Assembly: GCF_003854935.1 (NCBI RefSeq)
Contig: NZ_CP033970.1
Coordinates: 1,054,001-1,118,000, forward strand
Length of the DNA: 64,000 bases
Reading direction: 5' to 3'
Source: Cupriavidus pauculus
Lineage (GTDB): Bacteria > Pseudomonadota > Gammaproteobacteria > Burkholderiales > Burkholderiaceae
The notes beneath the pieces are model-generated. The model saw nothing but the letters and a program-made list of their open reading frames with translations, ran no database searches and had not been told where the DNA came from. Shown one piece after another: positions 1-64,000 of the stretch. Both the position numbers and the translations under genes were made by a program. The stretch's first letter is position 1; each line of letters begins with the position of its first letter.

Positions 1-144
1 AAGAACCTGGAAACCAACTACCGCAAGGTGCCGTGCATCTCGGCCGCGACGATCCTGGGCGACGGCAGCGTCGCGCTGATCGTGGACGTGGCCGCGCTGC
101 AGCGCACCGGCGTGCGCCGCCAGGACATGGCGATCGCACTGTAA
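1..144 (+). CDS. cheA: Chemotaxis histidine kinase CheA, C-terminal end (partial)
   Basis: The frame is open from base 1 to a TAA at 142-144 and gives the last 47 residues of a protein that begins outside the window. The residues around GDGSVALIVDV and the tail RRQDMAIAL match the end of the CheW-like regulatory domain of CheA, which docks the kinase on CheW and the receptors. Position directly before cheW (21 bases between) supports this. Only the regulatory-domain tail is visible, so nothing can be said of the kinase or phosphotransfer domains. Confidence 0.85.
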   Translation, partial: KNLETNYRKVPCISAATILGDGSVALIVDVAALQRTGVRRQDMAIAL

Positions 145-165
145 CTGACAGCAAGGAGAACGGAC

Positions 166-660
166 ATGGCCGGCATCGGACACATCGATACCCAGGGCAG
201 CGAAGCCTCTGGCCAGGAATACCTGGTCTTCACGCTGGGCACCGAGGAATATGGCATCGACATCCTGAAGGTGCAGGAGATCCGCAGCTACGAGACGGTG
301 ACCCGCATCGCCAACGCGCCCGATTTCATCAAGGGCGTCACCAACCTGCGCGGCGTGATCGTGCCGATCGTCGACCTGCGCCTGAAGTTCAACCTGGCCA
401 ACGTGCGGTATGACCACCAGACCGTGGTGATCATCCTGAACGTGGCGGGCCGCGTGGTGGGCATCGTGGTCGACGGCGTGTCGGACGTGCTGACGCTGAC
501 CGGCGACGACATCAAGGCCGCGCCGGAATTCGGCGTGTCGGTGTCGAACGAGCACCTGACGGGCCTGGGTTCGGTGGAAGGCCGGATGCTGATCCTGATC
601 GACATCGAACGCATGATGACCAGCCCCGAGATGGAGCTGATCGAGGCCGAGCTCGCCTAA
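166..660 (+). CDS. cheW: Chemotaxis coupling protein CheW
   Basis: A 164-residue protein of normal CheW length made of one CheW/SH3-like domain. Visible hallmarks are the opening strand [22 protein letters not shown] (about residues 24-45, given here as family pattern), [13 protein letters not shown] near residue 65 and [10 protein letters not shown] near 105. CheW bridges the chemoreceptors and CheA in the cytoplasmic signalling array. The ATG is preceded by an AAGGAGAA ribosome site at 152-159, and the gene follows cheA by 21 bases in what looks like one chemotaxis operon. Confidence 0.96.
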
Positions 661-730
661 AGCGCCTGCCGGCCCGCCCCCGAAGACGCCTGTAACCGCC
701 GTGCATCGGCAACCCTGAAGACATACACCC

Positions 731-1642
731 ATGACGCCGCTCCGTTCTTCCTCCAGCGCCACCGGGAAGCCAGGCGCGGCCGCCAGTGCCGGCACGCCGG
801 TGCTGGCGCCGCTGCGCGACGACATGCGTGACTTTCTGCTGACCGAGCGTGACTTCGAGAAAGTCCGCACGCTGATCCACAAGCGCGCGGGCATCTCGCT
901 GGGCAGCCACAAGCGCGAGATGGTCTACAGCCGCCTGGCGCGGCGCCTGCGCTCGCTGCAGATCAGCGATTTCGGCACGTACCTGGAACTGCTCGAAGCC
1001 GACGAACGGTCGGACGAGTGGGAATACTTCACCAACGCGCTGACCACCAACCTCACGTCGTTCTTCCGGGAATCGCACCACTTTCCGCTGCTGGCCGAAC
1101 ATGCCAGGAAGGTGGGCCGGCCCTACAGCGTGTGGTGCGCGGCGGCATCCACCGGCGAGGAGCCGTACTCGATCGCCATCACGCTGGCCGAGGCGCTGGG
1201 CGACCGCGCCGCCACCGTGCTGGCCACCGACATCGACACGCAGGTGCTGGCCAAGGCGCGCGCGGGGGTCTATACCACCGAGCAGGTGGCGCGCCTGCAG
1301 CAGGAACAGCTGCGCCGCTTCTTTCTGAAAGGCACCGGCGCCCGTGCGGGGTCGGTCAAGGTCAAGCCCGACCTCGCGTCGACCATCACGTTCGCGCCGC
1401 TGAACCTGCTGGCGCCCGACTGGGGCATCCGCGAGAAGTTCGACGCGATCTTCTGCCGCAACGTGATGATCTACTTCGACAAGCCGACCCAGGGCCGCAT
1501 CCTGGAACGGTTTGCGCCGATGCTCAAGCCGCATGGCCTGCTGTTCGCCGGCCATTCGGAAAACTTTTCCTATGTCTCGCGCGCGTTCCAGCTGCGCGGG
1601 CAGACCGTCTACGAACTGGCCGGCAAGGGCGGGGGTGCATGA
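731..1642 (+). CDS. cheR: Chemotaxis receptor methyltransferase CheR
   Basis: A 303-residue SAM-dependent methyltransferase that methylates glutamates on chemoreceptors during adaptation. The N-terminal four-helix part ([18 protein letters not shown], residues about 36-53) is followed by the SAM-binding core with [11 protein letters not shown] near residue 140 and the [10 protein letters not shown] segment near 240. It is slightly longer than the usual 270-290 residues because of an N-terminal Ser/Ala-rich stretch, so a start at the internal ATG near residue 32 is possible. Its TGA overlaps the cheD start, suggesting translational coupling. Confidence 0.95.
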
Positions 1643-2301
1643 TGCGCGGCACGCCCCAGATCCCAGAGGCCATCGCGACGCGCAAGTATTTCGACCGCGA
1701 GTTCGGCAAGCAGGCCATCAAGCTGCTGCCCAACGAGTACTACGTGACCGGCGACGACGTGGTGCTGACCACGGTGCTGGGGTCGTGCGTGGCCGCGTGC
1801 ATCCGCGACGAGTACGCGGGCGTGGGCGGCATGAACCATTTCATGCTGCCCGACGACGAGAACGCCGGCGCCGACCGCCTGCTGTCGGCGTCGATGCGCT
1901 ACGGCTGCTATGCGCTGGAAGTGCTGATCAATGAACTGCTGAAGATGGGCGCCCGCCGCGAGCGCCTGGAGGCCAAGGTTTTTGGCGGCGGCGCGGTGCT
2001 GGCGAACATGACGACCCTCAATATTGGGGACCGGAATGCCGATTTCGTACTGAAGTACCTGCGCACCGAGGAGATCCGCGTCGCCGCCCAGGACCTGCGC
2101 GGTCCGCACGCCCGGCGCGTGAGCTACTTCCCGCGCACGGGCCTGGCGCTGGTGCGCCGGCTGACGCGCCAGGACGATACGGTTGGCGTGGAACGCGAGG
2201 AACGTGCCCTGGCACGCGCGCTGTCCACATCCACGAAGGCGCCCGCGCGTGGTGCCGTGGAATTGTTTACGCGGCAGGCAACGGCGAAGACGCCGTCCTG
2301 A
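1639..2301 (+). CDS. cheD: Chemoreceptor glutamine deamidase CheD
   Basis: CheD deamidates specific glutamines on chemoreceptors and so sets their adaptation state. The 220-residue product shows the catalytic cysteine in [12 protein letters not shown] (about residue 53) and the partner histidine in GGMNHFMLP (about residue 70). I chose the ATG at 1639 because it overlaps the cheR stop as ATGA; a second ATG follows immediately at 1642. The frame is open much further upstream, but that stretch is the shadow of cheR. Gene order cheR-cheD-cheB is typical for beta-proteobacteria. Confidence 0.94.
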
Positions 2302-2324
2302 AAACTGAAGACGTAGAGACGAAC

Positions 2325-3401
2325 ATGACCGCCGCGAAAATCAAGGTGCTGTGCGTGGATGATTCCGCGCTGATCCGCAGCCTGATGACGGAGATCATCA
2401 ACAGCCAGCCGGACATGGAGGTGGTGGGTACCGCCCCCGACCCGCTGGTGGCCCGCGACATGATCAAGCGCCTGAACCCCGACGTGCTGACGCTGGACGT
2501 GGAAATGCCACGAATGGACGGGCTCGACTTCCTGGAGCGCCTGATGCGGCTGCGGCCGATGCCGGTGCTGATGGTGTCGTCGCTGACCGAGCGCGGGTCC
2601 GAGATCACGATGCGCGCGCTGGAACTGGGCGCCGTGGACTTCGTGACCAAGCCCAAGCTGGGCATCCGCGACGGCCTGATCGAGTACACCGACACCATCG
2701 CCGACAAGCTCCGCGCCGCCGCCCGCGCCCGCGTGCGGGCCCGGCCCGAGGCGGCGGCCACCGGTGGGGCCCCGGCCGCGCCGATCCTGCGCGCGCCGCT
2801 GCTGTCGACCGAGAAGCTGATCATCGTCGGCGCGTCCACCGGCGGCACCGAGGCCATCAAGGAATTCCTGATGCCGCTGCCGCCCGATTCGCCCGCCGTC
2901 ATGATCGTGCAGCACATGCCGGCCGGCTTCACCAAGTCGTTCGCGCAGCGCCTGAACGGGCTGTGCCGCATCACGGTCAAGGAAGCCGAGCACGGCGAGC
3001 GCGTGCTGCCCGGCTACGCGTACATCGCCCCGGGCGACTCGCATCTGCTGCTGGCGCGCAGCGGCGCCAACTACGTGGCGCACCTGTCGGCCGAGGCGCC
3101 GGTGAACCGGCATCGCCCGTCCGTGGACGTGCTGTTCGATTCGGCCGCCATCCACGGCGGCAAGAACGTGACCGGCGTGATCCTGACCGGCATGGGCAAG
3201 GACGGCGCCCGCGGCATGCTGCGGATGAAGGAAGCCGGGTCGTACAACCTGGCGCAGGACGAGCAGTCCTGCATCGTATTCGGCATGCCGAAGGAGGCAA
3301 TCGCCACCGGCGGCGTGCATGAAGTCGTGCCACTGAACCAGATGAGCCAGCGCGTCATGGCCCACCTGGCGACGTTCGGCGCGCGGGCGCAGCGCGTGTA
3401 G
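2325..3401 (+). CDS. cheB: Chemotaxis response regulator protein-glutamate methylesterase CheB
   Basis: A 358-residue two-domain protein that removes methyl groups from chemoreceptors when phosphorylated by CheA. The receiver domain (residues 5-125) has the acidic pair at D12-D13, the phospho-acceptor D58 in [12 protein letters not shown], and the conserved lysine in VTKPKLG. A basic linker rich in Ala/Arg follows, then the methylesterase domain with catalytic Ser in [10 protein letters not shown], His in IVQHMPAGF and Asp in GMGKDGARG. All three catalytic residues are present. It sits 23 bases after cheD. Confidence 0.97.
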
Positions 3402-3483
3402 TGCCGGAGCGCGCGCGGGAGAGGTCAGATCAGCAACAACAACCGGATGGCACCGTCATCCGCAACCGTTTTGGAGCCGTATA

Positions 3484-3870
3484 GTGGACAAGAACATCAA
3501 GATCCTCGTGGTCGACGACTTCCCGACCATGCGTCGGATCATCCGTAACCTGCTCAAGGAGCTGGGTTTCACCAACGTCGAGGAAGCCGAGGACGGCGCC
3601 GCCGGCCTGGAAAAGGCCAAGGACGGCAGCTTCCAGTTCGTGGTGTCGGACTGGAACATGCCCAACATGGACGGCCTGACCATGCTGCAGTCGATCCGCG
3701 CCACGCCCGGCATCGAGAAGACGCCGGTGCTGATGGTGACGGCCGAGGCAAAGAAGGAGAACATCATCGCCGCCGCGCAGGCCGGCGCCAACGGCTACGT
3801 GGTCAAGCCCTTCACGGCCGCAACGCTGGACGAAAAGATCACCAAGATCTTCGAGAAGCTCGGTCAATAA
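3484..3870 (+). CDS. cheY: Chemotaxis response regulator CheY
   Basis: A 128-residue single receiver domain, the normal CheY size. The acidic pocket is D11-D12, the phospho-acceptor D56 lies in [11 protein letters not shown], the switch Thr lies in [11 protein letters not shown] and the conserved Lys in VVKPFT. Phospho-CheY binds the flagellar motor switch FliM and changes rotation. The start is GTG; the first codons read [12 protein letters not shown], which aligns with CheY without extension. An 82-base gap separates it from cheB, and cheZ follows 15 bases later. Confidence 0.97.
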
Positions 3871-3885
3871 GAAGAGGTACGCGAC

Positions 3886-4521
3886 ATGTCGACGACTCCG
3901 ACTTTCAGCCAAGAATCGGCCGAGCAGATCATCCATCGCATCGGCAACCTGACGCGAATGCTGCGCGACAACATGCGTGAGCTGGGGCTCGACAAGGAAA
4001 TCGAGAAGGCCGCCCTGGCCATTCCCGATGCGCGCGACCGCCTCAACTACATCGCCGCCATGACCGAGCAGGCGGCCGAGCGCACGCTTACCGCCGTGGA
4101 ACTGGCGCAGCCGCTGCAGGAAGACCTGGAAGGCAAGGCCACCGCGCTGGACAAGCGCTGGGACGAGTGGTTCGCGCAACCGGTGGAGCTGGGCGACGCC
4201 CGCGCGCTGGTGCTGGACACCCGCGAGTTCCTGACCGAGGTCCCGCAGAAGGCCAAGGCCACCGGCGGCCACCTGCTCGAAATCATGATGGCCCAGGACT
4301 TCCAGGACCTGACCGGCCAGGTGATCAAGAAGATGATGGACATGATCCGCACCCTGGAGCAGGAACTGCTGCAGGTGCTGATCGACAACGTCCCGGCGGA
4401 CCGCCGTGTGGAAGCGGCCCCGACGCTGATGAACGGCCCGCAGATCAACCCGGAAGGCAAGGCCGACGTCGTGTCCGACCAGTCCCAGGTGGACGACCTG
4501 CTGGCCAGCCTGGGCTTCTGA
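3886..4521 (+). CDS. cheZ: CheY phosphatase CheZ
   Basis: A 211-residue helical protein that accelerates dephosphorylation of phospho-CheY. The long-hairpin core contains [18 protein letters not shown] (about residues 128-145), which includes the catalytic Asp-Gln pair of CheZ. The C-terminal tail [11 protein letters not shown] is the classic CheY-binding peptide. It lies 15 bases after cheY with an AAGAGG-type ribosome site and closes the chemotaxis operon; the next 300 bases are repeats. Confidence 0.96.
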
Positions 4522-4529
4522 GCCCGGCC

Positions 4530-4710
4530 TCCCTCTCCCGCCCCCCCGGGCGGCTGAGGATGGCGCTTGTGGTCTCCCCTCTCCCGCCCCCCCGGGCGGT
4601 TGAGGATGGCGTCTGTGGTCTCCCCTCTCCCGCCCCCCTGGGCGGTTGAGGATGGCGTCTGTGGTCTCCCCTCTCCCGCTGCGCGGGAGAGGGGCCGGGG
4701 GAGAGGGCCA
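4530..4710 (+). repeat. 46-bp tandem repeat ending in a REP-like palindrome
   Basis: Three near-identical units begin at CTCCCG positions 4535, 4581 and 4627, so the period is 46 bases. A fourth copy of the CCCCTCTCCCG arm at 4669 pairs with CGGGAGAGGGG to form a perfect palindrome with a GCTG-like loop, near 4669-4694. The same palindrome recurs at 21117-21146 and 40231-40357. The block fills most of the gap between cheZ and the M20 peptidase; the remaining 4711-4827 is C-rich with no gene seen. Confidence 0.85.
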
Positions 4711-4827
4711 GCGACCCAACCTGCCACCCACGCCGCCACCCCCCAACTCCCACCCCCAACCCCCACTCGCATTCGCTGGCACAATCGTGGTCGACCACGG
4801 TTTCCCCAGTGCCAGAGGATCGCCCCC

Positions 4828-6180
4828 ATGCATGCTCGCCGTACCGTTGTTGTCGTCGCCGTTGCCGCCGCGTTTTCCGCCGGCATCGCCCAGGGTCAGA
4901 CGCTGACCGTCCCGCAGGTTTCCCCATCCGTCGATAGCGCCTACGCCAGGCTGGAGGCCGCCCCGGTCTACCAGAAGCTGATGGCCGACGTGCGCGCCGA
5001 CGACGCCCGCGCGCTGGCCGAACTGAAGACGATGACCGAGATCCCCGCGCCGCCGTTCAAGGAAAAGGCGCGCGCCGAATACTTCGTGGCGCGGCTCAAG
5101 GCGCTGGGGCTGACGGACGCCCATATCGACGCCGAAGGCAATGCCATCGGCATTCGCAAGGGCACCGGCAACGGGCCCAGGCTGCTGGTATCGGCCCACC
5201 TGGACACGGTCTTCCCGGAAGGCACCGACGTTACCGTGAAGGCGCGCGACGGCAAGCTCTACGCGCCCGGCATCGGCGACGACACGCGCGGGCTGGCCGT
5301 GCTGCTCTCGTGGCTCAAGGTGCTCAACGACAACAACGTACGCACCGTGGGCGACCTGGTCTTCGTCGGCAACGTCGGCGAGGAGGAACTGGGCAACCTG
5401 CGCGGCATGAAGGCCGTGTTCCGCGACCATGCCGACATCGACGGCATGGTCGGCATCGAACCCGGCACCGGCGAGCGCGTGCTCACGCAGGGCACCGGCA
5501 GCCACCGCTACGAAGTCACGTTCAAGGGGCCGGGCGGCCACAGCTTCGGCGCGTTCGGCCTGCCCAGCGCGATCCATGCGATGGGCCGCGCCGTCAGCAA
5601 GATTGGCGATGTCCGCACGCCCACCGATCCCAAGACCACGTTCACGGTGGGCACCGTTGGCGGTGGCACGTCGGTCAACGCGATTGCCGGCGATGCCCGC
5701 ATGGCCATCGACATTCGCTCCAACGGCACGCCCGCGCTGCTGGAGGCCGAAAAGCAGATCATGGACGCGATCGCCGCCGGCGTGGCCGACGAGAACGCGC
5801 GCTGGAAGCCCGCGCGCGGGCAGGAAATCACGTTCCAGACGCGCATGATCGGCGACCGGCCCGCCGGGCAGACGCCCACCGACGCCGTGATCGTGCAGTC
5901 GGCGGTGCGCGTGATCCGAAGCCGCGCCAAGGAAGCGCCCTCGCTGCGCGGCGGCAGCACCGACGCCAATGTGCCGATGTCGCTGGGCATCCCGGCCATC
6001 ATCATCGGCAGCGGCGGCAAGTCGGGCGGCTCGCACTCGCGCGACGAATGGTTCGATCCCACCAACGCCTACGAAGGCGCGCAATGGGGCCTGACCACGG
6101 TGCTCGGCCTGGTGGGCGTCGACGGCGTGGCCGATCCGCTGCTGGCGCGCCGCGCGGCCCGCACGGCCGCCGCGCGCTGA
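4828..6180 (+). CDS. Secreted M20-family zinc peptidase
   Basis: A 450-residue M20/M25/M40 metallopeptidase, a family that cleaves dipeptides, N-acyl amino acids or small peptides with two zinc ions. The start at 4828 gives a signal peptide (RR followed by a Val/Ala core ending AQG, residues 1-26); the upstream open frame runs through repeats and is rejected. Metal and catalytic residues are visible in SAHLDTVFPEG, GIGDDTRGLA, VGEEELGNL and the late SGGSHSRDEW. Substrate cannot be told. It is placed between chemotaxis and flagellar export genes without an obvious link to motility. Confidence 0.88.
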   Translation: MHARRTVVVVAVAAAFSAGIAQGQTLTVPQVSPSVDSAYARLEAAPVYQKLMADVRADDARALAELKTMTEIPAPPFKEKARAEYFVARLKALGLTDAHIDAEGNAIGIRKGTGNGPRLLVSAHLDTVFPEGTDVTVKARDGKLYAPGIGDDTRGLAVLLSWLKVLNDNNVRTVGDLVFVGNVGEEELGNLRGMKAVFRDHADIDGMVGIEPGTGERVLTQGTGSHRYEVTFKGPGGHSFGAFGLPSAIHAMGRAVSKIGDVRTPTDPKTTFTVGTVGGGTSVNAIAGDARMAIDIRSNGTPALLEAEKQIMDAIAAGVADENARWKPARGQEITFQTRMIGDRPAGQTPTDAVIVQSAVRVIRSRAKEAPSLRGGSTDANVPMSLGIPAIIIGSGGKSGGSHSRDEWFDPTNAYEGAQWGLTTVLGLVGVDGVADPLLARRAARTAAAR

Positions 6181-6193
6181 TTGCAACGGCCGG

Positions 6194-7141
6194 CTAGGCG
6201 GTCAGCGGAAAGTTGCGATCGAACGTGGCCGCCACGTCCAGCCGCTGCTTCAGCAGCCCGGCCTGCAGGTAGAAGTCGGCGGTCTGCTGCTGGATGGCGA
6301 CCACCTCGGCGTCGATGGCCTGCCAGCGTGTGCGGCGGCGCTCGAACTGCAGCCGCGCCGCCTCGGGCGGAATGCCGATGATGCGCGCCAGCGTGGCCGA
6401 GAACTCGGGCACGTGCTGGTACGACCAGACCTGCGCGCGCACCACGCGCTGCAGGAAGTCGGCCAGCACGGCGCGCTTGGTGGCCAGCGCCGTGTCGGTG
6501 GCAGCCAGGTAGCTCAGGCCGGACCACAGGCCGCGCCCGCTGACCAGCACGCGCGCATGGCCGCTGGTCTCGGCCATGGCTGTGTACGGCTCCCACGTGG
6601 CCCAGGCATCCACCGAGCCGTTGGTCAGCGCCAGCTTGGCATCGGCTGGCGGCAGGAAGCGGATGTCGGCGTCTTCGGGCTTCAGGCCGGCCGACGCCAG
6701 CGCCTTGAGCGTCACGAAATGGCCGATCGAGCCGCGATTGGTGCCGATGCGCCTGCCCTTCAGGTCGGCCGCGCTGCGCAGCGGCGAATCCGGCCGCACC
6801 AGCACGGCGGTGCCATACGGGTCTGACCGGTTGGCGCCGATCAGGCGGATGCGCGTGCCCGCCGCCAGCGCGAAGATCGCGGGCGCGTCGCCAATCGGCC
6901 CGCTGTCGACGGCGCCGGCGTTAAGCGCCTCGGCCAGCGGCGCGGCGGCCGGGAACTCGGTCCACTGGATGTCGTAGGTCAGGCCCTTGAGCGCATCGGC
7001 CGATTCCAGCAGCGCGCGCAGGCCGCCTTTCTGGTCGCCGGCCTTCAGCACCGGGCGGGGCTGGGCGTGCGCGGTGGGCAGGGCGCCGGCCAGCGCAACG
7101 GCGCTGGCGGCATGCAGGAACTGGCGGCGATCGATCGTCAT
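6194..7141 (-). CDS. ABC transporter substrate-binding protein, SsuA/TauA/NrtA-like
   Basis: A 315-residue periplasmic binding protein of the aliphatic sulfonate/taurine/nitrate type. Residues 4-26 form a twin-arginine-like signal (DRRQFLHAASAVALAGALP). The mature part has DLKGRRIGTNRGSIGHF near residue 130 and VDAWATWEPYT near 180, both typical of this family (the family WEPY segment contacts ligand). No permease or ATPase gene is next to it, so it is an orphan component; it must use a transporter encoded elsewhere. It is convergent with the M20 peptidase gene, with 13 bases between. Confidence 0.87.
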   Translation of the reverse strand: MTIDRRQFLHAASAVALAGALPTAHAQPRPVLKAGDQKGGLRALLESADALKGLTYDIQWTEFPAAAPLAEALNAGAVDSGPIGDAPAIFALAAGTRIRLIGANRSDPYGTAVLVRPDSPLRSAADLKGRRIGTNRGSIGHFVTLKALASAGLKPEDADIRFLPPADAKLALTNGSVDAWATWEPYTAMAETSGHARVLVSGRGLWSGLSYLAATDTALATKRAVLADFLQRVVRAQVWSYQHVPEFSATLARIIGIPPEAARLQFERRRTRWQAIDAEVVAIQQQTADFYLQAGLLKQRLDVAATFDRNFPLTA

Positions 7142-7246
7142 GCGGGGCGGCAGTAAGGGTGACTGGAGCCCCGACCGTACGCCCGCCGCGCGCGAATCCC
7201 AACGAATGTTTTCGCAAGTCGTTATGCCCGGCCCCGGCCCGCACGC

Positions 7247-7885
7247 CTACGTGCGCGGCGCCGGCGCGTTGAGCGCGAACGCCGGCACGTCGTGCAGCGC
7301 CGCGACGATGGCGGCGATGTGCGGCCAGCGCTGCGCGACGTCAAAGCCCATGCGCCCGGCACCAATGGCCTGCGGGAACAGGTAGATGTCGGCCACGGTC
7401 GGCACGTCGCCCACCACGAAGCGCCCGGTGCGGCGCGCCGCCAGCCGTTCCTCGATCGCGCAGAAGCCCACGTCGACCCAGTGGCGCGCCCACGCGGCCA
7501 CGCCCTCGGCGTCCATGCCGGGAATGGTCGACAGGCGCGCAGCCACGCGCGGCGGCAGCAAGGCGTGGATCTCGGCGGCGATCGACAGCGCAATGGCACG
7601 CGCAAACGCGCGGTCCTCGGGGTCGGCCGGCAGCAGCGGCGGCGTGCGGTAGCGTTCGTCCAGGTATTCGATGATGGCCAGCGACTGGGTAATCAGCTCA
7701 CCGGTGTCGGTCTGCAGCGCGGGCACCAGCCCCTGCGGGTTGATCGCGCGGTAGCGGGCCTGGCGTGACTCGGCCGCCTCGCCAAAGATCGTGACCGGCT
7801 CGGTCTCGACCGCCAGGCCCTTGAGCGCCAGCGCGATCTTCACGCGCGACGTGGCCGATGACACCTCGTTGGCATAGAGCTTCAT
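7247..7885 (-). CDS. Glutathione S-transferase family protein
   Basis: A 212-residue GST with an N-terminal thioredoxin fold (MKLYANEVSSATSRVKIAL, the family Ser/Cys region near residue 10-13), the cis-Pro segment NPQGLVPAL near residue 52, the glutathione-binding ITQSLAIIEYLDE near residue 67-79, and an all-helical C-terminal domain with VADIYLFPQ. The order resembles zeta-class maleylacetoacetate isomerases, but the class motif is not complete, so the reaction is open. The start at 7885 has a GGAAGGAA ribosome site; the frame continues upstream but lacks one. Confidence 0.88.
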   Translation of the reverse strand: MKLYANEVSSATSRVKIALALKGLAVETEPVTIFGEAAESRQARYRAINPQGLVPALQTDTGELITQSLAIIEYLDERYRTPPLLPADPEDRAFARAIALSIAAEIHALLPPRVAARLSTIPGMDAEGVAAWARHWVDVGFCAIEERLAARRTGRFVVGDVPTVADIYLFPQAIGAGRMGFDVAQRWPHIAAIVAALHDVPAFALNAPAPRT

Positions 7886-8102
7886 GATGTTCCTTCCGGG
7901 GCGGTCCCCGCTTGCAGTGGCGATGGCGCAAGCTTCGGGCGCCGGCGTATCGGCGATGTGTCGCGCACCGCCCGCGCGCGTATCGGCCTGTGGCGCCGCC
8001 GGCGCCAGATACACTGCGTGACAATGCAGCCTGCCCGGCGCGGTTGCATCGCCCGCCCGGTTGCGCTTCAATGGGCCCCTCGAAAACCTGCCCGATGCCA
8101 TC

Positions 8103-8807
8103 ATGGAACCCACGCCCGACACCCCGTCCCGCCCCGCGCTGCGCGCGCTGACCCCGCTGGAGGGCCGCGTGGTGGCCGTGCTGCTGGAAAAGCAGTTCAC
8201 CGTGCCGGACACCTATCCGCTGTCGCTGAACGCGCTGGCCGCGGGATGCAACCAGAAGACGGCGCGCGCGCCGGTGATGAGCGTGACCGAGGACGAGATC
8301 CTGGCCGCCATCGACGGCCTGAAGTCGCTGAGCCTGGTCTTCGAGGGCAGCAGCAGCCGCGTGCCGCGCTTCGAACAGAACCTGGGCAAGGTGCTGGGCG
8401 TGCCGAGCCAGTCGGCGGCGCTGCTGTCCACGCTGCTGCTGCGCGGCCCCCAGACGGCCGCCGAACTGCGCCTGAACACGGCCCGGCTGCACGCGTTTGC
8501 CGATATCTCGTCGGTCGAGGCGTTCCTGGACGAACTGGCCGAACGTGCGCCCGCGCTGGTCGTGAAGCTGCCGCGCGCGCCCGGCGAGCGCGAGCACCGG
8601 TGGATGCACCTGCTGTGCGGCGACGTCAACGTGGCCGAACTGGCCGCGCCCTCGCGCGCCGACGCGGCGCCCGCGTCGCCGTCCGAGCTGGAAGCGCTGC
8701 GCATCGGCCATCGCGAACTGCAGGAAAAGGTGGCCCGGCTGCAGGCGCTGGTCGTGGAAATGGCCGGCCAGCTCGGCATCGAGATCGAACCGGGCCGGCT
8801 GGGCTGA
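8103..8807 (+). CDS. YceH/UPF0502 (DUF480) family protein
   Basis: A 234-residue protein of the YceH family, built as two winged-helix-like modules of unknown biochemical role. Recognisable stretches are LTPLEGRVVAVLLEKQFTVP (start of module one), PLSLNALAAGCNQKT and, in module two, LLSTLLLRGPQTAAELR. A heptad-like C-terminal segment (ELEALRIGHRELQEKVARLQ) probably forms a coiled coil. An alternative ATG at 8061 would add 14 residues; I prefer 8103. The 217-base gap back to the divergent GST gene probably holds both promoters. Confidence 0.87.
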   Translation: MEPTPDTPSRPALRALTPLEGRVVAVLLEKQFTVPDTYPLSLNALAAGCNQKTARAPVMSVTEDEILAAIDGLKSLSLVFEGSSSRVPRFEQNLGKVLGVPSQSAALLSTLLLRGPQTAAELRLNTARLHAFADISSVEAFLDELAERAPALVVKLPRAPGEREHRWMHLLCGDVNVAELAAPSRADAAPASPSELEALRIGHRELQEKVARLQALVVEMAGQLGIEIEPGRLG

Positions 8808-9004
8808 TCCGCCGGCCAGGCATGTAAGTGTTCGCTCTGCCCGCCCGCCATGCGGCAGGGCGGGCAGGCCGGCCAGGACCCCGGTCCGGGCGTCCCGCCC
8901 ACCGGCCAACCCGCCGGCGGCCGATGCCACGTCCGAAACGTGACATCATCGGCCCCGATCCCGTCCGATGCCGGCATGATCGGCACATTCCGGCGATCCG
9001 GGCC

Positions 9005-9031
9005 TAAAGATCGCCACATCGGGGCCGTTAT
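9005..9031 (+). promoter_or_regulatory. Candidate sigma-28 (FliA) promoter before flhB
   Basis: TAAAGATC at 9005-9012, eleven bases, then GCCGTTAT at 9024-9031. This matches the class-III flagellar pattern TAAAGTTT-N11-GCCGATAA at most positions with exact spacing. It lies about 130 bases upstream of the flhB ATG inside a 353-base gap (8808-9160) that holds no gene I can see. The motif is direct; use by FliA is inference. Confidence 0.6.
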
Positions 9032-9160
9032 TCCCGCTGCCCCTCTCATTCCTGAAACAGGCACCTGTTTCCCCGCCTTTTCCCCCCAATGCCGTGACCC
9101 CCGGGCTTTGATAATCCTCGGTGACGAAGTGCCGCCCGCGCGCTTTGCACTGGAGCATTC

Positions 9161-10306
9161 ATGTCCGAGGAAAGCGATCTCGAAAAAACCGAACCCGCCT
9201 CACCCCGGCGCCTGGAAAAGGCGCGCGAGGAGGGGCAGGTGGTGCGTTCGCGCGAACTCGGCACGTTCGTGATGCTGATGACCGGCGTGCTGGGGCTCTG
9301 GACGCTGGGCGGCCCGCTGGGCCGCAAGCTGAACGGGGTGATGCAGGCCAGCCTGGCGTTCGAGCCGGCCACGGCCTTCGACCCCAACCGCATGCTGTCG
9401 CAGTTCGCCATCGCCATCTGGGACAGCCTGCTGGCTTTCATGCCGCTGCTGCTGATGTTTGGCGTGGCCGCGCTGGTGGCCCCGCTGGCGCTGGGCGGCT
9501 GGCTGTTCTCGACCAAGTCATTCGCGCCCAATTTCTCGCGCCTGTCGCCGCTGGAGGGGCTGGGCCGGATGTTCTCGTCGCAGTCGCTGGCGGAACTGGT
9601 CAAGGCCATCGCGAAGTCGGTGCTGGTGGGCGGCGTGGGCGCGTGGATGGTGTGGCGCGAGCTGCCGGAGGCCATCGCGCTGATGAACGCCCCGGTCAAC
9701 GAGGCCATGCTGCGCATGATGGACATGGTGCTGTACGTGTGCGGCATCGTGGCCGGATCGCTGATCCTGGTGGCGGCGCTCGACACGCCGTGGCAGCTCT
9801 GGACGTTCTACAAGAAGCTCCGCATGACCAAGGAAGAGGTCAAGCAGGAGATGAAGGAAACCGACGGCGACCCGCACATCAAGGCGCGCATCCGCCAGCA
9901 GCAGCGGGCCATGGCCCGGCGCCGGATGATGGCCGAGGTGCCCAAGGCCGACGTCGTGGTGACCAACCCCACGCACTTCGCCGTGGCGCTGCGCTACGAC
10001 GAAGGCGCGCGCTGGAACGCGCCGCGCGTGGTGGCCAAGGGCGCCGACGAGGTGGCGGCCCGCATCCGCGAACTGGCCCGCGAAAACCGCGTGCCGGTGC
10101 TGTCGGCACCGCCGCTGGCCCGCGCGCTGCACCGCCACGTGGAAATCGGCCACGAGATCCCGGCCGGCCTGTACACGGCCGTCGCCGAGATCCTCGCCTG
10201 GGTTTATCAATTGAAGAACTGGCACTACAGCTATGGTCCGCAGCCCGATTCGCCGACCGACCTGCTGGTGCCGGATGAACTAGCCGTACCGGAAAGCCGC
10301 GCATGA
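9161..10306 (+). CDS. flhB: Flagellar type III export protein FlhB
   Basis: A 381-residue inner-membrane export-gate protein with four hydrophobic segments in the first 210 residues and a cytoplasmic C-terminal domain. The self-cleavage motif NPTH is present at about residues 269-272 within VVVTNPTHFAVAL; cleavage there switches export from rod/hook to filament substrates. The N-terminus EKTEPASPRRLEKAREEGQV is characteristic. The last codons overlap the start of flhA by four bases, so the two export-gate proteins are probably translated together. Confidence 0.97.
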   Translation: MSEESDLEKTEPASPRRLEKAREEGQVVRSRELGTFVMLMTGVLGLWTLGGPLGRKLNGVMQASLAFEPATAFDPNRMLSQFAIAIWDSLLAFMPLLLMFGVAALVAPLALGGWLFSTKSFAPNFSRLSPLEGLGRMFSSQSLAELVKAIAKSVLVGGVGAWMVWRELPEAIALMNAPVNEAMLRMMDMVLYVCGIVAGSLILVAALDTPWQLWTFYKKLRMTKEEVKQEMKETDGDPHIKARIRQQQRAMARRRMMAEVPKADVVVTNPTHFAVALRYDEGARWNAPRVVAKGADEVAARIRELARENRVPVLSAPPLARALHRHVEIGHEIPAGLYTAVAEILAWVYQLKNWHYSYGPQPDSPTDLLVPDELAVPESRA

Positions 10307-12390
10307 ACGCCCTGACCAACCTATTCAACATGCCCGCACTGCGGGGTGGCGCCCAGATGAAGGCGCTGGCTGGCCCGCTGCTGATCGTCATGATCCTCGG
10401 CATGATGATCCTGCCGCTGCCGGCGTTCATCCTGGACCTGCTGTTCACGTTCAACATCGCGCTGTCGATCATGGTGCTGCTGGTGGGCATGTACACGCAG
10501 CGCCCGCTGGATTTCGCGGCGTTCCCGGCCGTGCTGCTGTTCTCCACGCTGCTGCGCCTGTCGCTGAACGTGGCGTCGACCCGCGTGGTGCTGCTGGAAG
10601 GCCATACCGGCCCCGACGCGGCCGGCAAGGTGATCGAGGCGTTCGGCCACTTCCTGGTGGGCGGCAACTTTGCGGTCGGTATCGTGGTGTTCGCCATCCT
10701 GGTCGTCATCAACTTCATGGTGATTACCAAGGGCGCGGGCCGTATCGCCGAAGTCGGCGCGCGCTTCATGCTCGACGCCATGCCCGGCAAGCAGATGGCC
10801 ATCGACGCCGACCTGAACGCCGGCCTGATCAACGAGGAAGGCGCCCGCAAGCGCCGGTCCGAGGTGGCGCAGGAATCGGACTTCTACGGCGCCATGGACG
10901 GTGCGTCGAAGTTCGTGCGCGGCGACGCCATCGCCGGCCTGCTGATCATGTTCATCAACGTGGCCGCCGGCATGGTCGTGGGCATGGTCCAGCACGACCT
11001 GGACTTCGGCACGGCCGTCCACAACTACACGCTGCTGACGATTGGCGACGGCCTGGTGGCCCAGATCCCCGCGCTGGTGATCTCCACGGCCGCCGGTGTG
11101 ATCGTGTCGCGCGTGTCGAACGAGCAGGACGTTGGCCAGCAGCTGACCGGCCAGCTGTTCTCTGACCCGCGCGTGATGTTCATCACCGCCGGCATCATCG
11201 GCACGATGGGCCTGATCCCGGGCATGCCGCACTTTGCCTTCCTGCTGCTGGCCGGCGCGCTGATCTGGTTTGGCCGCTACATGATGCGCCGCGAGGTCAA
11301 GGCGACCGAGTCCAAGGCCAGCGAGGAACGCAGCCCGGCCGTGCAGGCCGAGGTGGCCGAAGCCACGTGGGAAGACGTCACGATGGTTGACCCGCTGGGC
11401 ATGGAAGTGGGCTACCGCCTGATCACGCTGGTGGACCGCGGCCAGAACGGCGAGCTGCTGGGCCGCATCAAGAGCATCCGCAAGAAGATCGCGCAGGACA
11501 TCGGCTTCCTGGTGCCGGTGGTGCACATCCGCGACAACCTGGAACTGAAGCCCAACGCCTACCGCATCACGCTCAAGGGCGTGGAGATCGGCAGCGGCGA
11601 GGCCAACCCCGGCCAGTGGATGGCGATCAACCCCGGGCAGGTCACCGGCACGCTGCCGGGCGCCGCCACGCGCGACCCCGCGTTCGGCCTGCCGGCCGTG
11701 TGGATCGACGCCGCGCTCAAGGAGCAGGCCCAGGCATACGGCTACACGGTGGTGGACGCCAGCACCGTGGTGGCCACGCACCTGAACCACCTGATCCAGA
11801 TGCACGCATCGGAACTGCTGGGCCGCCAGGAAGTGCAGGCGCTGCTGGACCGCATCGGCAAGGAAGCGCCCAAGCTGACCGAGGACCTGGTGCCCAAGAC
11901 GATCTCGCTGACCGGCCTGCAGAAGGTGCTGCAGAACCTGCTGGACGAAGGCGTGGCGATCCGCGACATGCGCACGGTGCTGGACGTGGTGGCCGAGAAC
12001 GCGCCGAAGATCAACGACCCGGCCGAGCTGACCACGCTGGTGCGCGTGGCCCTGGGCCGCGCCATCACGCAGCAGCTCTTCCCGAACAACGCCGACATGC
12101 AGGTGATCGGCCTGGACGCCGGCCTGGAGCGCGTGCTGACGCAGGCGCTGGCCAACGGCGGCGGCATCGAGCCGGGCCTGGCCGATGCACTGCTGCAGCA
12201 GGCGCAGGGCGCCGTGGCCCGCCAGGAACAACTGGGGCTGGACCCGGTGCTGCTGGTGCCGCCGCCGATGCGCCCGCTGATGGCCCGCTTCCTGCGCCGC
12301 ACGCTGCCCCAGCTGAAAGTGCTGTCGCATGCCGAGGTACCGGATAACCGCAACATTCGTATTACCGCCATGATCGGCGGCGCAGCGTGA
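10303..12390 (+). CDS. flhA: Flagellar type III export gate protein FlhA
   Basis: A 695-residue export-gate protein, normal for the family. The N-terminal half has about eight membrane segments and the conserved FHIPEP-type cytoplasmic loop (RIAEVGARFMLDAMPGKQMAIDADLNAG, about residues 146-173, shown as family region). The C-terminal half is the soluble domain that docks chaperone-substrate complexes. It overlaps flhB by four bases and is followed ten bases later by flhF. Confidence 0.97.
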   Translation: MNALTNLFNMPALRGGAQMKALAGPLLIVMILGMMILPLPAFILDLLFTFNIALSIMVLLVGMYTQRPLDFAAFPAVLLFSTLLRLSLNVASTRVVLLEGHTGPDAAGKVIEAFGHFLVGGNFAVGIVVFAILVVINFMVITKGAGRIAEVGARFMLDAMPGKQMAIDADLNAGLINEEGARKRRSEVAQESDFYGAMDGASKFVRGDAIAGLLIMFINVAAGMVVGMVQHDLDFGTAVHNYTLLTIGDGLVAQIPALVISTAAGVIVSRVSNEQDVGQQLTGQLFSDPRVMFITAGIIGTMGLIPGMPHFAFLLLAGALIWFGRYMMRREVKATESKASEERSPAVQAEVAEATWEDVTMVDPLGMEVGYRLITLVDRGQNGELLGRIKSIRKKIAQDIGFLVPVVHIRDNLELKPNAYRITLKGVEIGSGEANPGQWMAINPGQVTGTLPGAATRDPAFGLPAVWIDAALKEQAQAYGYTVVDASTVVATHLNHLIQMHASELLGRQEVQALLDRIGKEAPKLTEDLVPKTISLTGLQKVLQNLLDEGVAIRDMRTVLDVVAENAPKINDPAELTTLVRVALGRAITQQLFPNNADMQVIGLDAGLERVLTQALANGGGIEPGLADALLQQAQGAVARQEQLGLDPVLLVPPPMRPLMARFLRRTLPQLKVLSHAEVPDNRNIRITAMIGGAA

Positions 12391-12400
12391 GGACTGAACG

Positions 12401-14941
12401 ATGAGCGTGGCAAAGTTTGTGGCGGCCAACGGCCGCGAAGCGATGCGCAAGGTGCGCGAGGCCATGGGCCCCGACGCCGTGGTGCTCTCCAACCGCACCA
12501 TCGAGGGCGGCGTGGAAATCGTGGCGATGCGCGATACCGACCTGGGTTCGGTCAGCGCCAGCGCCCAGCTCTACGAGCCGGCCGCGCTGGCGTCGCCGGC
12601 GCCGCTGCCGATGCTGCAGGCGCTGCACGATGCGTACCCGTCGCAGCCGGCCACCATCCTGGCGCCGACGCCCGACGCCTTCGCGGCCATGCCGCCGGCC
12701 CACGCCGGCCAAGGCGACGCGATGCTCGGCGACCTGCGCGGTGAACTGGCGTCGATGCGCTCGCTGCTGGAGCGCCAGTTCGCCGGCCTGTCGCAGGGCG
12801 GCAATGGCGTGGCCGCCGGCGATCCGCTGCGCGAGTCGCTGTTCGAATGGATGGTCAACGCCGGGTTCTCGGGCCAGCTTTCGCGCACGCTGCTGTCGCG
12901 CCTGCCCGTGGGCACCGACCGCCCGGCCGCGATGGCCTGGATCCGCCAGGAACTGGCCAGCAAGGTGCCGGTGCTGGCCGACGAGGACGCGCTGTTCGCG
13001 CAGGGCGGCGTGCTGGCGCTGATCGGCCCGACCGGCGTGGGCAAGACCACCACCACCGCCAAGCTGGCGGCCCGCTTCGTGCTGCGCCACGGCCCGCAGA
13101 GCCTGGCCCTGCTGACGACCGACCGCTTCCGGATCGGCGCGCACGAGCAGCTTCGCATCTACGGCGACATCCTTGGCGTGCCTGTGCACGCGGTCAAGGA
13201 CGCCGCGGATCTGCGCTTCGCGCTGTCGGCCATGAAGGACAAGCACCTCGTGATCATCGACACGGTGGGCATGAGCCAGCGCGACCGCAGCCTGTCGGAC
13301 CAGATCGCCATGCTGGCCGGGGTGCAGATGCCGATGCAGCGCGTGCTGCTGCTGAACGGCGCCGCGCACGGCGACACGCTCAACGAGGTGGTGCACGCCT
13401 ACCGCAACGACGCCGCCGGCGCCGCTGGCGGCATCGACGGCTGCATCATCAGCAAGCTCGACGAAGCCACGCACCTGGGGTCCGTGCTTGACGTGGTGAT
13501 CCGCCACCGGCTGCCGGTGTTCTACGCATCCACCGGCCAGCGCGTGCCCGAGCATCTGGAACTCGCCCAGGCCGGTGCGCTCGTGGAACGTGCATTCCTG
13601 ACGCCGCGCCGCGGCTCGCTGTTCAATGACGCCGACGTGGCGCGCCGCCAGGCCGGGGCTGCCGAAGCCGCCACGCCGCGCCAGGCCGACCGCAACGGCG
13701 GCGCCGACGACGTGCTGCGCTCGCTGACCGACAGCGCCAACGCCGTGGGCGTCTGCGTGGAAGAACTGAGCGGCCCGCAGTACGGCTTCGACCTGGCTCG
13801 CCAGCTCTGGCAGCAGCGTGCCGGCGGCGCGTCGGCGCTGCGTCCGATGGTGCAGCAGGTGCGCCTGGCCATGTGCCGCGACGCCAGCCGCGCGTGCGAC
13901 CGCTACGTGCTGAACGTGACGCAGAACGTCGCGCAGACCGTGCAGGGCCGCCGCGCCCCGCAGATGATGCAGCACACGCTGTGGCTGGCCGACCGCGACG
14001 GCATGCCGCTGGCCAGCACGGTGGTGTCCGCCGTGCGCGCCCGCCATTCGCTGTCGGAAGCCGAGGCCGATGCCGAAGCCGCCACGGTGCGCGCCACGCT
14101 GGCCGCCGCCCGCACGGTGGTGAACCTGAACAGCTCGCTGCCCACGCCCGCCACGCTGGCCCGCTGGCAGCAGACGGGCGAACGCTGGATCGCCGGCGCG
14201 CGCAAGACCATGCGCGTGATCGCCGACGGCGCCGCCAACAAGCTCGACACGGTGGCCGACACGCTGACGTTCCACGCCATCGGCGACGTGACGTACCGCG
14301 ACCGCGCCGCCGCGCACTGGCTGGCCCACGGGCTGGTCCGCATTCCGGACGGCCAGGTGCGTGCCGCCGCGCGCGGCAAGGGCCATGCCGGCGAGAGCGG
14401 CACCGAAGCCTGCCTGGTGGTGTCCCGCCTGGTCGACCACGAGACCGGCGACACGGTGTCGGTCGAATACACGCTGTGCGATCCGGCACTGGCCGACGAC
14501 GCCGCCCAGGTGGCGCGCTGGTCGCAGTGGACGCTGGCGGCCGAGGAACAGTTCCGCACGCTGCGCCACGCGATCGAGCATTTCGCGCAGGACGGTGACG
14601 CGGATGCGGCGCCGTGCGAAGGCATGGTGTCGCTGCAACTGGGCCTGACCGCGCTGCGCCTGCAGCACACGCCCACGCCGACCGCGCCGGCCTTCCTGTC
14701 GCGCCTGGCTGGCCGGGCTTCCGCCCGCGTGAACGCTCCGGTGGCCGGCGCCGTGCTCAACGAAGGCATGGGCCGCCTGCTGGCGCTGCTGGACGTGCTG
14801 GAGAACTATCCGGGCCGCGGCGCCGCGCCGGCGCCCGCGCTGCACGACGACGTGCCCGAATCGGCCACGTCCGCCATGCAGGCCATGGCCGCCATGGAAG
14901 CCACGCAAGCCATGCCGCAACTCGCGGCCGCCGGGGAGTAA
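12401..14941 (+). CDS. flhF: SRP-type GTPase FlhF with a ~420-residue C-terminal extension
   Basis: The first 400 residues are a standard FlhF, which places the flagellum at the pole: a B domain (KFVAANGREAMRKVREAMG), then the NG GTPase with the P-loop GPTGVGKTTTTAK starting at residue 209, TTDRFRIGAHEQL, IIDTVGMSQRD and SKLDEATHLG. Usual FlhF proteins end near here (about 380-500 residues). This one continues to 846 residues with an extension of no fold I recognise, rich in Ala/Arg/Thr, including VQQVRLAMCRDASRACDRYV and a conserved-looking TACLVV/EYTLCDPAL stretch. The reading frame and base use are continuous, so it is not an assembly join. Confidence 0.93.
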   Translation: MSVAKFVAANGREAMRKVREAMGPDAVVLSNRTIEGGVEIVAMRDTDLGSVSASAQLYEPAALASPAPLPMLQALHDAYPSQPATILAPTPDAFAAMPPAHAGQGDAMLGDLRGELASMRSLLERQFAGLSQGGNGVAAGDPLRESLFEWMVNAGFSGQLSRTLLSRLPVGTDRPAAMAWIRQELASKVPVLADEDALFAQGGVLALIGPTGVGKTTTTAKLAARFVLRHGPQSLALLTTDRFRIGAHEQLRIYGDILGVPVHAVKDAADLRFALSAMKDKHLVIIDTVGMSQRDRSLSDQIAMLAGVQMPMQRVLLLNGAAHGDTLNEVVHAYRNDAAGAAGGIDGCIISKLDEATHLGSVLDVVIRHRLPVFYASTGQRVPEHLELAQAGALVERAFLTPRRGSLFNDADVARRQAGAAEAATPRQADRNGGADDVLRSLTDSANAVGVCVEELSGPQYGFDLARQLWQQRAGGASALRPMVQQVRLAMCRDASRACDRYVLNVTQNVAQTVQGRRAPQMMQHTLWLADRDGMPLASTVVSAVRARHSLSEAEADAEAATVRATLAAARTVVNLNSSLPTPATLARWQQTGERWIAGARKTMRVIADGAANKLDTVADTLTFHAIGDVTYRDRAAAHWLAHGLVRIPDGQVRAAARGKGHAGESGTEACLVVSRLVDHETGDTVSVEYTLCDPALADDAAQVARWSQWTLAAEEQFRTLRHAIEHFAQDGDADAAPCEGMVSLQLGLTALRLQHTPTPTAPAFLSRLAGRASARVNAPVAGAVLNEGMGRLLALLDVLENYPGRGAAPAPALHDDVPESATSAMQAMAAMEATQAMPQLAAAGE

Positions 14942-14944
14942 GCC

Positions 14945-15769
14945 TTGAACCTGATGGGCTCCGATCAGGCCGAAAGCCTGCGCCGCCTGCTGGCGCCGCG
15001 CGTGACGCGCCGCATCGCCGTGGTGGGTGCCGAGCCGGGCGTGGGCGCCACGACCGTGGCGCTGGGCCTGGCCAACGCGCTAGCGATGCAGGGCGAGCGT
15101 GTGCTGCTGGTGGACGAGGACCGCTACGGCGCGCGCGCCATGCGGCTGGCAGGTGCCGCCCCGGCCGCGACGCTGGCCGACGTGCTCGACGGCCGCGCGC
15201 CGTTCGCGGCGGCGGTGGGCACGCGGCCTGCCACCGGCATTGCCGTGCTGCAGGCCGGCCATCCGCCGGTTGGCATGTTGCCGGCCGAGCCGGTGCTGGC
15301 CGCGCGTCTGCCCGACGTGCGCTCGCTGCTGGTGGACGCCCGCCGCGACGCCACGGGCGCGCTGTCGGTGCTGGCCGGGCAGTCGCACAACTTCGTGATC
15401 GTCATGCGGCCCGAGGCCACGTCGATCACGGCCGCCTATGCCTGCATCAAGCGGCTGCATCACGAATACGCATGCCGTCACTTCCAGCTCGTCGTCAACC
15501 TGGCGGCCGCGGAGGGAACGGTCACGGCGCTCGCGCGCAACCTGGCCCGCACGGCGAGCCAGTACCTGGGCGTGGAGGCCAGCCTGGCAGGGTACCTGCC
15601 GATGGATCCGCTGGTGGCGCGTGCGCTCCAGCTGGGGCGGTGCGTGGTGGAGGCGTATCCCGCCGCCACGGCTACCGGTGCGTTGCGGCACATCGCCAGC
15701 CGTATCGGCGCATGGCCGCTGCGCCAGGAAGCAGCGCTCCTGGGCACGGCTCCGGCCGTGCCCGCATGA
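14945..15769 (+). CDS. flhG: MinD-like flagellar number regulator FlhG (FleN), altered P-loop
   Basis: A 274-residue ParA/MinD-family protein placed directly after flhF, where FlhG limits flagellar number. The TTG at 14945 is the chosen start because GGGGAG lies 7-8 bases upstream; an ATG at 14954 is possible. The P-loop region, residues 28-37, reads G-A-E-P-G-V-G-A-T-T: both lysines of the usual K-G-G-V-G-K-T signature are replaced (E30, A35). The following strand LLVDEDRYGARAM keeps the acidic residues. Loss of both lysines suggests altered or absent ATP hydrolysis. Confidence 0.85.
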   Translation: MNLMGSDQAESLRRLLAPRVTRRIAVVGAEPGVGATTVALGLANALAMQGERVLLVDEDRYGARAMRLAGAAPAATLADVLDGRAPFAAAVGTRPATGIAVLQAGHPPVGMLPAEPVLAARLPDVRSLLVDARRDATGALSVLAGQSHNFVIVMRPEATSITAAYACIKRLHHEYACRHFQLVVNLAAAEGTVTALARNLARTASQYLGVEASLAGYLPMDPLVARALQLGRCVVEAYPAATATGALRHIASRIGAWPLRQEAALLGTAPAVPA

Positions 15770-15882
15770 CCTCGCAAAGAACAAGAAGTCCCGACAAGAC
15801 CGGAAACTCAGCCTGCCAGACGCCGACTCCCAGTAACAGCCGGCTTTGGCAAACACAGAAAGCATTTAACGAGAGTTCCACC

Positions 15883-16599
15883 ATGTACACGATTCAGGGA
15901 AAGCTCGAGCAGGCGGACGTGGTCAAGTCGCACGCGCCACTGGTGCGGCGCATCGCGCTGCAACTGGCGGCCAAGCTGCCCGCCAGCGTACAGATCGACG
16001 ACCTGATACAGGCCGGCATGATCGGCCTGCTCGACGCCGCCAAGCGCTACGAAGACAACCATGGCGCGCGGTTCGAGACCTACGCCAGCCAGCGCATCCG
16101 GGGTGCCATGCTCGACGAGGTGCGCGCCAACGACTGGCAATCGCGCAGCCTGCGGCAGTTCACGCGCAAGATCGAGCGCACGCAGCGCCAGCTGGAGCAG
16201 AAGCTGGGCCGCACGCCGATCGACTCCGAGGTGGCCAAGGAGCTGGAGATGCCGCTTGAGGAGTACCAGGAGCTGCTCAACGAGGTCTACGGCTGCCAGC
16301 TGCTGCACTACGAGGATTTCGAGCGCTCGGGCGAGGAAGACTTCCTGGACCGCCACCTGGGCGTCACCGACGATGCCAACCCGCTGACGGTGCTGATGGA
16401 ATCGGGCATGCGCGAGGCGCTGATCCGCGCCATCGACAAGCTGCCGGAGCGCGAGAAGCTGGTGCTGTCGCTGTGCTACGACCAGGAACTGAACCTGCGC
16501 GAAATCGGCGCGGTGCTGGAAGTGACCGAGTCGCGCGTGTGCCAGATCCGCAGCCAGGCCATCGCGCGCCTGCGCACCCAGTTGCGCGGGATGCTGTGA
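15883..16599 (+). CDS. fliA: Flagellar sigma factor FliA (sigma-28)
   Basis: A 238-residue sigma factor with region 2 (DLIQAGMIGLLDAAKRYE), region 3 (RRTPIDSEVAKELEM-like) and region 4 ending in the helix-turn-helix LREIGAVLEVTESRVCQIRS. It directs RNA polymerase to late flagellar promoters. The ATG at 15883 gives the standard FliA N-terminus; the open frame upstream overlaps flhF/flhG and is ignored. A 113-base gap after flhG may hold a separate promoter. Its antagonist FlgM is encoded at 31211-31528. Confidence 0.97.
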   Translation: MYTIQGKLEQADVVKSHAPLVRRIALQLAAKLPASVQIDDLIQAGMIGLLDAAKRYEDNHGARFETYASQRIRGAMLDEVRANDWQSRSLRQFTRKIERTQRQLEQKLGRTPIDSEVAKELEMPLEEYQELLNEVYGCQLLHYEDFERSGEEDFLDRHLGVTDDANPLTVLMESGMREALIRAIDKLPEREKLVLSLCYDQELNLREIGAVLEVTESRVCQIRSQAIARLRTQLRGML

Positions 16600-17057
16600 T
16601 GCGGCGCGTACTGATCCTTGCCGCGCTCTGGGCAATGGGCCAGGCCGCGTCCCACGCGCAGACGCCGGCGCCCGTGTTCACCCGGGCCAACTACGAGATC
16701 GCCGGGTCGCGCTTTGCGTGGACGGCGTCGTCGATGGGCCCGCAGATCGCCAGCAAGGGCCAGCGTGCGCTGTCGGCGCCGATCATGCCGCTGGCGACGA
16801 TGCCGCAGGCCATGGGCCGCATCACGTCGGTACGCTGGCGCTACAGCTTTACCCGCACGCCGCCGGTGGACCTGCAGGCCTACCTGTGCAACGCCGACCG
16901 CTGCGTGATGCTGCCGGGCGCCGAGGGCCGCACCGACGCCTTCGTGGGCGACGATGCCTCCAAGGGCTTCGTGTTTGCCTATCGCATCCCCGGCCACGGC
17001 GGGCTCGCCCCGATGCTCCAGGGCCGCAGCAACGAGGTCACCGTCAACTACCGCTGA
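16599..17057 (+). CDS. flhE: Flagellar accessory protein FlhE
   Basis: A 152-residue periplasmic protein with a signal peptide (MRRVLILAALWAMGQAASHA). The mature part matches FlhE of enterobacteria in order and key words: a WRYSFTRTPP-like segment, a CNADRCVMLPG pair of cysteines that likely form a disulphide, and the terminal NEVTVNYR. FlhE helps prevent proton leak through the export apparatus and affects swarming. The ATG overlaps the fliA stop as TGATG, indicating coupling. FlhE next to fliA rather than flhA is a beta-proteobacterial layout. Confidence 0.88.
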   Translation: MRRVLILAALWAMGQAASHAQTPAPVFTRANYEIAGSRFAWTASSMGPQIASKGQRALSAPIMPLATMPQAMGRITSVRWRYSFTRTPPVDLQAYLCNADRCVMLPGAEGRTDAFVGDDASKGFVFAYRIPGHGGLAPMLQGRSNEVTVNYR

Positions 17058-17291
17058 CCCGCCGCCGGGCCCCACCGGGCCGTGCAGACGGTCACCGAAC
17101 GCCACATCCGGCGCCCGGTGGCACGCTTCCTGCGCTTTCCCCGCCCAGCAACGTGCGGAAAGCGCGACATTCGTCCCCTATGCATCCCGGCTGCGGCGTA
17201 GCCATGCCCGCGTATCGCTGCCGCCATGTAATTCCTACGTGCAAGTCTCGCCACGTTGCCATCCTCTGTCAGCCAGAAAGGATCCAACGCA

Positions 17292-17948
17292 ATGGAAGAT
17301 TTCCGCGACATCAAGCTTTCCCGCCGCGAGTTCGTGGTGGCCGGGGCGGCATCGGTCACGGCCGCCGCCGTGCCGGCCGGCGCCGCCACGCCCCCGGCGG
17401 CCGGCGCCAGCGTGGCGCCCGGCGCGCTCAAGCCCGTGGCCGCCAACGTATCGTTCGTCGTCAACGGCCAGCCGCGCGCGCTGGCGCTGGACACCCGTAC
17501 CACGCTGCTCGATGCGCTGCGCGAGCACCTGCACCTGACCGGCACCAAGAAGGGCTGCGACCACGGCCAGTGCGGCGCCTGCACGGTCATCGTGGACGGC
17601 AGGCGCATCAATTCCTGCCTGACGCTGGCCGTGATGCACGAAGGCGCCACCATCACGACCGTGGAAGGGCTGGGCCATCCGAACCGGATGCACCCGATGC
17701 AGGTGGCATTCGTCAAGCATGACGGCTACCAGTGCGGCTACTGCACGCCGGGCCAGATCTGCTCGGCCGTGGCCGTGCTCGACGAGATTCGCGCCGGCAT
17801 TCCCAGCCACGTGACGCCGGACCTGAACGCCCGGCCGCAGGCGTCGCCGGGCGAGATCCGCGAGCGCATGAGCGGCAACATCTGCCGCTGCGGCGCCTAT
17901 TCGAACATCCTGGACGCAATCACCGAGGTGGCGGGAGGCCAGTCATGA
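17292..17948 (+). CDS. Aldehyde oxidoreductase [2Fe-2S] subunit, PaoA/YagT-like
   Basis: A 218-residue iron-sulfur subunit of a xanthine-oxidase-family enzyme. It begins with a twin-arginine leader ([14 protein letters not shown], residues 9-22), so the complex is probably exported folded to the periplasm. The first cluster is bound by the plant-ferredoxin cysteines around [11 protein letters not shown], and the second by [10 protein letters not shown] and CRCGAY. The start at 17292 follows a GAAAGGAT site. It overlaps the next gene by ATGA. Matches the E. coli periplasmic aldehyde oxidase PaoABC in size and order. Confidence 0.9.
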
Positions 17949-18895
17949 ACCCGTTTACCTACGAACGCGCGGCCACCCCGGCCGACGCCGCCGCAGCGGC
18001 GATAAAGCACCCCGGCGCGCGCTTCATCGCCGGCGGCACCAACCTGCTGGACCTGATGAAGCTCGGCATCGAGGCGCCCACGCATCTGGTGGACGTCAAC
18101 GGGCTGGCGCTGGACAAGATCGAGCCGACGCAGCAGGGCGGCCTGCGCGTGGGCGCGCTGGTGCGCAACACCGACCTTGCGGCGGACCCGCGCGTGCGGC
18201 GCGACTACGGCGTGCTGTCGCGCGCGCTACTGGCCGGTGCGTCGGGCCAGTTGCGCAACCGCGCCACCACGGCCGGCAACCTGCTGCAGCGCACGCGCTG
18301 CCCCTATTTCTACGACACGGCCCAGCCGTGCAACAAGCGCCAGCCGGGCAGCGGCTGCGGCGCCATCGGCGGCTTCAGCCGGCAACTGGCCGTGATCGGC
18401 GGCAGCGACGCCTGCATCGCCACGCATCCGAGCGACATGGCCGTGGCCATGCGCGTGCTGGACGCCAGCGTCGAGACGGTGCGCCCGGACGGTCAGCGGC
18501 GCGTCATCCCGATTGCCGATTTCCATCGGCTGCCCGGCAACACGCCGCATATCGAAACCGTGCTGGAGCGCGGCGAGCTGATCACGGCCGTGACGCTGCC
18601 GCCGCCGGTGGGCGGCGTGCACCTCTACCGCAAGGTCCGCGACCGCGCCTCGTACGCGTTTGCGCTGGTGTCCGTGGCGGCCATCGTGCAGCGCGACGGC
18701 ACGGGCCGCGTGGCGCTGGGCGGCGTGGCCCACAAGCCGTGGCGCGTGGCCGCGGCCGATGCCGAGATGCCGCACGGGCCCACGGCCGTCACCCAGCGGC
18801 TGCTGGACGGCGCCACGCCGACGGCGGAAAACGCCTACAAGATCCAACTGGTGCGGCGCACGGTGGCCGCGGTCCTGACACAGGCCAAGGGGTGA
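17945..18895 (+). CDS. Aldehyde oxidoreductase FAD-binding subunit, PaoB/YagS-like
   Basis: A 316-residue FAD subunit. The FAD-binding [15 protein letters not shown] is at about residues 28-42, and [17 protein letters not shown] is near 107. The segment C-P-Y-F-Y-D-T-x4-C-N-K plus a later GCGA supplies cysteines for the extra [4Fe-4S] cluster known in PaoB. The gene overlaps the first subunit by four bases and precedes the molybdenum subunit by four bases, so all three are one operon. Confidence 0.91.
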
Positions 18896-18899
18896 AGCC

Positions 18900-21092
18900 A
18901 TGAAATTCGACACACCCGCGACAACCAATCCCATCGACGCCGGCCGCGTGGTCGGCCAGGCAGTGGACCGTATCGACGGCGCCCGCAAGACCACGGGCAC
19001 GGCCACCTACGCCTATGAATGGCACGACGTGGCGCCGAACCCGGCCTACGGCTACGTGGTCGGCGCCGGCATCGCCAAGGGGCGCATCCGCACGATGCAG
19101 CTGGACGCCGCCCGCCGCGCGCCGGGCGTGCTGGCCATCGTCACGGCCCAGAACGCCGGCAAGCTCGGCAAGGCCAAGCGCAACACGGCCAGGCTGCTGG
19201 CCGGGCCCGAGATCCAGCACTACCACCAGGCCATCGCGCTGGTGGTGGCCGAGACGTTCGAGCAGGCCCGTGCCGCCGCCGCGCTGATCCGCGTCGACTA
19301 CGCGGCCGAGAAAGGCCAGTTCGACCTGGAGGACGCGTGCTGCTTTTCCGCCAAGCCGAAGAAGGATTCGAAGCCCGATACCGAGGTCGGCGACTTCGAA
19401 GGCGCCTTCGCAGCCGCGCCGGTGCAGCTCGACGCGCGCTACACGACGCCGGACCAGTCGCACTGCATGATGGAACCGCATGCGTCGATGGCTGCGTGGT
19501 CGGGCGACAAGGTGACGATCTGGACCGCCAACCAGATGGTGGCCTGGGCGCACGAGGACATGGCGACCACGCTTGGCATCCCGAAGGAAAAGATCCGCAT
19601 CGTCTCGCCGTTCATTGGCGGCGGCTTCGGCGGCAAGCTGTTCCTGCGCGCCGAGGTGCTGCTGGCCGTGCTGGGCGCGCGCGAGGCCCGGCGGCCCGTG
19701 AAGGTGGCGCTGACGCGGCCGCTGATGGCCAACAACACCACGCACCGGCCGGCCACGATCCAGCGCATCCGCATCGGCGCCACGCGCGATGGCAAGATCA
19801 CGGCCATCGGCCACGAAAGCTGGTCGGGCGACCTGCAGGGCGGCCAGCCGGAGACGGCCGTGATGCAGACGCGCCTGCTCTATGCGGGCGCCAACCGCAT
19901 GACCACGATGCGGCTGGCAACGCTGGACCTGCCCGAGGGCAACGCCATGCGCGCGCCGGGCGAGGCGCCCGGGCTGATGGCGCTGGAAATCGCCATCGAC
20001 GAGATGGCCGAGAAGCTGGGCATGGACCCGGTGCAGTTCCGCATCCTCAATGACACCCAGGTGGACCCGGAGAAGCCCGAGCGGCCGTTCTCGCAGCGCC
20101 GTTTCGTGGAATGCCTGCGGCTGGGGGCCGAGCATTTCGGCTGGAACCGGCGCAACCCGAAGCCGGGGTCGATGCGCGAGGGCCAGTGGCTGATCGGCAT
20201 GGGCGTGGCGTCGGCGTTCCGCAACAACCTGCTGACGAAGTCCGGCGCGCGCGTGGCCATCGACGCGGGCGGCGCCGTGGTCGTGGAAACCGACATGACC
20301 GACATCGGCACGGGCAGCTACACGATCATCGCGCAGACCGCGGCCGAGATGATGGGCGTGCCGCTGGACCGCGTGGTGGTGCGGCTCGGCGATTCGAACT
20401 TTCCGGAGTCGTGCGGCTCGGGCGGGCAGTGGGGCGGCAACAACGCCACGGCGGGCGTCTACGCGGCCTGCATGAAGCTGCGCCAGACGCTGGCCGAACG
20501 CGCCGGGCTGGACGCCGCGCACGCGGTGTTCGAGGGTGGCCAGATCCGGGCGGGCGGACGCAGCGTGCCGCTGGCGCAGTTCGCGGGCGCGTCGGCCGAG
20601 GACATCATCGAGTACGGCGACCTGGACAAGAAGTACCAGCAGTCCACGTTCGGCGGCCACTTCGTGGAGGTGGCCGTGGACCTGGCCACCGCCGAGGTGC
20701 GCGTGCAGCGCATGCTGGCCGTCTGCGCGGCGGGCCGCATCCTGAACCCCAAGTCGGCCCGCAGCCAGGTGATCGGCGCGATGACGATGGGCGTGGGCGC
20801 GGCGCTGATGGAGGCGCTGCACGTCGACAAGCGCGTGGGCTTCTTCGCCAACCACGACCTGGCCAGCTACGAGGTGCCCGTGCACGCCGACATCCCGCAC
20901 CAGGAAGTCATCTTCCTGGACGAGACCGACCCGATCTCGTCGCCGATGAAGGCCAAGGGCGTGGGCGAACTGGGCATCTGCGGCGTAGCCGCCGCCGTGG
21001 CCAACGCGGTGTACCACGCTACCGGGGTCAGGGTGAGGGATTATCCGGTCACGCTGGACAAGATGCTGGCGGCGATGCCGGTGGTGGGGTAG
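18900..21092 (+). CDS. Aldehyde oxidoreductase molybdenum-cofactor subunit, PaoC/YagR-like
   Basis: A 730-residue catalytic subunit, nearly the same length as E. coli PaoC (732). Cofactor-binding regions are GGGFGGKLFLRAE near residue 240, the arginine/alanine loop MRAPGEAPGLMALE near 350, and GQWGGNNATA near 510. The catalytic glutamate is in KGVGELGICG near residue 690. The enzyme oxidises aldehydes to acids. The PaoD-type cofactor maturation chaperone usually next to these genes is not in the window. Confidence 0.92.
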   Translation: MKFDTPATTNPIDAGRVVGQAVDRIDGARKTTGTATYAYEWHDVAPNPAYGYVVGAGIAKGRIRTMQLDAARRAPGVLAIVTAQNAGKLGKAKRNTARLLAGPEIQHYHQAIALVVAETFEQARAAAALIRVDYAAEKGQFDLEDACCFSAKPKKDSKPDTEVGDFEGAFAAAPVQLDARYTTPDQSHCMMEPHASMAAWSGDKVTIWTANQMVAWAHEDMATTLGIPKEKIRIVSPFIGGGFGGKLFLRAEVLLAVLGAREARRPVKVALTRPLMANNTTHRPATIQRIRIGATRDGKITAIGHESWSGDLQGGQPETAVMQTRLLYAGANRMTTMRLATLDLPEGNAMRAPGEAPGLMALEIAIDEMAEKLGMDPVQFRILNDTQVDPEKPERPFSQRRFVECLRLGAEHFGWNRRNPKPGSMREGQWLIGMGVASAFRNNLLTKSGARVAIDAGGAVVVETDMTDIGTGSYTIIAQTAAEMMGVPLDRVVVRLGDSNFPESCGSGGQWGGNNATAGVYAACMKLRQTLAERAGLDAAHAVFEGGQIRAGGRSVPLAQFAGASAEDIIEYGDLDKKYQQSTFGGHFVEVAVDLATAEVRVQRMLAVCAAGRILNPKSARSQVIGAMTMGVGAALMEALHVDKRVGFFANHDLASYEVPVHADIPHQEVIFLDETDPISSPMKAKGVGELGICGVAAAVANAVYHATGVRVRDYPVTLDKMLAAMPVVG

Positions 21093-21116
21093 GGGGGATT
21101 TGGCGCGGGGGATTTG

Positions 21117-21146
21117 CTCCCCTCTCCCGCAAGCGGGAGAGGGGAG
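21117..21146. repeat. REP-like 14-bp perfect palindrome
   Basis: CTCCCCTCTCCCGC at 21117-21130 and its exact complement at 21133-21146 are separated by AA. It lies between two convergent genes (molybdenum subunit and marR) and could also stop transcription from both sides. It is the same family as the elements at 4669-4694 and 40231-40357. Confidence 0.85.
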
Positions 21147-21184
21147 ACAACCGGCGGCAATGAAGTAGCGCAGTCGAACACCCC

Positions 21185-21688
21185 CTACCGCCCCAGCCGC
21201 TCCAGCAATCCCTTCAACACCCGCTGTTCCTCCGCCGACAGGCCGCCCGCGATCCGGGCGTCGTGCGCGCAGACCGCATCGGTAACCTCCCGCAGCGTCT
21301 TTTGCCCGGCATCCGTCAGCACCAGGCCGAACGCGCGCCGGTCGGTCGGGGAGGGCACGCGCTCGACCAGGCCCATTGCCTCCAGCGCGTCGACGAGCAG
21401 CACCGCGCCGGAGCGGGCGATGCCCAGGATCGTTGCCAGGTCGGTCAGTTTCAGGTTGGCGTTGCGCGCGATGATCTGCAGCGCGGAGAAGCGGGGCGGC
21501 GTGATGTTCCACGGGGCCAGCGCGGCCACGAAGTCTTCGTAGACGCGGATCTGCGCGCGGCGGATCGCGTATCCGATCAGCGAATCGAGCACCCCGTAGT
21601 CGACATTGGGCAGGTGGGGGTCGAAGTGCCCGCCGTTGGGGTCGGGCGCCAGCGCCTCGCGCGTCTTGCGGGACGGCGCCATGCTCAC
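21185..21688 (-). CDS. MarR-family transcriptional regulator
   Basis: A 167-residue winged-helix regulator, the last gene of the leftward operon starting at 24601. The DNA-binding part is WNITPPRFSALQIIARNANLKLTDLATILGIARSGAVLLVDALE followed by the wing PSPTDRRAFGLVLTDAG (about residues 66-128, shown by family parts). MarR proteins usually repress nearby genes and release DNA on binding aromatic ligands. The GTG at 21688 overlaps the DUF3237 stop by four bases; the ATG at 21682 is the alternative. Its likely site is the palindrome at 24633-24647. Confidence 0.88.
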   Translation of the reverse strand: MSMAPSRKTREALAPDPNGGHFDPHLPNVDYGVLDSLIGYAIRRAQIRVYEDFVAALAPWNITPPRFSALQIIARNANLKLTDLATILGIARSGAVLLVDALEAMGLVERVPSPTDRRAFGLVLTDAGQKTLREVTDAVCAHDARIAGGLSAEEQRVLKGLLERLGR

Positions 21689-22170
21689 CTGACCATGAAG
21701 TAGCGCAGCACCACCCGGTCCGGGTAGCGCGCGCCCGAGGCCACGAACAGGTGCTGCATCAGCCAGCGATAGCGCGGCGCGGCGGTCTCGAAGCGGGGCG
21801 CGGTGCGGAAGTAGATCTCGGCCGGGTCCACCTGTTCGCCGCGGTTGAGCCGGGCGATGACCGCCGCGCTGCCGCTGCGCACGCCGGCGTTGACGATGTA
21901 GATGCGCGCGCCGTCGTCGGTTTCCAGCACATAGCGGGCCTCGATGTCGGCCGTGGTCACGTCGTCGCCGCCCGGGTGCCGGATCAACTGGAAGTCCGCG
22001 CCGCCCGGCAGGATGTGGCCGTTCAGGCGCGGGCCGCGCACCGTGCCCGACAGGATCGGGATCACGCGGCGCTGGCCCAGCGGCGTCACGCCCACCTCGG
22101 TGGGCGGCGCCACCTGCAGGTCGAAGTCGGCCACGTGTTCCAGCGTGGGCTGGGCGATGCCGGCGCTCAT
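21685..22170 (-). CDS. DUF3237 family protein
   Basis: A 161-residue protein of the DUF3237 family, whose biochemical role is not established. Signature parts are RRVIPILSGTVRGPRLNGHILPGGADF (pattern region, residues about 33-59), IEARYVLETDDGARIYIVNAG and the terminal YFRTAPRFETAAPRYRWL. Members are frequent in aromatic-degradation operons, which agrees with its position between a binding protein and a MarR regulator; start and stop overlap both neighbours by four bases. Confidence 0.86.
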   Translation of the reverse strand: MSAGIAQPTLEHVADFDLQVAPPTEVGVTPLGQRRVIPILSGTVRGPRLNGHILPGGADFQLIRHPGGDDVTTADIEARYVLETDDGARIYIVNAGVRSGSAAVIARLNRGEQVDPAEIYFRTAPRFETAAPRYRWLMQHLFVASGARYPDRVVLRYFMVR

Positions 22171-23312
22171 TTCAGGAGCTTCCAGTTGCCATTGTCGATG
22201 GTCAGCAGCACCCGCCCGCGCTGGTCGAAGCCGAAGTGGTCCTGCGCCGTGTAGTTCAGCACGCCGTGCGACACGACGATGTCGCGCTCCGACTCCAGCG
22301 CGTCCTTGAGCGCCTTGCGGAATTCCGGCGTGCCCGGCTTGGCCTTCTTCAGCGCCACCGGCACGATCCGCTGCAGCACCAGCCCCGCGTCATACGGATG
22401 CGCGCCGAACTGCGTGCGGCTCTCGGGGCCGTACTGTTTCTCGTAGCGGGTCACGTAGTCCATGCCCGGCTTCTTGGCGGCGCTGGTGGCGGGAAGCTGC
22501 TCGGCCACGATCACCGGGCCGGCGGGCAGGATGGCGCCGTTGACGGCCTTGCCGCCGATGCGGATCAGGTCGCGCGTGGCGGCGCCGTGGGTCTGGTAGA
22601 CCGGGCCCGTGTAGCCGCGCTCGCGCAGCGTGGTATGCGGCAGCGCCGCGCCCGTGCCCGCGCCGGCAATCAGCACCGCATCCGCGCGCGCGGCAATCAG
22701 CTTCAGCGTCTGGGCCGTGACGCTGGTGTCGGAACGCGCATAGCGCTCGGCGGCCACGACCTTGATGCCGTTGGCCTGCGCGGCGGTGGTGAATTCCTTG
22801 AGCCAGGTCTCGCCGTAGGCATCGGCAAAGCCGATGAACGCCACGGTCTTCACGCCGTTGGCCTTGGCGGCGCCGGCCACGGCCTCGGCCATCAGCTTGA
22901 CGGGCTGCGCCAGCCGGTACGTCCACGCGCCGCGGCCGGGCTTGAGTTCGATCGGCGAGAACGCCAGCTGCACGGTCTGGCTTTCGTCGGCCACTTCAGA
23001 GATGGCGATCGACGGCGCCACGGCCGACGAGCCCAGGATGATGTCGACCTTGTCCTCGGTGACAAAGCGCCGCGCGATCTTGGTGCCCTGCGTGGGGTCC
23101 GAGCCATCGTCCATGACGATGTAGTGGATCTTCTCGCCCGCAATGGTCTCGGGCAGGAACGGCATGGTGTTCTTCTGCGGGATGCCCAGCGACGCGGACG
23201 GCCCGGTGGAGGCGATGCTGACGCCGACGGTCACGTCGGCCCGCGCCGTGGCGCTCAGCAGCATCAGCGCGGCGGCCGCGATGGCGGCGCGCGGGATCAG
23301 GAATTGGGGCAT
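22167..23312 (-). CDS. Branched-chain amino-acid/aromatic-type ABC substrate-binding protein
   Basis: A 381-residue periplasmic binding protein of the Leu/Ile/Val (HAAT) family, members of which often bind aromatic acids. Residues 1-25 form a signal peptide ending TARA. Early segments VTVGVSIASTGPSASLGIPQ and ILGSSAVAPSIAISEVA line the ligand cleft, and GAATRDLIRIGG marks the second lobe. No permease or ATPase is adjacent. I start at 23312 because a GGGAGA site precedes it; the frame is open further upstream inside the monooxygenase gene. It overlaps the DUF3237 gene by ATGA. Confidence 0.89.
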   Translation of the reverse strand: MPQFLIPRAAIAAAALMLLSATARADVTVGVSIASTGPSASLGIPQKNTMPFLPETIAGEKIHYIVMDDGSDPTQGTKIARRFVTEDKVDIILGSSAVAPSIAISEVADESQTVQLAFSPIELKPGRGAWTYRLAQPVKLMAEAVAGAAKANGVKTVAFIGFADAYGETWLKEFTTAAQANGIKVVAAERYARSDTSVTAQTLKLIAARADAVLIAGAGTGAALPHTTLRERGYTGPVYQTHGAATRDLIRIGGKAVNGAILPAGPVIVAEQLPATSAAKKPGMDYVTRYEKQYGPESRTQFGAHPYDAGLVLQRIVPVALKKAKPGTPEFRKALKDALESERDIVVSHGVLNYTAQDHFGFDQRGRVLLTIDNGNWKLLK

Positions 23313-23329
23313 GTTGTTGGTCTCCCTTG

Positions 23330-24601
23330 TTATCTGGATGCCTGCGGCTGGCTGGCCTGCAACTGCTGCTGCCCAAAGCCGGCCAGTGTCTTGTAGCGCT
23401 GGGCAATCGCCTCGCGTTCGCGCAGCGGAATCACGGTGTCGATATCGCTGAAGCCCTGCGGCGCGCGTTCCTCGGCCAGCTGCATCACCTGCTCGGGGCC
23501 GTTCATGCGGTTGCGCAGCACGATACCGGCCGTGCGCGGCAGGCGTTCCGCCTCGTACTCGCGCAGCGCGTAGTCGGGGTCGCGTTCGGCCAGCAGGCAG
23601 TCGGTCAGGTAGCGCGCGTCCACGATGGCCTGCGCGCTGCCGTTGGAGCCGATGGGGTACATCGGATGCGCGGCGTCGCCCAGCAGCGTCACGCGGCCGA
23701 ACGTCCAGCGCGGCAGCGGGTCCTTGTCGACCATCGGGAACTCGTAGATGGCTTCGGCGCCGTCGATCAGCGCCGGGATGTCGATCCAGTCCCAGCGCCA
23801 GCCGGCAAAGGCATCGCGGAAGACTGACTTGTCGACCTGGCGGTTCCAGTCGCTGCGCGGCGGCGTGTCGGGGTAGTCGTCGGGCACCTTCAGCTCGGCG
23901 ATCCAGTTGATGCGCGAGCGGCCCTGCGCGCGTAGCGGCTCGGAGATCGGATAGGCCACGAACTTCTGGTCCTGGAAGCCGGCCATGAACATCGAGCGGC
24001 CGTCGAGGTAGGGCGCCGCGTCGGTGGTGGCGCGCCACAGCAGGCGGCGCGAGAAGCGCGGGGCGTCGCCGGTCGGATAGAAATGCCGGCGCACGGCCGA
24101 GTGGATGCCGTCGGCGCCCACCAGCACGTCGGCCTGGGCCGCGACCAGCGCCTGGTCATGGCGCCGGCGCAGCGTGAAGCGCGCCGGCTCGCCCTGGCCG
24201 CCGGTGTGTTCGATCGACTCCAGCGCATGGCCCGTGTGCAGCCGGTCGGCGCCAAGCCGTTGCCGCGCGGTCTCGTACAGCAGCATCTGGAATTCGCCGC
24301 GATGGACCGAGAACTGCGGCCAGTCGTAGCCGGCCGCGCGGCCGCGGGGCTCGTGCCAGATGCGCTGGCCGAACTTGTTGTAGTAGGACAGTGACGATGT
24401 CTGGATGCCGATGCGGGCCAGGTCCGCCTCCAGCCCCAGCGCGCAGAGTTCGCGCACGGCATGGGGCAGCAGGTTGATGCCGACGCCGAGCGGGCGCAGC
24501 GATTCGCTCGCTTCCCACACCTCCACGTCGAGCCCGTGGCGATGGCAGAGCAGCGCGAGCGTCAGCCCGCCGATGCCACCGCCGGCGATTGCGATCTTCA
24601 T
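23330..24601 (-). CDS. FAD-dependent aromatic monooxygenase
   Basis: A 423-residue group A flavoprotein hydroxylase. The FAD motif GGGIGGLTLALLC is at residues 7-19, the DG motif ADVLVGADGIHSAVRR near residue 160, and the second FAD motif TLLGDAAHPMYPIGSNGSAQ near 290. It is the first gene of the leftward operon; the binding protein and a MarR regulator suggest uptake and oxidation of an aromatic compound. It resembles salicylate/3-hydroxybenzoate/phenazine hydroxylases, but the substrate cannot be told. The start at 24601 has an AGGAG site eight bases upstream. Confidence 0.9.
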   Translation of the reverse strand: MKIAIAGGGIGGLTLALLCHRHGLDVEVWEASESLRPLGVGINLLPHAVRELCALGLEADLARIGIQTSSLSYYNKFGQRIWHEPRGRAAGYDWPQFSVHRGEFQMLLYETARQRLGADRLHTGHALESIEHTGGQGEPARFTLRRRHDQALVAAQADVLVGADGIHSAVRRHFYPTGDAPRFSRRLLWRATTDAAPYLDGRSMFMAGFQDQKFVAYPISEPLRAQGRSRINWIAELKVPDDYPDTPPRSDWNRQVDKSVFRDAFAGWRWDWIDIPALIDGAEAIYEFPMVDKDPLPRWTFGRVTLLGDAAHPMYPIGSNGSAQAIVDARYLTDCLLAERDPDYALREYEAERLPRTAGIVLRNRMNGPEQVMQLAEERAPQGFSDIDTVIPLREREAIAQRYKTLAGFGQQQLQASQPQASR

Positions 24602-24632
24602 GAGTCTCCTGGCACCGCCGTGTTCTGTGATT

Positions 24633-24647
24633 GTTCTACTGTATAAC
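24633..24647. promoter_or_regulatory. Candidate MarR operator
   Basis: GTTCTAC-T-GTATAAC is a near-perfect inverted repeat (6 of 7 pairs) 32 bases upstream of the monooxygenase start. On the minus strand TATACA within it resembles a -10 hexamer, so binding would block transcription. The regulator at the end of the same operon (21185-21688) is the natural candidate; this pairing is inference. Confidence 0.5.
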
Positions 24648-24814
24648 TAATCGGCCGCGCCGCCAGCTAGCGGTTTCCCTGAGCGGTCAGCCGGCCAGCA
24701 GGGCGTCGGCCATGCGCGCGGGTCGTGGACAACGTGGCGGCGGCCACCCGCCTTGAATTTGCGCACGCATGCCCCATCTGCGGTCTGCTTGTTTTCACTT
24801 CGCCCCGCCCCCGC

Positions 24815-25231
24815 ATGTACAAGAAAGGCACTTCCGTCGAGATCCAGTTTCCCCCGCAACGCCTGAACGACGCCGCCGGCGATCCGTACTGGGTGGACCT
24901 GACGACCGACGAGGCGCAGGCGCTGCTCGCGCGCCTGCAACAGCATCTGGCCCAGTCGGGCGACCCCACGGCCGCGCCGCTGGTGTTCAGCCTGGAAGGC
25001 CCGCCGGTCATCCACGCACAGAAGGACGCTGCGGCGCAGGCGCCTGTCGCACCCCCGGCCGACGATTTCAGGCAGTGGGTCTGCATCATCTGCGGCTGGA
25101 TCTACGACGAGGCGGCCGGCCTGCCCGAGGACGGCATCGCGCCCGGCACGCGCTGGGAAGACATTCCGGACGACTGGCGTTGCCCCGAATGCGACGTCGG
25201 CAAGGAAGACTTTGCGATGGTGGCGTTCTAA
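24815..25231 (+). CDS. Rubredoxin-domain protein with N-terminal extension
   Basis: A 138-residue protein whose last 55 residues are a rubredoxin: WVCIICGWIYDEAAG near residue 87 and DWRCPECDVGKEDF near 120 supply the four iron-binding cysteines. Rubredoxins pass single electrons to oxygenases or hydroxylases. The first 80 residues are not rubredoxin and are of unknown fold. A GTG at 24725 would add 30 residues including a CPICG pair; neither start has a clear ribosome site. It lies divergent from the monooxygenase, but a functional tie is only a possibility. Confidence 0.8.
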   Translation: MYKKGTSVEIQFPPQRLNDAAGDPYWVDLTTDEAQALLARLQQHLAQSGDPTAAPLVFSLEGPPVIHAQKDAAAQAPVAPPADDFRQWVCIICGWIYDEAAGLPEDGIAPGTRWEDIPDDWRCPECDVGKEDFAMVAF

Positions 25232-25240
25232 GGCCGGCGC

Positions 25241-25549
25241 TCAGCGCTCCGCCGGCGGGACGTCGGCTACCCGCGCCGCGAATGCGGCATGCGCGGCCGC
25301 GTCGACCGGGCGGTGCTTGACGGTGGCCGACGGCGGATACTTGGCCACGGTATTGCCGTTCTTCCAGTCGCGGGCCGGACGCACCGGGCGCGGGGCAAAG
25401 CCGCCGCCGCAGTTGGGGCAGACGTTGCCGAGCACGCCATCGACACAGTCCGCGCAGAACGTGCATTCGAAGCTGCAGATGCGCGCCTGCGTGGATGCGG
25501 GTGGCAGGGCGACGTTGCAGTGTTCGCAGGTGGGGCGCAGCTCAAGCAC
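25241..25549 (-). CDS. DUF1272 zinc-ribbon-like protein
   Basis: A 102-residue protein of the DUF1272 family. The first 50 residues carry four cysteine pairs or near pairs (CEHCNVALP, ICSFECTFCADC, VCPNCGGGF), which must bind one or two zinc ions. The tail is basic and probably disordered. The function of the family is unknown. It is convergent with the rubredoxin gene, with nine bases between the stop codons. Confidence 0.84.
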   Translation of the reverse strand: MLELRPTCEHCNVALPPASTQARICSFECTFCADCVDGVLGNVCPNCGGGFAPRPVRPARDWKNGNTVAKYPPSATVKHRPVDAAAHAAFAARVADVPPAER

Positions 25550-25644
25550 GGCGTTCTCCTTGGGTCGTGATGGTTCGTGCCATCATAGCCGCCAACCTGT
25601 CCCGCGCGCCATGCAGGTGCCTTCGCACGCGCCAGCTTTCGGCC

Positions 25645-25690
25645 AAGAAAAAAACGCCCCGGGGCATCGCTGCCCCGGGGCGTTTCGCTT
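25645..25690 (-). terminator. Strong intrinsic terminator of icd
   Basis: A perfect 14-bp stem (25653-25666 with 25671-25684) with loop TCGC; read leftward it is followed by a T-rich run (complement of the A run at 25645-25654). It lies 22 bases past the icd stop codon. Confidence 0.88.
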
Positions 25691-25712
25691 GCGGCGCGTG
25701 GCCGGTGCGGGC

Positions 25713-27956
<2,244 letters not shown>

Positions 27957-28243
27957 CGCTGATCTCGCATCAAATTCGGGGTTGGAAAATGCCCCGCCCG
28001 GGTCGCGGTCCGAGGCAAGACTCGAATTTTGCCTGATTTTGCATGGCGGAGGGGCCATCCTTCATGTGAAATTTGTGTGCTGCATACACCGGCATCCAAC
28101 GCCCGTTTGCGGAACGTTGTGTCAATGTCTGTCTTCGGCGCTCAAAATCATCAATCTAGGATAGATTCTGGCGCATGCAAAATTGACGATTCTTATGTCT
28201 TATAGAAGAGTTCGACTGCGCTGCTCGGGTATCCCGGCATGTG

Positions 28244-28263
28244 AAGTGCGCAAAGACGCACTT
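28244..28263. terminator. Weak hairpin after the yihY-like gene
   Basis: AAGTGCG-N6-CGCACTT forms a perfect 7-bp stem 14 bases past the stop of the leftward gene at 28277. There is no T run, so termination would be weak or Rho-assisted. The rest of 27957-28276 is AT-richer than its surroundings and holds no gene I can support. Confidence 0.4.
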
Positions 28264-28276
28264 TGAGGCGTTGGCG

Positions 28277-29176
28277 TCAGGTGTGGAAGGCGCCGGCGTC
28301 GCGCGCGCCCGGGGCGGGCGTGGCACTGCGCTCGAAGTCCGCAATGATCTGCGCGCCGAACAGCAGCAGCGTGGCGGCGATCTCCAGGCTCAGCAACACT
28401 ACGATGGCCGTGGTCAGTGAGCCATAGACCCGCCCCACCTGGGACAGCGTCGAGAAATACCAGACCAGCACATGGCGCGAGATTTCCCAGAGCACGGCCG
28501 CAAAGATCGCGCCGACCAGCGCATGGCGCACCGACAGCCGGCCCACCGGCATGACCAGGTAGATCGACGTCAGCAGCAGGATCTCGCCGATGAATCCCAG
28601 CAGGTAGAGCAGCGTGCCGGACAGGCGGTCGAGCGACCAGTCGTGGCCCAGCACCTCCAGGTGCCGCTCGCCGATGGTCTGCAGGCCGCCGGCCACCACG
28701 GTCACGATCAGCAGGCCGACACTGAGCACAAGGATGTAGCAGTACGGCAGGATGGCCGACACCAGGAAGTGCCGCCGCCGGATGGCCACGCGATGGACGA
28801 AGATCACTGACATCGCGTTTTCCAGCACCGTGAACGCCAGCGAGCTGAAGAAGATCATCGTGATGGCCAGCACCCAGCCAATCACGCCGCGATTGTTCAG
28901 AAAGCGCGCCAGTTCGGTGACCAGCGCGTGGGACTGCCCGGGCAGCAGCCATTCCAGGTAGCGCTCCAGCGTTTCCAGCAGCTCCACGGGGTCTGCGATA
29001 TGGGACAGCCCGATCAGCATAAGGATCAGCAGCGGCACGATCGACAGCAGCGCGTAGTACGCCACCGCGCCGGCCAGCAGCAGGCCCTGGTTGGCGCGGA
29101 AGTGGACCAGCGCATCGAGCAGGAAGCGGGCCGGGTGCTGGAGCACCTGCCGCAGGCGGGCGTCGAGAAGTTGCAT
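28277..29176 (-). CDS. YihY/BrkB-family inner-membrane protein
   Basis: A 299-residue membrane protein with six predicted hydrophobic helices. Family signatures are LAGAVAYYALLSIVPLLILM near residue 34 (helix one), the NNRGVIGWVLAITMIFFSSLAF stretch and VYGSLTTAIVVLLSLEIAATLLLFGA near the end (listed as regions). The family was once annotated as ribonuclease BN by mistake; its true role is unclear, possibly transport. It is followed upstream by another membrane protein gene (29211-30239) on the same strand with a 34-base gap. Confidence 0.88.
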   Translation of the reverse strand: MQLLDARLRQVLQHPARFLLDALVHFRANQGLLLAGAVAYYALLSIVPLLILMLIGLSHIADPVELLETLERYLEWLLPGQSHALVTELARFLNNRGVIGWVLAITMIFFSSLAFTVLENAMSVIFVHRVAIRRRHFLVSAILPYCYILVLSVGLLIVTVVAGGLQTIGERHLEVLGHDWSLDRLSGTLLYLLGFIGEILLLTSIYLVMPVGRLSVRHALVGAIFAAVLWEISRHVLVWYFSTLSQVGRVYGSLTTAIVVLLSLEIAATLLLFGAQIIADFERSATPAPGARDAGAFHT

Positions 29177-29210
29177 GTTCGAAAGCTTGCGGCCCGGGCC
29201 CGGCGCCCCG

Positions 29211-30239
29211 TCACCGCGCGCTGTACGGGAACCGGGTTTGCGCGGCCATCCGCGACAGGTGATCGTGCAGGTGGGCCAGTTCGGCGGACAGTTGCAGGGT
29301 CAGGAATGCGTGGGAGCTCTGGCCGATGGTCGGGTCGTCGGGGTGCGGTGTCGGCAGCGCGGCGTGCTGGCGTACCAGCGCGATGTCGGCGGCCTCCAGC
29401 GCCGCCGCCATCTCCAGCAGCAGGTCGCGGATGTAGCGCTCGTTGCCGTCCGCCTCGCTGGCGTCGGGATCGATGGCGGCCAGCATTTCCAGCGCGCTGA
29501 TGCTGACGCGGGCGCTGTGCTGCACTTCCTCCAGGTCGGCGGCGGGCACGCTGGTCTCCTTGGCGACCGAGGGGATCAGGCTGCGCATCTGCACCAGCAG
29601 GTTGGACAGCTTCATCATGTCCTGCTGCCGCGCCTTCTCGTCGCGCTCGCCGCGCTCGATCTTGGCGTGCACCGCCGCGCAGCCGCGCAGCAGCGCGGCC
29701 AGCTTGAAGCGCCACGAATACGACGCATACGCCGGGAACGCGAACGAGAACACCAGTGCGATGGCGGTGCCGATCAGCACGTCCACGGTCCGCCACAGCG
29801 CGTCGTAGACGTTCTGCTCGCCGTGCCCGGCCGTGATGACCACGGTCACGGCCGCCAGCAGCGCGATATAGCCGCCCTTGCCGACCGCGTGGTACGCGCA
29901 GTAGCCGCAGATCACGGCCATCAGCCCCCACGTCAGCATCGGAATGCCGAAGTAGGTCTCCTGGATGATCAGGAACAGGCCGATCAGAGCGCCGATCACG
30001 GTGCCGGCGCCGCGTTCCGCCGCCCGCCGGCGGATGTTGCCGTGGTGCTGCAGCCCGCCGATCACGACCAGCACGGTGATGGTGGCCCATTCGCCGTGCG
30101 GGACGTCGATGCCGGTGGTCAGCGCAATCGACACCAGCAGGGCCAGCGCCACGCGCGTGGCGTGGAAGATGCGGGCCTGCCGGAATCGTCGGTCGGGGTC
30201 GAACAGCGCGCTGGTTGTTTTTCGCAGGGCCTCGATCAT
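29211..30239 (-). CDS. FUSC-family inner-membrane protein
   Basis: A 342-residue protein of the fusaric-acid-resistance/aromatic-acid efflux (FUSC) type. The N-terminal half carries about six membrane helices (ATRVALALLVSIALTTG, ATITVLVVIGGLQHHGN, GTVIGALIGLFLIIQ) and the C-terminal half is a soluble helical domain. Members export aromatic acids with partner proteins that are not visible here. An ATG/GTG-type extension to 30365 is open, but its 42 residues are Pro/Arg-rich and unlike the family, so 30239 is preferred. Confidence 0.8.
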   Translation of the reverse strand: MIEALRKTTSALFDPDRRFRQARIFHATRVALALLVSIALTTGIDVPHGEWATITVLVVIGGLQHHGNIRRRAAERGAGTVIGALIGLFLIIQETYFGIPMLTWGLMAVICGYCAYHAVGKGGYIALLAAVTVVITAGHGEQNVYDALWRTVDVLIGTAIALVFSFAFPAYASYSWRFKLAALLRGCAAVHAKIERGERDEKARQQDMMKLSNLLVQMRSLIPSVAKETSVPAADLEEVQHSARVSISALEMLAAIDPDASEADGNERYIRDLLLEMAAALEAADIALVRQHAALPTPHPDDPTIGQSSHAFLTLQLSAELAHLHDHLSRMAAQTRFPYSAR

Positions 30240-30386
30240 GGCGGCGATCACCGTGCGGAGATCTGAACGCTTCGAGTGTATAGAGCGGGGCCCATGTTCC
30301 GCAATGTTTACATTTGGCGGAAGCGGTGGCCGGGCCAGGCCCGGCGGCGTCGGTTCGAGGCTCACGGCTGCTGCGCGCCGCGGCCG

Positions 30387-30557
30387 TCAGGAAGGATCTT
30401 TGGTGCGCGTGCGCGACACGGCCGACATGATGCCGATGCCCAGCACGATCACGCAGGCGATGCCGATATAGACCTGGGAGATGCCGGCGACGGAAAGCCC
30501 CCAGGCGATACCGCCCACGAGCACCAGGAGTCCGATCACATAGAGCAGGAATGACAT
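30387..30557 (-). CDS. Small two-helix membrane protein
   Basis: A 56-residue protein with two hydrophobic helices (LLYVIGLLVLVGGIAWGLSV and YIGIACVIVLGIGIMSAV) and a short charged tail. I do not recognise a family. The start at 30557 has a strong GGAGGTAA ribosome site eight bases upstream, which is the main reason to believe it is real. It lies upstream of the FUSC gene on the same strand, separated by about 150 bases. Confidence 0.65.
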   Translation of the reverse strand: MSFLLYVIGLLVLVGGIAWGLSVAGISQVYIGIACVIVLGIGIMSAVSRTRTKDPS

Positions 30558-30738
30558 GGCGTTACCTCCGGACATTGTTTTTGACTACCGGACGTCACTC
30601 CGCCGTGCTTGCCGGCAACGGCGGGTGGCTACATGTCAATGTAGGGAGGATGTTTGCCGCGCGCGATCAGACGCGCGCCGAGCCTGTCGTAGGCAGGTTC
30701 TGACGCGCCACGCGCGCCAGCCGGCAGGGCGGGGGCGC

Positions 30739-31203
30739 TCAGCCGGCCGCCAGGCTCACGCCGCCGCCGGCGGCCTGGGCCTTGCCGTCGCGGCCGTACA
30801 TTTCGTTGGGCACCATGCCGCCCTGGCGCAGCACCTGGATGGCTTCCTGGGTGAAGTCCAGATGGGCGTTGACGATGGCGCCGTTGAGCGTGTTGGCGTC
30901 CCTGGCCTTGTGGGCGAAGAACACGACCTTGCGCCAGGCCTCGGCCACGGCCGGATCCACCGGGCGGCCCACCAGCAGGCCGCCGGCGCCGGCGCGCAGG
31001 CCCAGCGCAATCATCTGCGCCTCGCGCGTGGCGCTGGCGCGTGTCAGCGCCTGGGCCAGTTCCATCTTCGTGTTGAGCAGGTCGCTCAGCGCCTGGAAAT
31101 CCTGCCGCCGGATGGCGTCGCGTTCTTCCGCAAGGGCGCGGCCGAAAGCGGCAATGGCGTTGGCTTCTACCGAAAGGGACTGGATCAGGGCTGCTTGGCT
31201 CAT
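30739..31203 (-). CDS. flgN: Flagellar export chaperone FlgN
   Basis: A 154-residue helical protein of FlgN size. FlgN escorts the hook-filament junction proteins FlgK and FlgL to the export gate. The N-terminal part (EANAIAAFGRALAEERDAIRR, then LSDLLNTKMELAQALT) is the amphipathic helix pair of the family. It is seven bases after flgM, the usual partner, and its clients are encoded at 40571-43766. Confidence 0.86.
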   Translation of the reverse strand: MSQAALIQSLSVEANAIAAFGRALAEERDAIRRQDFQALSDLLNTKMELAQALTRASATREAQMIALGLRAGAGGLLVGRPVDPAVAEAWRKVVFFAHKARDANTLNGAIVNAHLDFTQEAIQVLRQGGMVPNEMYGRDGKAQAAGGGVSLAAG

Positions 31204-31210
31204 GTCAGGT

Positions 31211-31528
31211 TCAGGATTGGGCGCCGCCCTGGCTCAGCTCGTGCAGAGACGCGAGCAGGCCATCGGCGATCTTGCTGGGATCGATCTTGATCCGGCCTTC
31301 CGCAATGGCCTGACGGACTTCCGCCACCTTGGCGGCGTCGATGTCGCCGTCGCCGTCCTGCAGCAGGCGCGCACCGATATCGCGAACCTGGGCAGCCAGC
31401 GGGCTGACACGCACGCCGGTCAGGGCGGAAGGATCCGTCAACGTGGCGCCGTTGGCTGCCTGGCGGGCGTTGCCTTCGGTGGCCGTGGCGTCGGCGGGCC
31501 GGGACGGAGTGGAGTTGTTGATCTTCAC
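31211..31528 (-). CDS. flgM: Anti-sigma-28 factor FlgM
   Basis: A 105-residue mostly unstructured protein that binds FliA until exported through the finished hook. The start is the GTG at 31528, giving MKINNSTPSRP, with AAGGA seven bases upstream. Longer starts up to 31633 are ruled out because the sigma-28 promoter at 31557-31583 would then lie inside the gene. The C-terminal helices (AAKVAEVRQAIAEGRIKIDPSKIADGLL, as a region) form the sigma-binding part. Confidence 0.9.
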   Translation of the reverse strand: MKINNSTPSRPADATATEGNARQAANGATLTDPSALTGVRVSPLAAQVRDIGARLLQDGDGDIDAAKVAEVRQAIAEGRIKIDPSKIADGLLASLHELSQGGAQS

Positions 31529-31556
31529 GGTGAAATCCTTGCTGGGTTCGTCTGGT

Positions 31557-31583
31557 TTATCGACCGGCGCGCCAGAAACTTTA
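31557..31583 (-). promoter_or_regulatory. Sigma-28 promoter of flgM-flgN
   Basis: Read leftward, TAAAGTTT at 31583-31576, eleven bases, GTCGATAA at 31564-31557. Only one base differs from the consensus TAAAGTTT-N11-GCCGATAA. Transcription would start near 31550, about 22 bases before the flgM GTG. It closes a loop in which FliA drives its own inhibitor. Confidence 0.88.
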
Positions 31584-31769
31584 GGCCGTATCGCGCGGAT
31601 CCGGGTCGACTTCCCGAAACGGGCAGCCGGCATTCTCGCACGGCCTGCCGCGCAGCGGTGACGGCCACCCTGACTGTTGCCCCGCAGGGATTCCAGCCCG
31701 TGTGACGACTAACTTACACGACTTCCATACGGACGCAGAAAGTGCCGTCCGCACATCTTTTTGAAGCGA

Positions 31770-32525
31770 TTACTGCAGCACCACGGTGTCGCCGCTGCGC
31801 ACCAGCCCGCTGACGACCTGGCCGTTGCGCAGCCGTACCTGCACCGGGTTGCCGGTGGCGGCGTCGGTCAGCACCTTGCCTTCGCTGCTGAGCTGGAACG
31901 ATTCGCCCTCGACGGTCACGTTGACGGTCTGGCCGGACTTGACCGCGATGGGCCGCTTGATCAGGTCCGTGCGCATCGGCGATCCGGCCGCGACGCGGTT
32001 GGCGACGACCGAGCCGTCCACCTGCGACGGGTCCGTCACCACGGCGCGCGGCAACTGGCCCAGGTCGCCCTGGCGCAGCTCCAGGTCGGCCGCGGTGATG
32101 GACTCGCCCGGCGCCATGGCGCGGGCGGCCACGTAGTAGTTCGTCAGCACGGCCACGCGGGCCTGCATGTAGCGCGTCCACGGCCGCTCGCCGCCGCACC
32201 GCACGCCCACGTTGACGCGGCCATAGGGCGCGGCGCCGGCGGGCAGGAACGGCTCGGGATTCACGCATTCGGGCGCGCGGCCGCCGGACGGCGGCACCAC
32301 CTGCACGCTGACCTTGCCGGGCAGTCCCATGGACTGGCGCAGCAGGAACTGCTCGACGGCCACGCGCGCGGGATCGTCGTTGGCAAACGGATTCTGTGCG
32401 GCCTGTACCGGCGCCGCGCCCGGAGGCGCGACCGGCGAGACCTGGGCGGGCGCGGCCATGGCGGGCGCGGTCAGCGCAATGCCGGCCAGCGCCAGCCAGG
32501 CGGCGGCCTGGCGGTGGAGAGTCAT
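31770..32525 (-). CDS. flgA: Flagellar P-ring assembly chaperone FlgA
   Basis: A 251-residue periplasmic protein needed to build the P ring from FlgI. A signal peptide (LALAGIALTAPAMA) is followed by a Pro/Ala-rich linker. The C-terminal SAF-like domain is clear: NYYVAARAMAPGESITAADLELRQGDLG (region near residue 135) and the ending GLVRSGDTVVLQ. The ATG at 32525 is chosen; in-frame ATG at 32534 and TTG at 32552 add three or nine residues. It is divergent from flgB across a 235-base gap. Confidence 0.92.
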   Translation of the reverse strand: MTLHRQAAAWLALAGIALTAPAMAAPAQVSPVAPPGAAPVQAAQNPFANDDPARVAVEQFLLRQSMGLPGKVSVQVVPPSGGRAPECVNPEPFLPAGAAPYGRVNVGVRCGGERPWTRYMQARVAVLTNYYVAARAMAPGESITAADLELRQGDLGQLPRAVVTDPSQVDGSVVANRVAAGSPMRTDLIKRPIAVKSGQTVNVTVEGESFQLSSEGKVLTDAATGNPVQVRLRNGQVVSGLVRSGDTVVLQ

Positions 32526-32760
32526 AGAGGGCATCCCAGCAAGGACGGTCAATCAGTGGAGCCCATTGTAGGCAGCCTCGCGCGGAAGACCGAACCGGAA
32601 ATGCGCGGATTTCTCCTGCCTATTCGCACGATTGGCGTGACAACCCGGCCCCTAAGATGGCAACCCTGAAGAAGCCCGGCCGGCGGTGTGCGACAGGTAT
32701 ACCCAAGGTCTACGGCAGCTCTCTCCCCGAAATGAAGCCATTGCAGGAAAGGCAGACATC

Positions 32761-33174
32761 ATGGACAGACTCGATGCGGCGTTCCGCTTCCAGCAGGAAG
32801 CACTGAGCCTGCGGACCCAGCGGCAATCGGTGATTGCCTCGAACATCGCCCACGCGGACACGCCGGGCTACAAGGCGCGCGACTTCGATTTCGCCAGCAC
32901 GCTGGCCCAGTCGGTGGAGCGCGGCAACCAGCAGCGCGACGGCGTGTCGCTGTCCACCACGTCCGCCCGCCACCTGCCGGCCCAGGCGCCCGCCATGAGC
33001 AACAGCGACCGCGACCTGCAGTACCGCATTCCGCTGCAGTCCAGCGTCGACGGCAACACGGTCGAGATGGACACCGAGCGCGTGGCGTTTGCCGACAACA
33101 CGGTGCACTACGAGGCCGGGCTGACGGTGATGAGCAGCAAGATCCGGACGATGCTGTCCGCGATCCAGAACTGA
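32761..33174 (+). CDS. flgB: Flagellar proximal rod protein FlgB
   Basis: A 137-residue rod protein at the base of the axial structure. It has the rod/hook family motif [18 protein letters not shown] near residue 27 and a C-terminal helix ([19 protein letters not shown]) for coiled packing. The ATG at 32761 has AGGAAAGG upstream; the open frame further left is non-coding. It begins the rightward flgBCDEFGHIJ operon. Confidence 0.95.
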
Positions 33175-33191
33175 TCGGGGGGCAGGCACAC

Positions 33192-33599
33192 ATGGGCAGC
33201 ATGAACATTTTCGACGTGGCCGGATCGGCCATGGCCGCGCAGTCGCAGCGCATGAACGTCACGGCGTCGAACCTGGCCAACGCCGACAGCGCCGTGGCGC
33301 CGAACGGCCAGCCGTACCGCGCCAAGCAGGTGATCTTCGAGATGGCGCCCACGCCCGGCCAGACCGACGTGGGCGGCGTGCAGGTGGCCGGCGTGATGGA
33401 AGACTCCGCGCCGCCGCGCATGATCCACAACCCCACGCATCCGCTGGCCGACGCCAACGGCTACGTGACGATGCCCAATGTGAACCCGGTGGAAGAGATG
33501 GTCAACATGATCTCGGCGTCGCGTTCGTACCAGGCCAACGTGGAGGTGCTCAACACCGCCAAGAACATGATGCTGAAGACGCTGACCATCGGTCAGTGA
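33192..33599 (+). CDS. flgC: Flagellar proximal rod protein FlgC
   Basis: A 135-residue rod protein. The N-terminal family motif is [20 protein letters not shown] near residue 25, and the C-terminal part has [20 protein letters not shown]. It follows flgB by 17 bases. Size and both terminal helices are typical, so it is intact. Confidence 0.96.
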
Positions 33600-33645
33600 C
33601 GGCAGCCTTCCCAACGCAACCTCTTACCGGATTCACCGAACCACC

Positions 33646-34314
33646 ATGGCAACTTCGAACGTAGGCAGCAGCACCTCCAACGCCGCCGTGAACCAGGCCC
33701 TGCAAAGCGGCAGCGCCAACGCGGCCGACCTGCAGAGCAACTTCCTGACGATGCTGGTCACGCAGATGAACAACCAGGATCCGCTCAACCCGATGGACAA
33801 CGCGCAGCTCACCTCGCAGCTCGCGCAGATCAGCACCGTGAGCGGCCTGCAGACCATGAACGAGACCATGACGCAGTTGCTGACGCAGACCGCTGCCAGC
33901 CGCGCGATGGATTCCGCCGCGCTGATCGGCAAGACCGTCATGGTGCCGGGATCGGCCGTGACCGTGGATGGCGGCGTGGCCGGCAAGATCGGCGTGGACG
34001 TGCCGTCGACGGCCGACAGCGTGACCGTGCAGGTGCTGGACAAGAGCGGCAACGTGGTGCGCACGATCGACATGAAGGGCCAGACCGCCGGCGTGCACGA
34101 CATCGCCTGGGACGGCAAGAACGACCAGGGCGGCGCGGTGCCCGACGGCGAATACAGCTTCAAGGTGGCCGCCACGGCCGACGGCAAGGACATCAAGCCG
34201 ATCTCGCTGGTCTACGGCAAGGTGCAGTCCATCAGCGGCGACAGCAGCGGCGTGCTGGTGGAACTGGGCGACGGCAAGAAGGCCAACGTCGACGACGTGC
34301 GCCGCATCTCCTGA
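33646..34314 (+). CDS. flgD: Hook-capping protein FlgD
   Basis: A 222-residue hook scaffold that caps the growing hook and is then lost. The N-terminal part has NFLTMLVTQMNNQDPLNPMDN (region near residue 32) and the mid part a FLG-D Tudor/Ig-like fold with the motif DIAWDGKNDQGGAVPDGEY near residue 149. Normal length. It lies 46 bases after flgC. Confidence 0.96.
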   Translation: MATSNVGSSTSNAAVNQALQSGSANAADLQSNFLTMLVTQMNNQDPLNPMDNAQLTSQLAQISTVSGLQTMNETMTQLLTQTAASRAMDSAALIGKTVMVPGSAVTVDGGVAGKIGVDVPSTADSVTVQVLDKSGNVVRTIDMKGQTAGVHDIAWDGKNDQGGAVPDGEYSFKVAATADGKDIKPISLVYGKVQSISGDSSGVLVELGDGKKANVDDVRRIS

Positions 34315-34416
34315 TCCGCGCACCGCAGCAGCGAATACATCCAACACTAACGCATCACCCGGTCCGGGCATACGCGCGGGCACTTCACGAACGACAGCCT
34401 ACTTAGGGGAAACATC

Positions 34417-35661
34417 ATGGGTTTTGGTCAAGGGGTAAGCGGCCTCAACGCCGCGGCGTCCAACCTGGACGTGATCGGTAACAACATCGCCAACGCCAAC
34501 ACGGTTGGCTTCAAGCAATCCACCGCGCAGTTCGCGGACGTGTACGCCGGTTCCAAGATCGGCCTGGGCACGCGCGTGAACGCCGTGGTGCAGTCGTTCA
34601 CGAACGGCAACATCTCGACGTCGGGGCGCTACCTGGACGTGGCCATCAGCAACGGCAACGGCTTCTTCCGGCTGACCAACCCCGACGGCCAGGTCTTCTA
34701 CTCGCGCAACGGCCAGCTCAACCGCCTGGACGACGGCCGCCTGGTGAACGCCACCGGCCTGCAGGTGACGGGCTACCCCGCTGGCGCCACCGCCGGTGGC
34801 GTGGCACCGCAGCCGATCACCATCAGCAACGCGCAGATGCCGCCGAAGGCCACCACCAACATCGACGCCCAGTTCCAGCTCGATTCGCGCAGCGCCGTGC
34901 CGACCAGCGCGTTCGCCAGCACGCCGGCCGCCAAGCCCGATTCGACGATGTTCAGCTACAGCACGGCCATGACCGTGTACGACTCGCTGGGCAACAAGCA
35001 GCAGCTGACCGCCTACTTCGGCCGCTCGGTCGTGGCCGGCCCGCCGGTTGCCCCGGCCCCGACCAACGCGTTCGGCGGCAATGACTGGTCGATGAACGTG
35101 ACCGATTCCGCCGGCAACGTGCTGCAGACCGTGACGATGTCGTTCGACGCCGACGGCAAGCTGCGTGCCCCGGCTGCCGGCGCCATGCCCAACATCACGC
35201 TGCCGGCATCGAACGGTGCCGCCGCGCTGACCGCCCAGCTCAACCTGACCGGCACCACGCAGTTCGGCGCCGACAACGACCCGAAGAAGATCGTGCAGAA
35301 CGGCTACACGTCGGGCGCGCTGGTGGGCTTCTCGGTGCAGGAAGACGGCACGATCCTGGGTTCGTACTCGAACGAGCAGACCATGTCGCTGGGCCAGATC
35401 GCGATGGCGTCGTTCGGCAACGTCGAGGGCCTGAAGCCCGAAGGCGACAACGTGTGGTCCGCCACCGGTGCGTCGGGCCAGGAACTGCTGGGCGTGGCCG
35501 GCGGCGCGATGGGTACGCTGAAGTCCAACGCCGTGGAAGAGTCGAACGTCGACCTGTCCGGCCAGCTTGTGAACCTGATCGTCGCGCAGCGCAACTACCA
35601 GGCCAACGCGCAGACCATCAAGGCGCAGGACACCGTCCTGCAGACCCTGGTGAACATCTGA
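34417..35661 (+). CDS. flgE: Flagellar hook protein FlgE
   Basis: A 414-residue protein that polymerises into the hook. The N-terminal motif LDVIGNNIANANTVGFKQS is at about residues 17-35 and the C-terminal NLIVAQRNYQANAQTIKAQD near 385, the two coiled-coil ends of axial proteins. The variable centre is Ala/Thr-rich. Intact and average length. A 102-base gap after flgD contains a GGGGAA ribosome site. Confidence 0.96.
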   Translation: MGFGQGVSGLNAAASNLDVIGNNIANANTVGFKQSTAQFADVYAGSKIGLGTRVNAVVQSFTNGNISTSGRYLDVAISNGNGFFRLTNPDGQVFYSRNGQLNRLDDGRLVNATGLQVTGYPAGATAGGVAPQPITISNAQMPPKATTNIDAQFQLDSRSAVPTSAFASTPAAKPDSTMFSYSTAMTVYDSLGNKQQLTAYFGRSVVAGPPVAPAPTNAFGGNDWSMNVTDSAGNVLQTVTMSFDADGKLRAPAAGAMPNITLPASNGAAALTAQLNLTGTTQFGADNDPKKIVQNGYTSGALVGFSVQEDGTILGSYSNEQTMSLGQIAMASFGNVEGLKPEGDNVWSATGASGQELLGVAGGAMGTLKSNAVEESNVDLSGQLVNLIVAQRNYQANAQTIKAQDTVLQTLVNI

Positions 35662-35689
35662 CCGCCGCGACTAGCCGGAAGCCTCCGCC

Positions 35690-36433
35690 ATGGACCGCAT
35701 GATCTACACCGCCCTGTCGGGCGCCAAGCAGATACTCGACCAGCAGGCCGCGGTATCGAACAACCTGGCCAACGCCTCCACGCCGGCGTTCAAGGCGCAG
35801 GTGAACCTGTACCGCGCCGTGCCGGTGCAGGGCCAGGAGACGCAGACGCGCGCGTTCACGCTCGCGTCCACGCCCGGCGCCGACATGAAGGCCGGACCGC
35901 TGACCTACACCGGCCGCGACCTCGACGTGGCGCTGCAGGGCAACGGGTGGCTGGCGGTGCAGATGCCCGACGGCTCCGAGGCCTACACCCGCGCCGGCGC
36001 GCTGCAGGTGTCGGCCGACGGCCAGCTCCAGACGTCGTCCGGGCGTCCGGTGCTGGGCGACGGCGGCCTCATCGCGGTGCCGCCGGGCTCCACCGTGTCG
36101 ATCGGCACGGACGGCAGCGTGGTGGCGCGCGGCCCGGGCGAGGCCGCCAACGGCCTGGCCCAGGTGGGCAAGCTGCGCGTGGTCACGCCGCCGCCCGAAG
36201 GGCTGGCTCGTGGCGACGACGGCTACTTCCGGCTGCGCCCCGGCGTGGACGCGCTCCAGCAGGACCCTAACGTGCGCGTGATTTCCGGCGCGATCGAGGG
36301 CAGCAACGTCAACCCGGTCGAGGCCATGGTGGACATGATCGCCAACGCCCGCCGCTTCGAGATGCAGATGAAGATGATCTCGGGCGCGGACTCCAACGAC
36401 CAGCGGGCCAACGCGCTGCTGTCGAACAACTGA
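35690..36433 (+). CDS. flgF: Flagellar proximal rod protein FlgF
   Basis: A 247-residue rod protein with N-terminal [18 protein letters not shown] near residue 22 and C-terminal [22 protein letters not shown] (as region). It opens [14 protein letters not shown], characteristic of FlgF. Intact and normal length; 28 bases after flgE. Confidence 0.95.
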
Positions 36434-36488
36434 TGACGCGCGCGGTACCGATCGCACGCACAACGAACTTCCGAACCAGGACAACTCC

Positions 36489-37274
36489 ATGATTCGCTCC
36501 CTCTGGATCGCCAAGACCGGCCTCGATGCGCAGCAGACGCAGATGGACGTGATTTCGAACAACCTGGCCAACGTGTCGACCACGGGCTTCAAGCGCAGCC
36601 GCGCGGTGTTCGAGGAACTGATGTACCAGACGATCCGCCAGCCCGGCGCGCTGTCGTCGGACCAGACCGTGCTGCCGTCGGGCATGCAGCTTGGTACCGG
36701 CGTGCGCCCCGTGGCCACGGAACGGATCCACACGCAGGGCAACCCCACGCAGACCGGCAACTCGCGCGACGTGGCCATCATCGGCCAGGGCTTCTTCCAG
36801 GTGACGATGCCCGACGGCACCACGTCGTACACGCGCGACGGCTCGTTCCAGGTAGACCCGAACGGCCAGCTGGTGACGTCCAGCGGCTTCGTGCTGAACC
36901 CGGCCATCACGCTGCCGGCCAACTACACGTCGGTGAACGTTGCCCGTGACGGCACGGTGACGGTGATGCAGCCGGGCTCGACCAACGCGGCCACCGTGGG
37001 CCAGATCCAGCTTGCCACGTTCCCGAACCCGGCCGGCCTGGAAAGCCTGGGCGAGAACCTGTATGTGCAGACCGACGCCTCGGGCGCGCCGAACACCACG
37101 GTGCCGGGCCTGAACGGCGCGGGCACGCTGCAGAACAACTACGTCGAGGCGTCCAACGTCAACGTGGTGGAGGAACTGGTCAGCATGATCCAGACGCAGC
37201 GCGCGTACGAGATCAACAGCAAGGCGGTGCAGACGTCGGACCAGATGCTCCAGCGCCTGAGCCAAATGGGTTAA
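36489..37274 (+). CDS. flgG: Flagellar distal rod protein FlgG
   Basis: A 261-residue distal rod protein, highly conserved in size. It opens [20 protein letters not shown] and has [20 protein letters not shown] near residue 21; the C-terminal [20 protein letters not shown] is also typical. Its length sets rod growth at the outer membrane. Eight bases separate it from flgH. Confidence 0.97.
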
Positions 37275-37282
37275 GAACGGGA

Positions 37283-37987
37283 ATGATCATGGCCGCCACG
37301 CAGTATCGCATCGGTGCAATCGTCACGTACGCCATCGTCGGCCTGGCCGCGCTGGCCAGTGGCGGCTGCGCGATGATGCCCAAGGAGCCGCTGGTGCAGA
37401 TGCCCACCACCGCACGCGCCGAGCCGCGCGCGATGGGCCCTGCCACGGGTTCCATCTACGCATCCTCGTACGCGGGCAACCCGCTGTTCGAGGATCGGCG
37501 GCCGCGTAACGTTGGCGACATCCTCACGATCGTGATCAGCGAGAACGTCAACGCCAGCAAGAATTCCGCCACCAACGCCAACCGCACCGGCAGCACCACG
37601 CTGGCGTTCAACGCGGTGCCGCGTGCCCTGGGCGGCCTGTTCGGCACGAGCCAGAACGCCGACGCCAACGGATCCAATTCGCTGAAGGCCGGCGGGGGCG
37701 CCAGCGCCGCCAACACCTTCAACGGCACGATCACGGTCACGGTGCTCGAAGTGCTGCCCAACGGCAACCTCGTGGTGTCCGGAGAGAAGCAGATGGCCAT
37801 CAACCAGGGCGCGGAATTCATCCGCTTCTCGGGGGTGGTCAATCCCCGCACGATTACCGGCGACAACGCAGTGCCGTCCACGCAGGTGGCGGATGCGCGC
37901 ATCGAGTACACCGCCAAGGGGTACATCGACGAGGCGCAGAACATGGGCTGGCTGCAGCGCTTCTTCCTCAATGTCTTACCGTTCTGA
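37283..37987 (+). CDS. flgH: Flagellar L-ring lipoprotein FlgH
   Basis: A 234-residue lipoprotein forming the outer-membrane L ring. A lipobox L-A-S-G-G-C ends the signal at about residue 29, after which the cysteine would be lipidated. The segments [20 protein letters not shown] and the terminal [19 protein letters not shown] are typical. Two ATGs in frame (37283, 37289) are both possible. Seven bases before the flgI start. Confidence 0.94.
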
Positions 37988-37994
37988 TCCCGCC

Positions 37995-39191
37995 ATGTTT
38001 CTGCCTCCGATGCCTCTCCACAAGCCAGGCTCGTTTTTTGGCACCCCGCCCGGCCGACATTCCCGCTCAGGCCGCGCGGTCTCTTCTGCCAGCGTGCTGC
38101 GTGTGCTCTGCCTGGTCCTGCTGCTGCTGCTGGGCGCGGGCGCCGCGCACGCGGAGCGCCTGAAGAACCTGGCCACGTTCCAGGGCGTGCGCGACAACCC
38201 GCTGGTTGGCTACGGCCTGGTCGTGGGGCTGGACAACACCGGCGACCAGACGATGCAGACGCCGTTCACCACGCAGAGCTTGAGCAACATGCTGTCGCAG
38301 CTTGGCATCACGCTGCCGGCCGGCAAGAACATGCAGCTCAAGAACGTGGCGGCCGTGATGGTCACCGCCACGCTGCCGGCCTACGCCCAGCCGGGCAGCC
38401 AGCTCGACGTGGTGGTGTCGTCGATGGGTAACGCCAAGAGCCTGCGCGGCGGCACGCTGCTGATGACGCCGCTCAAGGGCGCCGACGGCAACGTGTACGC
38501 CATCGCGCAGGGCAACATGCTGGTGGGCGGCGCCGGGGCGTCGGCCAACGGCAGCAAGGTCCAGATCAACCAGCTGGCCGTCGGGCGCATCGCCAATGGC
38601 GCGATCGTCGAACGTGCCGTGCCGTCGTTCCAGCCGGACGGCGGCTTCATGAACCTCGAACTCAAGGACACCGACTTCGGCACCGCCGAACGCGTGGTCG
38701 ACGCGATCAACCGCAACCTTGGCCCCGGCACTGCCGCCGCCATGGACGGCCGCGTGGTGCAGGTGCGCACGCCGCAGACCCCGGCCGCGCGCGTGGGCTT
38801 CATGGCCCGCATCGAGAATCTTGACGTCACGCCGGCGCGCGCCGCGGCCAAGGTCATCCTGAACGCCCGCACCGGTTCCATCGTGATGAACCAGGCGGTG
38901 ACGGTGGAAGACTGCGCCATCGCGCACGGCAACCTGTCGGTGGTCATCAACACCCAGCCGGTGATCAGCCAGCCGGCGCCGTTCAGCCAGGGCCAGACCG
39001 TGGTGGCGCCGGTGTCGCAGATCGACCTGAAGCGCGACGGTGGCTCGCTGCAGATCGTCAAGGCGGGCGCGTCGCTGGCGGCCGTGGTCAAGGGCCTGAA
39101 CGCGCTGGGCGCCACGCCGGCCGACCTGCAGACTATCCTGGAAGCCATGCGGGCCGCTGGCGCGCTGCGCGCCGAACTGGAGATCATCTGA
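37995..39191 (+). CDS. flgI: Flagellar P-ring protein FlgI
   Basis: A 398-residue periplasmic P-ring protein. The start at 37995 gives a long basic leader with a Leu-rich signal core ([17 protein letters not shown]); a start at 38010 is also possible. The mature protein begins [21 protein letters not shown] (region), and [13 protein letters not shown] follows, as in all FlgI. The stop overlaps flgJ by one base. Confidence 0.95.
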
Positions 39192-40213
39192 TGGCGGCGG
39201 GCAACACGCTGGGCGCGCAGGCCGACGTCTCGCAGCGCTTCGCCCTGGATACGCAGGGGTTCGAGGCGCTCAAGAGCCAGGCCCGCGCGGGCAACAATTC
39301 GAACACGCTGCAGGCCGCCGCCAAGCAGTTCGAGGCGGTGTTCACGCAGATGGTGCTCAAGAGCATGCGCGACGCCACGCCGTCCGATGGCCTGTTCGAC
39401 AACGAGCAGACCAAGCTCTACATGTCGATGATGGACCAGCAGTTGTCGCAGCAGTTGTCGTCGCGCGGCATCGGGCTTGCCGACGTGATGATCCGCCAGC
39501 TTGCGCGTGCCACCGGCACGCAACTGCCGCCGACGATGGGCGGCGCGGGCGGCATCACCGGCGCCAGCGCGCGCGACGCCCAACTGGCCCAGCTGCTGGA
39601 CAGCCGCGGCGCCACCGACGCCGACGGCCCGCCGCCCGTGGGCACCACGCTGCCCGGCGCGGCATGGAATCCCACCGCCGGCCTGCGCCAGTACCAGAGC
39701 CAGGCCGACTGGCAGGGCAACGGCCAGACGCAACTGGGCCAGTTGCCGGACGATTCGCCCGAACACATCAGCAACTTCGTCAACCGCCTGGCCGAGCCGG
39801 CCATGGCGGCCTCGCGCGCCTCCGGCGTGCCGGCCAAGCTGATCGTCGGCCAGGCCGCGCTGGAATCGGGCTGGGGCCGCCGCGAGATCCGCAATGCCGA
39901 TGGCACCAGCAGCTTCAACGTGTTCGGCATCAAGGCCGGCGCCAACTGGAAGGGCCCGACCACCGAGATCCTGACGACCGAATACGTCGACGGCCAGCCG
40001 CAGAAGGTGCGCGCAAAATTCCGCGCCTACGGGTCGTACGAGGAAGCGTGCAACGACTACGCCAGGCTGATCAGCAACAACCCGCGCTACGCCGGCGTGG
40101 TCAGCGCCGCCAACGCCGAGGAAGCGGCCCACGGCCTGCAGCGGGCCGGGTATGCCACCGATCCGGCGTACGGCGAAAAGCTGGTGCGGATCATGAGGAA
40201 GGTTTCGACGTAA
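39191..40213 (+). CDS. flgJ: Flagellar rod-cap muramidase FlgJ
   Basis: A 340-residue dual-domain protein. The N-terminal domain (FEAVFTQMVLKSMRDATPSD, about residue 49) caps the rod. The C-terminal domain is a beta-N-acetylglucosaminidase with the catalytic glutamate about E225 in AALESGWGRREI and the downstream FNVFGIKAG and YEEACNDYARLI. It cuts peptidoglycan for rod passage. Last gene of the flgB-J run. Confidence 0.95.
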   Translation: MAAGNTLGAQADVSQRFALDTQGFEALKSQARAGNNSNTLQAAAKQFEAVFTQMVLKSMRDATPSDGLFDNEQTKLYMSMMDQQLSQQLSSRGIGLADVMIRQLARATGTQLPPTMGGAGGITGASARDAQLAQLLDSRGATDADGPPPVGTTLPGAAWNPTAGLRQYQSQADWQGNGQTQLGQLPDDSPEHISNFVNRLAEPAMAASRASGVPAKLIVGQAALESGWGRREIRNADGTSSFNVFGIKAGANWKGPTTEILTTEYVDGQPQKVRAKFRAYGSYEEACNDYARLISNNPRYAGVVSAANAEEAAHGLQRAGYATDPAYGEKLVRIMRKVST

Positions 40214-40230
40214 CGGTTGTCTTCGGTTTT

Positions 40231-40357
40231 GCTCCCCTCTCCCGCCGTGCGGGAGAGGGGTCGGGGGTGAGGGCCAGCGCTTCGCAAGTGCGACATCGCG
40301 TCTTGAGCCGCCTGCCCTCACCCCCAGCCCCTCTCCCACTTCGCGGGAGAGGGGAGC
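40231..40357. repeat. Pair of inverted REP-like palindromes
   Basis: Two copies face each other: CCCCTCTCCCGC/GCGGGAGAGGGG at 40234-40260, and the second near 40330-40356 with a TTC loop. The sequences between (GGGGGTGAGGGC and GCCCTCACCCCC) also pair, giving one large cruciform-like unit. It occupies the flgJ-flgK gap and may reduce read-through into flgK, which has its own promoter. Confidence 0.85.
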
Positions 40358-40477
40358 AAACACGCGACCAAGCACTCCCGGCGCTACCCTCATCGGTCGC
40401 GCCGTCCCCGCTTGTACGCGGCGCAAACCAAAGAGTAAGCACTAACAACACCGACACCTTCGAAACCATTGCGACGC

Positions 40478-40505
40478 TAAAGTCGCGCCGCATTTGCGCC
40501 GATAA
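40478..40505 (+). promoter_or_regulatory. Sigma-28 promoter of flgK-flgL
   Basis: TAAAGTCG at 40478-40485 and a perfect GCCGATAA at 40498-40505, twelve bases between (one more than ideal). A start near 40512 would give a leader of about 58 bases to the flgK ATG. It makes flgKL a late, FliA-dependent operon as in enterobacteria. Confidence 0.8.
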
Positions 40506-40570
40506 CCAACACATCCACCGCCGTCGGCAGCGTGCCGCTGGCTAGCCATTCGATCCGGAGTCAGACGAAC

Positions 40571-42487
40571 ATGTCTCTGTTTAATATCGGTCTGTCGGGC
40601 CTGAACGTCGCCCAGAACGGGCTCACCACGGTCGGCCACAACTTCAGCAACGCGGCCACCGTCGGCTATACCCGCCAGAACACGATCATTGCGTCGGCCG
40701 GCGGCCAGGCCACCGGTGCCGGCTTCTACGGCCAGGGTTCGAACACCATCACCGTGCAGCGCGTGTACGACGGCTTCCTGACCGGGCAGCTTCGCGGCGC
40801 CACGTCGGCCAGCTTCGAGCTGTCGACGTACGCGGAACAGATCGGCCAGATCGACAACCTGCTGGCGGACGAGAAAGGTGGCCTGGCGCCGCTGATGCAG
40901 AAGTTCTTCGCGGCCGTGCAGGCCGTGTCCGATACCCCGGCCGATCCGGCGACCCGCCAGGGCCTGATCTCGTCGGCCCAGGCGCTGGCCGGGCAGATCA
41001 AGTCGTCCAGCGACTACTTCAAGCAGCTGCAGGACGGCATCAACACCCAGCTCCAGTCGTCGGTGACGCAGGTCAATGACTACTCGAAGCAGATCGCCAA
41101 CCTGAACAAGGAAATCTCGCGCATGACCGCCGCGTCGGGCGGCCACGCGCCGAACGACCTGCTGGACCAGCGCGACCAGGCCGTGGCCAAGCTGACCGAA
41201 CTGGTCGGCGCCAAGGTGGTGGTGCAGGACGGCGGCACGTACAACGTGTTCGTCGGCAACGGCCAGCCGCTGGTGATGGGCACCGATTCGTACGACATCA
41301 AGACGGTGCCGTCGTCGGTGGACCCGAGCCGCCAGACCATCGCCTACACGCTGCCGAACGGCACGACGATCGAGGCCGAGGAAGGCGCGGTCACGGGCGG
41401 CTCCATTGGCGGGCTGCTGCGTTTCCGCAGCGAATCGCTGGACACGGCGCAGAACGCCATCGGCCGCCTGTCGCTGGCCATCGGCCAGACGTTCAACAAC
41501 CAGCACAAGCTGGGCATCGACCTGAACGGCGCCATCGGCACCGACATGTTCACGCTGGGCAAGCCGACCGTGTTCTCGAACGACAAGAACACGTCGGGCG
41601 CGCAGCTCACGGCCACGATCACCAACACCGGCAACCTGACGACCAGCGACTACACGCTGAAGTTCGCCGGCGGCAGCTATTCGCTGGTGCGCAAGTCCGA
41701 CAACGTGGTGGTGTCGAACACCGCGGCGCCGGGCACCTATCCGCTGACGATCAACACGCCCGAAGGCTTCTCGCTGACGCTCGACCGCGCGATGAACGCC
41801 AACGAATCGTTCGAGATCCAGCCCACGCGCAATGCCGCGGCCGGCTTTGGCACGCTGATCACGGACCCGGCCAAGATCGCCGCCGCATCGCCGGCGCGCG
41901 CCGACGCCAACACGCAGAACACCGGCACGGTCAAGGCATCGCTGACCAACGTCGCGCCCGGCTTCACGCTGATGACCAATCCGGTCAAGGTGACGTTCAC
42001 GGGTGGCGCCTACACGATCGTCGACTCGGTGACCAATGCGCCGCTGGTGCCGGCACCGACGGTGACGGCCACCGCGTCGGGCACCGACATCACGATCAAC
42101 AACATGACGTTCAGCCTGAACGGCACGCCGAAGAATGGCGACACGTTCACGCTGTCGAACAACACGGGCGCGGTGTCGGACAACGGCAACATGCTCAAGC
42201 TGGCCAAGCTGCAGACGGCCAAGACCATCAACGGCACGTCGAGCTTCAACGACGCCTACGCCCAGTTGGTCAACGACGTGGGCAGCAAGGCCAAGTCCAC
42301 GACGATCGCGTCGGCGTCGCAGGACAGCATCACGGACCAGATCTACACGTCCCAGCAGTCGGTGTCGGGCGTGAACATGGACGAGGAAACGGTCAACCTG
42401 CTGAAGTTCCAGCAGCTTTACCAGGCCAACGCCAAGGTGATCCAGGCCGCCAGCACCATCTTCGACACGCTGGTCAGCATCGCCTGA
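40571..42487 (+). CDS. flgK: Hook-filament junction protein FlgK
   Basis: A 638-residue junction protein, somewhat longer than enteric FlgK (about 550) owing to the variable middle. N-terminal MSLFNIGLSGLNVAQNGLTT and NFSNAATVGYTRQN (about residues 27-40) and C-terminal NLLKFQQLYQANAKVIQAAS are the conserved ends. It is exported by FlgN (30739-31203). The ATG at 40571 fits the family; upstream in-frame codons do not. Confidence 0.95.
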   Translation: MSLFNIGLSGLNVAQNGLTTVGHNFSNAATVGYTRQNTIIASAGGQATGAGFYGQGSNTITVQRVYDGFLTGQLRGATSASFELSTYAEQIGQIDNLLADEKGGLAPLMQKFFAAVQAVSDTPADPATRQGLISSAQALAGQIKSSSDYFKQLQDGINTQLQSSVTQVNDYSKQIANLNKEISRMTAASGGHAPNDLLDQRDQAVAKLTELVGAKVVVQDGGTYNVFVGNGQPLVMGTDSYDIKTVPSSVDPSRQTIAYTLPNGTTIEAEEGAVTGGSIGGLLRFRSESLDTAQNAIGRLSLAIGQTFNNQHKLGIDLNGAIGTDMFTLGKPTVFSNDKNTSGAQLTATITNTGNLTTSDYTLKFAGGSYSLVRKSDNVVVSNTAAPGTYPLTINTPEGFSLTLDRAMNANESFEIQPTRNAAAGFGTLITDPAKIAAASPARADANTQNTGTVKASLTNVAPGFTLMTNPVKVTFTGGAYTIVDSVTNAPLVPAPTVTATASGTDITINNMTFSLNGTPKNGDTFTLSNNTGAVSDNGNMLKLAKLQTAKTINGTSSFNDAYAQLVNDVGSKAKSTTIASASQDSITDQIYTSQQSVSGVNMDEETVNLLKFQQLYQANAKVIQAASTIFDTLVSIA

Positions 42488-42533
42488 TCGCGGACATCCC
42501 CGATACAACCTCCGGACAAGAAGGAATCACGCC

Positions 42534-43766
42534 ATGCGCGTCGCCACCTCCACCCTGTATCACCAGGGCCTGTCGTCGATGAACAGCCAGCAGTCCAGCC
42601 TGCTGCACGTGCAGCAGCAGTTGGCCACCGGCCGCCGCGTGCTGACGCCGTCGGACGACCCCGTTGCCGCCACGCGCGCGCTCGGCGTGTCGCAGTCGAT
42701 GGCCGTGAACGGCCAGTACACGGCGTCGCGCAAGCAGGCCAACATGTCGCTGGGGCTGGAGGAAAACACGCTCCAGTCGGTCACCACCACGCTGCAGAAC
42801 ATCAAGACGCTGCTGGTGAACGCCGGCAACGGCACGCTGAGCGACAACGACCGCGCGTCGCTCGCCACGGCGCTGCAGGGCCAGTACGACCAGCTCGTGG
42901 GCCTGGCCAACGCCGACGACGGCAACGGCAACTTCCTGTTCGGCGGCCTGAAGTCGGGCTCGGCACCGTTCGTGGCCGATGCCGCGGGCAACCTGACCTA
43001 CCAGGGCGACACCGGCCACCAGCTGCTGCAGGTGGACGTCGCGCGCCAGATGGAAGCAGGCAACCACGGCGCCGAGATCTTCCAGTCGGTGACCGCCAAT
43101 GCCGGCTACGTGATCAAGGGCACCGGCACCAACGCCGGCACCGGCGTGTTCAGCGCGATTTCGGTGACCAACCCGACCGATCCCGCCTACGGCCACTCGT
43201 TCAGCGTCGCGTTCCAGACCGACGCCGGCACCGGCAAGAAGCAGTACGTGGTGACCGACACCACGACCGGCACGACCGCCGCACCGGTGGACTACGTCGA
43301 GAACGGCTCGATCAGCGTGGGCGGCGTGTCGTTCTCGGTCAAGGGCATGCCGGCCGACACCGACAAGTTCACGGTCCAGCCGGCCCAGCAGGCGGGCGCC
43401 GACATGTTCGCCAACCTGAAGAACGTGATCAGCGCACTGCACCAGCCGATCAGCTCGGGCACGTCGCCCGACGTGGCGGCCGCCAACCTGCAGAACGCTA
43501 TCGCCACCGGCCTGCGCCAGAACGACAACTCGCTGGACAACGTGCTGACCGTGCGTTCGTCGGTGGGCTCGCGCATGAACGAAGTCGACGCGCTGGACAC
43601 CATCGGCGAGAACCGCGACCTCAGCAGCGCCCAGACGCTGTCGAACCTGACCGAGCTGGACTACGCCGCCGCGATCACCGAGTACTACCAGCGCCAGACC
43701 GCGCTGCAGGGCGCGCAGCAATCGTTCATGCAGATCCAGCAGATGAACCTGTTCAGGTTCCTGTAA
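42534..43766 (+). CDS. flgL: Hook-filament junction protein FlgL
   Basis: A 410-residue flagellin-like junction protein. N-terminal MRVATSTLYHQGLSSMNSQQ and LLHVQQQLATGRRVLTPSDDP are typical, and the C-terminal LTELDYAAAITEYYQRQTALQ region pairs with them. It lies 46 bases after flgK under the same late promoter. It is the last flagellar gene before the AT-rich island starts. Confidence 0.95.
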   Translation: MRVATSTLYHQGLSSMNSQQSSLLHVQQQLATGRRVLTPSDDPVAATRALGVSQSMAVNGQYTASRKQANMSLGLEENTLQSVTTTLQNIKTLLVNAGNGTLSDNDRASLATALQGQYDQLVGLANADDGNGNFLFGGLKSGSAPFVADAAGNLTYQGDTGHQLLQVDVARQMEAGNHGAEIFQSVTANAGYVIKGTGTNAGTGVFSAISVTNPTDPAYGHSFSVAFQTDAGTGKKQYVVTDTTTGTTAAPVDYVENGSISVGGVSFSVKGMPADTDKFTVQPAQQAGADMFANLKNVISALHQPISSGTSPDVAAANLQNAIATGLRQNDNSLDNVLTVRSSVGSRMNEVDALDTIGENRDLSSAQTLSNLTELDYAAAITEYYQRQTALQGAQQSFMQIQQMNLFRFL

Positions 43767-43862
43767 CGGACATCGCGCGCCCAGGCGCTGGACGGTGCCG
43801 CTTAGCAATTAAGTGGGTCAATAGCCCACAACAAAGCGAGGCAGACCCGATAGTGAACGGAC

Positions 43863-43891
43863 GGCAAATCCTTGCCTAGCGAGGATTTGCC
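43863..43891. repeat. 10-bp perfect inverted repeat at the left island edge
   Basis: GGCAAATCCT at 43863-43872 and AGGATTTGCC at 43882-43891 with a 9-base loop. No T run follows on either strand. It could be a terminator remnant or the edge of a lost element. A smaller repeat, GTGGG-N7-CCCAC, lies at 43813-43829. The stretch 43767-44009 holds no gene I can support. Confidence 0.6.
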
Positions 43892-44009
43892 ACAGTTTGT
43901 TGCCGGAGCCAACGCTTCCAATATTTCCTCCACGCCAACGCGCTGCCAGCATCAAAACTGTCAATTGGCGTTCAAAGACCCCTCAGTTGTTCTAACTGTC
44001 AAACGCGTC

Positions 44010-44231
44010 TCACTCGGCCACCTCACACAAATGCGACGCCACGTGTGCGACTTGAGCGTGAATCGCATGGCAACTTGTTGGTCCGGTACATGTGATTAGC
44101 TTCGCATCCCGCGCTCGTGAGCCGATAGGGAAGAATACGAACTCCATCCCCGGCCGCCATTGCGGATGATGTCGTAACGCCTCATTGAGTATTTGCAGAT
44201 AATGCGCACGGCTAAACACTTGCTTGGCCAT
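44010..44231 (-). CDS. Small protein of unknown function
   Basis: A 73-residue protein starting MAKQVFSRAHYLQILNEALR. I do not recognise it. It has no signal or membrane segment, is His-rich, and has a short WRPGMEFVFFP stretch that could be a small beta unit. The start at 44231 has a GAGGGGG ribosome site. It lies downstream of the 739-residue gene on the same strand with a 196-base gap, so it may be a separate gene of the island. Confidence 0.5.
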   Translation of the reverse strand: MAKQVFSRAHYLQILNEALRHHPQWRPGMEFVFFPIGSRARDAKLITCTGPTSCHAIHAQVAHVASHLCEVAE

Positions 44232-44427
44232 AGTGCCCCCTCGTAGCGCACCGATGCCTACAGCATAGATCAAGTGCCTCTCATTCCAACTTTCAACGGT
44301 CAGAGAAAATGCGGCTTGCCGAATGCGACGAGGTGCCTGGCGACTCAGCAGGCGCTACGCCATGAGTGTCTGCGCATCTGCAGATTATGCTGCCCTGAAT
44401 AAAGACCCTATTCAGGGCAAGACGTCC

Positions 44428-46647
44428 TCATCGGCCCATGCTACCCATAAGACACAAGAAACCTATCAAAGCGCTCGGTGCCGCAGCGAGTTTTTGAAGG
44501 CTGCGAGCTTGGAGTTCGCGAGAGTCGTCTGCGGAAAGACGAAGTCGACCTGTTGCCAAAGCTGCCGCAAATTCCAGGGATGCCGCACCGTAAGGATGCG
44601 CGTGGCGCTCGAAGACCTTCAGGAGAAACTCTTTCATCAAGCGGCTTAGGTCCGGACTTGACGAGTAGTCAAGTTCTGACGGATGAGCGGCCCGCAAAAT
44701 GCAGGCCTGTAGGAGGTTGTCGTTATATCGAAGGAAGTTTTCCGGCGACAGCACGACAGACTCATATCCACTTGATCGTAACTGGTTCACCGGGTTCGAG
44801 AGTTCTCGAGCGGCTTGAAGGACGCCGGCTACCGTTGCGAACGTTGTGCTCGTGGAGATTTCATCAAGGCTTCGGCCGTCAAACGTCTTCCCGAAGAATA
44901 CGAAGCCATCCGACAGACTTAGTGAAGCGCCCGAGCTTGTCGGCAGGAAGCTATTGAAGGCGTTCTTCACGAGTTCGGCTGCTAGATCGACAGACGCGTC
45001 GACAATGTCAGCAGCAACGCCGCCCACAGTGGGTGTTTCGATTTGCGCGTTTGTAGCCAAATTGTTGAAGGTGTGCCAGGCGTTGGCAGTTCCGTCTGCG
45101 CCAACTGGCAACTCCAACCAGCACGAAAACCCGTACTCTCTTTCGCTTGCATTCTTGATAAGAAATTGCCGAAGCCGTAACCATGTCTCCGCAGTCTGGG
45201 GCATGCCAACCCCAATCAAGAAATGACGAGGAACGTTGGACTTCAAGAACTCTCGGAGATCTCGGCTGATCTCTCGTAGCAGACCACCATCACCGGCGAC
45301 GGCCTGCACTACCAGCACGCCACGTGCGCTCTCCAAAGTAGTCGGACCAAGATAGTCATAGCAGGTGACGCTGGGTCGTTGTTTGCAATCCTTCGTGTTG
45401 TGCAAACGGCCAGCAGCATGGTCTGCGAGTGCTCGCGATCCCGCGTCATTCGCGCAAATTATATGATTTACGGCAGATCCAACGTACCAATCGATCTCGG
45501 CATTCAGCCAAGTCAGCAATTGGCTGTTTCTGCCCACTACTGAGCCATCGAGCATCATCAGTCGTGTGGCGCGTCTCGTGGTGCAGTGAGCGTTGAGTTC
45601 GCCAAGACCGCCTATGCCAAAGTGCTTTAGAAATACTCCGAGGGCCTTAGGGGTGTGGGGTACTCCGAGCGTTACGGCTCTTGGTGGCTTTGCTTTGGAT
45701 GTGAAGTGTTCGCCAAAGAGTTCGATCTGCGTTTCTGATCCATCTGTGAGGTGCTTGCCGTATGAAGGGTCGATCTCGTCGAGTGCCACTAGGACTTTTC
45801 CGCTTCGATCCACACGGCTGGAATCGATGAGCGTAACAAGTCGGTCCGCTTCAAAACCCTGCTCATTGCACAGCGTTTTCGCCATTCCCCCGCTCGTAGA
45901 AGCGGATATCACAACCACATACGGCTCCGTGGGGGGTGAAAGGTCAGCCAAGCGACCGTACGAATGGTAGCTGTCGATGCGGGCGCTGCTTTCTGCGAAG
46001 GCGAGGGCTTCCCGGACGATGGAATAGACTCCCATCGTATCAATGAAAACGCGCGCCAGTGACGATGCCACTAGTTCGGGGGAGGTCAGCGTCAAACATC
46101 GACCGAGGAAAGCCAATTCAGCTTCGCTCGTGGCAAGTTCGCGGGCCTGGATGAAAAGCTTGTTGACCGTCCTAGACGGATGCTTGAAGACATGTCCGGC
46201 TGGTGCGACCTGCACGACGGGATTGGACCGTACAAGCGCCGCAAGCCCCTGGGCAACTAGGTCCTTAAGCGGAAGTTGAATGGTGGAAGTATGTCCGTCC
46301 TCATCATGTGCGTCTTGCGACAACCCATCAGTCGGGCTCCACGAAACAAATATCACCTCCTTGACGAACGGAACCCCTTTGTTCAAGCCCCTGTCCAAAA
46401 ACGTCTGACGGTTTTGGGTAGAGGACGTCCAGTGTCCGATGAGCGACTCAGTGTGATTTGTGTCCGAGATAACGACGATGCAATCGGGCAACGTCTCATT
46501 CTCGCGTAGAGATCTTTCGAGTTCGTCGAAGAAATCAAATTCAGTCGCGGGGCGCTTCGAATCAAAGAAGACGCTCAGCGCATCTACGTCGCATTCAGAC
46601 GACGAGCACGTACAACGTGCAAGGAAGGAATACGCTTTGCGGATCAT
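44428..46647 (-). CDS. 739-residue protein of unknown function in a three-gene cassette
   Basis: I do not recognise a family. It has no signal peptide or membrane helices and no P-loop. The N-terminal third has alternating strands (IVVISDTNHTESLIGHW near residue 58). In the middle YVVVISASTSGGMAKTL (near 245) and later VLVVQAVAGDGGLLREI (near 440) look like strand plus Gly-rich loop units; the second resembles a phosphoribosyltransferase PRPP loop but lacks its acidic pair. This is a weak resemblance. The ATG overlaps the GHKL gene stop by four bases. Base use is AT-richer than the flanks. Confidence 0.8.
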   Translation of the reverse strand: MIRKAYSFLARCTCSSSECDVDALSVFFDSKRPATEFDFFDELERSLRENETLPDCIVVISDTNHTESLIGHWTSSTQNRQTFLDRGLNKGVPFVKEVIFVSWSPTDGLSQDAHDEDGHTSTIQLPLKDLVAQGLAALVRSNPVVQVAPAGHVFKHPSRTVNKLFIQARELATSEAELAFLGRCLTLTSPELVASSLARVFIDTMGVYSIVREALAFAESSARIDSYHSYGRLADLSPPTEPYVVVISASTSGGMAKTLCNEQGFEADRLVTLIDSSRVDRSGKVLVALDEIDPSYGKHLTDGSETQIELFGEHFTSKAKPPRAVTLGVPHTPKALGVFLKHFGIGGLGELNAHCTTRRATRLMMLDGSVVGRNSQLLTWLNAEIDWYVGSAVNHIICANDAGSRALADHAAGRLHNTKDCKQRPSVTCYDYLGPTTLESARGVLVVQAVAGDGGLLREISRDLREFLKSNVPRHFLIGVGMPQTAETWLRLRQFLIKNASEREYGFSCWLELPVGADGTANAWHTFNNLATNAQIETPTVGGVAADIVDASVDLAAELVKNAFNSFLPTSSGASLSLSDGFVFFGKTFDGRSLDEISTSTTFATVAGVLQAARELSNPVNQLRSSGYESVVLSPENFLRYNDNLLQACILRAAHPSELDYSSSPDLSRLMKEFLLKVFERHAHPYGAASLEFAAALATGRLRLSADDSRELQARSLQKLAAAPSALIGFLCLMGSMGR

Positions 46648-47786
46648 CTTCTAATGGGAATAAGCAGTGAAATGACGGCCCCGGTTGCAGGGGCCAGGTC
46701 TTTGGCGGACCAGTCTTCGAACGCGAAGAGATCTCTAGCCTCATTCGGTGCGAACGAGTTAAAGATGTGCAATCTGCCGGACCGGATTGATAGCAAGCCC
46801 CCTATGCTGCGAAGGGCATTGAGTACAAGGGGAAGACCGTTTCCTGCCCCGGCCTCGCTCTTCGACGTGACATTTTTCTTTAGACAAGTGAGCAAGGCGT
46901 GACGCTCTTCCTCTAAGGAGAGTTCGTCAATAGACCGGCCTGTGGCCCGGCCGGAAAATCCTGGTCCTGTGTCAAAAAAGCTCAATTGTAAGCAGCGTAG
47001 CGCCTTCTTAGCGCCTTCCCGAACCGGCACTCGCTCTCTATCCCAAAACTCCGCAAGACGTCCATGGCCCGAAAAATCTGATCTGTAGGCGTCTTCGGAC
47101 ATTTGCTGCCAACTCAGAATCAATCCCTCGGCGTGCTCCACGTAGGGGCGATTGTGTCGATCCGTAGTGGCGTGCTGCTGAGTGTTCTTGACCAGTTCGC
47201 TGGCGAACGTGGCGCAGGCCCGCAAAAATTCCGGTGGAATGCGTTCAGCATCGTACTTCGCCACATAGTCGCTAAGTTCGGTGAGCGTCTGGAGCATTCC
47301 CTCCCTATTTTTTACCGACTTCGCATTGCGGGCAAAAAATAATGGCCTGAGATACTGAATTTTGGATCCACCGACGCAGGTGAAATCAATGGTCCGACCC
47401 TTAATAACATTCTGCCATTCAAGTTGGTCGGTGGCCGTCACCTTCTTAGCGGCCGGCTTCAGTGCCTCGCGCCGAGCGACAAACTGGTCGGCGATAGACA
47501 CGCCGTCGCTGAGCCGGAGCGCCACGATCCCAGGTGCATAGTCGCAAAGCTCATCAAGCACCGCAGGCATGTGATTTGCGTTGTGGTACTTGAGGTGCTT
47601 CTCTTGAGCTGAGCGAGCCCAAGTGGCAAGAAGCTGCAGCCGAGCGGCATCATGCATTGCCCCTTTTCGGCGGCTGATGAACTCCTTGCCAAGCTTTAGA
47701 GAACCACCAGAGCTGTTAGTAACCCGATGTAGTGACTGCTCTAGGTCCTCGATGGTCCAGATATCTGGAAGAACTATTTCGTCCAT
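46644..47786 (-). CDS. GHKL-fold (histidine-kinase/MutL-like) ATPase
   Basis: A 380-residue protein whose C-terminal half is a GHKL ATP-binding domain: N-box FASELVKNTQQHA with E197 and N201, G1 box FFDTGPGF (272-277) and G2 box GAGNGLPLVLNAL (313-325). There is no phospho-acceptor His box or receiver, so it is not a normal two-component kinase; it could be a stand-alone ATPase sensor. The first 180 residues are unknown. It starts 24 bases after the MazG-like gene with a GAAGGA site and overlaps the next gene by four bases. Confidence 0.82.
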   Translation of the reverse strand: MDEIVLPDIWTIEDLEQSLHRVTNSSGGSLKLGKEFISRRKGAMHDAARLQLLATWARSAQEKHLKYHNANHMPAVLDELCDYAPGIVALRLSDGVSIADQFVARREALKPAAKKVTATDQLEWQNVIKGRTIDFTCVGGSKIQYLRPLFFARNAKSVKNREGMLQTLTELSDYVAKYDAERIPPEFLRACATFASELVKNTQQHATTDRHNRPYVEHAEGLILSWQQMSEDAYRSDFSGHGRLAEFWDRERVPVREGAKKALRCLQLSFFDTGPGFSGRATGRSIDELSLEEERHALLTCLKKNVTSKSEAGAGNGLPLVLNALRSIGGLLSIRSGRLHIFNSFAPNEARDLFAFEDWSAKDLAPATGAVISLLIPIRR

Positions 47787-47810
47787 AAGGTTCGCATCCT
47801 TCGGCCATTG

Positions 47811-48251
47811 TTATTGGCAGTCACGACTGTCCGTACGAGATGCAATCAACTCACGAATGCGCGGTTCTGGCTTCCAGTAATTGGGGCCTTTCAGAAACTT
47901 GCCGTTGGCATCGTATATTGGATTGCCGTCGCTACCGAGCTTGCTCTCGTTGCTATCCATGATCACGTCAAGGACTTCCTCGAGCGGTAGGCCGTATTTC
48001 AATGCTTCAGAGCGGCAATAGACGATTACGTCGCCGAGCAGGTCTGCTATTGCGACGGCAATATCTAGCTTTGACGCGCCGGATGTTGCCAACGCACCGA
48101 TGTCGTCGATCTCATTCACTTCGTCAATTAACGTAGCCTTGAACTTGGCAAGCCGGTTTCCCACGTCATCCGGGACCGTAGGAGTTTCATGGGCAGGTAG
48201 GCGATACATTGCGTTCATCCCGGCGATGCGGTCGCGAAAATTTCGGTTCAT
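47811..48251 (-). CDS. MazG-like nucleotide pyrophosphohydrolase
   Basis: A 146-residue all-alpha NTP pyrophosphohydrolase of the MazG-like type. The magnesium-binding sets are E44/E47 in LIDEVNEIDD and D70/D74 in VAIADLLGDVIVYC. The C-terminal signature IMDSNESKLGSDGNPIYD (from residue 97), then KGPNYWKPEP, is typical of small MazG-like proteins. Enzymes of this fold cleave NTPs or dNTPs to monophosphates. It is first in the leftward cassette. An in-frame ATG at 48218 is an alternative start. Confidence 0.85.
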   Translation of the reverse strand: MNRNFRDRIAGMNAMYRLPAHETPTVPDDVGNRLAKFKATLIDEVNEIDDIGALATSGASKLDIAVAIADLLGDVIVYCRSEALKYGLPLEEVLDVIMDSNESKLGSDGNPIYDANGKFLKGPNYWKPEPRIRELIASRTDSRDCQ

Positions 48252-48357
48252 GTCAATCAGGTCTGCTCGAAGTTGTCCGATACGGTTTCATTTGCAAATG
48301 CCACACGGGCACGCGCTCCGGTTTCGATGGGGAACAGTCATCATCCATACTGTGCAA

Positions 48358-48385
48358 ATTATACTGAGCGCGTGCGAAGTGTGAC
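48358..48385 (-). promoter_or_regulatory. Candidate sigma-70 promoter of the three-gene cassette
   Basis: Read leftward, GTCACA at 48385-48380, sixteen bases, and a perfect TATAAT at 48363-48358. It lies about 107 bases before the MazG-like start. A short open frame of 31 codons begins at 48348 and stops at 48253, two bases before that start; it may be a leader peptide. Confidence 0.55.
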
Positions 48386-48512
48386 CCAGTTGCAGCTTGG
48401 GCCTCGATGCGTGTATTAAAATGACGATGGAGGCGTTCTAAAGCGCCTCGTGCAGCGCAGCTCGGTAACGGTGGGAAATACACCAACGTTCCTAAGTCAT
48501 GGTATCCCGGTG

Positions 48513-48647
48513 CTCAAGCGACTGACTACGCGATCCGGCGCCGTGCGTGACCGGCTGCTGGCCGTGCGTCGCTGGATCGACCGCGCCTTTGGCGGGCTCC
48601 TGGTCGGTTGTGGCGTCTTGCTGGCGGTGGCACGCGGCTCGCGCTGA
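48513..48647 (+). pseudogene. C-terminal remnant of a LysE/RhtB-type exporter
   Basis: About 45 codons ending in TGA read RLTTRSGAVRDRLLAVRRW then IDRAFGGLLVGCGVLLAV, which resembles the last helix of LysE-family amino-acid exporters (a basic stretch, Asp/Arg pair, then G-hLhGLGhhLAh). No start, ribosome site or N-terminal part is present, and the sequence upstream is the AT-rich island. It marks high-GC host DNA cut by the island. Confidence 0.6.
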
Positions 48648-48688
48648 CATTTTTCACGCTGCGGAGGTTGTCCCGCCCCGTGCACAAG

Positions 48689-48715
48689 ATTGGTGATATA
48701 TTACATATCACCAAT
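48689..48715. promoter_or_regulatory. Perfect 11-bp inverted repeat, likely operator
   Basis: ATTGGTGATAT at 48689-48699, spacer ATTAC, and ATATCACCAAT at 48705-48715. It ends 17 bases before the hydrolase ATG and covers the probable -10 region. Length and spacing suit a dimeric winged-helix repressor. No regulator gene is adjacent. Confidence 0.75.
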
Positions 48716-48732
48716 TTGCACCTGCCGCCGCC

Positions 48733-49407
48733 ATGCTCGATCCTTCTCTGCTGGGCCGGATAACTTTCACCCACAGCGAGCCGTCACAGGCCCCGTTGCC
48801 GCCCGGGCGCCACCGGCTTGGACTGGCCGACGAGCGCGATGCGGTGCTCTACGTGCCGCCGGAGCTTGGCCCGGGCCCCGTGCCGCTGCTGGTCATGTTT
48901 CACGGTGCCGGCGGCTTTCCCGAGAAGGTTTTGCCCTTTGTCGAGCCGCACGCGGATGCGCATGGCTTTCTGGTGCTGGCGCCGCATTCGACCTATCCCA
49001 CGTGGGACATCGTCATCGGCGGCAACGGCCCCGACCTGCAGAAGTTGCACAGGGGGCTGGACGCCGTCTCGGCCCGCTACCGCATTCGCCCGGAACGGCT
49101 GGCGTTCGCCGGCTTTTCGGATGGGGCGAGCTACGCGCTGTCGATCGGCATCACCAACGGCGACATTGCCAGCCACGTCATCGCTTTCTCGGGCGGGTTC
49201 ATGTCCGTCTTCCTGCAGGAAGGCTCGCCGAAGGTGTTTATCGCGCATGGGCTGGTTGACGAGCAACTGCCCATCCAGACCAGCGGCCGGACCAATGCCG
49301 CCAAGCTGAAAGCTGCCGGATACGACGTCGAGTATGTCGAATTTCACGGCACGCACCTGATCCATCCCCCGATCGTGACCGAGGCCATCCGCTTCTTCCT
49401 GGCGTAG
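48733..49407 (+). CDS. Alpha/beta-hydrolase, phospholipase/carboxylesterase-like
   Basis: A 224-residue cytoplasmic hydrolase. The oxyanion part is LLVMFHGAGGFPEK near residue 53, the nucleophile elbow GFSDGASYALSIG near residue 122-134, the acid in HGLVDEQLP near 174, and the histidine in FHGTHLIHPP near 206-214. The size and motifs resemble MhqD/YpfH-type esterases that respond to quinones in Bacillus; that is only an analogy. It sits directly behind the inverted repeat at 48689-48715. Confidence 0.85.
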   Translation: MLDPSLLGRITFTHSEPSQAPLPPGRHRLGLADERDAVLYVPPELGPGPVPLLVMFHGAGGFPEKVLPFVEPHADAHGFLVLAPHSTYPTWDIVIGGNGPDLQKLHRGLDAVSARYRIRPERLAFAGFSDGASYALSIGITNGDIASHVIAFSGGFMSVFLQEGSPKVFIAHGLVDEQLPIQTSGRTNAAKLKAAGYDVEYVEFHGTHLIHPPIVTEAIRFFLA

Positions 49408-49453
49408 CGCGCCGTCGCCAGCCCCAGCATCTGCCGCCAACGGAGTGCAATCC

Positions 49454-51085
49454 ATGAATATCGAGATTCCGCAGTCTCTGATCCACCCGCTGCTTGCCAT
49501 GGTCGAGGCCGAGTCTCCGCTGGCACGGCAGCTCAAGGAGCACGGTCTCTGTCACGGCAGCATGTCGGTGTCGGCGCGGCTGTTCGACGCACAGTCGCTC
49601 AACATGCTCTACACGCTGAGCAAGGCGAAGAACGAACGGCAGCTCACGTTCCAGATGCTGGCGCTCGACAACGTCTACAACGCTCCGAAGGCACGGACCA
49701 TTCCCGGCCTGGAGCGATTGGTGGCGGGGCTGGTGGCGTACCTGTCGCGCGATGTCATCGACGGCTGGCTGTACCAGCGCAGCCGCGATGGCGTACTGCT
49801 GCCGTGGCTGGTCTATCGCATCCGCCACGTGGAGCCCGAGCAGGGCATGGCCTACGTGGCCATCGACCTGCTGGCGAATACCATGCTGTCCGCCAACTCG
49901 GAGCTGACCGACCCCACGCGGCGCAGAGGGGGCATGACGACGTCGATCATCGTCACGCGCGACGAGATCGTGGACCGCACGATTCCGCAGCTGCTCGCCG
50001 ATTTCGGGTTTTTCAAGGAGTGCGCGGAATTCCGGCAGGAGTACGACCGGCATGCGCAGCTTTTTCTGCGCTACCAGCGCAGCTTCGGCGCGCAGTACAT
50101 CGCCACGGGACCCGCCTTCACCGTGGAAGGCAAGGGCACTGTTTCGCTGGCGCGGCTGGGCGATGGCGTGGCGGCCCGCTGCATCAATGACGAGGAACGG
50201 CTGGAGCGCCGCTTCGAAGTGACATGCGACGCCGAATTCTGGCGCAAGGCCGGGGTGGCCACCGGATTCGAACGGATGCCGCTGCACGGCTACGTGCATC
50301 TGTTCCATCTGGAATGGCACCGCAACATCTGGGTGCACGTGCAGCACCTGACCGAATACCAGTACCAGCCCGGGCTGCGCGACAAGCTCGTGCTGCCGGA
50401 CCACCACCGCGACCTGATCGACATCCTGACCTCGCACCTGGACGTCCTGGTGCAGGACGTGGTGCCTGGCAAATCGGGCGGCACGACCATCCTCTGCCAG
50501 GGCGCGCCCGGCCTTGGCAAGACATTGACGGCCGAGGTGTACGCGGAAGTCGTCGGCCGGCCACTCTACCGCGTGCATTCCGGACAGCTTGGCACGACCG
50601 CCGCCTCGGTCGGCGCCAGCCTGATGGAGATACTGCGCCGCGCCATGCGCTGGAATGCCGTGCTGCTGCTCGACGAGGCCGACGTCTACATCCGCCGCCG
50701 CGACAACGACCTGGAGCACAACGCCATCGTTGCGGAATTCCTGCGCACGCTGGAGTATTTCAGCGGCCTGCTGTTCATGACCACCAACCGTACCGGTGAC
50801 GTCGATGACGCCATCCTGTCACGGTGCATCGCCACCATCCAGTACGAGACGCCCGACCGGGCGGATGCATCGCGCCTGTGGCGTCTGCAAGCCGACCAGT
50901 TCGGCGCGACCCTCGATGACGAACTGGTGGAGGCGTTGACCGCTGCTTACCCGACAGCAAGCGGACGCGACATCAAGGAACTGATGAAACTCGCCACCCG
51001 CTATGCCAAGGCGAAGCAGACGGCGCTGTCGGAAGACGTGTTCCGGCTGTGCGCGCAGTTCCGGGCCATCGCACCGGCGGGATGA
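49454..51085 (+). CDS. AAA-family ATPase with unknown N-terminal domain
   Basis: A 543-residue protein. The C-terminal 220 residues are a classic AAA module: Walker A GAPGLGKT at residues 350-357, Walker B VLLLDEADVYI near 410, sensor FMTTNRT near 443, and the R-finger SRC segment. The first 340 residues do not look like any domain I know and would be the substrate or adaptor part. It resembles single AAA proteins of unknown role. The ATG at 49454 is preferred over the GTG at 49445. No partner gene is coupled to it. Confidence 0.82.
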   Translation: MNIEIPQSLIHPLLAMVEAESPLARQLKEHGLCHGSMSVSARLFDAQSLNMLYTLSKAKNERQLTFQMLALDNVYNAPKARTIPGLERLVAGLVAYLSRDVIDGWLYQRSRDGVLLPWLVYRIRHVEPEQGMAYVAIDLLANTMLSANSELTDPTRRRGGMTTSIIVTRDEIVDRTIPQLLADFGFFKECAEFRQEYDRHAQLFLRYQRSFGAQYIATGPAFTVEGKGTVSLARLGDGVAARCINDEERLERRFEVTCDAEFWRKAGVATGFERMPLHGYVHLFHLEWHRNIWVHVQHLTEYQYQPGLRDKLVLPDHHRDLIDILTSHLDVLVQDVVPGKSGGTTILCQGAPGLGKTLTAEVYAEVVGRPLYRVHSGQLGTTAASVGASLMEILRRAMRWNAVLLLDEADVYIRRRDNDLEHNAIVAEFLRTLEYFSGLLFMTTNRTGDVDDAILSRCIATIQYETPDRADASRLWRLQADQFGATLDDELVEALTAAYPTASGRDIKELMKLATRYAKAKQTALSEDVFRLCAQFRAIAPAG

Positions 51086-51316
51086 CGCGTCGCGGCGTTC
51101 ATGGCGAAGGTGCTGTTTTCGGCATATTTACGCGTTCTTCTCGAAACAAATAATCATCCTTTGCAGAATCTTTCACTTCCGCCGCTGCGAAGTAGCTGAA
51201 AGTATTCCGCTCGATAGTCCGCCGATGCGCCGGGCCGTCGGGAGATTGCCCGGTCAATACCCCGGGACGGCGCGAATCAAAAAAGGGAGATGGCGGGCCG
51301 TACCACGGAGTCCACA

Positions 51317-53017
51317 ATGAGCGCCGCCTTCGACTGGTTCCAGCACCTGCTTCGTCTGCATCCAGAAGTCACTTTCTTCCTGGTGCTGGGGCTGGGATAC
51401 GCGCTGGGCAAGCTGAAAATCGGCAGCTTTACGCTGGGCGCGGTCACCGGGACGCTTCTTGCCGGCGTGCTGGTCGGGCAACTCGGGCTCAAGATCTCCG
51501 GCGAAGTGAAGCAGTGCTTCTTCCTGCTTTTCCTGTTTTCCATCGGGTTCCGCACGGGCCCGCAGTTCTTTCGCGGATTGCGTAGCGACGGCCTGCAGCA
51601 GGCGCTGCTGGCGGGCATCGTCGCCACAACGGGGCTCGTAGTCGCGTTCATCGTCAGCAAGCTGTTCGGCTACCAGGCCGGCACCGCTGCGGGCGTGGTG
51701 GCTGGCGCGTTGACGGAGTCCGCCACCATCGGTACGGCCGGTGACGCCATCTCGCGGCTGGCCCTGTCCGAAGCCGATCGACAGGTGTTGACGAACCAGA
51801 TTCCCGTCGCGTTCGCCGTCACCTATCTGGTGGGCGTGGTCGGCGCGGCGTGGATCCTCGCCCAACTTGCGCCCCGGCTGCTTCGCGTGGACCTGCCAGC
51901 GGCGTGCCGCGAGCTTGAAAGCCGGATGGAGGGCAACACCGCACATGCCATCCCGAGCCGGCGGGAGATCGAGTTCCGCGCCTACCAGATCGACGCAGCT
52001 TCGCCGCTGGCGGGCATGACCGTGGCCCAGCTGGAGGTGGATATCGGTGGCCAGCGCATCTGCGTGGAACGTCTTCGCCGCAGTGGCGCGGTGATGCGCA
52101 TCGCGCCGGACATCGTCCTGCGCGCGGGCGACGCGCTCAGCGTCTCTGGCCGTCGCACCTTGTTGGTCGAGCGGATGGACGGTGCGCATTCCGGCCTGCA
52201 CGAGATCGATGATCGTGAGTTGCTCGACGTGGAAGTGGAACTGCTGGACGTCATCATCACATCCAAGGCCGTCGACGGCCGCCGGCTGGGCGATCTGGCC
52301 AAGGAAGAAAGCGCGCGCGGGGTGTTCGTGGCGCGTGTGTCGCGCGCCGGCACGCCGGTAATGGTGTCACCGGAAACCGTCCTCAACCGTGGCGATGTCG
52401 TCTCGCTGGTGGGCAGCGCGAGAAGCGTGGAAGGCGCGGTCGACAAGATCGGCGTCGCCGATCGGGCCACCAATGCGACCGATATGGTGCTGGTATCGCT
52501 GGGCATCGTCGCCGGCGCGCTCGTGGGCGTTCCGGCACTGGTCGTGGGTGGCATCGAGATCGGGCTGTCGCTCAGCGTCGGGGTGCTGCTGGGCGGGCTG
52601 GTGTGTGGCTGGCTCCGGTCGGTACAGCCGCGGCTGTTCGGGCGGATTCCCGGGCCGACGCTGTGGGTGTTTGAATCGATTGGCCTGACCGGCTTCGTGG
52701 CAATCGTGGGCCTGAACGCCGGCCCCGACTTCGTCAAGGGGCTTCAGTCCAGCGGCCTGTCGCTGCTGCTGGCCGGCGCGCTGACGGTGAGCATCCCGAT
52801 GCTGACGGGTGTCTTCGTCGGACACAAGCTCATGAAGATGCATCCGGGCATCCTGCTCGGCGTATGCGCGGGTGCTTCCACGGCGACGCCGGCGCTGGCT
52901 GCCGTACAGGAAGCCGCAAAGAGCGCGGTGCCCACGCTGGGCTACGGCGTCGCCTATGCCGTCGGAAACGTCCTGCTGGCGCTGTGGGGCACGGTGATCG
53001 TGGCGCTGATGACCTGA
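51317..53017 (+). CDS. AspT/YidE-family transporter with two RCK_C-like domains
   Basis: A 566-residue membrane protein of the aspartate:alanine exchanger (AAE) family. Hydrophobic helices flank the centre: about five before residue 200 and five after 390. Between them are two TrkA-C/RCK-C-like domains (around LAGMTVAQLEVDIGGQRICV and DGRRLGDLAKEESARGVFV). Family members exchange amino acids or dicarboxylates; the substrate here is unknown. The ATG at 51317 follows a GGAGTCCAC site. The 231 bases upstream (51086-51316) are AT-richer and carry no gene I can support. Confidence 0.87.
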   Translation: MSAAFDWFQHLLRLHPEVTFFLVLGLGYALGKLKIGSFTLGAVTGTLLAGVLVGQLGLKISGEVKQCFFLLFLFSIGFRTGPQFFRGLRSDGLQQALLAGIVATTGLVVAFIVSKLFGYQAGTAAGVVAGALTESATIGTAGDAISRLALSEADRQVLTNQIPVAFAVTYLVGVVGAAWILAQLAPRLLRVDLPAACRELESRMEGNTAHAIPSRREIEFRAYQIDAASPLAGMTVAQLEVDIGGQRICVERLRRSGAVMRIAPDIVLRAGDALSVSGRRTLLVERMDGAHSGLHEIDDRELLDVEVELLDVIITSKAVDGRRLGDLAKEESARGVFVARVSRAGTPVMVSPETVLNRGDVVSLVGSARSVEGAVDKIGVADRATNATDMVLVSLGIVAGALVGVPALVVGGIEIGLSLSVGVLLGGLVCGWLRSVQPRLFGRIPGPTLWVFESIGLTGFVAIVGLNAGPDFVKGLQSSGLSLLLAGALTVSIPMLTGVFVGHKLMKMHPGILLGVCAGASTATPALAAVQEAAKSAVPTLGYGVAYAVGNVLLALWGTVIVALMT

Positions 53018-53144
53018 GCAAGCAACGGATACCCTGACCACGGCAACGAATATTTCCGCAGAACGGCATGCGGAAACGTTGTTTGGATTTGGCGCGGCGC
53101 AGCCATAGCATGGCCAGTTCCTTTCACGGTAGCGCCAGACAACA

Positions 53145-55160
53145 ATGCCAACACGTAACGCTTCCCCGTCCGTTCGTCGTGCCCGTTCCACGGCTGCGCC
53201 CCGGCGCGCTGCCCCTGTCTTGCGCATCGGCCTGGCCGGCGCGGTGGCCGCCGCGCTCGTCTCGCTGGTGGCCTGCGGGTCCGACGGCAGTACCCCGGTG
53301 GCCTCCACCGGCAACACCGCGACGTCGCCGGGCACGGGTACCGTGCAGAAGCGTCCGAACATCCTGTACATCATGGCCGACGACCTCGGCTATTCCGATA
53401 TCCGCGCGTTCGGCGGCGAGATCGACACGCCGAACCTGGACGCACTGGTGGCGTCCGGCCGCATCCTGACCAATCACCACACCGGCACGGTCTGCGCGAT
53501 CACGCGGTCGATGCTGATCTCCGGCACCGACCACCACCTCGTCGGCGAAGGCACGATGGGCGCGCCGAACGACGAACGCAAGGGCCTGCCCGGCTACGAA
53601 GGCTATCTCAACGACAGCGCGCTGTCCGTGGCCCAGTTGCTGCAGGACGCCGGCTACCACACGTACATGGCCGGCAAGTGGCATCTCGGTTCCGGCATCG
53701 CCGGGGCGGCCGCCACCAGCGGCAAGACGCCTGACCAGTGGGGTTTCGAGCGCAGCTACGCGCTGCTGGGCGGCGCGGCGTCGAACCACTTCGGACACGA
53801 GGCCGCCGGATCGCGCAACTACACCGAGAACGGCAAGTACGTGCAGCCGGGCCAGCCGGGGCAGCCCGGCGGCGCAGGCGGATCGCCCGCGCTGTTCTAC
53901 TCGACCAACTTCTATACGCAAAAGCTGATCGAGTACATCGACGCCAACAAGGCCGATGGCAAGCCGTTCTTTGCGTATGCCGCGTACACGTCGCCCCACT
54001 GGCCGCTGCAGGTGCCGGAGCCCTGGCTGAGCAAGTACAAGGGCCGGTACGACGCGGGCTATGACGCCGTCCGCAACGCGCGTATCGCGCGCCAGAAGGC
54101 GCTCGGCATCATCCCCGCCGACTTCAATCCGTATGCGGGCCAGCCCGAGGCACTGGTTGCGCCGGCGGGCACGGCCGCCAACGGCACGGCTGGCGCCAAG
54201 TACATCAACGCGCTGAACGGCCCGGCGCAGGGCTATACCGACTACGGCCCCGGCCTGGTGGACAAGGCGTGGGCCAGCCTGAGCGCGGACGAACGCAAGG
54301 CGCAGGCGCGCTACATGGAGATCTACGCGGGCATGGTCGAAAACCTCGACTACAACATCGGCCTGCTGGTCCAGCACCTGAAGGACATCGGCGAGTACGA
54401 CAACACGTTCATCATGTTCCAGTCCGACAACGGCGCGGAGGGCTGGCCGATCACCAATGGCGACCCGACCGCCACCGACACCGCCAACGCCGCCGAGCCC
54501 GTGTACTCGACGCTGGGCACCGACAACGGCCTGCAGGCCGCGCGGCGCCTGCAGTACGGGCTGCGCTGGGCCGAGGTCAGCGCCACGCCGTTCCGCCAGA
54601 CCAAGGGGTACATGGGCGAAGGCGGCATCTCCACGCCGGCGATCGTGAAGCTGCCGGGGCAGACGCAGCAGCAGCCCACGCTGCGCGCCTTCACGCACGT
54701 GACCGACAACACGGCAACGTTCCTGGCCGTGGCCGGCATCGCGCTGCCATCCACCGCCGCCGCGCCCAGCATCGATCCGGCAACCGGCACGGACCGGAAC
54801 CGGGGCAAGGTGGTCTACAACGGCCGCAACGTCTGGCCGATCACCGGGCAATCGCTGCTGCCGGTGCTGCGTGGCGAGGCGACGGGCGAGGTGCGCACCA
54901 CCGCGTTTGGCGAAGAGTCGTACGGCCGGGCGCAGATCCGCAGCGCCGATGGCCGGTGGAAGGCGCTGTGGACCGAGCCCGCGCAGTTCGGCCCGGCCGA
55001 CGGCCATTGGGAGCTGTTCGACCTGGCCACCGACCGCAGCGAGAACCACGACGTCTCCGCCAGCAACGCGACGGTGCTGGACAGCCTGATCGCACAGTGG
55101 AAGACGTACATGCAGGGCGTGGGCGGCGTGGAGCCCGCGCGTCCCAAGGGCTACTACTGA
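53145..55160 (+). CDS. Lipoprotein arylsulfatase with an atypical C-A-I-T-R active-site motif
   Basis: A 671-residue alkaline-phosphatase-fold sulfatase. A lipoprotein signal (VAAALVSLVAC) ends at a cysteine near residue 45. Metal ligands are visible in YIMADDLGYSD, GKWHLG and FQSDNGAEG. At the formylglycine site the sequence is C117-A-I-T-R followed by SMLISGTDHH; bacterial sulfatases have C-x-P-x-R, sometimes C-x-A-x-R, so isoleucine is unusual. The next gene encodes a formylglycine-generating enzyme, which supports Cys117 as the modified residue. Confidence 0.9.
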   Translation: MPTRNASPSVRRARSTAAPRRAAPVLRIGLAGAVAAALVSLVACGSDGSTPVASTGNTATSPGTGTVQKRPNILYIMADDLGYSDIRAFGGEIDTPNLDALVASGRILTNHHTGTVCAITRSMLISGTDHHLVGEGTMGAPNDERKGLPGYEGYLNDSALSVAQLLQDAGYHTYMAGKWHLGSGIAGAAATSGKTPDQWGFERSYALLGGAASNHFGHEAAGSRNYTENGKYVQPGQPGQPGGAGGSPALFYSTNFYTQKLIEYIDANKADGKPFFAYAAYTSPHWPLQVPEPWLSKYKGRYDAGYDAVRNARIARQKALGIIPADFNPYAGQPEALVAPAGTAANGTAGAKYINALNGPAQGYTDYGPGLVDKAWASLSADERKAQARYMEIYAGMVENLDYNIGLLVQHLKDIGEYDNTFIMFQSDNGAEGWPITNGDPTATDTANAAEPVYSTLGTDNGLQAARRLQYGLRWAEVSATPFRQTKGYMGEGGISTPAIVKLPGQTQQQPTLRAFTHVTDNTATFLAVAGIALPSTAAAPSIDPATGTDRNRGKVVYNGRNVWPITGQSLLPVLRGEATGEVRTTAFGEESYGRAQIRSADGRWKALWTEPAQFGPADGHWELFDLATDRSENHDVSASNATVLDSLIAQWKTYMQGVGGVEPARPKGYY

Positions 55161-55163
55161 TCG

Positions 55164-56276
55164 ATGCGTCGCGTCATGGCAGCTTCTGCAAAGCTACGGG
55201 GCGCCGCGAAGGTGGCGGTCGTCGCAGTGGCGTTCGGCGTGGCGTTTGCGGCCGTGTCCGGCGTCTATGCATCGCGCGCCGCCCACGGCCCGCGCGATGC
55301 CGCGTTACCGTCCGGCGGGCTGGACGGCAGCAACACCGGCAGGCCGGCGGCGCCGCTGGGCAGCGGGCGGCAATGCGTGCAATACAGCGGCCTGCCAGAT
55401 GGTTGGGGCGCCGATGCCCGCGCCGGCATGGTGCACCTGAGCGGCGGCGATTTCGTGCTCGGCACCCATCATGGCTATCCCGACGAACGCCCGGCCGGCA
55501 GCGGCCGCACGCGCGTGGCCGGTTTCTGGATCGACCAGACGGAGGTCACCAACGCACAATTCGCCGCGTTCGTGCGGGCCACGGGCTATGTAACCGATGC
55601 CGAGCGGCAGCAGGGCGCCGCCGTGTTCCACTCGCCGACGCAGGCCGAACTGGATGCCCGGCCGCTGGCGTGGTGGTCGTGGGTCAAGGGCGCATCGTGG
55701 CGGCATCCGGACGGGCCGGCCAGCGACCTGCGCGGCCGCGCCAACCATCCGGTCACGCTGGTCACGCAACGAGACGCGCTGGCCTATGCGCAATGGCTCG
55801 GCCGCGACTTGCCGACAGAAGCCGAATGGGAGTACGCCGGCAAGGCCGGGCACGAGGACGCCACGCTTGACACCGCGCCGCGCGATCCGGCCGGCAAGCC
55901 ATCCGCCAACTACTGGCAGGGCGCGTTCCCGCTGATGAACACGAACGAGGACGGGCACGTCGGGCGCTCGCCCGTGGGCTGCTACGCGGCCAGCGACTAC
56001 CGGCTGTTCGACATGATCGGCAACGCGTGGGAATGGACGCGCGACGTCTACCGTGGCGAGCACCAGGGCCATGCCAACGGCGACACCGCTACCATTGCCC
56101 CCGCCAATCGGCCCCATGGTGCGGCCGGCAACACGCCGATGGTCATCAAGGGTGGCTCGTTCCTTTGCTCGTCCGACTATTGCGTACGCTACCGCGCGTC
56201 GTCGCGCGAGCAGCAGGAAGCGGACTTGCCCGCTTCGCATATCGGCTTCCGCACGGTGTTGCGCGACAAGGGGTGA
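55164..56276 (+). CDS. Formylglycine-generating enzyme (sulfatase-modifying factor)
   Basis: A 370-residue SUMF1/FGE-type protein that oxidises a cysteine of sulfatases to formylglycine. Both catalytic cysteines are there in GGSFLCSSDYCVRYR (C335 and C340), followed by a typical SHIGFRTV end. Residues 12-38 form a hydrophobic signal or anchor, so it probably works in the periplasm beside the lipoprotein sulfatase. It starts three bases after the sulfatase stop; the pair is one operon. Confidence 0.9.
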   Translation: MRRVMAASAKLRGAAKVAVVAVAFGVAFAAVSGVYASRAAHGPRDAALPSGGLDGSNTGRPAAPLGSGRQCVQYSGLPDGWGADARAGMVHLSGGDFVLGTHHGYPDERPAGSGRTRVAGFWIDQTEVTNAQFAAFVRATGYVTDAERQQGAAVFHSPTQAELDARPLAWWSWVKGASWRHPDGPASDLRGRANHPVTLVTQRDALAYAQWLGRDLPTEAEWEYAGKAGHEDATLDTAPRDPAGKPSANYWQGAFPLMNTNEDGHVGRSPVGCYAASDYRLFDMIGNAWEWTRDVYRGEHQGHANGDTATIAPANRPHGAAGNTPMVIKGGSFLCSSDYCVRYRASSREQQEADLPASHIGFRTVLRDKG

Positions 56277-56286
56277 CGACGCGCGC

Positions 56287-57195
56287 TCAACCGCCCCGGG
56301 CCGCCGGCCGGCGCTCCAGAAGCTGCACCAGCGTCATCAGCGCCTGGTTCACCGGCGTGGCGATGCCATGCGCCAAGCCGCGCCGCACGATGGCGCCATT
56401 CAGGTAGTCAATCTCCGTGGCACGGGCACGGGCCAGGTCCTGCGCCATCGACGAATACTGGCCGGCAGGGATCGTATGGCGGATGCGCTCGAACTGGCGC
56501 TCGACGTCGAGGTCGATGCCGACGCGCTCGGCGCACGCCACGGCCAGGCATTCGGCGATCAGTTGCTTCATCGTCTCCTCGGCCGCCTCGACGTTGCGGA
56601 TCTCGCCATAGGGCAGGTTGGCGATGCCCGAGAGCGCGTTGTACGCGCAGTTGAGCACGAGCTTGTCCCAGAGCGGCACCCGCACGTCGGCGGACACCAC
56701 GGTCGGCACGCCGGCCGCGCCCAGCATCCGGGCGATCTCGGCGCTTTGCGGCGAATCGCCGATCACAAGGTCGCCGCGTCCGTGATGCCTGAGATGGCCG
56801 GGGCCGGCCATCTCGCACGCCACGTAGACGGCGGCCGCGATGACCGGCCGGCCTAGCGCGCCTTCCAGCATCGCCGCGTTGTCGATGCCGTTCTGGAGCG
56901 ACAGCACTGCCGCATCGGCTTTCAGGAACGGACGCAACTGCCGCGCGGCGTCGACCGTGTCGGCGGACTTCACGCAAAAGAGCACGAGATCGGCGTCCTC
57001 GGCCGCCTGCACGCGCGTGTCCGCGGCGACGGCGATGTACGTGTCCATCGCCGGCGATTCGAACCGCAGGCCATGGCGCGTCACGCTGTCGACATGTACC
57101 GGCCGGCCGACCAGCGTCACGGGATGCCCCGCCCTGGCCAGCATGGCGCCATAGAAACATCCCACGGCACCCGCGCCGATAACGGTGATCTTCAT
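56287..57195 (-). CDS. Ketopantoate reductase family protein (PanE-like)
   Basis: A 302-residue 2-dehydropantoate 2-reductase-type enzyme, which makes pantoate with NADPH for coenzyme A. It opens with the Rossmann motif MKITVIGAGAVGCFYGAML, then VLFCVKSADT and LSLQNGIDNA near residue 97; KLVLNCAYNALSGI near 186 contains the catalytic Lys. Many organisms carry several paralogues of unclear substrate, so the symbol is withheld. It is convergent with the FGE gene. Confidence 0.88.
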   Translation of the reverse strand: MKITVIGAGAVGCFYGAMLARAGHPVTLVGRPVHVDSVTRHGLRFESPAMDTYIAVAADTRVQAAEDADLVLFCVKSADTVDAARQLRPFLKADAAVLSLQNGIDNAAMLEGALGRPVIAAAVYVACEMAGPGHLRHHGRGDLVIGDSPQSAEIARMLGAAGVPTVVSADVRVPLWDKLVLNCAYNALSGIANLPYGEIRNVEAAEETMKQLIAECLAVACAERVGIDLDVERQFERIRHTIPAGQYSSMAQDLARARATEIDYLNGAIVRRGLAHGIATPVNQALMTLVQLLERRPAARGG

Positions 57196-57315
57196 GCGGC
57201 CTCCTTGGCTGTGATCGCAACTTGCGATCGGAGAACGCGGCGGCGTGCGGTGGTGTTGACGGCGGGCGGGTCGGCAGCGTGCGAATTGGCAACCGTTGGT
57301 GCGGGCGCTGAAAAT

Positions 57316-57348
57316 GCGAAATGCCGCGAGTGTTGAAATCGCGGCATT
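57316..57348 (-). terminator. Intrinsic terminator after the MBL-fold gene
   Basis: AATGCCGCGA at 57320-57329 pairs perfectly with 57339-57348; read leftward the hairpin is followed by a T-rich stretch (complement of 57311-57319). It lies 45 bases past the leftward stop at 57394. Confidence 0.75.
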
Positions 57349-57393
57349 CGCTTCAGCGGTCAGGATTGGCGGCCGTCGGCGCGCGCCCCCCGA

Positions 57394-58326
57394 TCAGTAA
57401 TCCCACTGCACCGGCACGAAGCGGAAGCCGTTGCCGTTCTTCGCGATATGGCCGATGGACGGGAACGCGATATGCGCCGCCGCCAGCAGGGAACCCGTTT
57501 CCGCGGCTTCGTTGAGCAGGCCGATCCGCACGTCGACAGCCAGCTCCGGCTCGTGCTCGAAACCGTTCTGCCATGCGGGATTGTCGAAGCCCACCTCGAA
57601 GATCGCATCGCCCACGAACGTCAGCTTCTCGCCGCCCGAGGCCACGTCCACGACGCAATGCCCCGGCGTATGGCCGCCCGTCACGCGTGCCGACACGCCC
57701 GGCGCCACCTGCACGGTGCGGTCGAACTGCACGATGTTCTTGCTGTACAGCTCCACAAAGCGGGCAGCGGCCTTGCGCAGCGCGGGCGGCACGGTCTCCG
57801 GCATCACGGTCTTGCTGAAGTCCGGGTTCTTCCAGAACTCCACCTCCGCACCGGCCACGTGGATCCGCACGTCGGGGCGCAGCTTGGCCTTGACCCCCTC
57901 GACGTTCAGCCCGCCGACGTGGTCCATGTGCATGTGCGTGATCACGATATCGGTGATCGCGCCCAGGTCGATGCCGGCCGATTCCAGCCGCATCACCGAG
58001 CGGCCGGCGCGCGTGAAGTACTCGAAGCCGTCGCCCACGCCCGAATCGATCAGGATCAGGCGGTCGCCGCTGCGGACCAGCGCGATGTTGAGCGCCCAGT
58101 CGAACATGTCGCGGCGCAGGAAGCGGCCGTCGAACCACTCGTTGCGGTCTTCAGGGCTCACATTGGTGGACATGGTCGAGGTCGGCAGCGGCAGGATGCC
58201 GTCGCTGATCAGCACCACGTCGACGTCTCCGATCCGTACCGCGTAGCGGGAAGGCACGAGTTCGCCGGAACCCTCCTTGCCAAGGTTGGCGGTCACCGGC
58301 TGCAGATTGCGGGTTGTTTCGCTCAT
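57394..58326 (-). CDS. MBL-fold metallo-hydrolase
   Basis: A 310-residue metallo-beta-lactamase-fold protein. The zinc-binding H-M-H-M-D-H is in VITHMHMDHVGGLN near residue 110-123, the second histidine in GGHTPGHCVVDV near 193, the aspartate in FVGDAIF near 215 and a last histidine in AAAHIAFPSIG near 262. It resembles lactonase/quorum-quenching and glyoxalase-like members; no specific substrate can be told. The start at 58326 gives MSETTRNLQPV; in-frame codons further upstream look non-coding. Confidence 0.86.
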   Translation of the reverse strand: MSETTRNLQPVTANLGKEGSGELVPSRYAVRIGDVDVVLISDGILPLPTSTMSTNVSPEDRNEWFDGRFLRRDMFDWALNIALVRSGDRLILIDSGVGDGFEYFTRAGRSVMRLESAGIDLGAITDIVITHMHMDHVGGLNVEGVKAKLRPDVRIHVAGAEVEFWKNPDFSKTVMPETVPPALRKAAARFVELYSKNIVQFDRTVQVAPGVSARVTGGHTPGHCVVDVASGGEKLTFVGDAIFEVGFDNPAWQNGFEHEPELAVDVRIGLLNEAAETGSLLAAAHIAFPSIGHIAKNGNGFRFVPVQWDY

Positions 58327-58632
58327 GATCAGTTCCTGTCTTTGGGTGGGTAGGCCGCTGGGCGGCTGGCGCGGGTCCGCTTGGTCGCACGGACATCCTC
58401 CTCGACCGTCGCGCGGCTTGCGCAACCATCGGTGCAACGGATTCTAGGCAGGGGGCGCGGCAGGCAGTAGGGCCGTGGCGGCCTTCACTATGTTGTACGG
58501 CGCGCAACAATGGCTAGCGGGGGATCGGGCGGGAAACAACCCCCGAACGGAGGGTGACATTTTTGGATTTTTTGCCGATATAGGAGAGCCGCGCATTGAT
58601 AGACGCGGCCCATCAAACAAGGAGAAATATCC

Positions 58633-60381
58633 ATGCAGCGCACTCAGCGCCCGCTGTCCTTCCCGGGGTCACTTGCTCTGGCATTGCTGACTTCGGCAGT
58701 TCTGGCCGCCTGCGGAGGCGGTGGGGACGGCGGGGAAGCCGCGACACAGACGTCGGCTACCACGGCCACCACTGCACCGGGCACCCCGGTCACCGCAACG
58801 CCGGCCGAACCGGTCACCGCAACGCCGACCGAACCGGTCGCCAAGCCGGTCAGCGTCGTCACGCCGGCCTGCTCCGGCTGCGCCGCCGTCGACGCCAATA
58901 CCTATGCCGGCAGCGGCGTGGGCGTCTGGCAGAACCCGAACGCCACGGCTGCCGCAGTGGACATGCCGATCAGCATCGCTGGCCTGACGGGCCAGGACGT
59001 GACGCTGGTGTTTACCAACCAGACCGGCGTGCCCCAGACCATGCCCACCATCGCGCTGACTTCGTCGTACATGCCGACGATTGCCGCCAGCGCCATCCAG
59101 TGGGATAACGGCGTCAACGCCACCAAGCGACGGATTGCCGACTTCAACCGCGATGGCTGGGTGGCGCTTGCCGGCCCGCGCGGTACCGCACCGAACCGTT
59201 CGTCGTTCGGCGCCTCGTCGCCGCTGCGCGCAGCGGGCTATGTCGTGGGTTCGCCCCGGAACTTCTACCACGAGGACAATTCCTCGCGCAGCACGACGCT
59301 GGTCCGCACCGATACGACGTCCGACGGCACGGTGGTGAACTTCTGGGTGGAGGACAGCGAGAACGACGTCGCCAAGGTCAGCCCGACCATCGTCAACCAG
59401 CTCTACGCCGGCTTCGTCCCGGGCGGCAAGATCTACGACATGCTCAAGCAGACCGGCGGCCCGGTCTGGGGCCCGCACGCCTACGGCGACCTGGTCGACG
59501 GCTCGGTGCCGCAGCCCATCGACATCGTGATCCTGAACTTTGACAACAACGCCACGCCGTTCGGAATGGTCGGCTACTTCTTTGCGCGCAACGCGATCAA
59601 GATGGACCCGAGCACGAACCCGTACAGCAACGAGTCGGTGTCGCTGTACCTGGATTCGGAGACGCTGTATCGCGGCGGCGCAGACGGCATGCAGTCCATG
59701 CTGCTGACGATGGCGCATGAAGGCATGCACATGCAGAACTTCTATCGCCGCGCGGTGGTGAAGGGCCCGTTGTATGCCTTCGATACCTGGCTGGAAGAAG
59801 CCAGCGCGATGATGATGGAGGATTTCGCGAGCCAGTCGATCGATCCGACGTACAACGCCATCCGCGACGTGCGCTTCCCGAACTACGTAGGCTACAAGGC
59901 GGGTTCGTACAACTGCAGCCTGCTGACCTGGGATGCCTTTGGTCCGTCGTGCGACAGCTATTCGGTGTCGGGCTCGCTCGGCGGCTTCCTGGATCGCCAG
60001 CTCGGCCTGGGCTTCTACAAGCACCTGCTGTCCAACGTGAGCAGCACCGATTCGGTGGCGGTGCTCGATGCGTCGATCCGGGCGACCGTGCCGACGTCGA
60101 GCCTGGGCGAGCAACTGCGCCGCTTCGCCGCGACGTCGGGGGCGCTGATGAAGTCCCCGAGCCCCACCGGCTTTGGCTTCCCGGCGCGTGCCGAAGGTGG
60201 CTTCACGCTGCCGGTCATCGACCCGCAACTGTACCTGCCGCTGCGCACGCTGACGCAGTCGGTGCCGGCCACGCTGCAGCCGTACGCCAGCCTGCCGGTG
60301 GTGCGCAAGGCCGTGTCGGGTACCTATAGCGAGACGGTCAAGGTGCCGGCACAATCGACGCTGTCGGTCGTGATCCAGTAA
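58633..60381 (+). CDS. M30-type zinc metallopeptidase lipoprotein
   Basis: A 582-residue lipoprotein (signal with lipobox LAAC, cysteine near residue 27) followed by a Thr/Pro-rich linker with TPAEPVTA/TPTEPVAK repeats. The catalytic zinc motif is HEGMH at about residues 362-366 within MAHEGMHMQNFY, with EEASAMMMEDFAS after it, typical of hyicolysin-like (M30) peptidases. It is probably cell-surface bound. The 306 bases upstream (58327-58632) hold no gene I can support; a GGAGAAAT site precedes the ATG. Confidence 0.82.
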   Translation: MQRTQRPLSFPGSLALALLTSAVLAACGGGGDGGEAATQTSATTATTAPGTPVTATPAEPVTATPTEPVAKPVSVVTPACSGCAAVDANTYAGSGVGVWQNPNATAAAVDMPISIAGLTGQDVTLVFTNQTGVPQTMPTIALTSSYMPTIAASAIQWDNGVNATKRRIADFNRDGWVALAGPRGTAPNRSSFGASSPLRAAGYVVGSPRNFYHEDNSSRSTTLVRTDTTSDGTVVNFWVEDSENDVAKVSPTIVNQLYAGFVPGGKIYDMLKQTGGPVWGPHAYGDLVDGSVPQPIDIVILNFDNNATPFGMVGYFFARNAIKMDPSTNPYSNESVSLYLDSETLYRGGADGMQSMLLTMAHEGMHMQNFYRRAVVKGPLYAFDTWLEEASAMMMEDFASQSIDPTYNAIRDVRFPNYVGYKAGSYNCSLLTWDAFGPSCDSYSVSGSLGGFLDRQLGLGFYKHLLSNVSSTDSVAVLDASIRATVPTSSLGEQLRRFAATSGALMKSPSPTGFGFPARAEGGFTLPVIDPQLYLPLRTLTQSVPATLQPYASLPVVRKAVSGTYSETVKVPAQSTLSVVIQ

Positions 60382-60386
60382 GGCAA

Positions 60387-60415
60387 ACGGGGCGGCGCAA
60401 TCCGCCCCGTCTTTT
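60387..60415 (+). terminator. Intrinsic terminator after the M30 peptidase
   Basis: ACGGGGCGG-N6-CCGCCCCGT at 60387-60410 followed by CTTTT, five bases past the stop. Confidence 0.88.
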
Positions 60416-60426
60416 CGTCAGACACC

Positions 60427-60732
60427 ATGCAGAGATTCGCACTATCGGGCCTCATCGCCCTGACGCTCGCGGCGTGTGCCGCGGCAACGACGCCGCAGGG
60501 CCAGACAGCCCTCGTCGGCGAAATCCGTATCAAGGGCAACGAGCCGTTCCCGACGGTCATGCTGGAGACGCCCGCACACGACAGTTGGGAACTCGTCGGC
60601 GTGCCGCTGGCTGACGCCCGCGCGCTGACCGGCCGGCAAGTGACCGTGCACGGCACCGTAATCCGGGCGCCCGGGCCGGGCGTGTGGCTGCCGTCGATGC
60701 GGGTGACGGGAAAGCCGGAGGTTGTTCGTTAG
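60427..60732 (+). CDS. Small lipoprotein of unknown function
   Basis: A 101-residue protein with a lipoprotein signal (LIALTLAAC, cysteine at residue 17). The remaining 84 residues read as a beta-rich small fold (TALVGEIRIKG, VMLETPAHDSWELVG, VTVHGTVIRAPGPGVWLPS), possibly OB-like. I do not recognise a family. It follows the terminator by 11 bases, so it must have its own promoter or result from read-through. Confidence 0.7.
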   Translation: MQRFALSGLIALTLAACAAATTPQGQTALVGEIRIKGNEPFPTVMLETPAHDSWELVGVPLADARALTGRQVTVHGTVIRAPGPGVWLPSMRVTGKPEVVR

Positions 60733-60787
60733 GGCCAAAGCGTCCGGCGCGGCGCCGCATTCGCGACCCGCACTCCCCAACCCACCC

Positions 60788-61711
60788 CTACCCCCCGCGA
60801 TCCGTACGCGGCACATACGGGATTTTCTCTTCCTCGTAGAGCCGGTAGATCAGTTCCAGCATTTCCTTGATGTCGCGCGATTCGTCCATCGCGCGCATGC
60901 TCATGATGATGGGCGACGTGAGCGTGGGGTCGTCCAGTTCCATGTAGCTCACGTCATCGCGCTTCAGGCCGTATACGCTGCTTGGCACCACCGAGATGCC
61001 TTCGCCGGCCGCCACCAGTCCCAGCGCGATCTGCAGTTCGCGCACTTCGTAGATGCGGCGCGGGGTCAGCGCGCGTTCCTGGAACGCCGACAGGACCTGG
61101 TCGGCGTAGCTGGGGCGGGGCGCCTTGGGGAAGACGATCAGCGTCTCGTGGATCAGGTCGCGCAGCGACAGTACCGGCTTTGCCGTGGACAGCGGATGGC
61201 CGATGGGCAGCGCGACGATCATCTTTTCCTCGCGCAGGATCACGCGGCGGATGTTGGCGTCCTCGTGGCGGATGCGCCCGAAGCCCACGTCGATGCGGCC
61301 GTCCTTGAGCGCGCGGATCTGGTCCATCGTCGACATCTCGTGCAGGCTCAGTTCGACCGACTTGTTCTCGTCGCGGAACCGCCGGATGATCTTGGGCAGC
61401 ATGCCGTAGAGCGTGGAGCCGACAAAGCCGACCGACAGGCTGCGCTCGATATTGCCCACGCGCCGCGTCATCGATTCCAGTTCGCTGGTCTGCGCCAGCA
61501 GGTGCACCGCGTGGGAGTAAAAGAATTTGCCGGTCTCGGTCAGCTTGAGCGGCCGGGCGTTGCGCTCGAACAGTTGCACGCCCAGTTCTTCCTCCAGTTG
61601 CTGGATCTGGCGGCTCAGTGGCGGCTGCGCAATATGCAGCCGCTGGGCCGCGCGCGTGAAGTTGCGTTCTTCCGCGACGGCCACGAAATAGCGCAGGTGA
61701 CGCAACTCCAT
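60788..61711 (-). CDS. LysR-family regulator, CatM/BenM/CatR-type
   Basis: A 307-residue LysR regulator. The N-terminal helix-turn-helix ELRHLRYFVAVAEERNFTRAAQ then RLHIAQPPLSRQIQQLEEELG is the CatM/BenM version. The ligand domain has LRELQIALGLVAAGEGI-like and PSSVYGLKRDDVSY. It is divergent from catA and, by analogy, would activate catA and benA on binding cis,cis-muconate or benzoate. The 175-base spacer holds the candidate site at 61715-61729. Confidence 0.9.
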   Translation of the reverse strand: MELRHLRYFVAVAEERNFTRAAQRLHIAQPPLSRQIQQLEEELGVQLFERNARPLKLTETGKFFYSHAVHLLAQTSELESMTRRVGNIERSLSVGFVGSTLYGMLPKIIRRFRDENKSVELSLHEMSTMDQIRALKDGRIDVGFGRIRHEDANIRRVILREEKMIVALPIGHPLSTAKPVLSLRDLIHETLIVFPKAPRPSYADQVLSAFQERALTPRRIYEVRELQIALGLVAAGEGISVVPSSVYGLKRDDVSYMELDDPTLTSPIIMSMRAMDESRDIKEMLELIYRLYEEEKIPYVPRTDRGG

Positions 61712-61714
61712 ACA

Positions 61715-61729
61715 ATACCTCCAGGATAT
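61715..61729. promoter_or_regulatory. Candidate LysR (CatM/BenM-like) binding half-pair
   Basis: ATAC-N7-ATAT matches the ATAC-N7-GTAT recognition pattern of BenM/CatM in seven of eight defined bases. It lies three bases outside the regulator start codon, so it could also be the autoregulation site. A probable catA -10 (TTATAC) lies near 61808. Confidence 0.5.
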
Positions 61730-61885
61730 AGCCCGATACTAAAACGGTGTTGGACTGGCTGGTTTGCCGCCTCTATTCTGCTTTCAACCCCGGTTTTCGG
61801 GGCGCGATTATACCTTCCAAGTTGATTCAGACCGACCTGGGATGAGGGTTAACCCCACGAAAATGACAGAGCGTTAGGAGCAGAC

Positions 61886-62836
61886 ATGAGTGCCAAGGTG
61901 TTCGACACGAAAGAAGTTCAGGACCTGCTGAAGGCCGCCGCCAACCTGGGCAATGACGCCGGCAGCGCGCGCACCAAGCAGATTGCTCACCGTCTGCTGA
62001 GCGACCTCTTCAAGGCCATCGACGACCTCGACATGACGCCCGACGAAATCTGGGCCGGCGTGCATTACTTCAACAAGCTCGGCCAGGACGGCGAAGCGGC
62101 GCTGCTGGCCGCCGGGGTGGGGCTGGAGAAGTATCTCGACATCCGCATGGACGCCGCCGACCGCGAGGCCAACATCCACGGCGGCACGCCGCGCACGATC
62201 GAAGGCCCGCTCTACGTCGCCGGCGCGCCGGTGCGCGACGGCGTCTCACGGATCGATATCAACCCCGACGCCGATGCCGGCCCGCTGGTCATCCGCGGCA
62301 CGGTCACGGGGCTGGACGGCAAGCCGGTGGCCGGCGCGGTGGTGGAGTGCTGGCACGCCAACTCCAAGGGCTTCTACTCGCACTTCGACCCGACTGGCGC
62401 GCAGGACGACTTCAACCTGCGCGGCGCCGTGAAGACCGGTGCCGACGGCCAGTACGAGTTCCGCACGCTGATGCCGGTGGGCTATGGCTGCCCGCCGCAG
62501 GGCGCCACGCAGCAACTGCTCGACGCACTGGGCCGCCACGGCAACCGTCCCGCGCACGTGCACTTCTTCGTTACCAGCGACAAGACGCGCAAGCTGACCA
62601 CGCAAATCAACATCGAAGGCGACCCGCTGATCTGGGACGACTTTGCCTACGCCACGCGCGAGGAACTGGTGCCGCACGTGGTGGAAAAGACCGGTGGCAC
62701 CGCGCTGGGCCTGAAGGCCGACGCGTACAAGGAAATCCGGTTCGATATCGCGCTGACGCCGCTGGTGCAAGGCCAGGACAACCAGCGCGTGAACCGTCCG
62801 CGCGCTGCCGCGACCACCGCCGCCGTGGCCGCCTGA
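61886..62836 (+). CDS. catA: Catechol 1,2-dioxygenase CatA
   Basis: A 316-residue intradiol dioxygenase that opens catechol to cis,cis-muconate. The iron ligands are in the segments GPLYVAGAP (Tyr), MPVGYGCPPQG (Tyr), and RPAHVHFFV (two His). The N-terminal helical linker (EIWAGVHYFNKLGQDGEAAL) is the usual dimerisation part. A GTTAGGAG site precedes the ATG. benA follows 111 bases later, so catechol made by the benzoate branch could be cleaved directly. Confidence 0.95.
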   Translation: MSAKVFDTKEVQDLLKAAANLGNDAGSARTKQIAHRLLSDLFKAIDDLDMTPDEIWAGVHYFNKLGQDGEAALLAAGVGLEKYLDIRMDAADREANIHGGTPRTIEGPLYVAGAPVRDGVSRIDINPDADAGPLVIRGTVTGLDGKPVAGAVVECWHANSKGFYSHFDPTGAQDDFNLRGAVKTGADGQYEFRTLMPVGYGCPPQGATQQLLDALGRHGNRPAHVHFFVTSDKTRKLTTQINIEGDPLIWDDFAYATREELVPHVVEKTGGTALGLKADAYKEIRFDIALTPLVQGQDNQRVNRPRAAATTAAVAA

Positions 62837-62947
62837 GCCCACCCGGCGCCGTACCCGCGGCCTGACTGCCAGGCCGCCCTCCTTCCTCGCAAACCACATG
62901 GACCGATGCCATGGGCGCCACGCCCGCCGGCATCGGGGAGACGACTC

Positions 62948-64000
62948 ATGCCCGCAAACCTCGACAAGGCACAACAGCTCGACGACCTGCTGCGCAACGC
63001 GGTCCAGGACGACCCGGAGAACGGCGTCTTCCGCTGCCGCCGCGACATCTTCACCAACGCCGACCTGTACGAGCTCGAAATGAAGCACATCTTCGAGCGC
63101 AACTGGGTCTACCTGGCGCACGAAAGCCAGGTGCCGAACAACAACGACTACTACACCACGTGGATCGGCCGCCAGCCGATCGTCATCACGCGCGACAAGA
63201 CCGGCGCCCTGCACGCCGTGATCAACGCCTGCGCGCACAAGGGCGCGATGCTGTGCCGCCGCAAGCATGGCAACAAGGGCAGCTTCACGTGCCCGTTCCA
63301 CGGCTGGACGTTTTCCAACGCCGGCAAGCTGCTGAAGGTGAAGGACGAGAAGACCACCGAGTATCCGGTGCAGTTCAACCAGCACGGCTCGCATGACCTG
63401 CGCAAGGTGGCGCGCTTCGAGAACTACCGTGGCTTCCTGTTTGGCAGCCTCAGCGACGACGTGATGCCGCTGGAAGACTACCTGGGCGAGACGCGCGTCA
63501 TCATCGACCAGATCGTGGCGCAGGCGCCCGAGGGGCTGGAAGTGCTGCGCGGCAATTCGTCCTACATCTACGACGGCAACTGGAAGATGCAGATGGAAAA
63601 CGGCTGCGACGGCTACCACGTCAGCACCGTGCACTGGAACTATGCCGCGACGATGGGCCGCCGCAAGGTGGAAGGCACCAAGGCCGTCGACGCCAACGGA
63701 TGGAGCAGGTCGACGGCCGGCGTCTACGGCTTCGAGCACGGCCACATCCTGCTCTGGACGCGGACGATGAACCCCGAGGTGCGCCCGGTGTACCAGCATC
63801 GCGACGAGATTGCGGCACGCGTCGGCCCCGAGCAGGCGAACTACATTGTCAACCAGACGCGCAATCTTTGCCTGTACCCCAACGTGTTCCTGATGGACCA
63901 GTTCAGCACCCAGATCCGCGTGGTGCGTCCGATCAGCGTCGACAAGACCGAAGTCAGCATCTTCTGCTTCGCGCCGAAGGGCGAAAGCGCCGAGAGCCGC
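62948..64000 (+). CDS. benA: Benzoate 1,2-dioxygenase large subunit BenA (partial, cut by window edge)
   Basis: The first 351 codons of a Rieske non-haem iron oxygenase alpha subunit. The [2Fe-2S] ligands are C-A-H and, 17 residues on, C-P-F-H (about residues 95-118). The mononuclear iron ligands are in NGCDGYHVSTVHW near 220. It adds both oxygen atoms to benzoate. The frame is open to base 64000 and the protein would go on for about 100 more residues; benB and benC should lie just outside. Confidence 0.93.
   Translation, partial: MPANLDKAQQLDDLLRNAVQDDPENGVFRCRRDIFTNADLYELEMKHIFERNWVYLAHESQVPNNNDYYTTWIGRQPIVITRDKTGALHAVINACAHKGAMLCRRKHGNKGSFTCPFHGWTFSNAGKLLKVKDEKTTEYPVQFNQHGSHDLRKVARFENYRGFLFGSLSDDVMPLEDYLGETRVIIDQIVAQAPEGLEVLRGNSSYIYDGNWKMQMENGCDGYHVSTVHWNYAATMGRRKVEGTKAVDANGWSRSTAGVYGFEHGHILLWTRTMNPEVRPVYQHRDEIAARVGPEQANYIVNQTRNLCLYPNVFLMDQFSTQIRVVRPISVDKTEVSIFCFAPKGESAESR

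Follow-up and report, generated by a model that had tools for sequence, protein, structure and literature searches.

Bacterial defences in which signal-transduction-like proteins are tied to nucleotide depletion include Detocs, which works with a histidine kinase and a response regulator, and the dNTP-depleting dCTP deaminase and dGTPase systems, and it is to the idea behind these that the locus described here bears a likeness. A phosphoribosyltransferase (PRTase) domain occurs singly in the DNA-binding repressor PurR. PRTases associated with the Ter system have been described as proposed signal makers in the available part of PMC7824862, and the figure labels of PMC13092281 include both a PRTase and an HATPase, the available part leaving unstated whether these form one system. 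The closest relative of the locus is PDC-M65, a candidate of PADLOC-DB 2.0.0 that exists as a catalogue entry of models without description (PDLC04764 and PDLC04765); both core proteins, here termed A and B, match it in the same gene order, and our locus adds a MazG-like third gene. An earlier note on this DNA had recognised no described system with this trio, a statement that has to give way in so far as A and B are catalogued as PDC-M65, but stands in so far as a literature search by that name found no paper. No phage-defence test of any member of the A and B family was found in the literature. Until now the pair has been a nameless catalogue entry, with B lacking a domain in the searched libraries.

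The locus lies in a 64-kb stretch of Cupriavidus pauculus DNA (the window), and we read it as a horizontally acquired anti-phage cassette whose core is formed by a GHKL ATPase, A, and a pseudo-PRTase, B, that would act as sensor or switch. We put the probability of this reading at roughly 0.5. Its features are as follows.

43700..48535, no strand: AT-rich island, from GC, codon usage and alignment with Cupriavidus sp. LEh25
47811-48251, minus strand: MazG-like gene, 146 aa, an open reading frame (ORF)
46644-47786, minus strand: A, GHKL ATPase subunit, 380 aa, from PDC-M65A match and motifs
44428-46647, minus strand: B, putative tandem pseudo-PRTase, 739 aa, from PDC-M65B match, models and fold matches
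45694..46284, minus strand: B domain 1, residues 122-318, predicted OPRT-like fold
45106..45630, minus strand: B domain 2, residues about 340-514, predicted PRTase fold closest to APRT
44428..45090, minus strand: B C-terminal helical region, residues 520-739, from model and family alignment
44010-44273, minus strand: fourth small ORF downstream of B, 87 aa, with a coding-like substitution pattern

The three leftward genes are as tightly packed as the earlier note had described, with 24 bases between the MazG-like gene and A (47787-47810) and a four-base overlap of A with B (46644-46647). The 87-aa ORF is 90% identical in LEh25, belongs to a small-protein family common in Cupriavidus and is probably cargo. 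The promoter-like sequence that had been noticed does exist, as a sigma-70-like site that precedes the MazG-like gene (GTCACA-16-TATAAT, 10/12; minus strand, 48385-48358), but the region holds only two such sites against 2.8 expected from shuffles; the site is therefore no evidence and was dropped as support for a cassette.

The composition of the island sets it apart from its surroundings. Its GC content is 0.541 (z = -7.6), whereas 200 overlapping 4.7-kb segments outside the island in the same 64 kb average 0.682 (sd 0.019), which places DNA of about 54% GC, downstream of flgL, between flanks of 66-68%. GC3 is 0.585-0.599 for A, B and the MazG-like gene, compared with 0.92-0.96 for flgJ, flgK and flgL and 0.83-0.85 for three right-flank genes, and the codon usage of A and B lies at a distance of 0.18 from a pool of six flank genes, whereas three members of that pool lie at 0.04-0.07 from it. 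The island is thus AT-richer than both flanks, as first perceived, and differs from them in GC, GC3 and codon usage alike. A block in common with LEh25 (87.5% identity over 5047 columns) extends from about 43.5-43.7 kb to 48.53 kb; outside it, identity in 200-base steps is 0.59-0.69 on the left and 0.41-0.57 on the right, and longer aligned pieces of the adjoining flagellar genes are 75-78% identical. Judged from composition and alignment, the island is laterally acquired, horizontally transferred DNA. No clean empty site could be shown, because none of 11 other Cupriavidus genomes has the window's right flank at the flgL end in the roughly 18 kb read past that end in each; the flgL-end pattern tested is single-copy within the window. 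No attachment-duplication-like repeat was found in the window.

Protein A matches PDC-M65A (PDLC04764; E 1.3e-25) almost end to end, residues 11-379 aligning with model positions 14-394 of 398. We take its GHKL motifs to be the N-box (E197/N201), G1 (D272-G274-G276) and G2 (G315/G317); E197, N201, D272, G274, G276 and G317 are invariant in all 19 aligned proteins, and G315 is present in at least 90%. Pfam HATPase_c gave no match to the window's A at E<=1 and matched three of 19 family members (best E 0.0058). The GHKL assignment made earlier is right on the strength of this complete motif set and of HATPase_c in some members. No HisKA or receiver domain was matched by Pfam in A or 18 relatives, a search that divergent domains could escape, and sequence comparison with solved structures gave nothing meaningful for A. 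The MazG-like assignment is likewise upheld, by a match to PDB 3nl9 (E 2e-5) and by the acidic motifs E44xxE47 and D70xxxD74, which are conserved in five aligned proteins, including two phage-borne relatives. The protein had no Pfam or NCBIfam match at E<=1 and no PADLOC match; by sequence, it is a putative all-alpha NTP pyrophosphohydrolase.

What is new here is that B, domainless in the searched family libraries, is modelled as a double PRTase fold. Its match to PDC-M65B (PDLC04765; E 2.6e-44) falls in two stretches, the best covering residues 379-714 on model positions 400-738 of 763, and the window's pair is a divergent member, the B of locus L054 reaching 1021 bits (E 0). Pfam gave no match for B and nothing usable across 19 B proteins, and no solved structure was found for it by sequence. 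Structure prediction for this 739-residue protein, with fold matches, points to one OPRT-like domain (domain 1, its fold compared by VIA-align) and one closest to APRT, in a full model of moderate quality (pLDDT 74.5, pTM 0.50) for which the fold search barely covers the C-terminal region; that region bears the family signature FxRxND..IQA..LRxA...E. The Foldseek list for B also contains unrelated adenylation-domain rows at lower probability.

The PRPP-loop equivalents in the window's B are ISASTSGG (domain 1) and VVQAVAGDGG (domain 2), both without the acidic pair. None of the 29 aligned B proteins has this pair in loop 1. In loop 2, 26 of the 29 lack it, one further B retains a single acid, and two divergent GHKL-linked relatives (L032/L074 and L062/L070) keep a DD pair. 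By its models B has the fold of an active type I PRTase, and by its sequence it lacks the acidic PRPP-loop pair, which speaks against ordinary Mg-PRPP chemistry only. The loss of key active-site residues suggests that B is a sensor rather than an enzyme. Alternatively, B may be a live PRTase-fold transferase of unusual chemistry that makes a nucleotide-derived signal, as its fold, the DD pair of the two relatives and the Ter-system PRTases proposed as signal makers (PMC7824862, available part) would allow, but the almost general loss of the acidic pair from both loops argues against this and we regard it as quite improbable. The relatives that keep DD offer a natural comparison of enzyme-like with sensor-like forms.

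In all 30 loci the gene immediately upstream of B is A; most of these loci come from Proteobacteria, with Spirosoma also represented. The distances among A proteins follow those among B proteins closely (Mantel r 0.96 for 25 pairs; 0 of 5000 permutations as high). A PDC-M65B family search matched 21 of 398 genomes, 15 of them from family f78; one of these (G405) has a divergent pair, and the other 14 were not counted as carriers, because their matches are weak, with a best E of 1.2e-5 and no more than 145 of the 763 profile positions covered, and the three ORFs read were recognised by motif as OPRT genes. That the profile cross-matches OPRT-like genes speaks for PRTase folds in B. The pair is rare, with seven carriers left among the 398, the window's genome included. 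A DNA-level search of E. coli with the pairs of L015 and L054 gave no match, nor did the divergent B of L054 among 50,697 phage records.

What recurs is this pair and not the trio, which the earlier note had put forward as a unit: the MazG-like gene accompanies A and B in 2 of the 30 loci, both Cupriavidus, which rules out a conserved trio, and its relatives occur elsewhere without adjoining A or B. In three loci, on Rhizobiaceae plasmids, thyX adjoins A, and it is missing from one rhizobial remnant locus; the MazG-like gene and ThyX are accessory, not core. A dgt gene adjoins one copy of the pair, and a short ORF upstream of A at one locus matches the first 49 positions of ThsA. A 180-aa protein encoded upstream of A at L016 appeared PIN-like by eye and was rejected as such, Pfam giving no support. 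This variation in front of a constant A and B, together with a MazG-like gene 24 bases ahead of A that keeps its acidic motifs, may mean that the pair is guard or switch only and that the effector is the gene in front (MazG-like, ThyX or other protein elsewhere), altering the nucleotide pool or attacking nucleic acid once released. At L014, L015, L021 and L022, however, the nearest upstream gene is distant or on the opposite strand, and with no close same-strand gene A and B must there act alone or with genes elsewhere; we consider this explanation unlikely. If B is a sensor derived from PRTases, the exchange of genes in front of the pair points to the pathway that it monitors.

Neighbours of A and B are strongly enriched in known defence genes relative to same-contig controls. 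At E<=1e-10, 76 neighbouring proteins from 10 loci matched 265 PADLOC families and 93 control proteins from elsewhere on these contigs matched 13, a comparison that counts families (25 of the 265 listed) and overstates the contrast in genes, because a single protein can match many models (one specificity subunit alone matches 62), and that is not fully independent evidence, because PADLOC candidates are themselves chosen partly by genomic context. The 10 of 30 loci were those whose contigs yielded control regions, the controls scanned were 93 of 191 proteins (one of two regions per genome), and ORFs in both sets were picked by a mechanical rule, taking the longest first down to 120 aa, which in GC-rich DNA admits some spurious ones. 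The neighbours include type I and IIG restriction, Lamassu, Hma, AbiE and SIR2 genes. At L065, L066, L067, L075, L077 and L080 no more than 350 bases separate A or B from a defence gene with a PADLOC match, at L024, L054, L070 and L071 no more than 3.5 kb, and Qat genes are annotated beside L019. Nine further neighbours checked singly included three with no match or a generic one only (L064, L068, L012), another ten included two without match (L012, L054), and both Pantoea plasmid carriers have no obvious defence neighbours. The defence role of A and B suggested in the earlier note is well supported by this context and by the PADLOC candidate matches.

Two readings would set this role aside. 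The cassette could be an accessory regulator of nucleotide metabolism on mobile elements, which the PRTase fold, ThyX, the MazG-like protein, the dgt gene beside one copy and the presence of PurR, a PRTase-fold regulator, among the fold matches would suit; we give this little likelihood, since the pair is patchy and often decayed, adjoins restriction, Lamassu and other defence genes, and shows no Pfam DNA-binding domain in either protein. Alternatively, many copies on plasmids, some on viral-collection contigs and surroundings at L072 that look conjugative-element-like by eye might point away from phage and towards a system that acts against plasmids, against conjugation or in conflict between elements, but other defence genes ride on the same kinds of element and nothing seen indicates plasmid targets, making this a very doubtful account.

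For an anti-phage cassette built on A and B, we infer the following mode of sensing. B would no longer transfer phosphoribose but would retain its phosphate-binding pocket, and would sense a nucleotide, PRPP, ribose phosphate or alarmone that changes in infection. Like other GHKL subunits, A would work as a dimeric clamp or switch powered by ATP, either keeping B inactive or passing on the ligand state of B. Once triggered, the complex may halt phage replication through the conserved C-terminal region of B, a co-encoded nucleotide enzyme, or both; in the Cupriavidus variant the MazG-like pyrophosphohydrolase would deplete the (d)NTP pool or alter its make-up, and on the three rhizobial plasmids ThyX would be the co-encoded enzyme. 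More tentatively, and with the odds against so specific a proposal, the pair may represent a new class of immune sensor, in which a tandem PRTase, one half OPRT-like and the other APRT-like, has shed its catalytic acidic pair and, under the control of a GHKL ATPase and served by interchangeable MazG-like or ThyX proteins, gauges nucleotide or ribose-phosphate status and so detects phage take-over of nucleotide supply. Should B indeed be a degenerate double PRTase working with a GHKL ATPase, a dead salvage enzyme may watch nucleotide pools during infection.

Unlike Detocs, A has no histidine kinase or response regulator partner that we could see. PRTase-CE (PF24390) gave two weak matches, to a divergent relative at E 0.074, which falls short of the curated cut-off, and to one viral model, and did not reach the window's B. 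Bacillus PurR, with structures holding cPRPP and ppGpp, is among the fold matches of B (1p4a, 1o57, 7rmw) and exemplifies the PRTase fold as a regulator, but B has two PRTase domains and no Pfam DNA-binding domain. PyrE (OPRT) and APRT share their folds with the two predicted domains of B, which differs from both in joining two copies in one chain, each with a loop that has lost the acidic PRPP pair.

The unit that recurs in other genomes is the pair formed by the 380-aa GHKL ATPase subunit (A) and the 739-aa protein (B), and not the trio proposed in the earlier note, as the MazG-like gene accompanies the pair in just two of 30 loci, both of them Cupriavidus islands. These loci are the window, L011-L024, L053, L054, L064-L072, L074, L075, L077 and L080 (L numbers denote loci read in other genomes, plasmids or viral contigs), with L052 (almost identical to L015), L073 (identical to L012) and L076 (identical to L016) left out as duplicates. 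A GHKL-type ORF lies directly upstream of B in all 30, and at most junctions the two genes overlap or stand only a few bases apart; the default profile search missed the GHKL ORF of L074, which was recognised by eye and gave a match (E 6.9e-8) once filters were switched off. At L024, L053, L071 and L077 one of the two genes is broken. The distance matrices of A and B were strongly correlated (r = 0.96, 25 pairs), with no value as high in 5000 permutations.

Neither Pfam nor NCBIfam gave a usable match for A, B or the MazG-like protein. In PADLOC-DB, A matched PDC-M65A (E 1.3e-25) and B matched PDC-M65B (E 2.6e-44), and on sequence similarity the two are components of the candidate system PDC-M65. 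The GHKL signature of A is complete: E197, N201, D272-G274-G276 and G317 are invariant in 19/19 aligned proteins and G315 nearly so. Pfam HATPase_c matches three of these 19 family members, and Pfam detected neither a phospho-acceptor nor a receiver domain in A or its 18 relatives. The MazG-like protein matches a solved NTP pyrophosphohydrolase (3nl9, E 2e-5), the ExxE and DxxxD motifs are kept across its aligned relatives, and its top hits among plasmid and phage records lie on Cupriavidus plasmids and in phages such as Tiera and BcepSaruman. A sister family of divergent GHKL and PRTase pairs, perhaps still enzymatic, retains the DD pair in its second PRTase loop (L074:2040-4187; L070:5144-7324; also L032 and L062).

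The three genes of the trio were confirmed in position, with a 24-base gap and a four-base overlap, and so was the AT-rich character of their island, in which GC, GC3 and codon use all differ from the flanks.

Features in and beside the island (window positions)
flgL end to about 48.53 kb: AT-rich island, delimited by comparison with Cupriavidus sp. LEh25
43863-43891, forward: 13-pair hairpin, then a T-rich stretch, just within the left end; possibly the flgL terminator
44010-44273: 87-aa ORF, differences from LEh25 biased to third positions
44428-46647, reverse: B
46644-47786, reverse: A
47811-48251, reverse: MazG-like gene
49445-51085: AAA ATPase of 546 aa (Pfam AAA, E 1.8e-14), shortly beyond the island's right end; its neighbours are an esterase-like gene and a putative transporter gene

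Island GC is 54.1% against a mean of 68.2% (z -7.6, 200 overlapping non-island windows of equal size), and GC3 is 0.585-0.599 in the trio against 0.83-0.96 in six flank genes. LEh25 carries the same block, likewise adjoining flgL. The island is 87.5% identical between the two strains, compared with 75-78% in the longer alignable stretches of flagellar genes, and identity drops sharply beyond 48.5 kb, a pattern suggesting that the island has moved laterally between lineages of Cupriavidus. Third codon positions hold 173/238 of the differences in B, 99/135 in A, 27/39 in the MazG-like gene and 15/24 in the 87-aa ORF, the pattern expected of protein genes under selection. The family of this last ORF was matched in 60/60 Cupriavidus genomes searched, at about 50% identity in most; judged by sequence, the island holds an extra copy of a widespread small-protein family. 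The end of flgL may be an insertion hotspot. Its last ~60 bases (43704-43764) have short copies elsewhere in three other Cupriavidus genomes (55-61 bases, 87-90%), and the window's right flank is absent behind flgL in 11/11 relatives examined.

With the genome of the window included in the counts, B, whole or in part, turned up in 8/149 relatives (single-sequence search), 8/399 genomes of the order, 3/369 of the class (one a fragment), 11/72,556 plasmid records (14 with a rhizobial query) and three contigs of a viral collection; it also occurs in Bacteroidota (Spirosoma). None of 50,697 phage records matched one divergent B used as query. Many copies are broken or fragmentary (L006, L009, L024, L025, L053, L071, L077, L079, L146, L147).

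We put the probability that the pair has a defence role at about three in four. At 10 loci scanned with PADLOC (neighbours within ~6 kb, E<=1e-10), 76 neighbouring proteins matched 265 families, compared with 13 families (best 9.5e-42) for 93 control proteins, taken from a single region of each of these contigs. The 25 families listed of the 265 include AbiEi, AbiEii and restriction of types I and IIG; all but one of the 25 have E <= 3.8e-101.

Defence-related genes near A and B
Within 350 bases:
L080: type I specificity subunit and methyltransferase, ending at the start of A
L075:8780-14861: LmuA and LmuB (Lamassu), downstream of B
L065: type I REase
L066: type IIG enzyme
L067: short ThsA-matching ORF, preceded by HmaC
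L077: PDC-S02
Within 3.5 kb:
L024:1788-9080: LmuA match (Lamassu-type), upstream
L054: PDC-S25 SIR2 protein
L071: Aga_SIR2 match
L070: partial MkoC match, opposite strand

Qat is annotated beside L019, and TIR and multiubiquitin/ThiF genes beside L017. Against the defence reading, both Pantoea plasmid copies have ordinary metabolic and regulatory neighbours, and several large neighbours looked at singly had no PADLOC match or a generic one. At L054, a 1074-aa protein (4692-7916) that itself matches nothing in PADLOC at E<=1e-8 starts 10 bases downstream of the pair and precedes the SIR2 protein.

The third gene varies. Of 60 Cupriavidus genomes, three others carry a MazG-like gene of 70% identity, and the 3.4 kb around it contains neither A nor B; one of the three genomes (G025) has the pair on a different contig. 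A 69% identical copy on a Cupriavidus basilensis plasmid (L063:5001-5435), by position probably one of these three, has a PIN-domain gene on one side and, on the other, a run of genes with an N-6 DNA methylase at its end, possibly another defence island. In 3/30 loci, all Rhizobiaceae plasmids with different surroundings, thyX (Pfam Thy1, E 4.7e-56) lies directly upstream of A (thyX-A-B at L017:5795-10154, L018:5531-9887 and L020:5538-9890). One of these plasmids has a dgt gene just downstream, and in a fourth rhizobial locus, a remnant, A is present but thyX is not.

GHKL subunits form ATP-dependent dimers and relay a conformational change to a partner. B, in which the predicted PRTase fold and the loop glycines are retained and the acids lost, looks like a salvage enzyme converted to a sensor. 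The pair would read a phosphorylated small molecule linked to nucleotide supply and trigger once infection disturbs it, with MazG-like or ThyX proteins as optional helpers on the same pools. The chance that the pair is such a sensor falls somewhat short of even, and a direct contribution of the MazG-like protein is slightly less likely still.

The earlier view that no described system matches held in part. A literature search with little reach into subscription journals and preprints found no paper naming PDC-M65 and no published test of the pair, but A and B are already catalogued as a PADLOC-DB candidate and thus are not a new kind of system. As far as we found, three points are new: the domains assigned to B, its loss of the acidic pair, which some relatives retain, and the existence of variants with a MazG-like gene or thyX.
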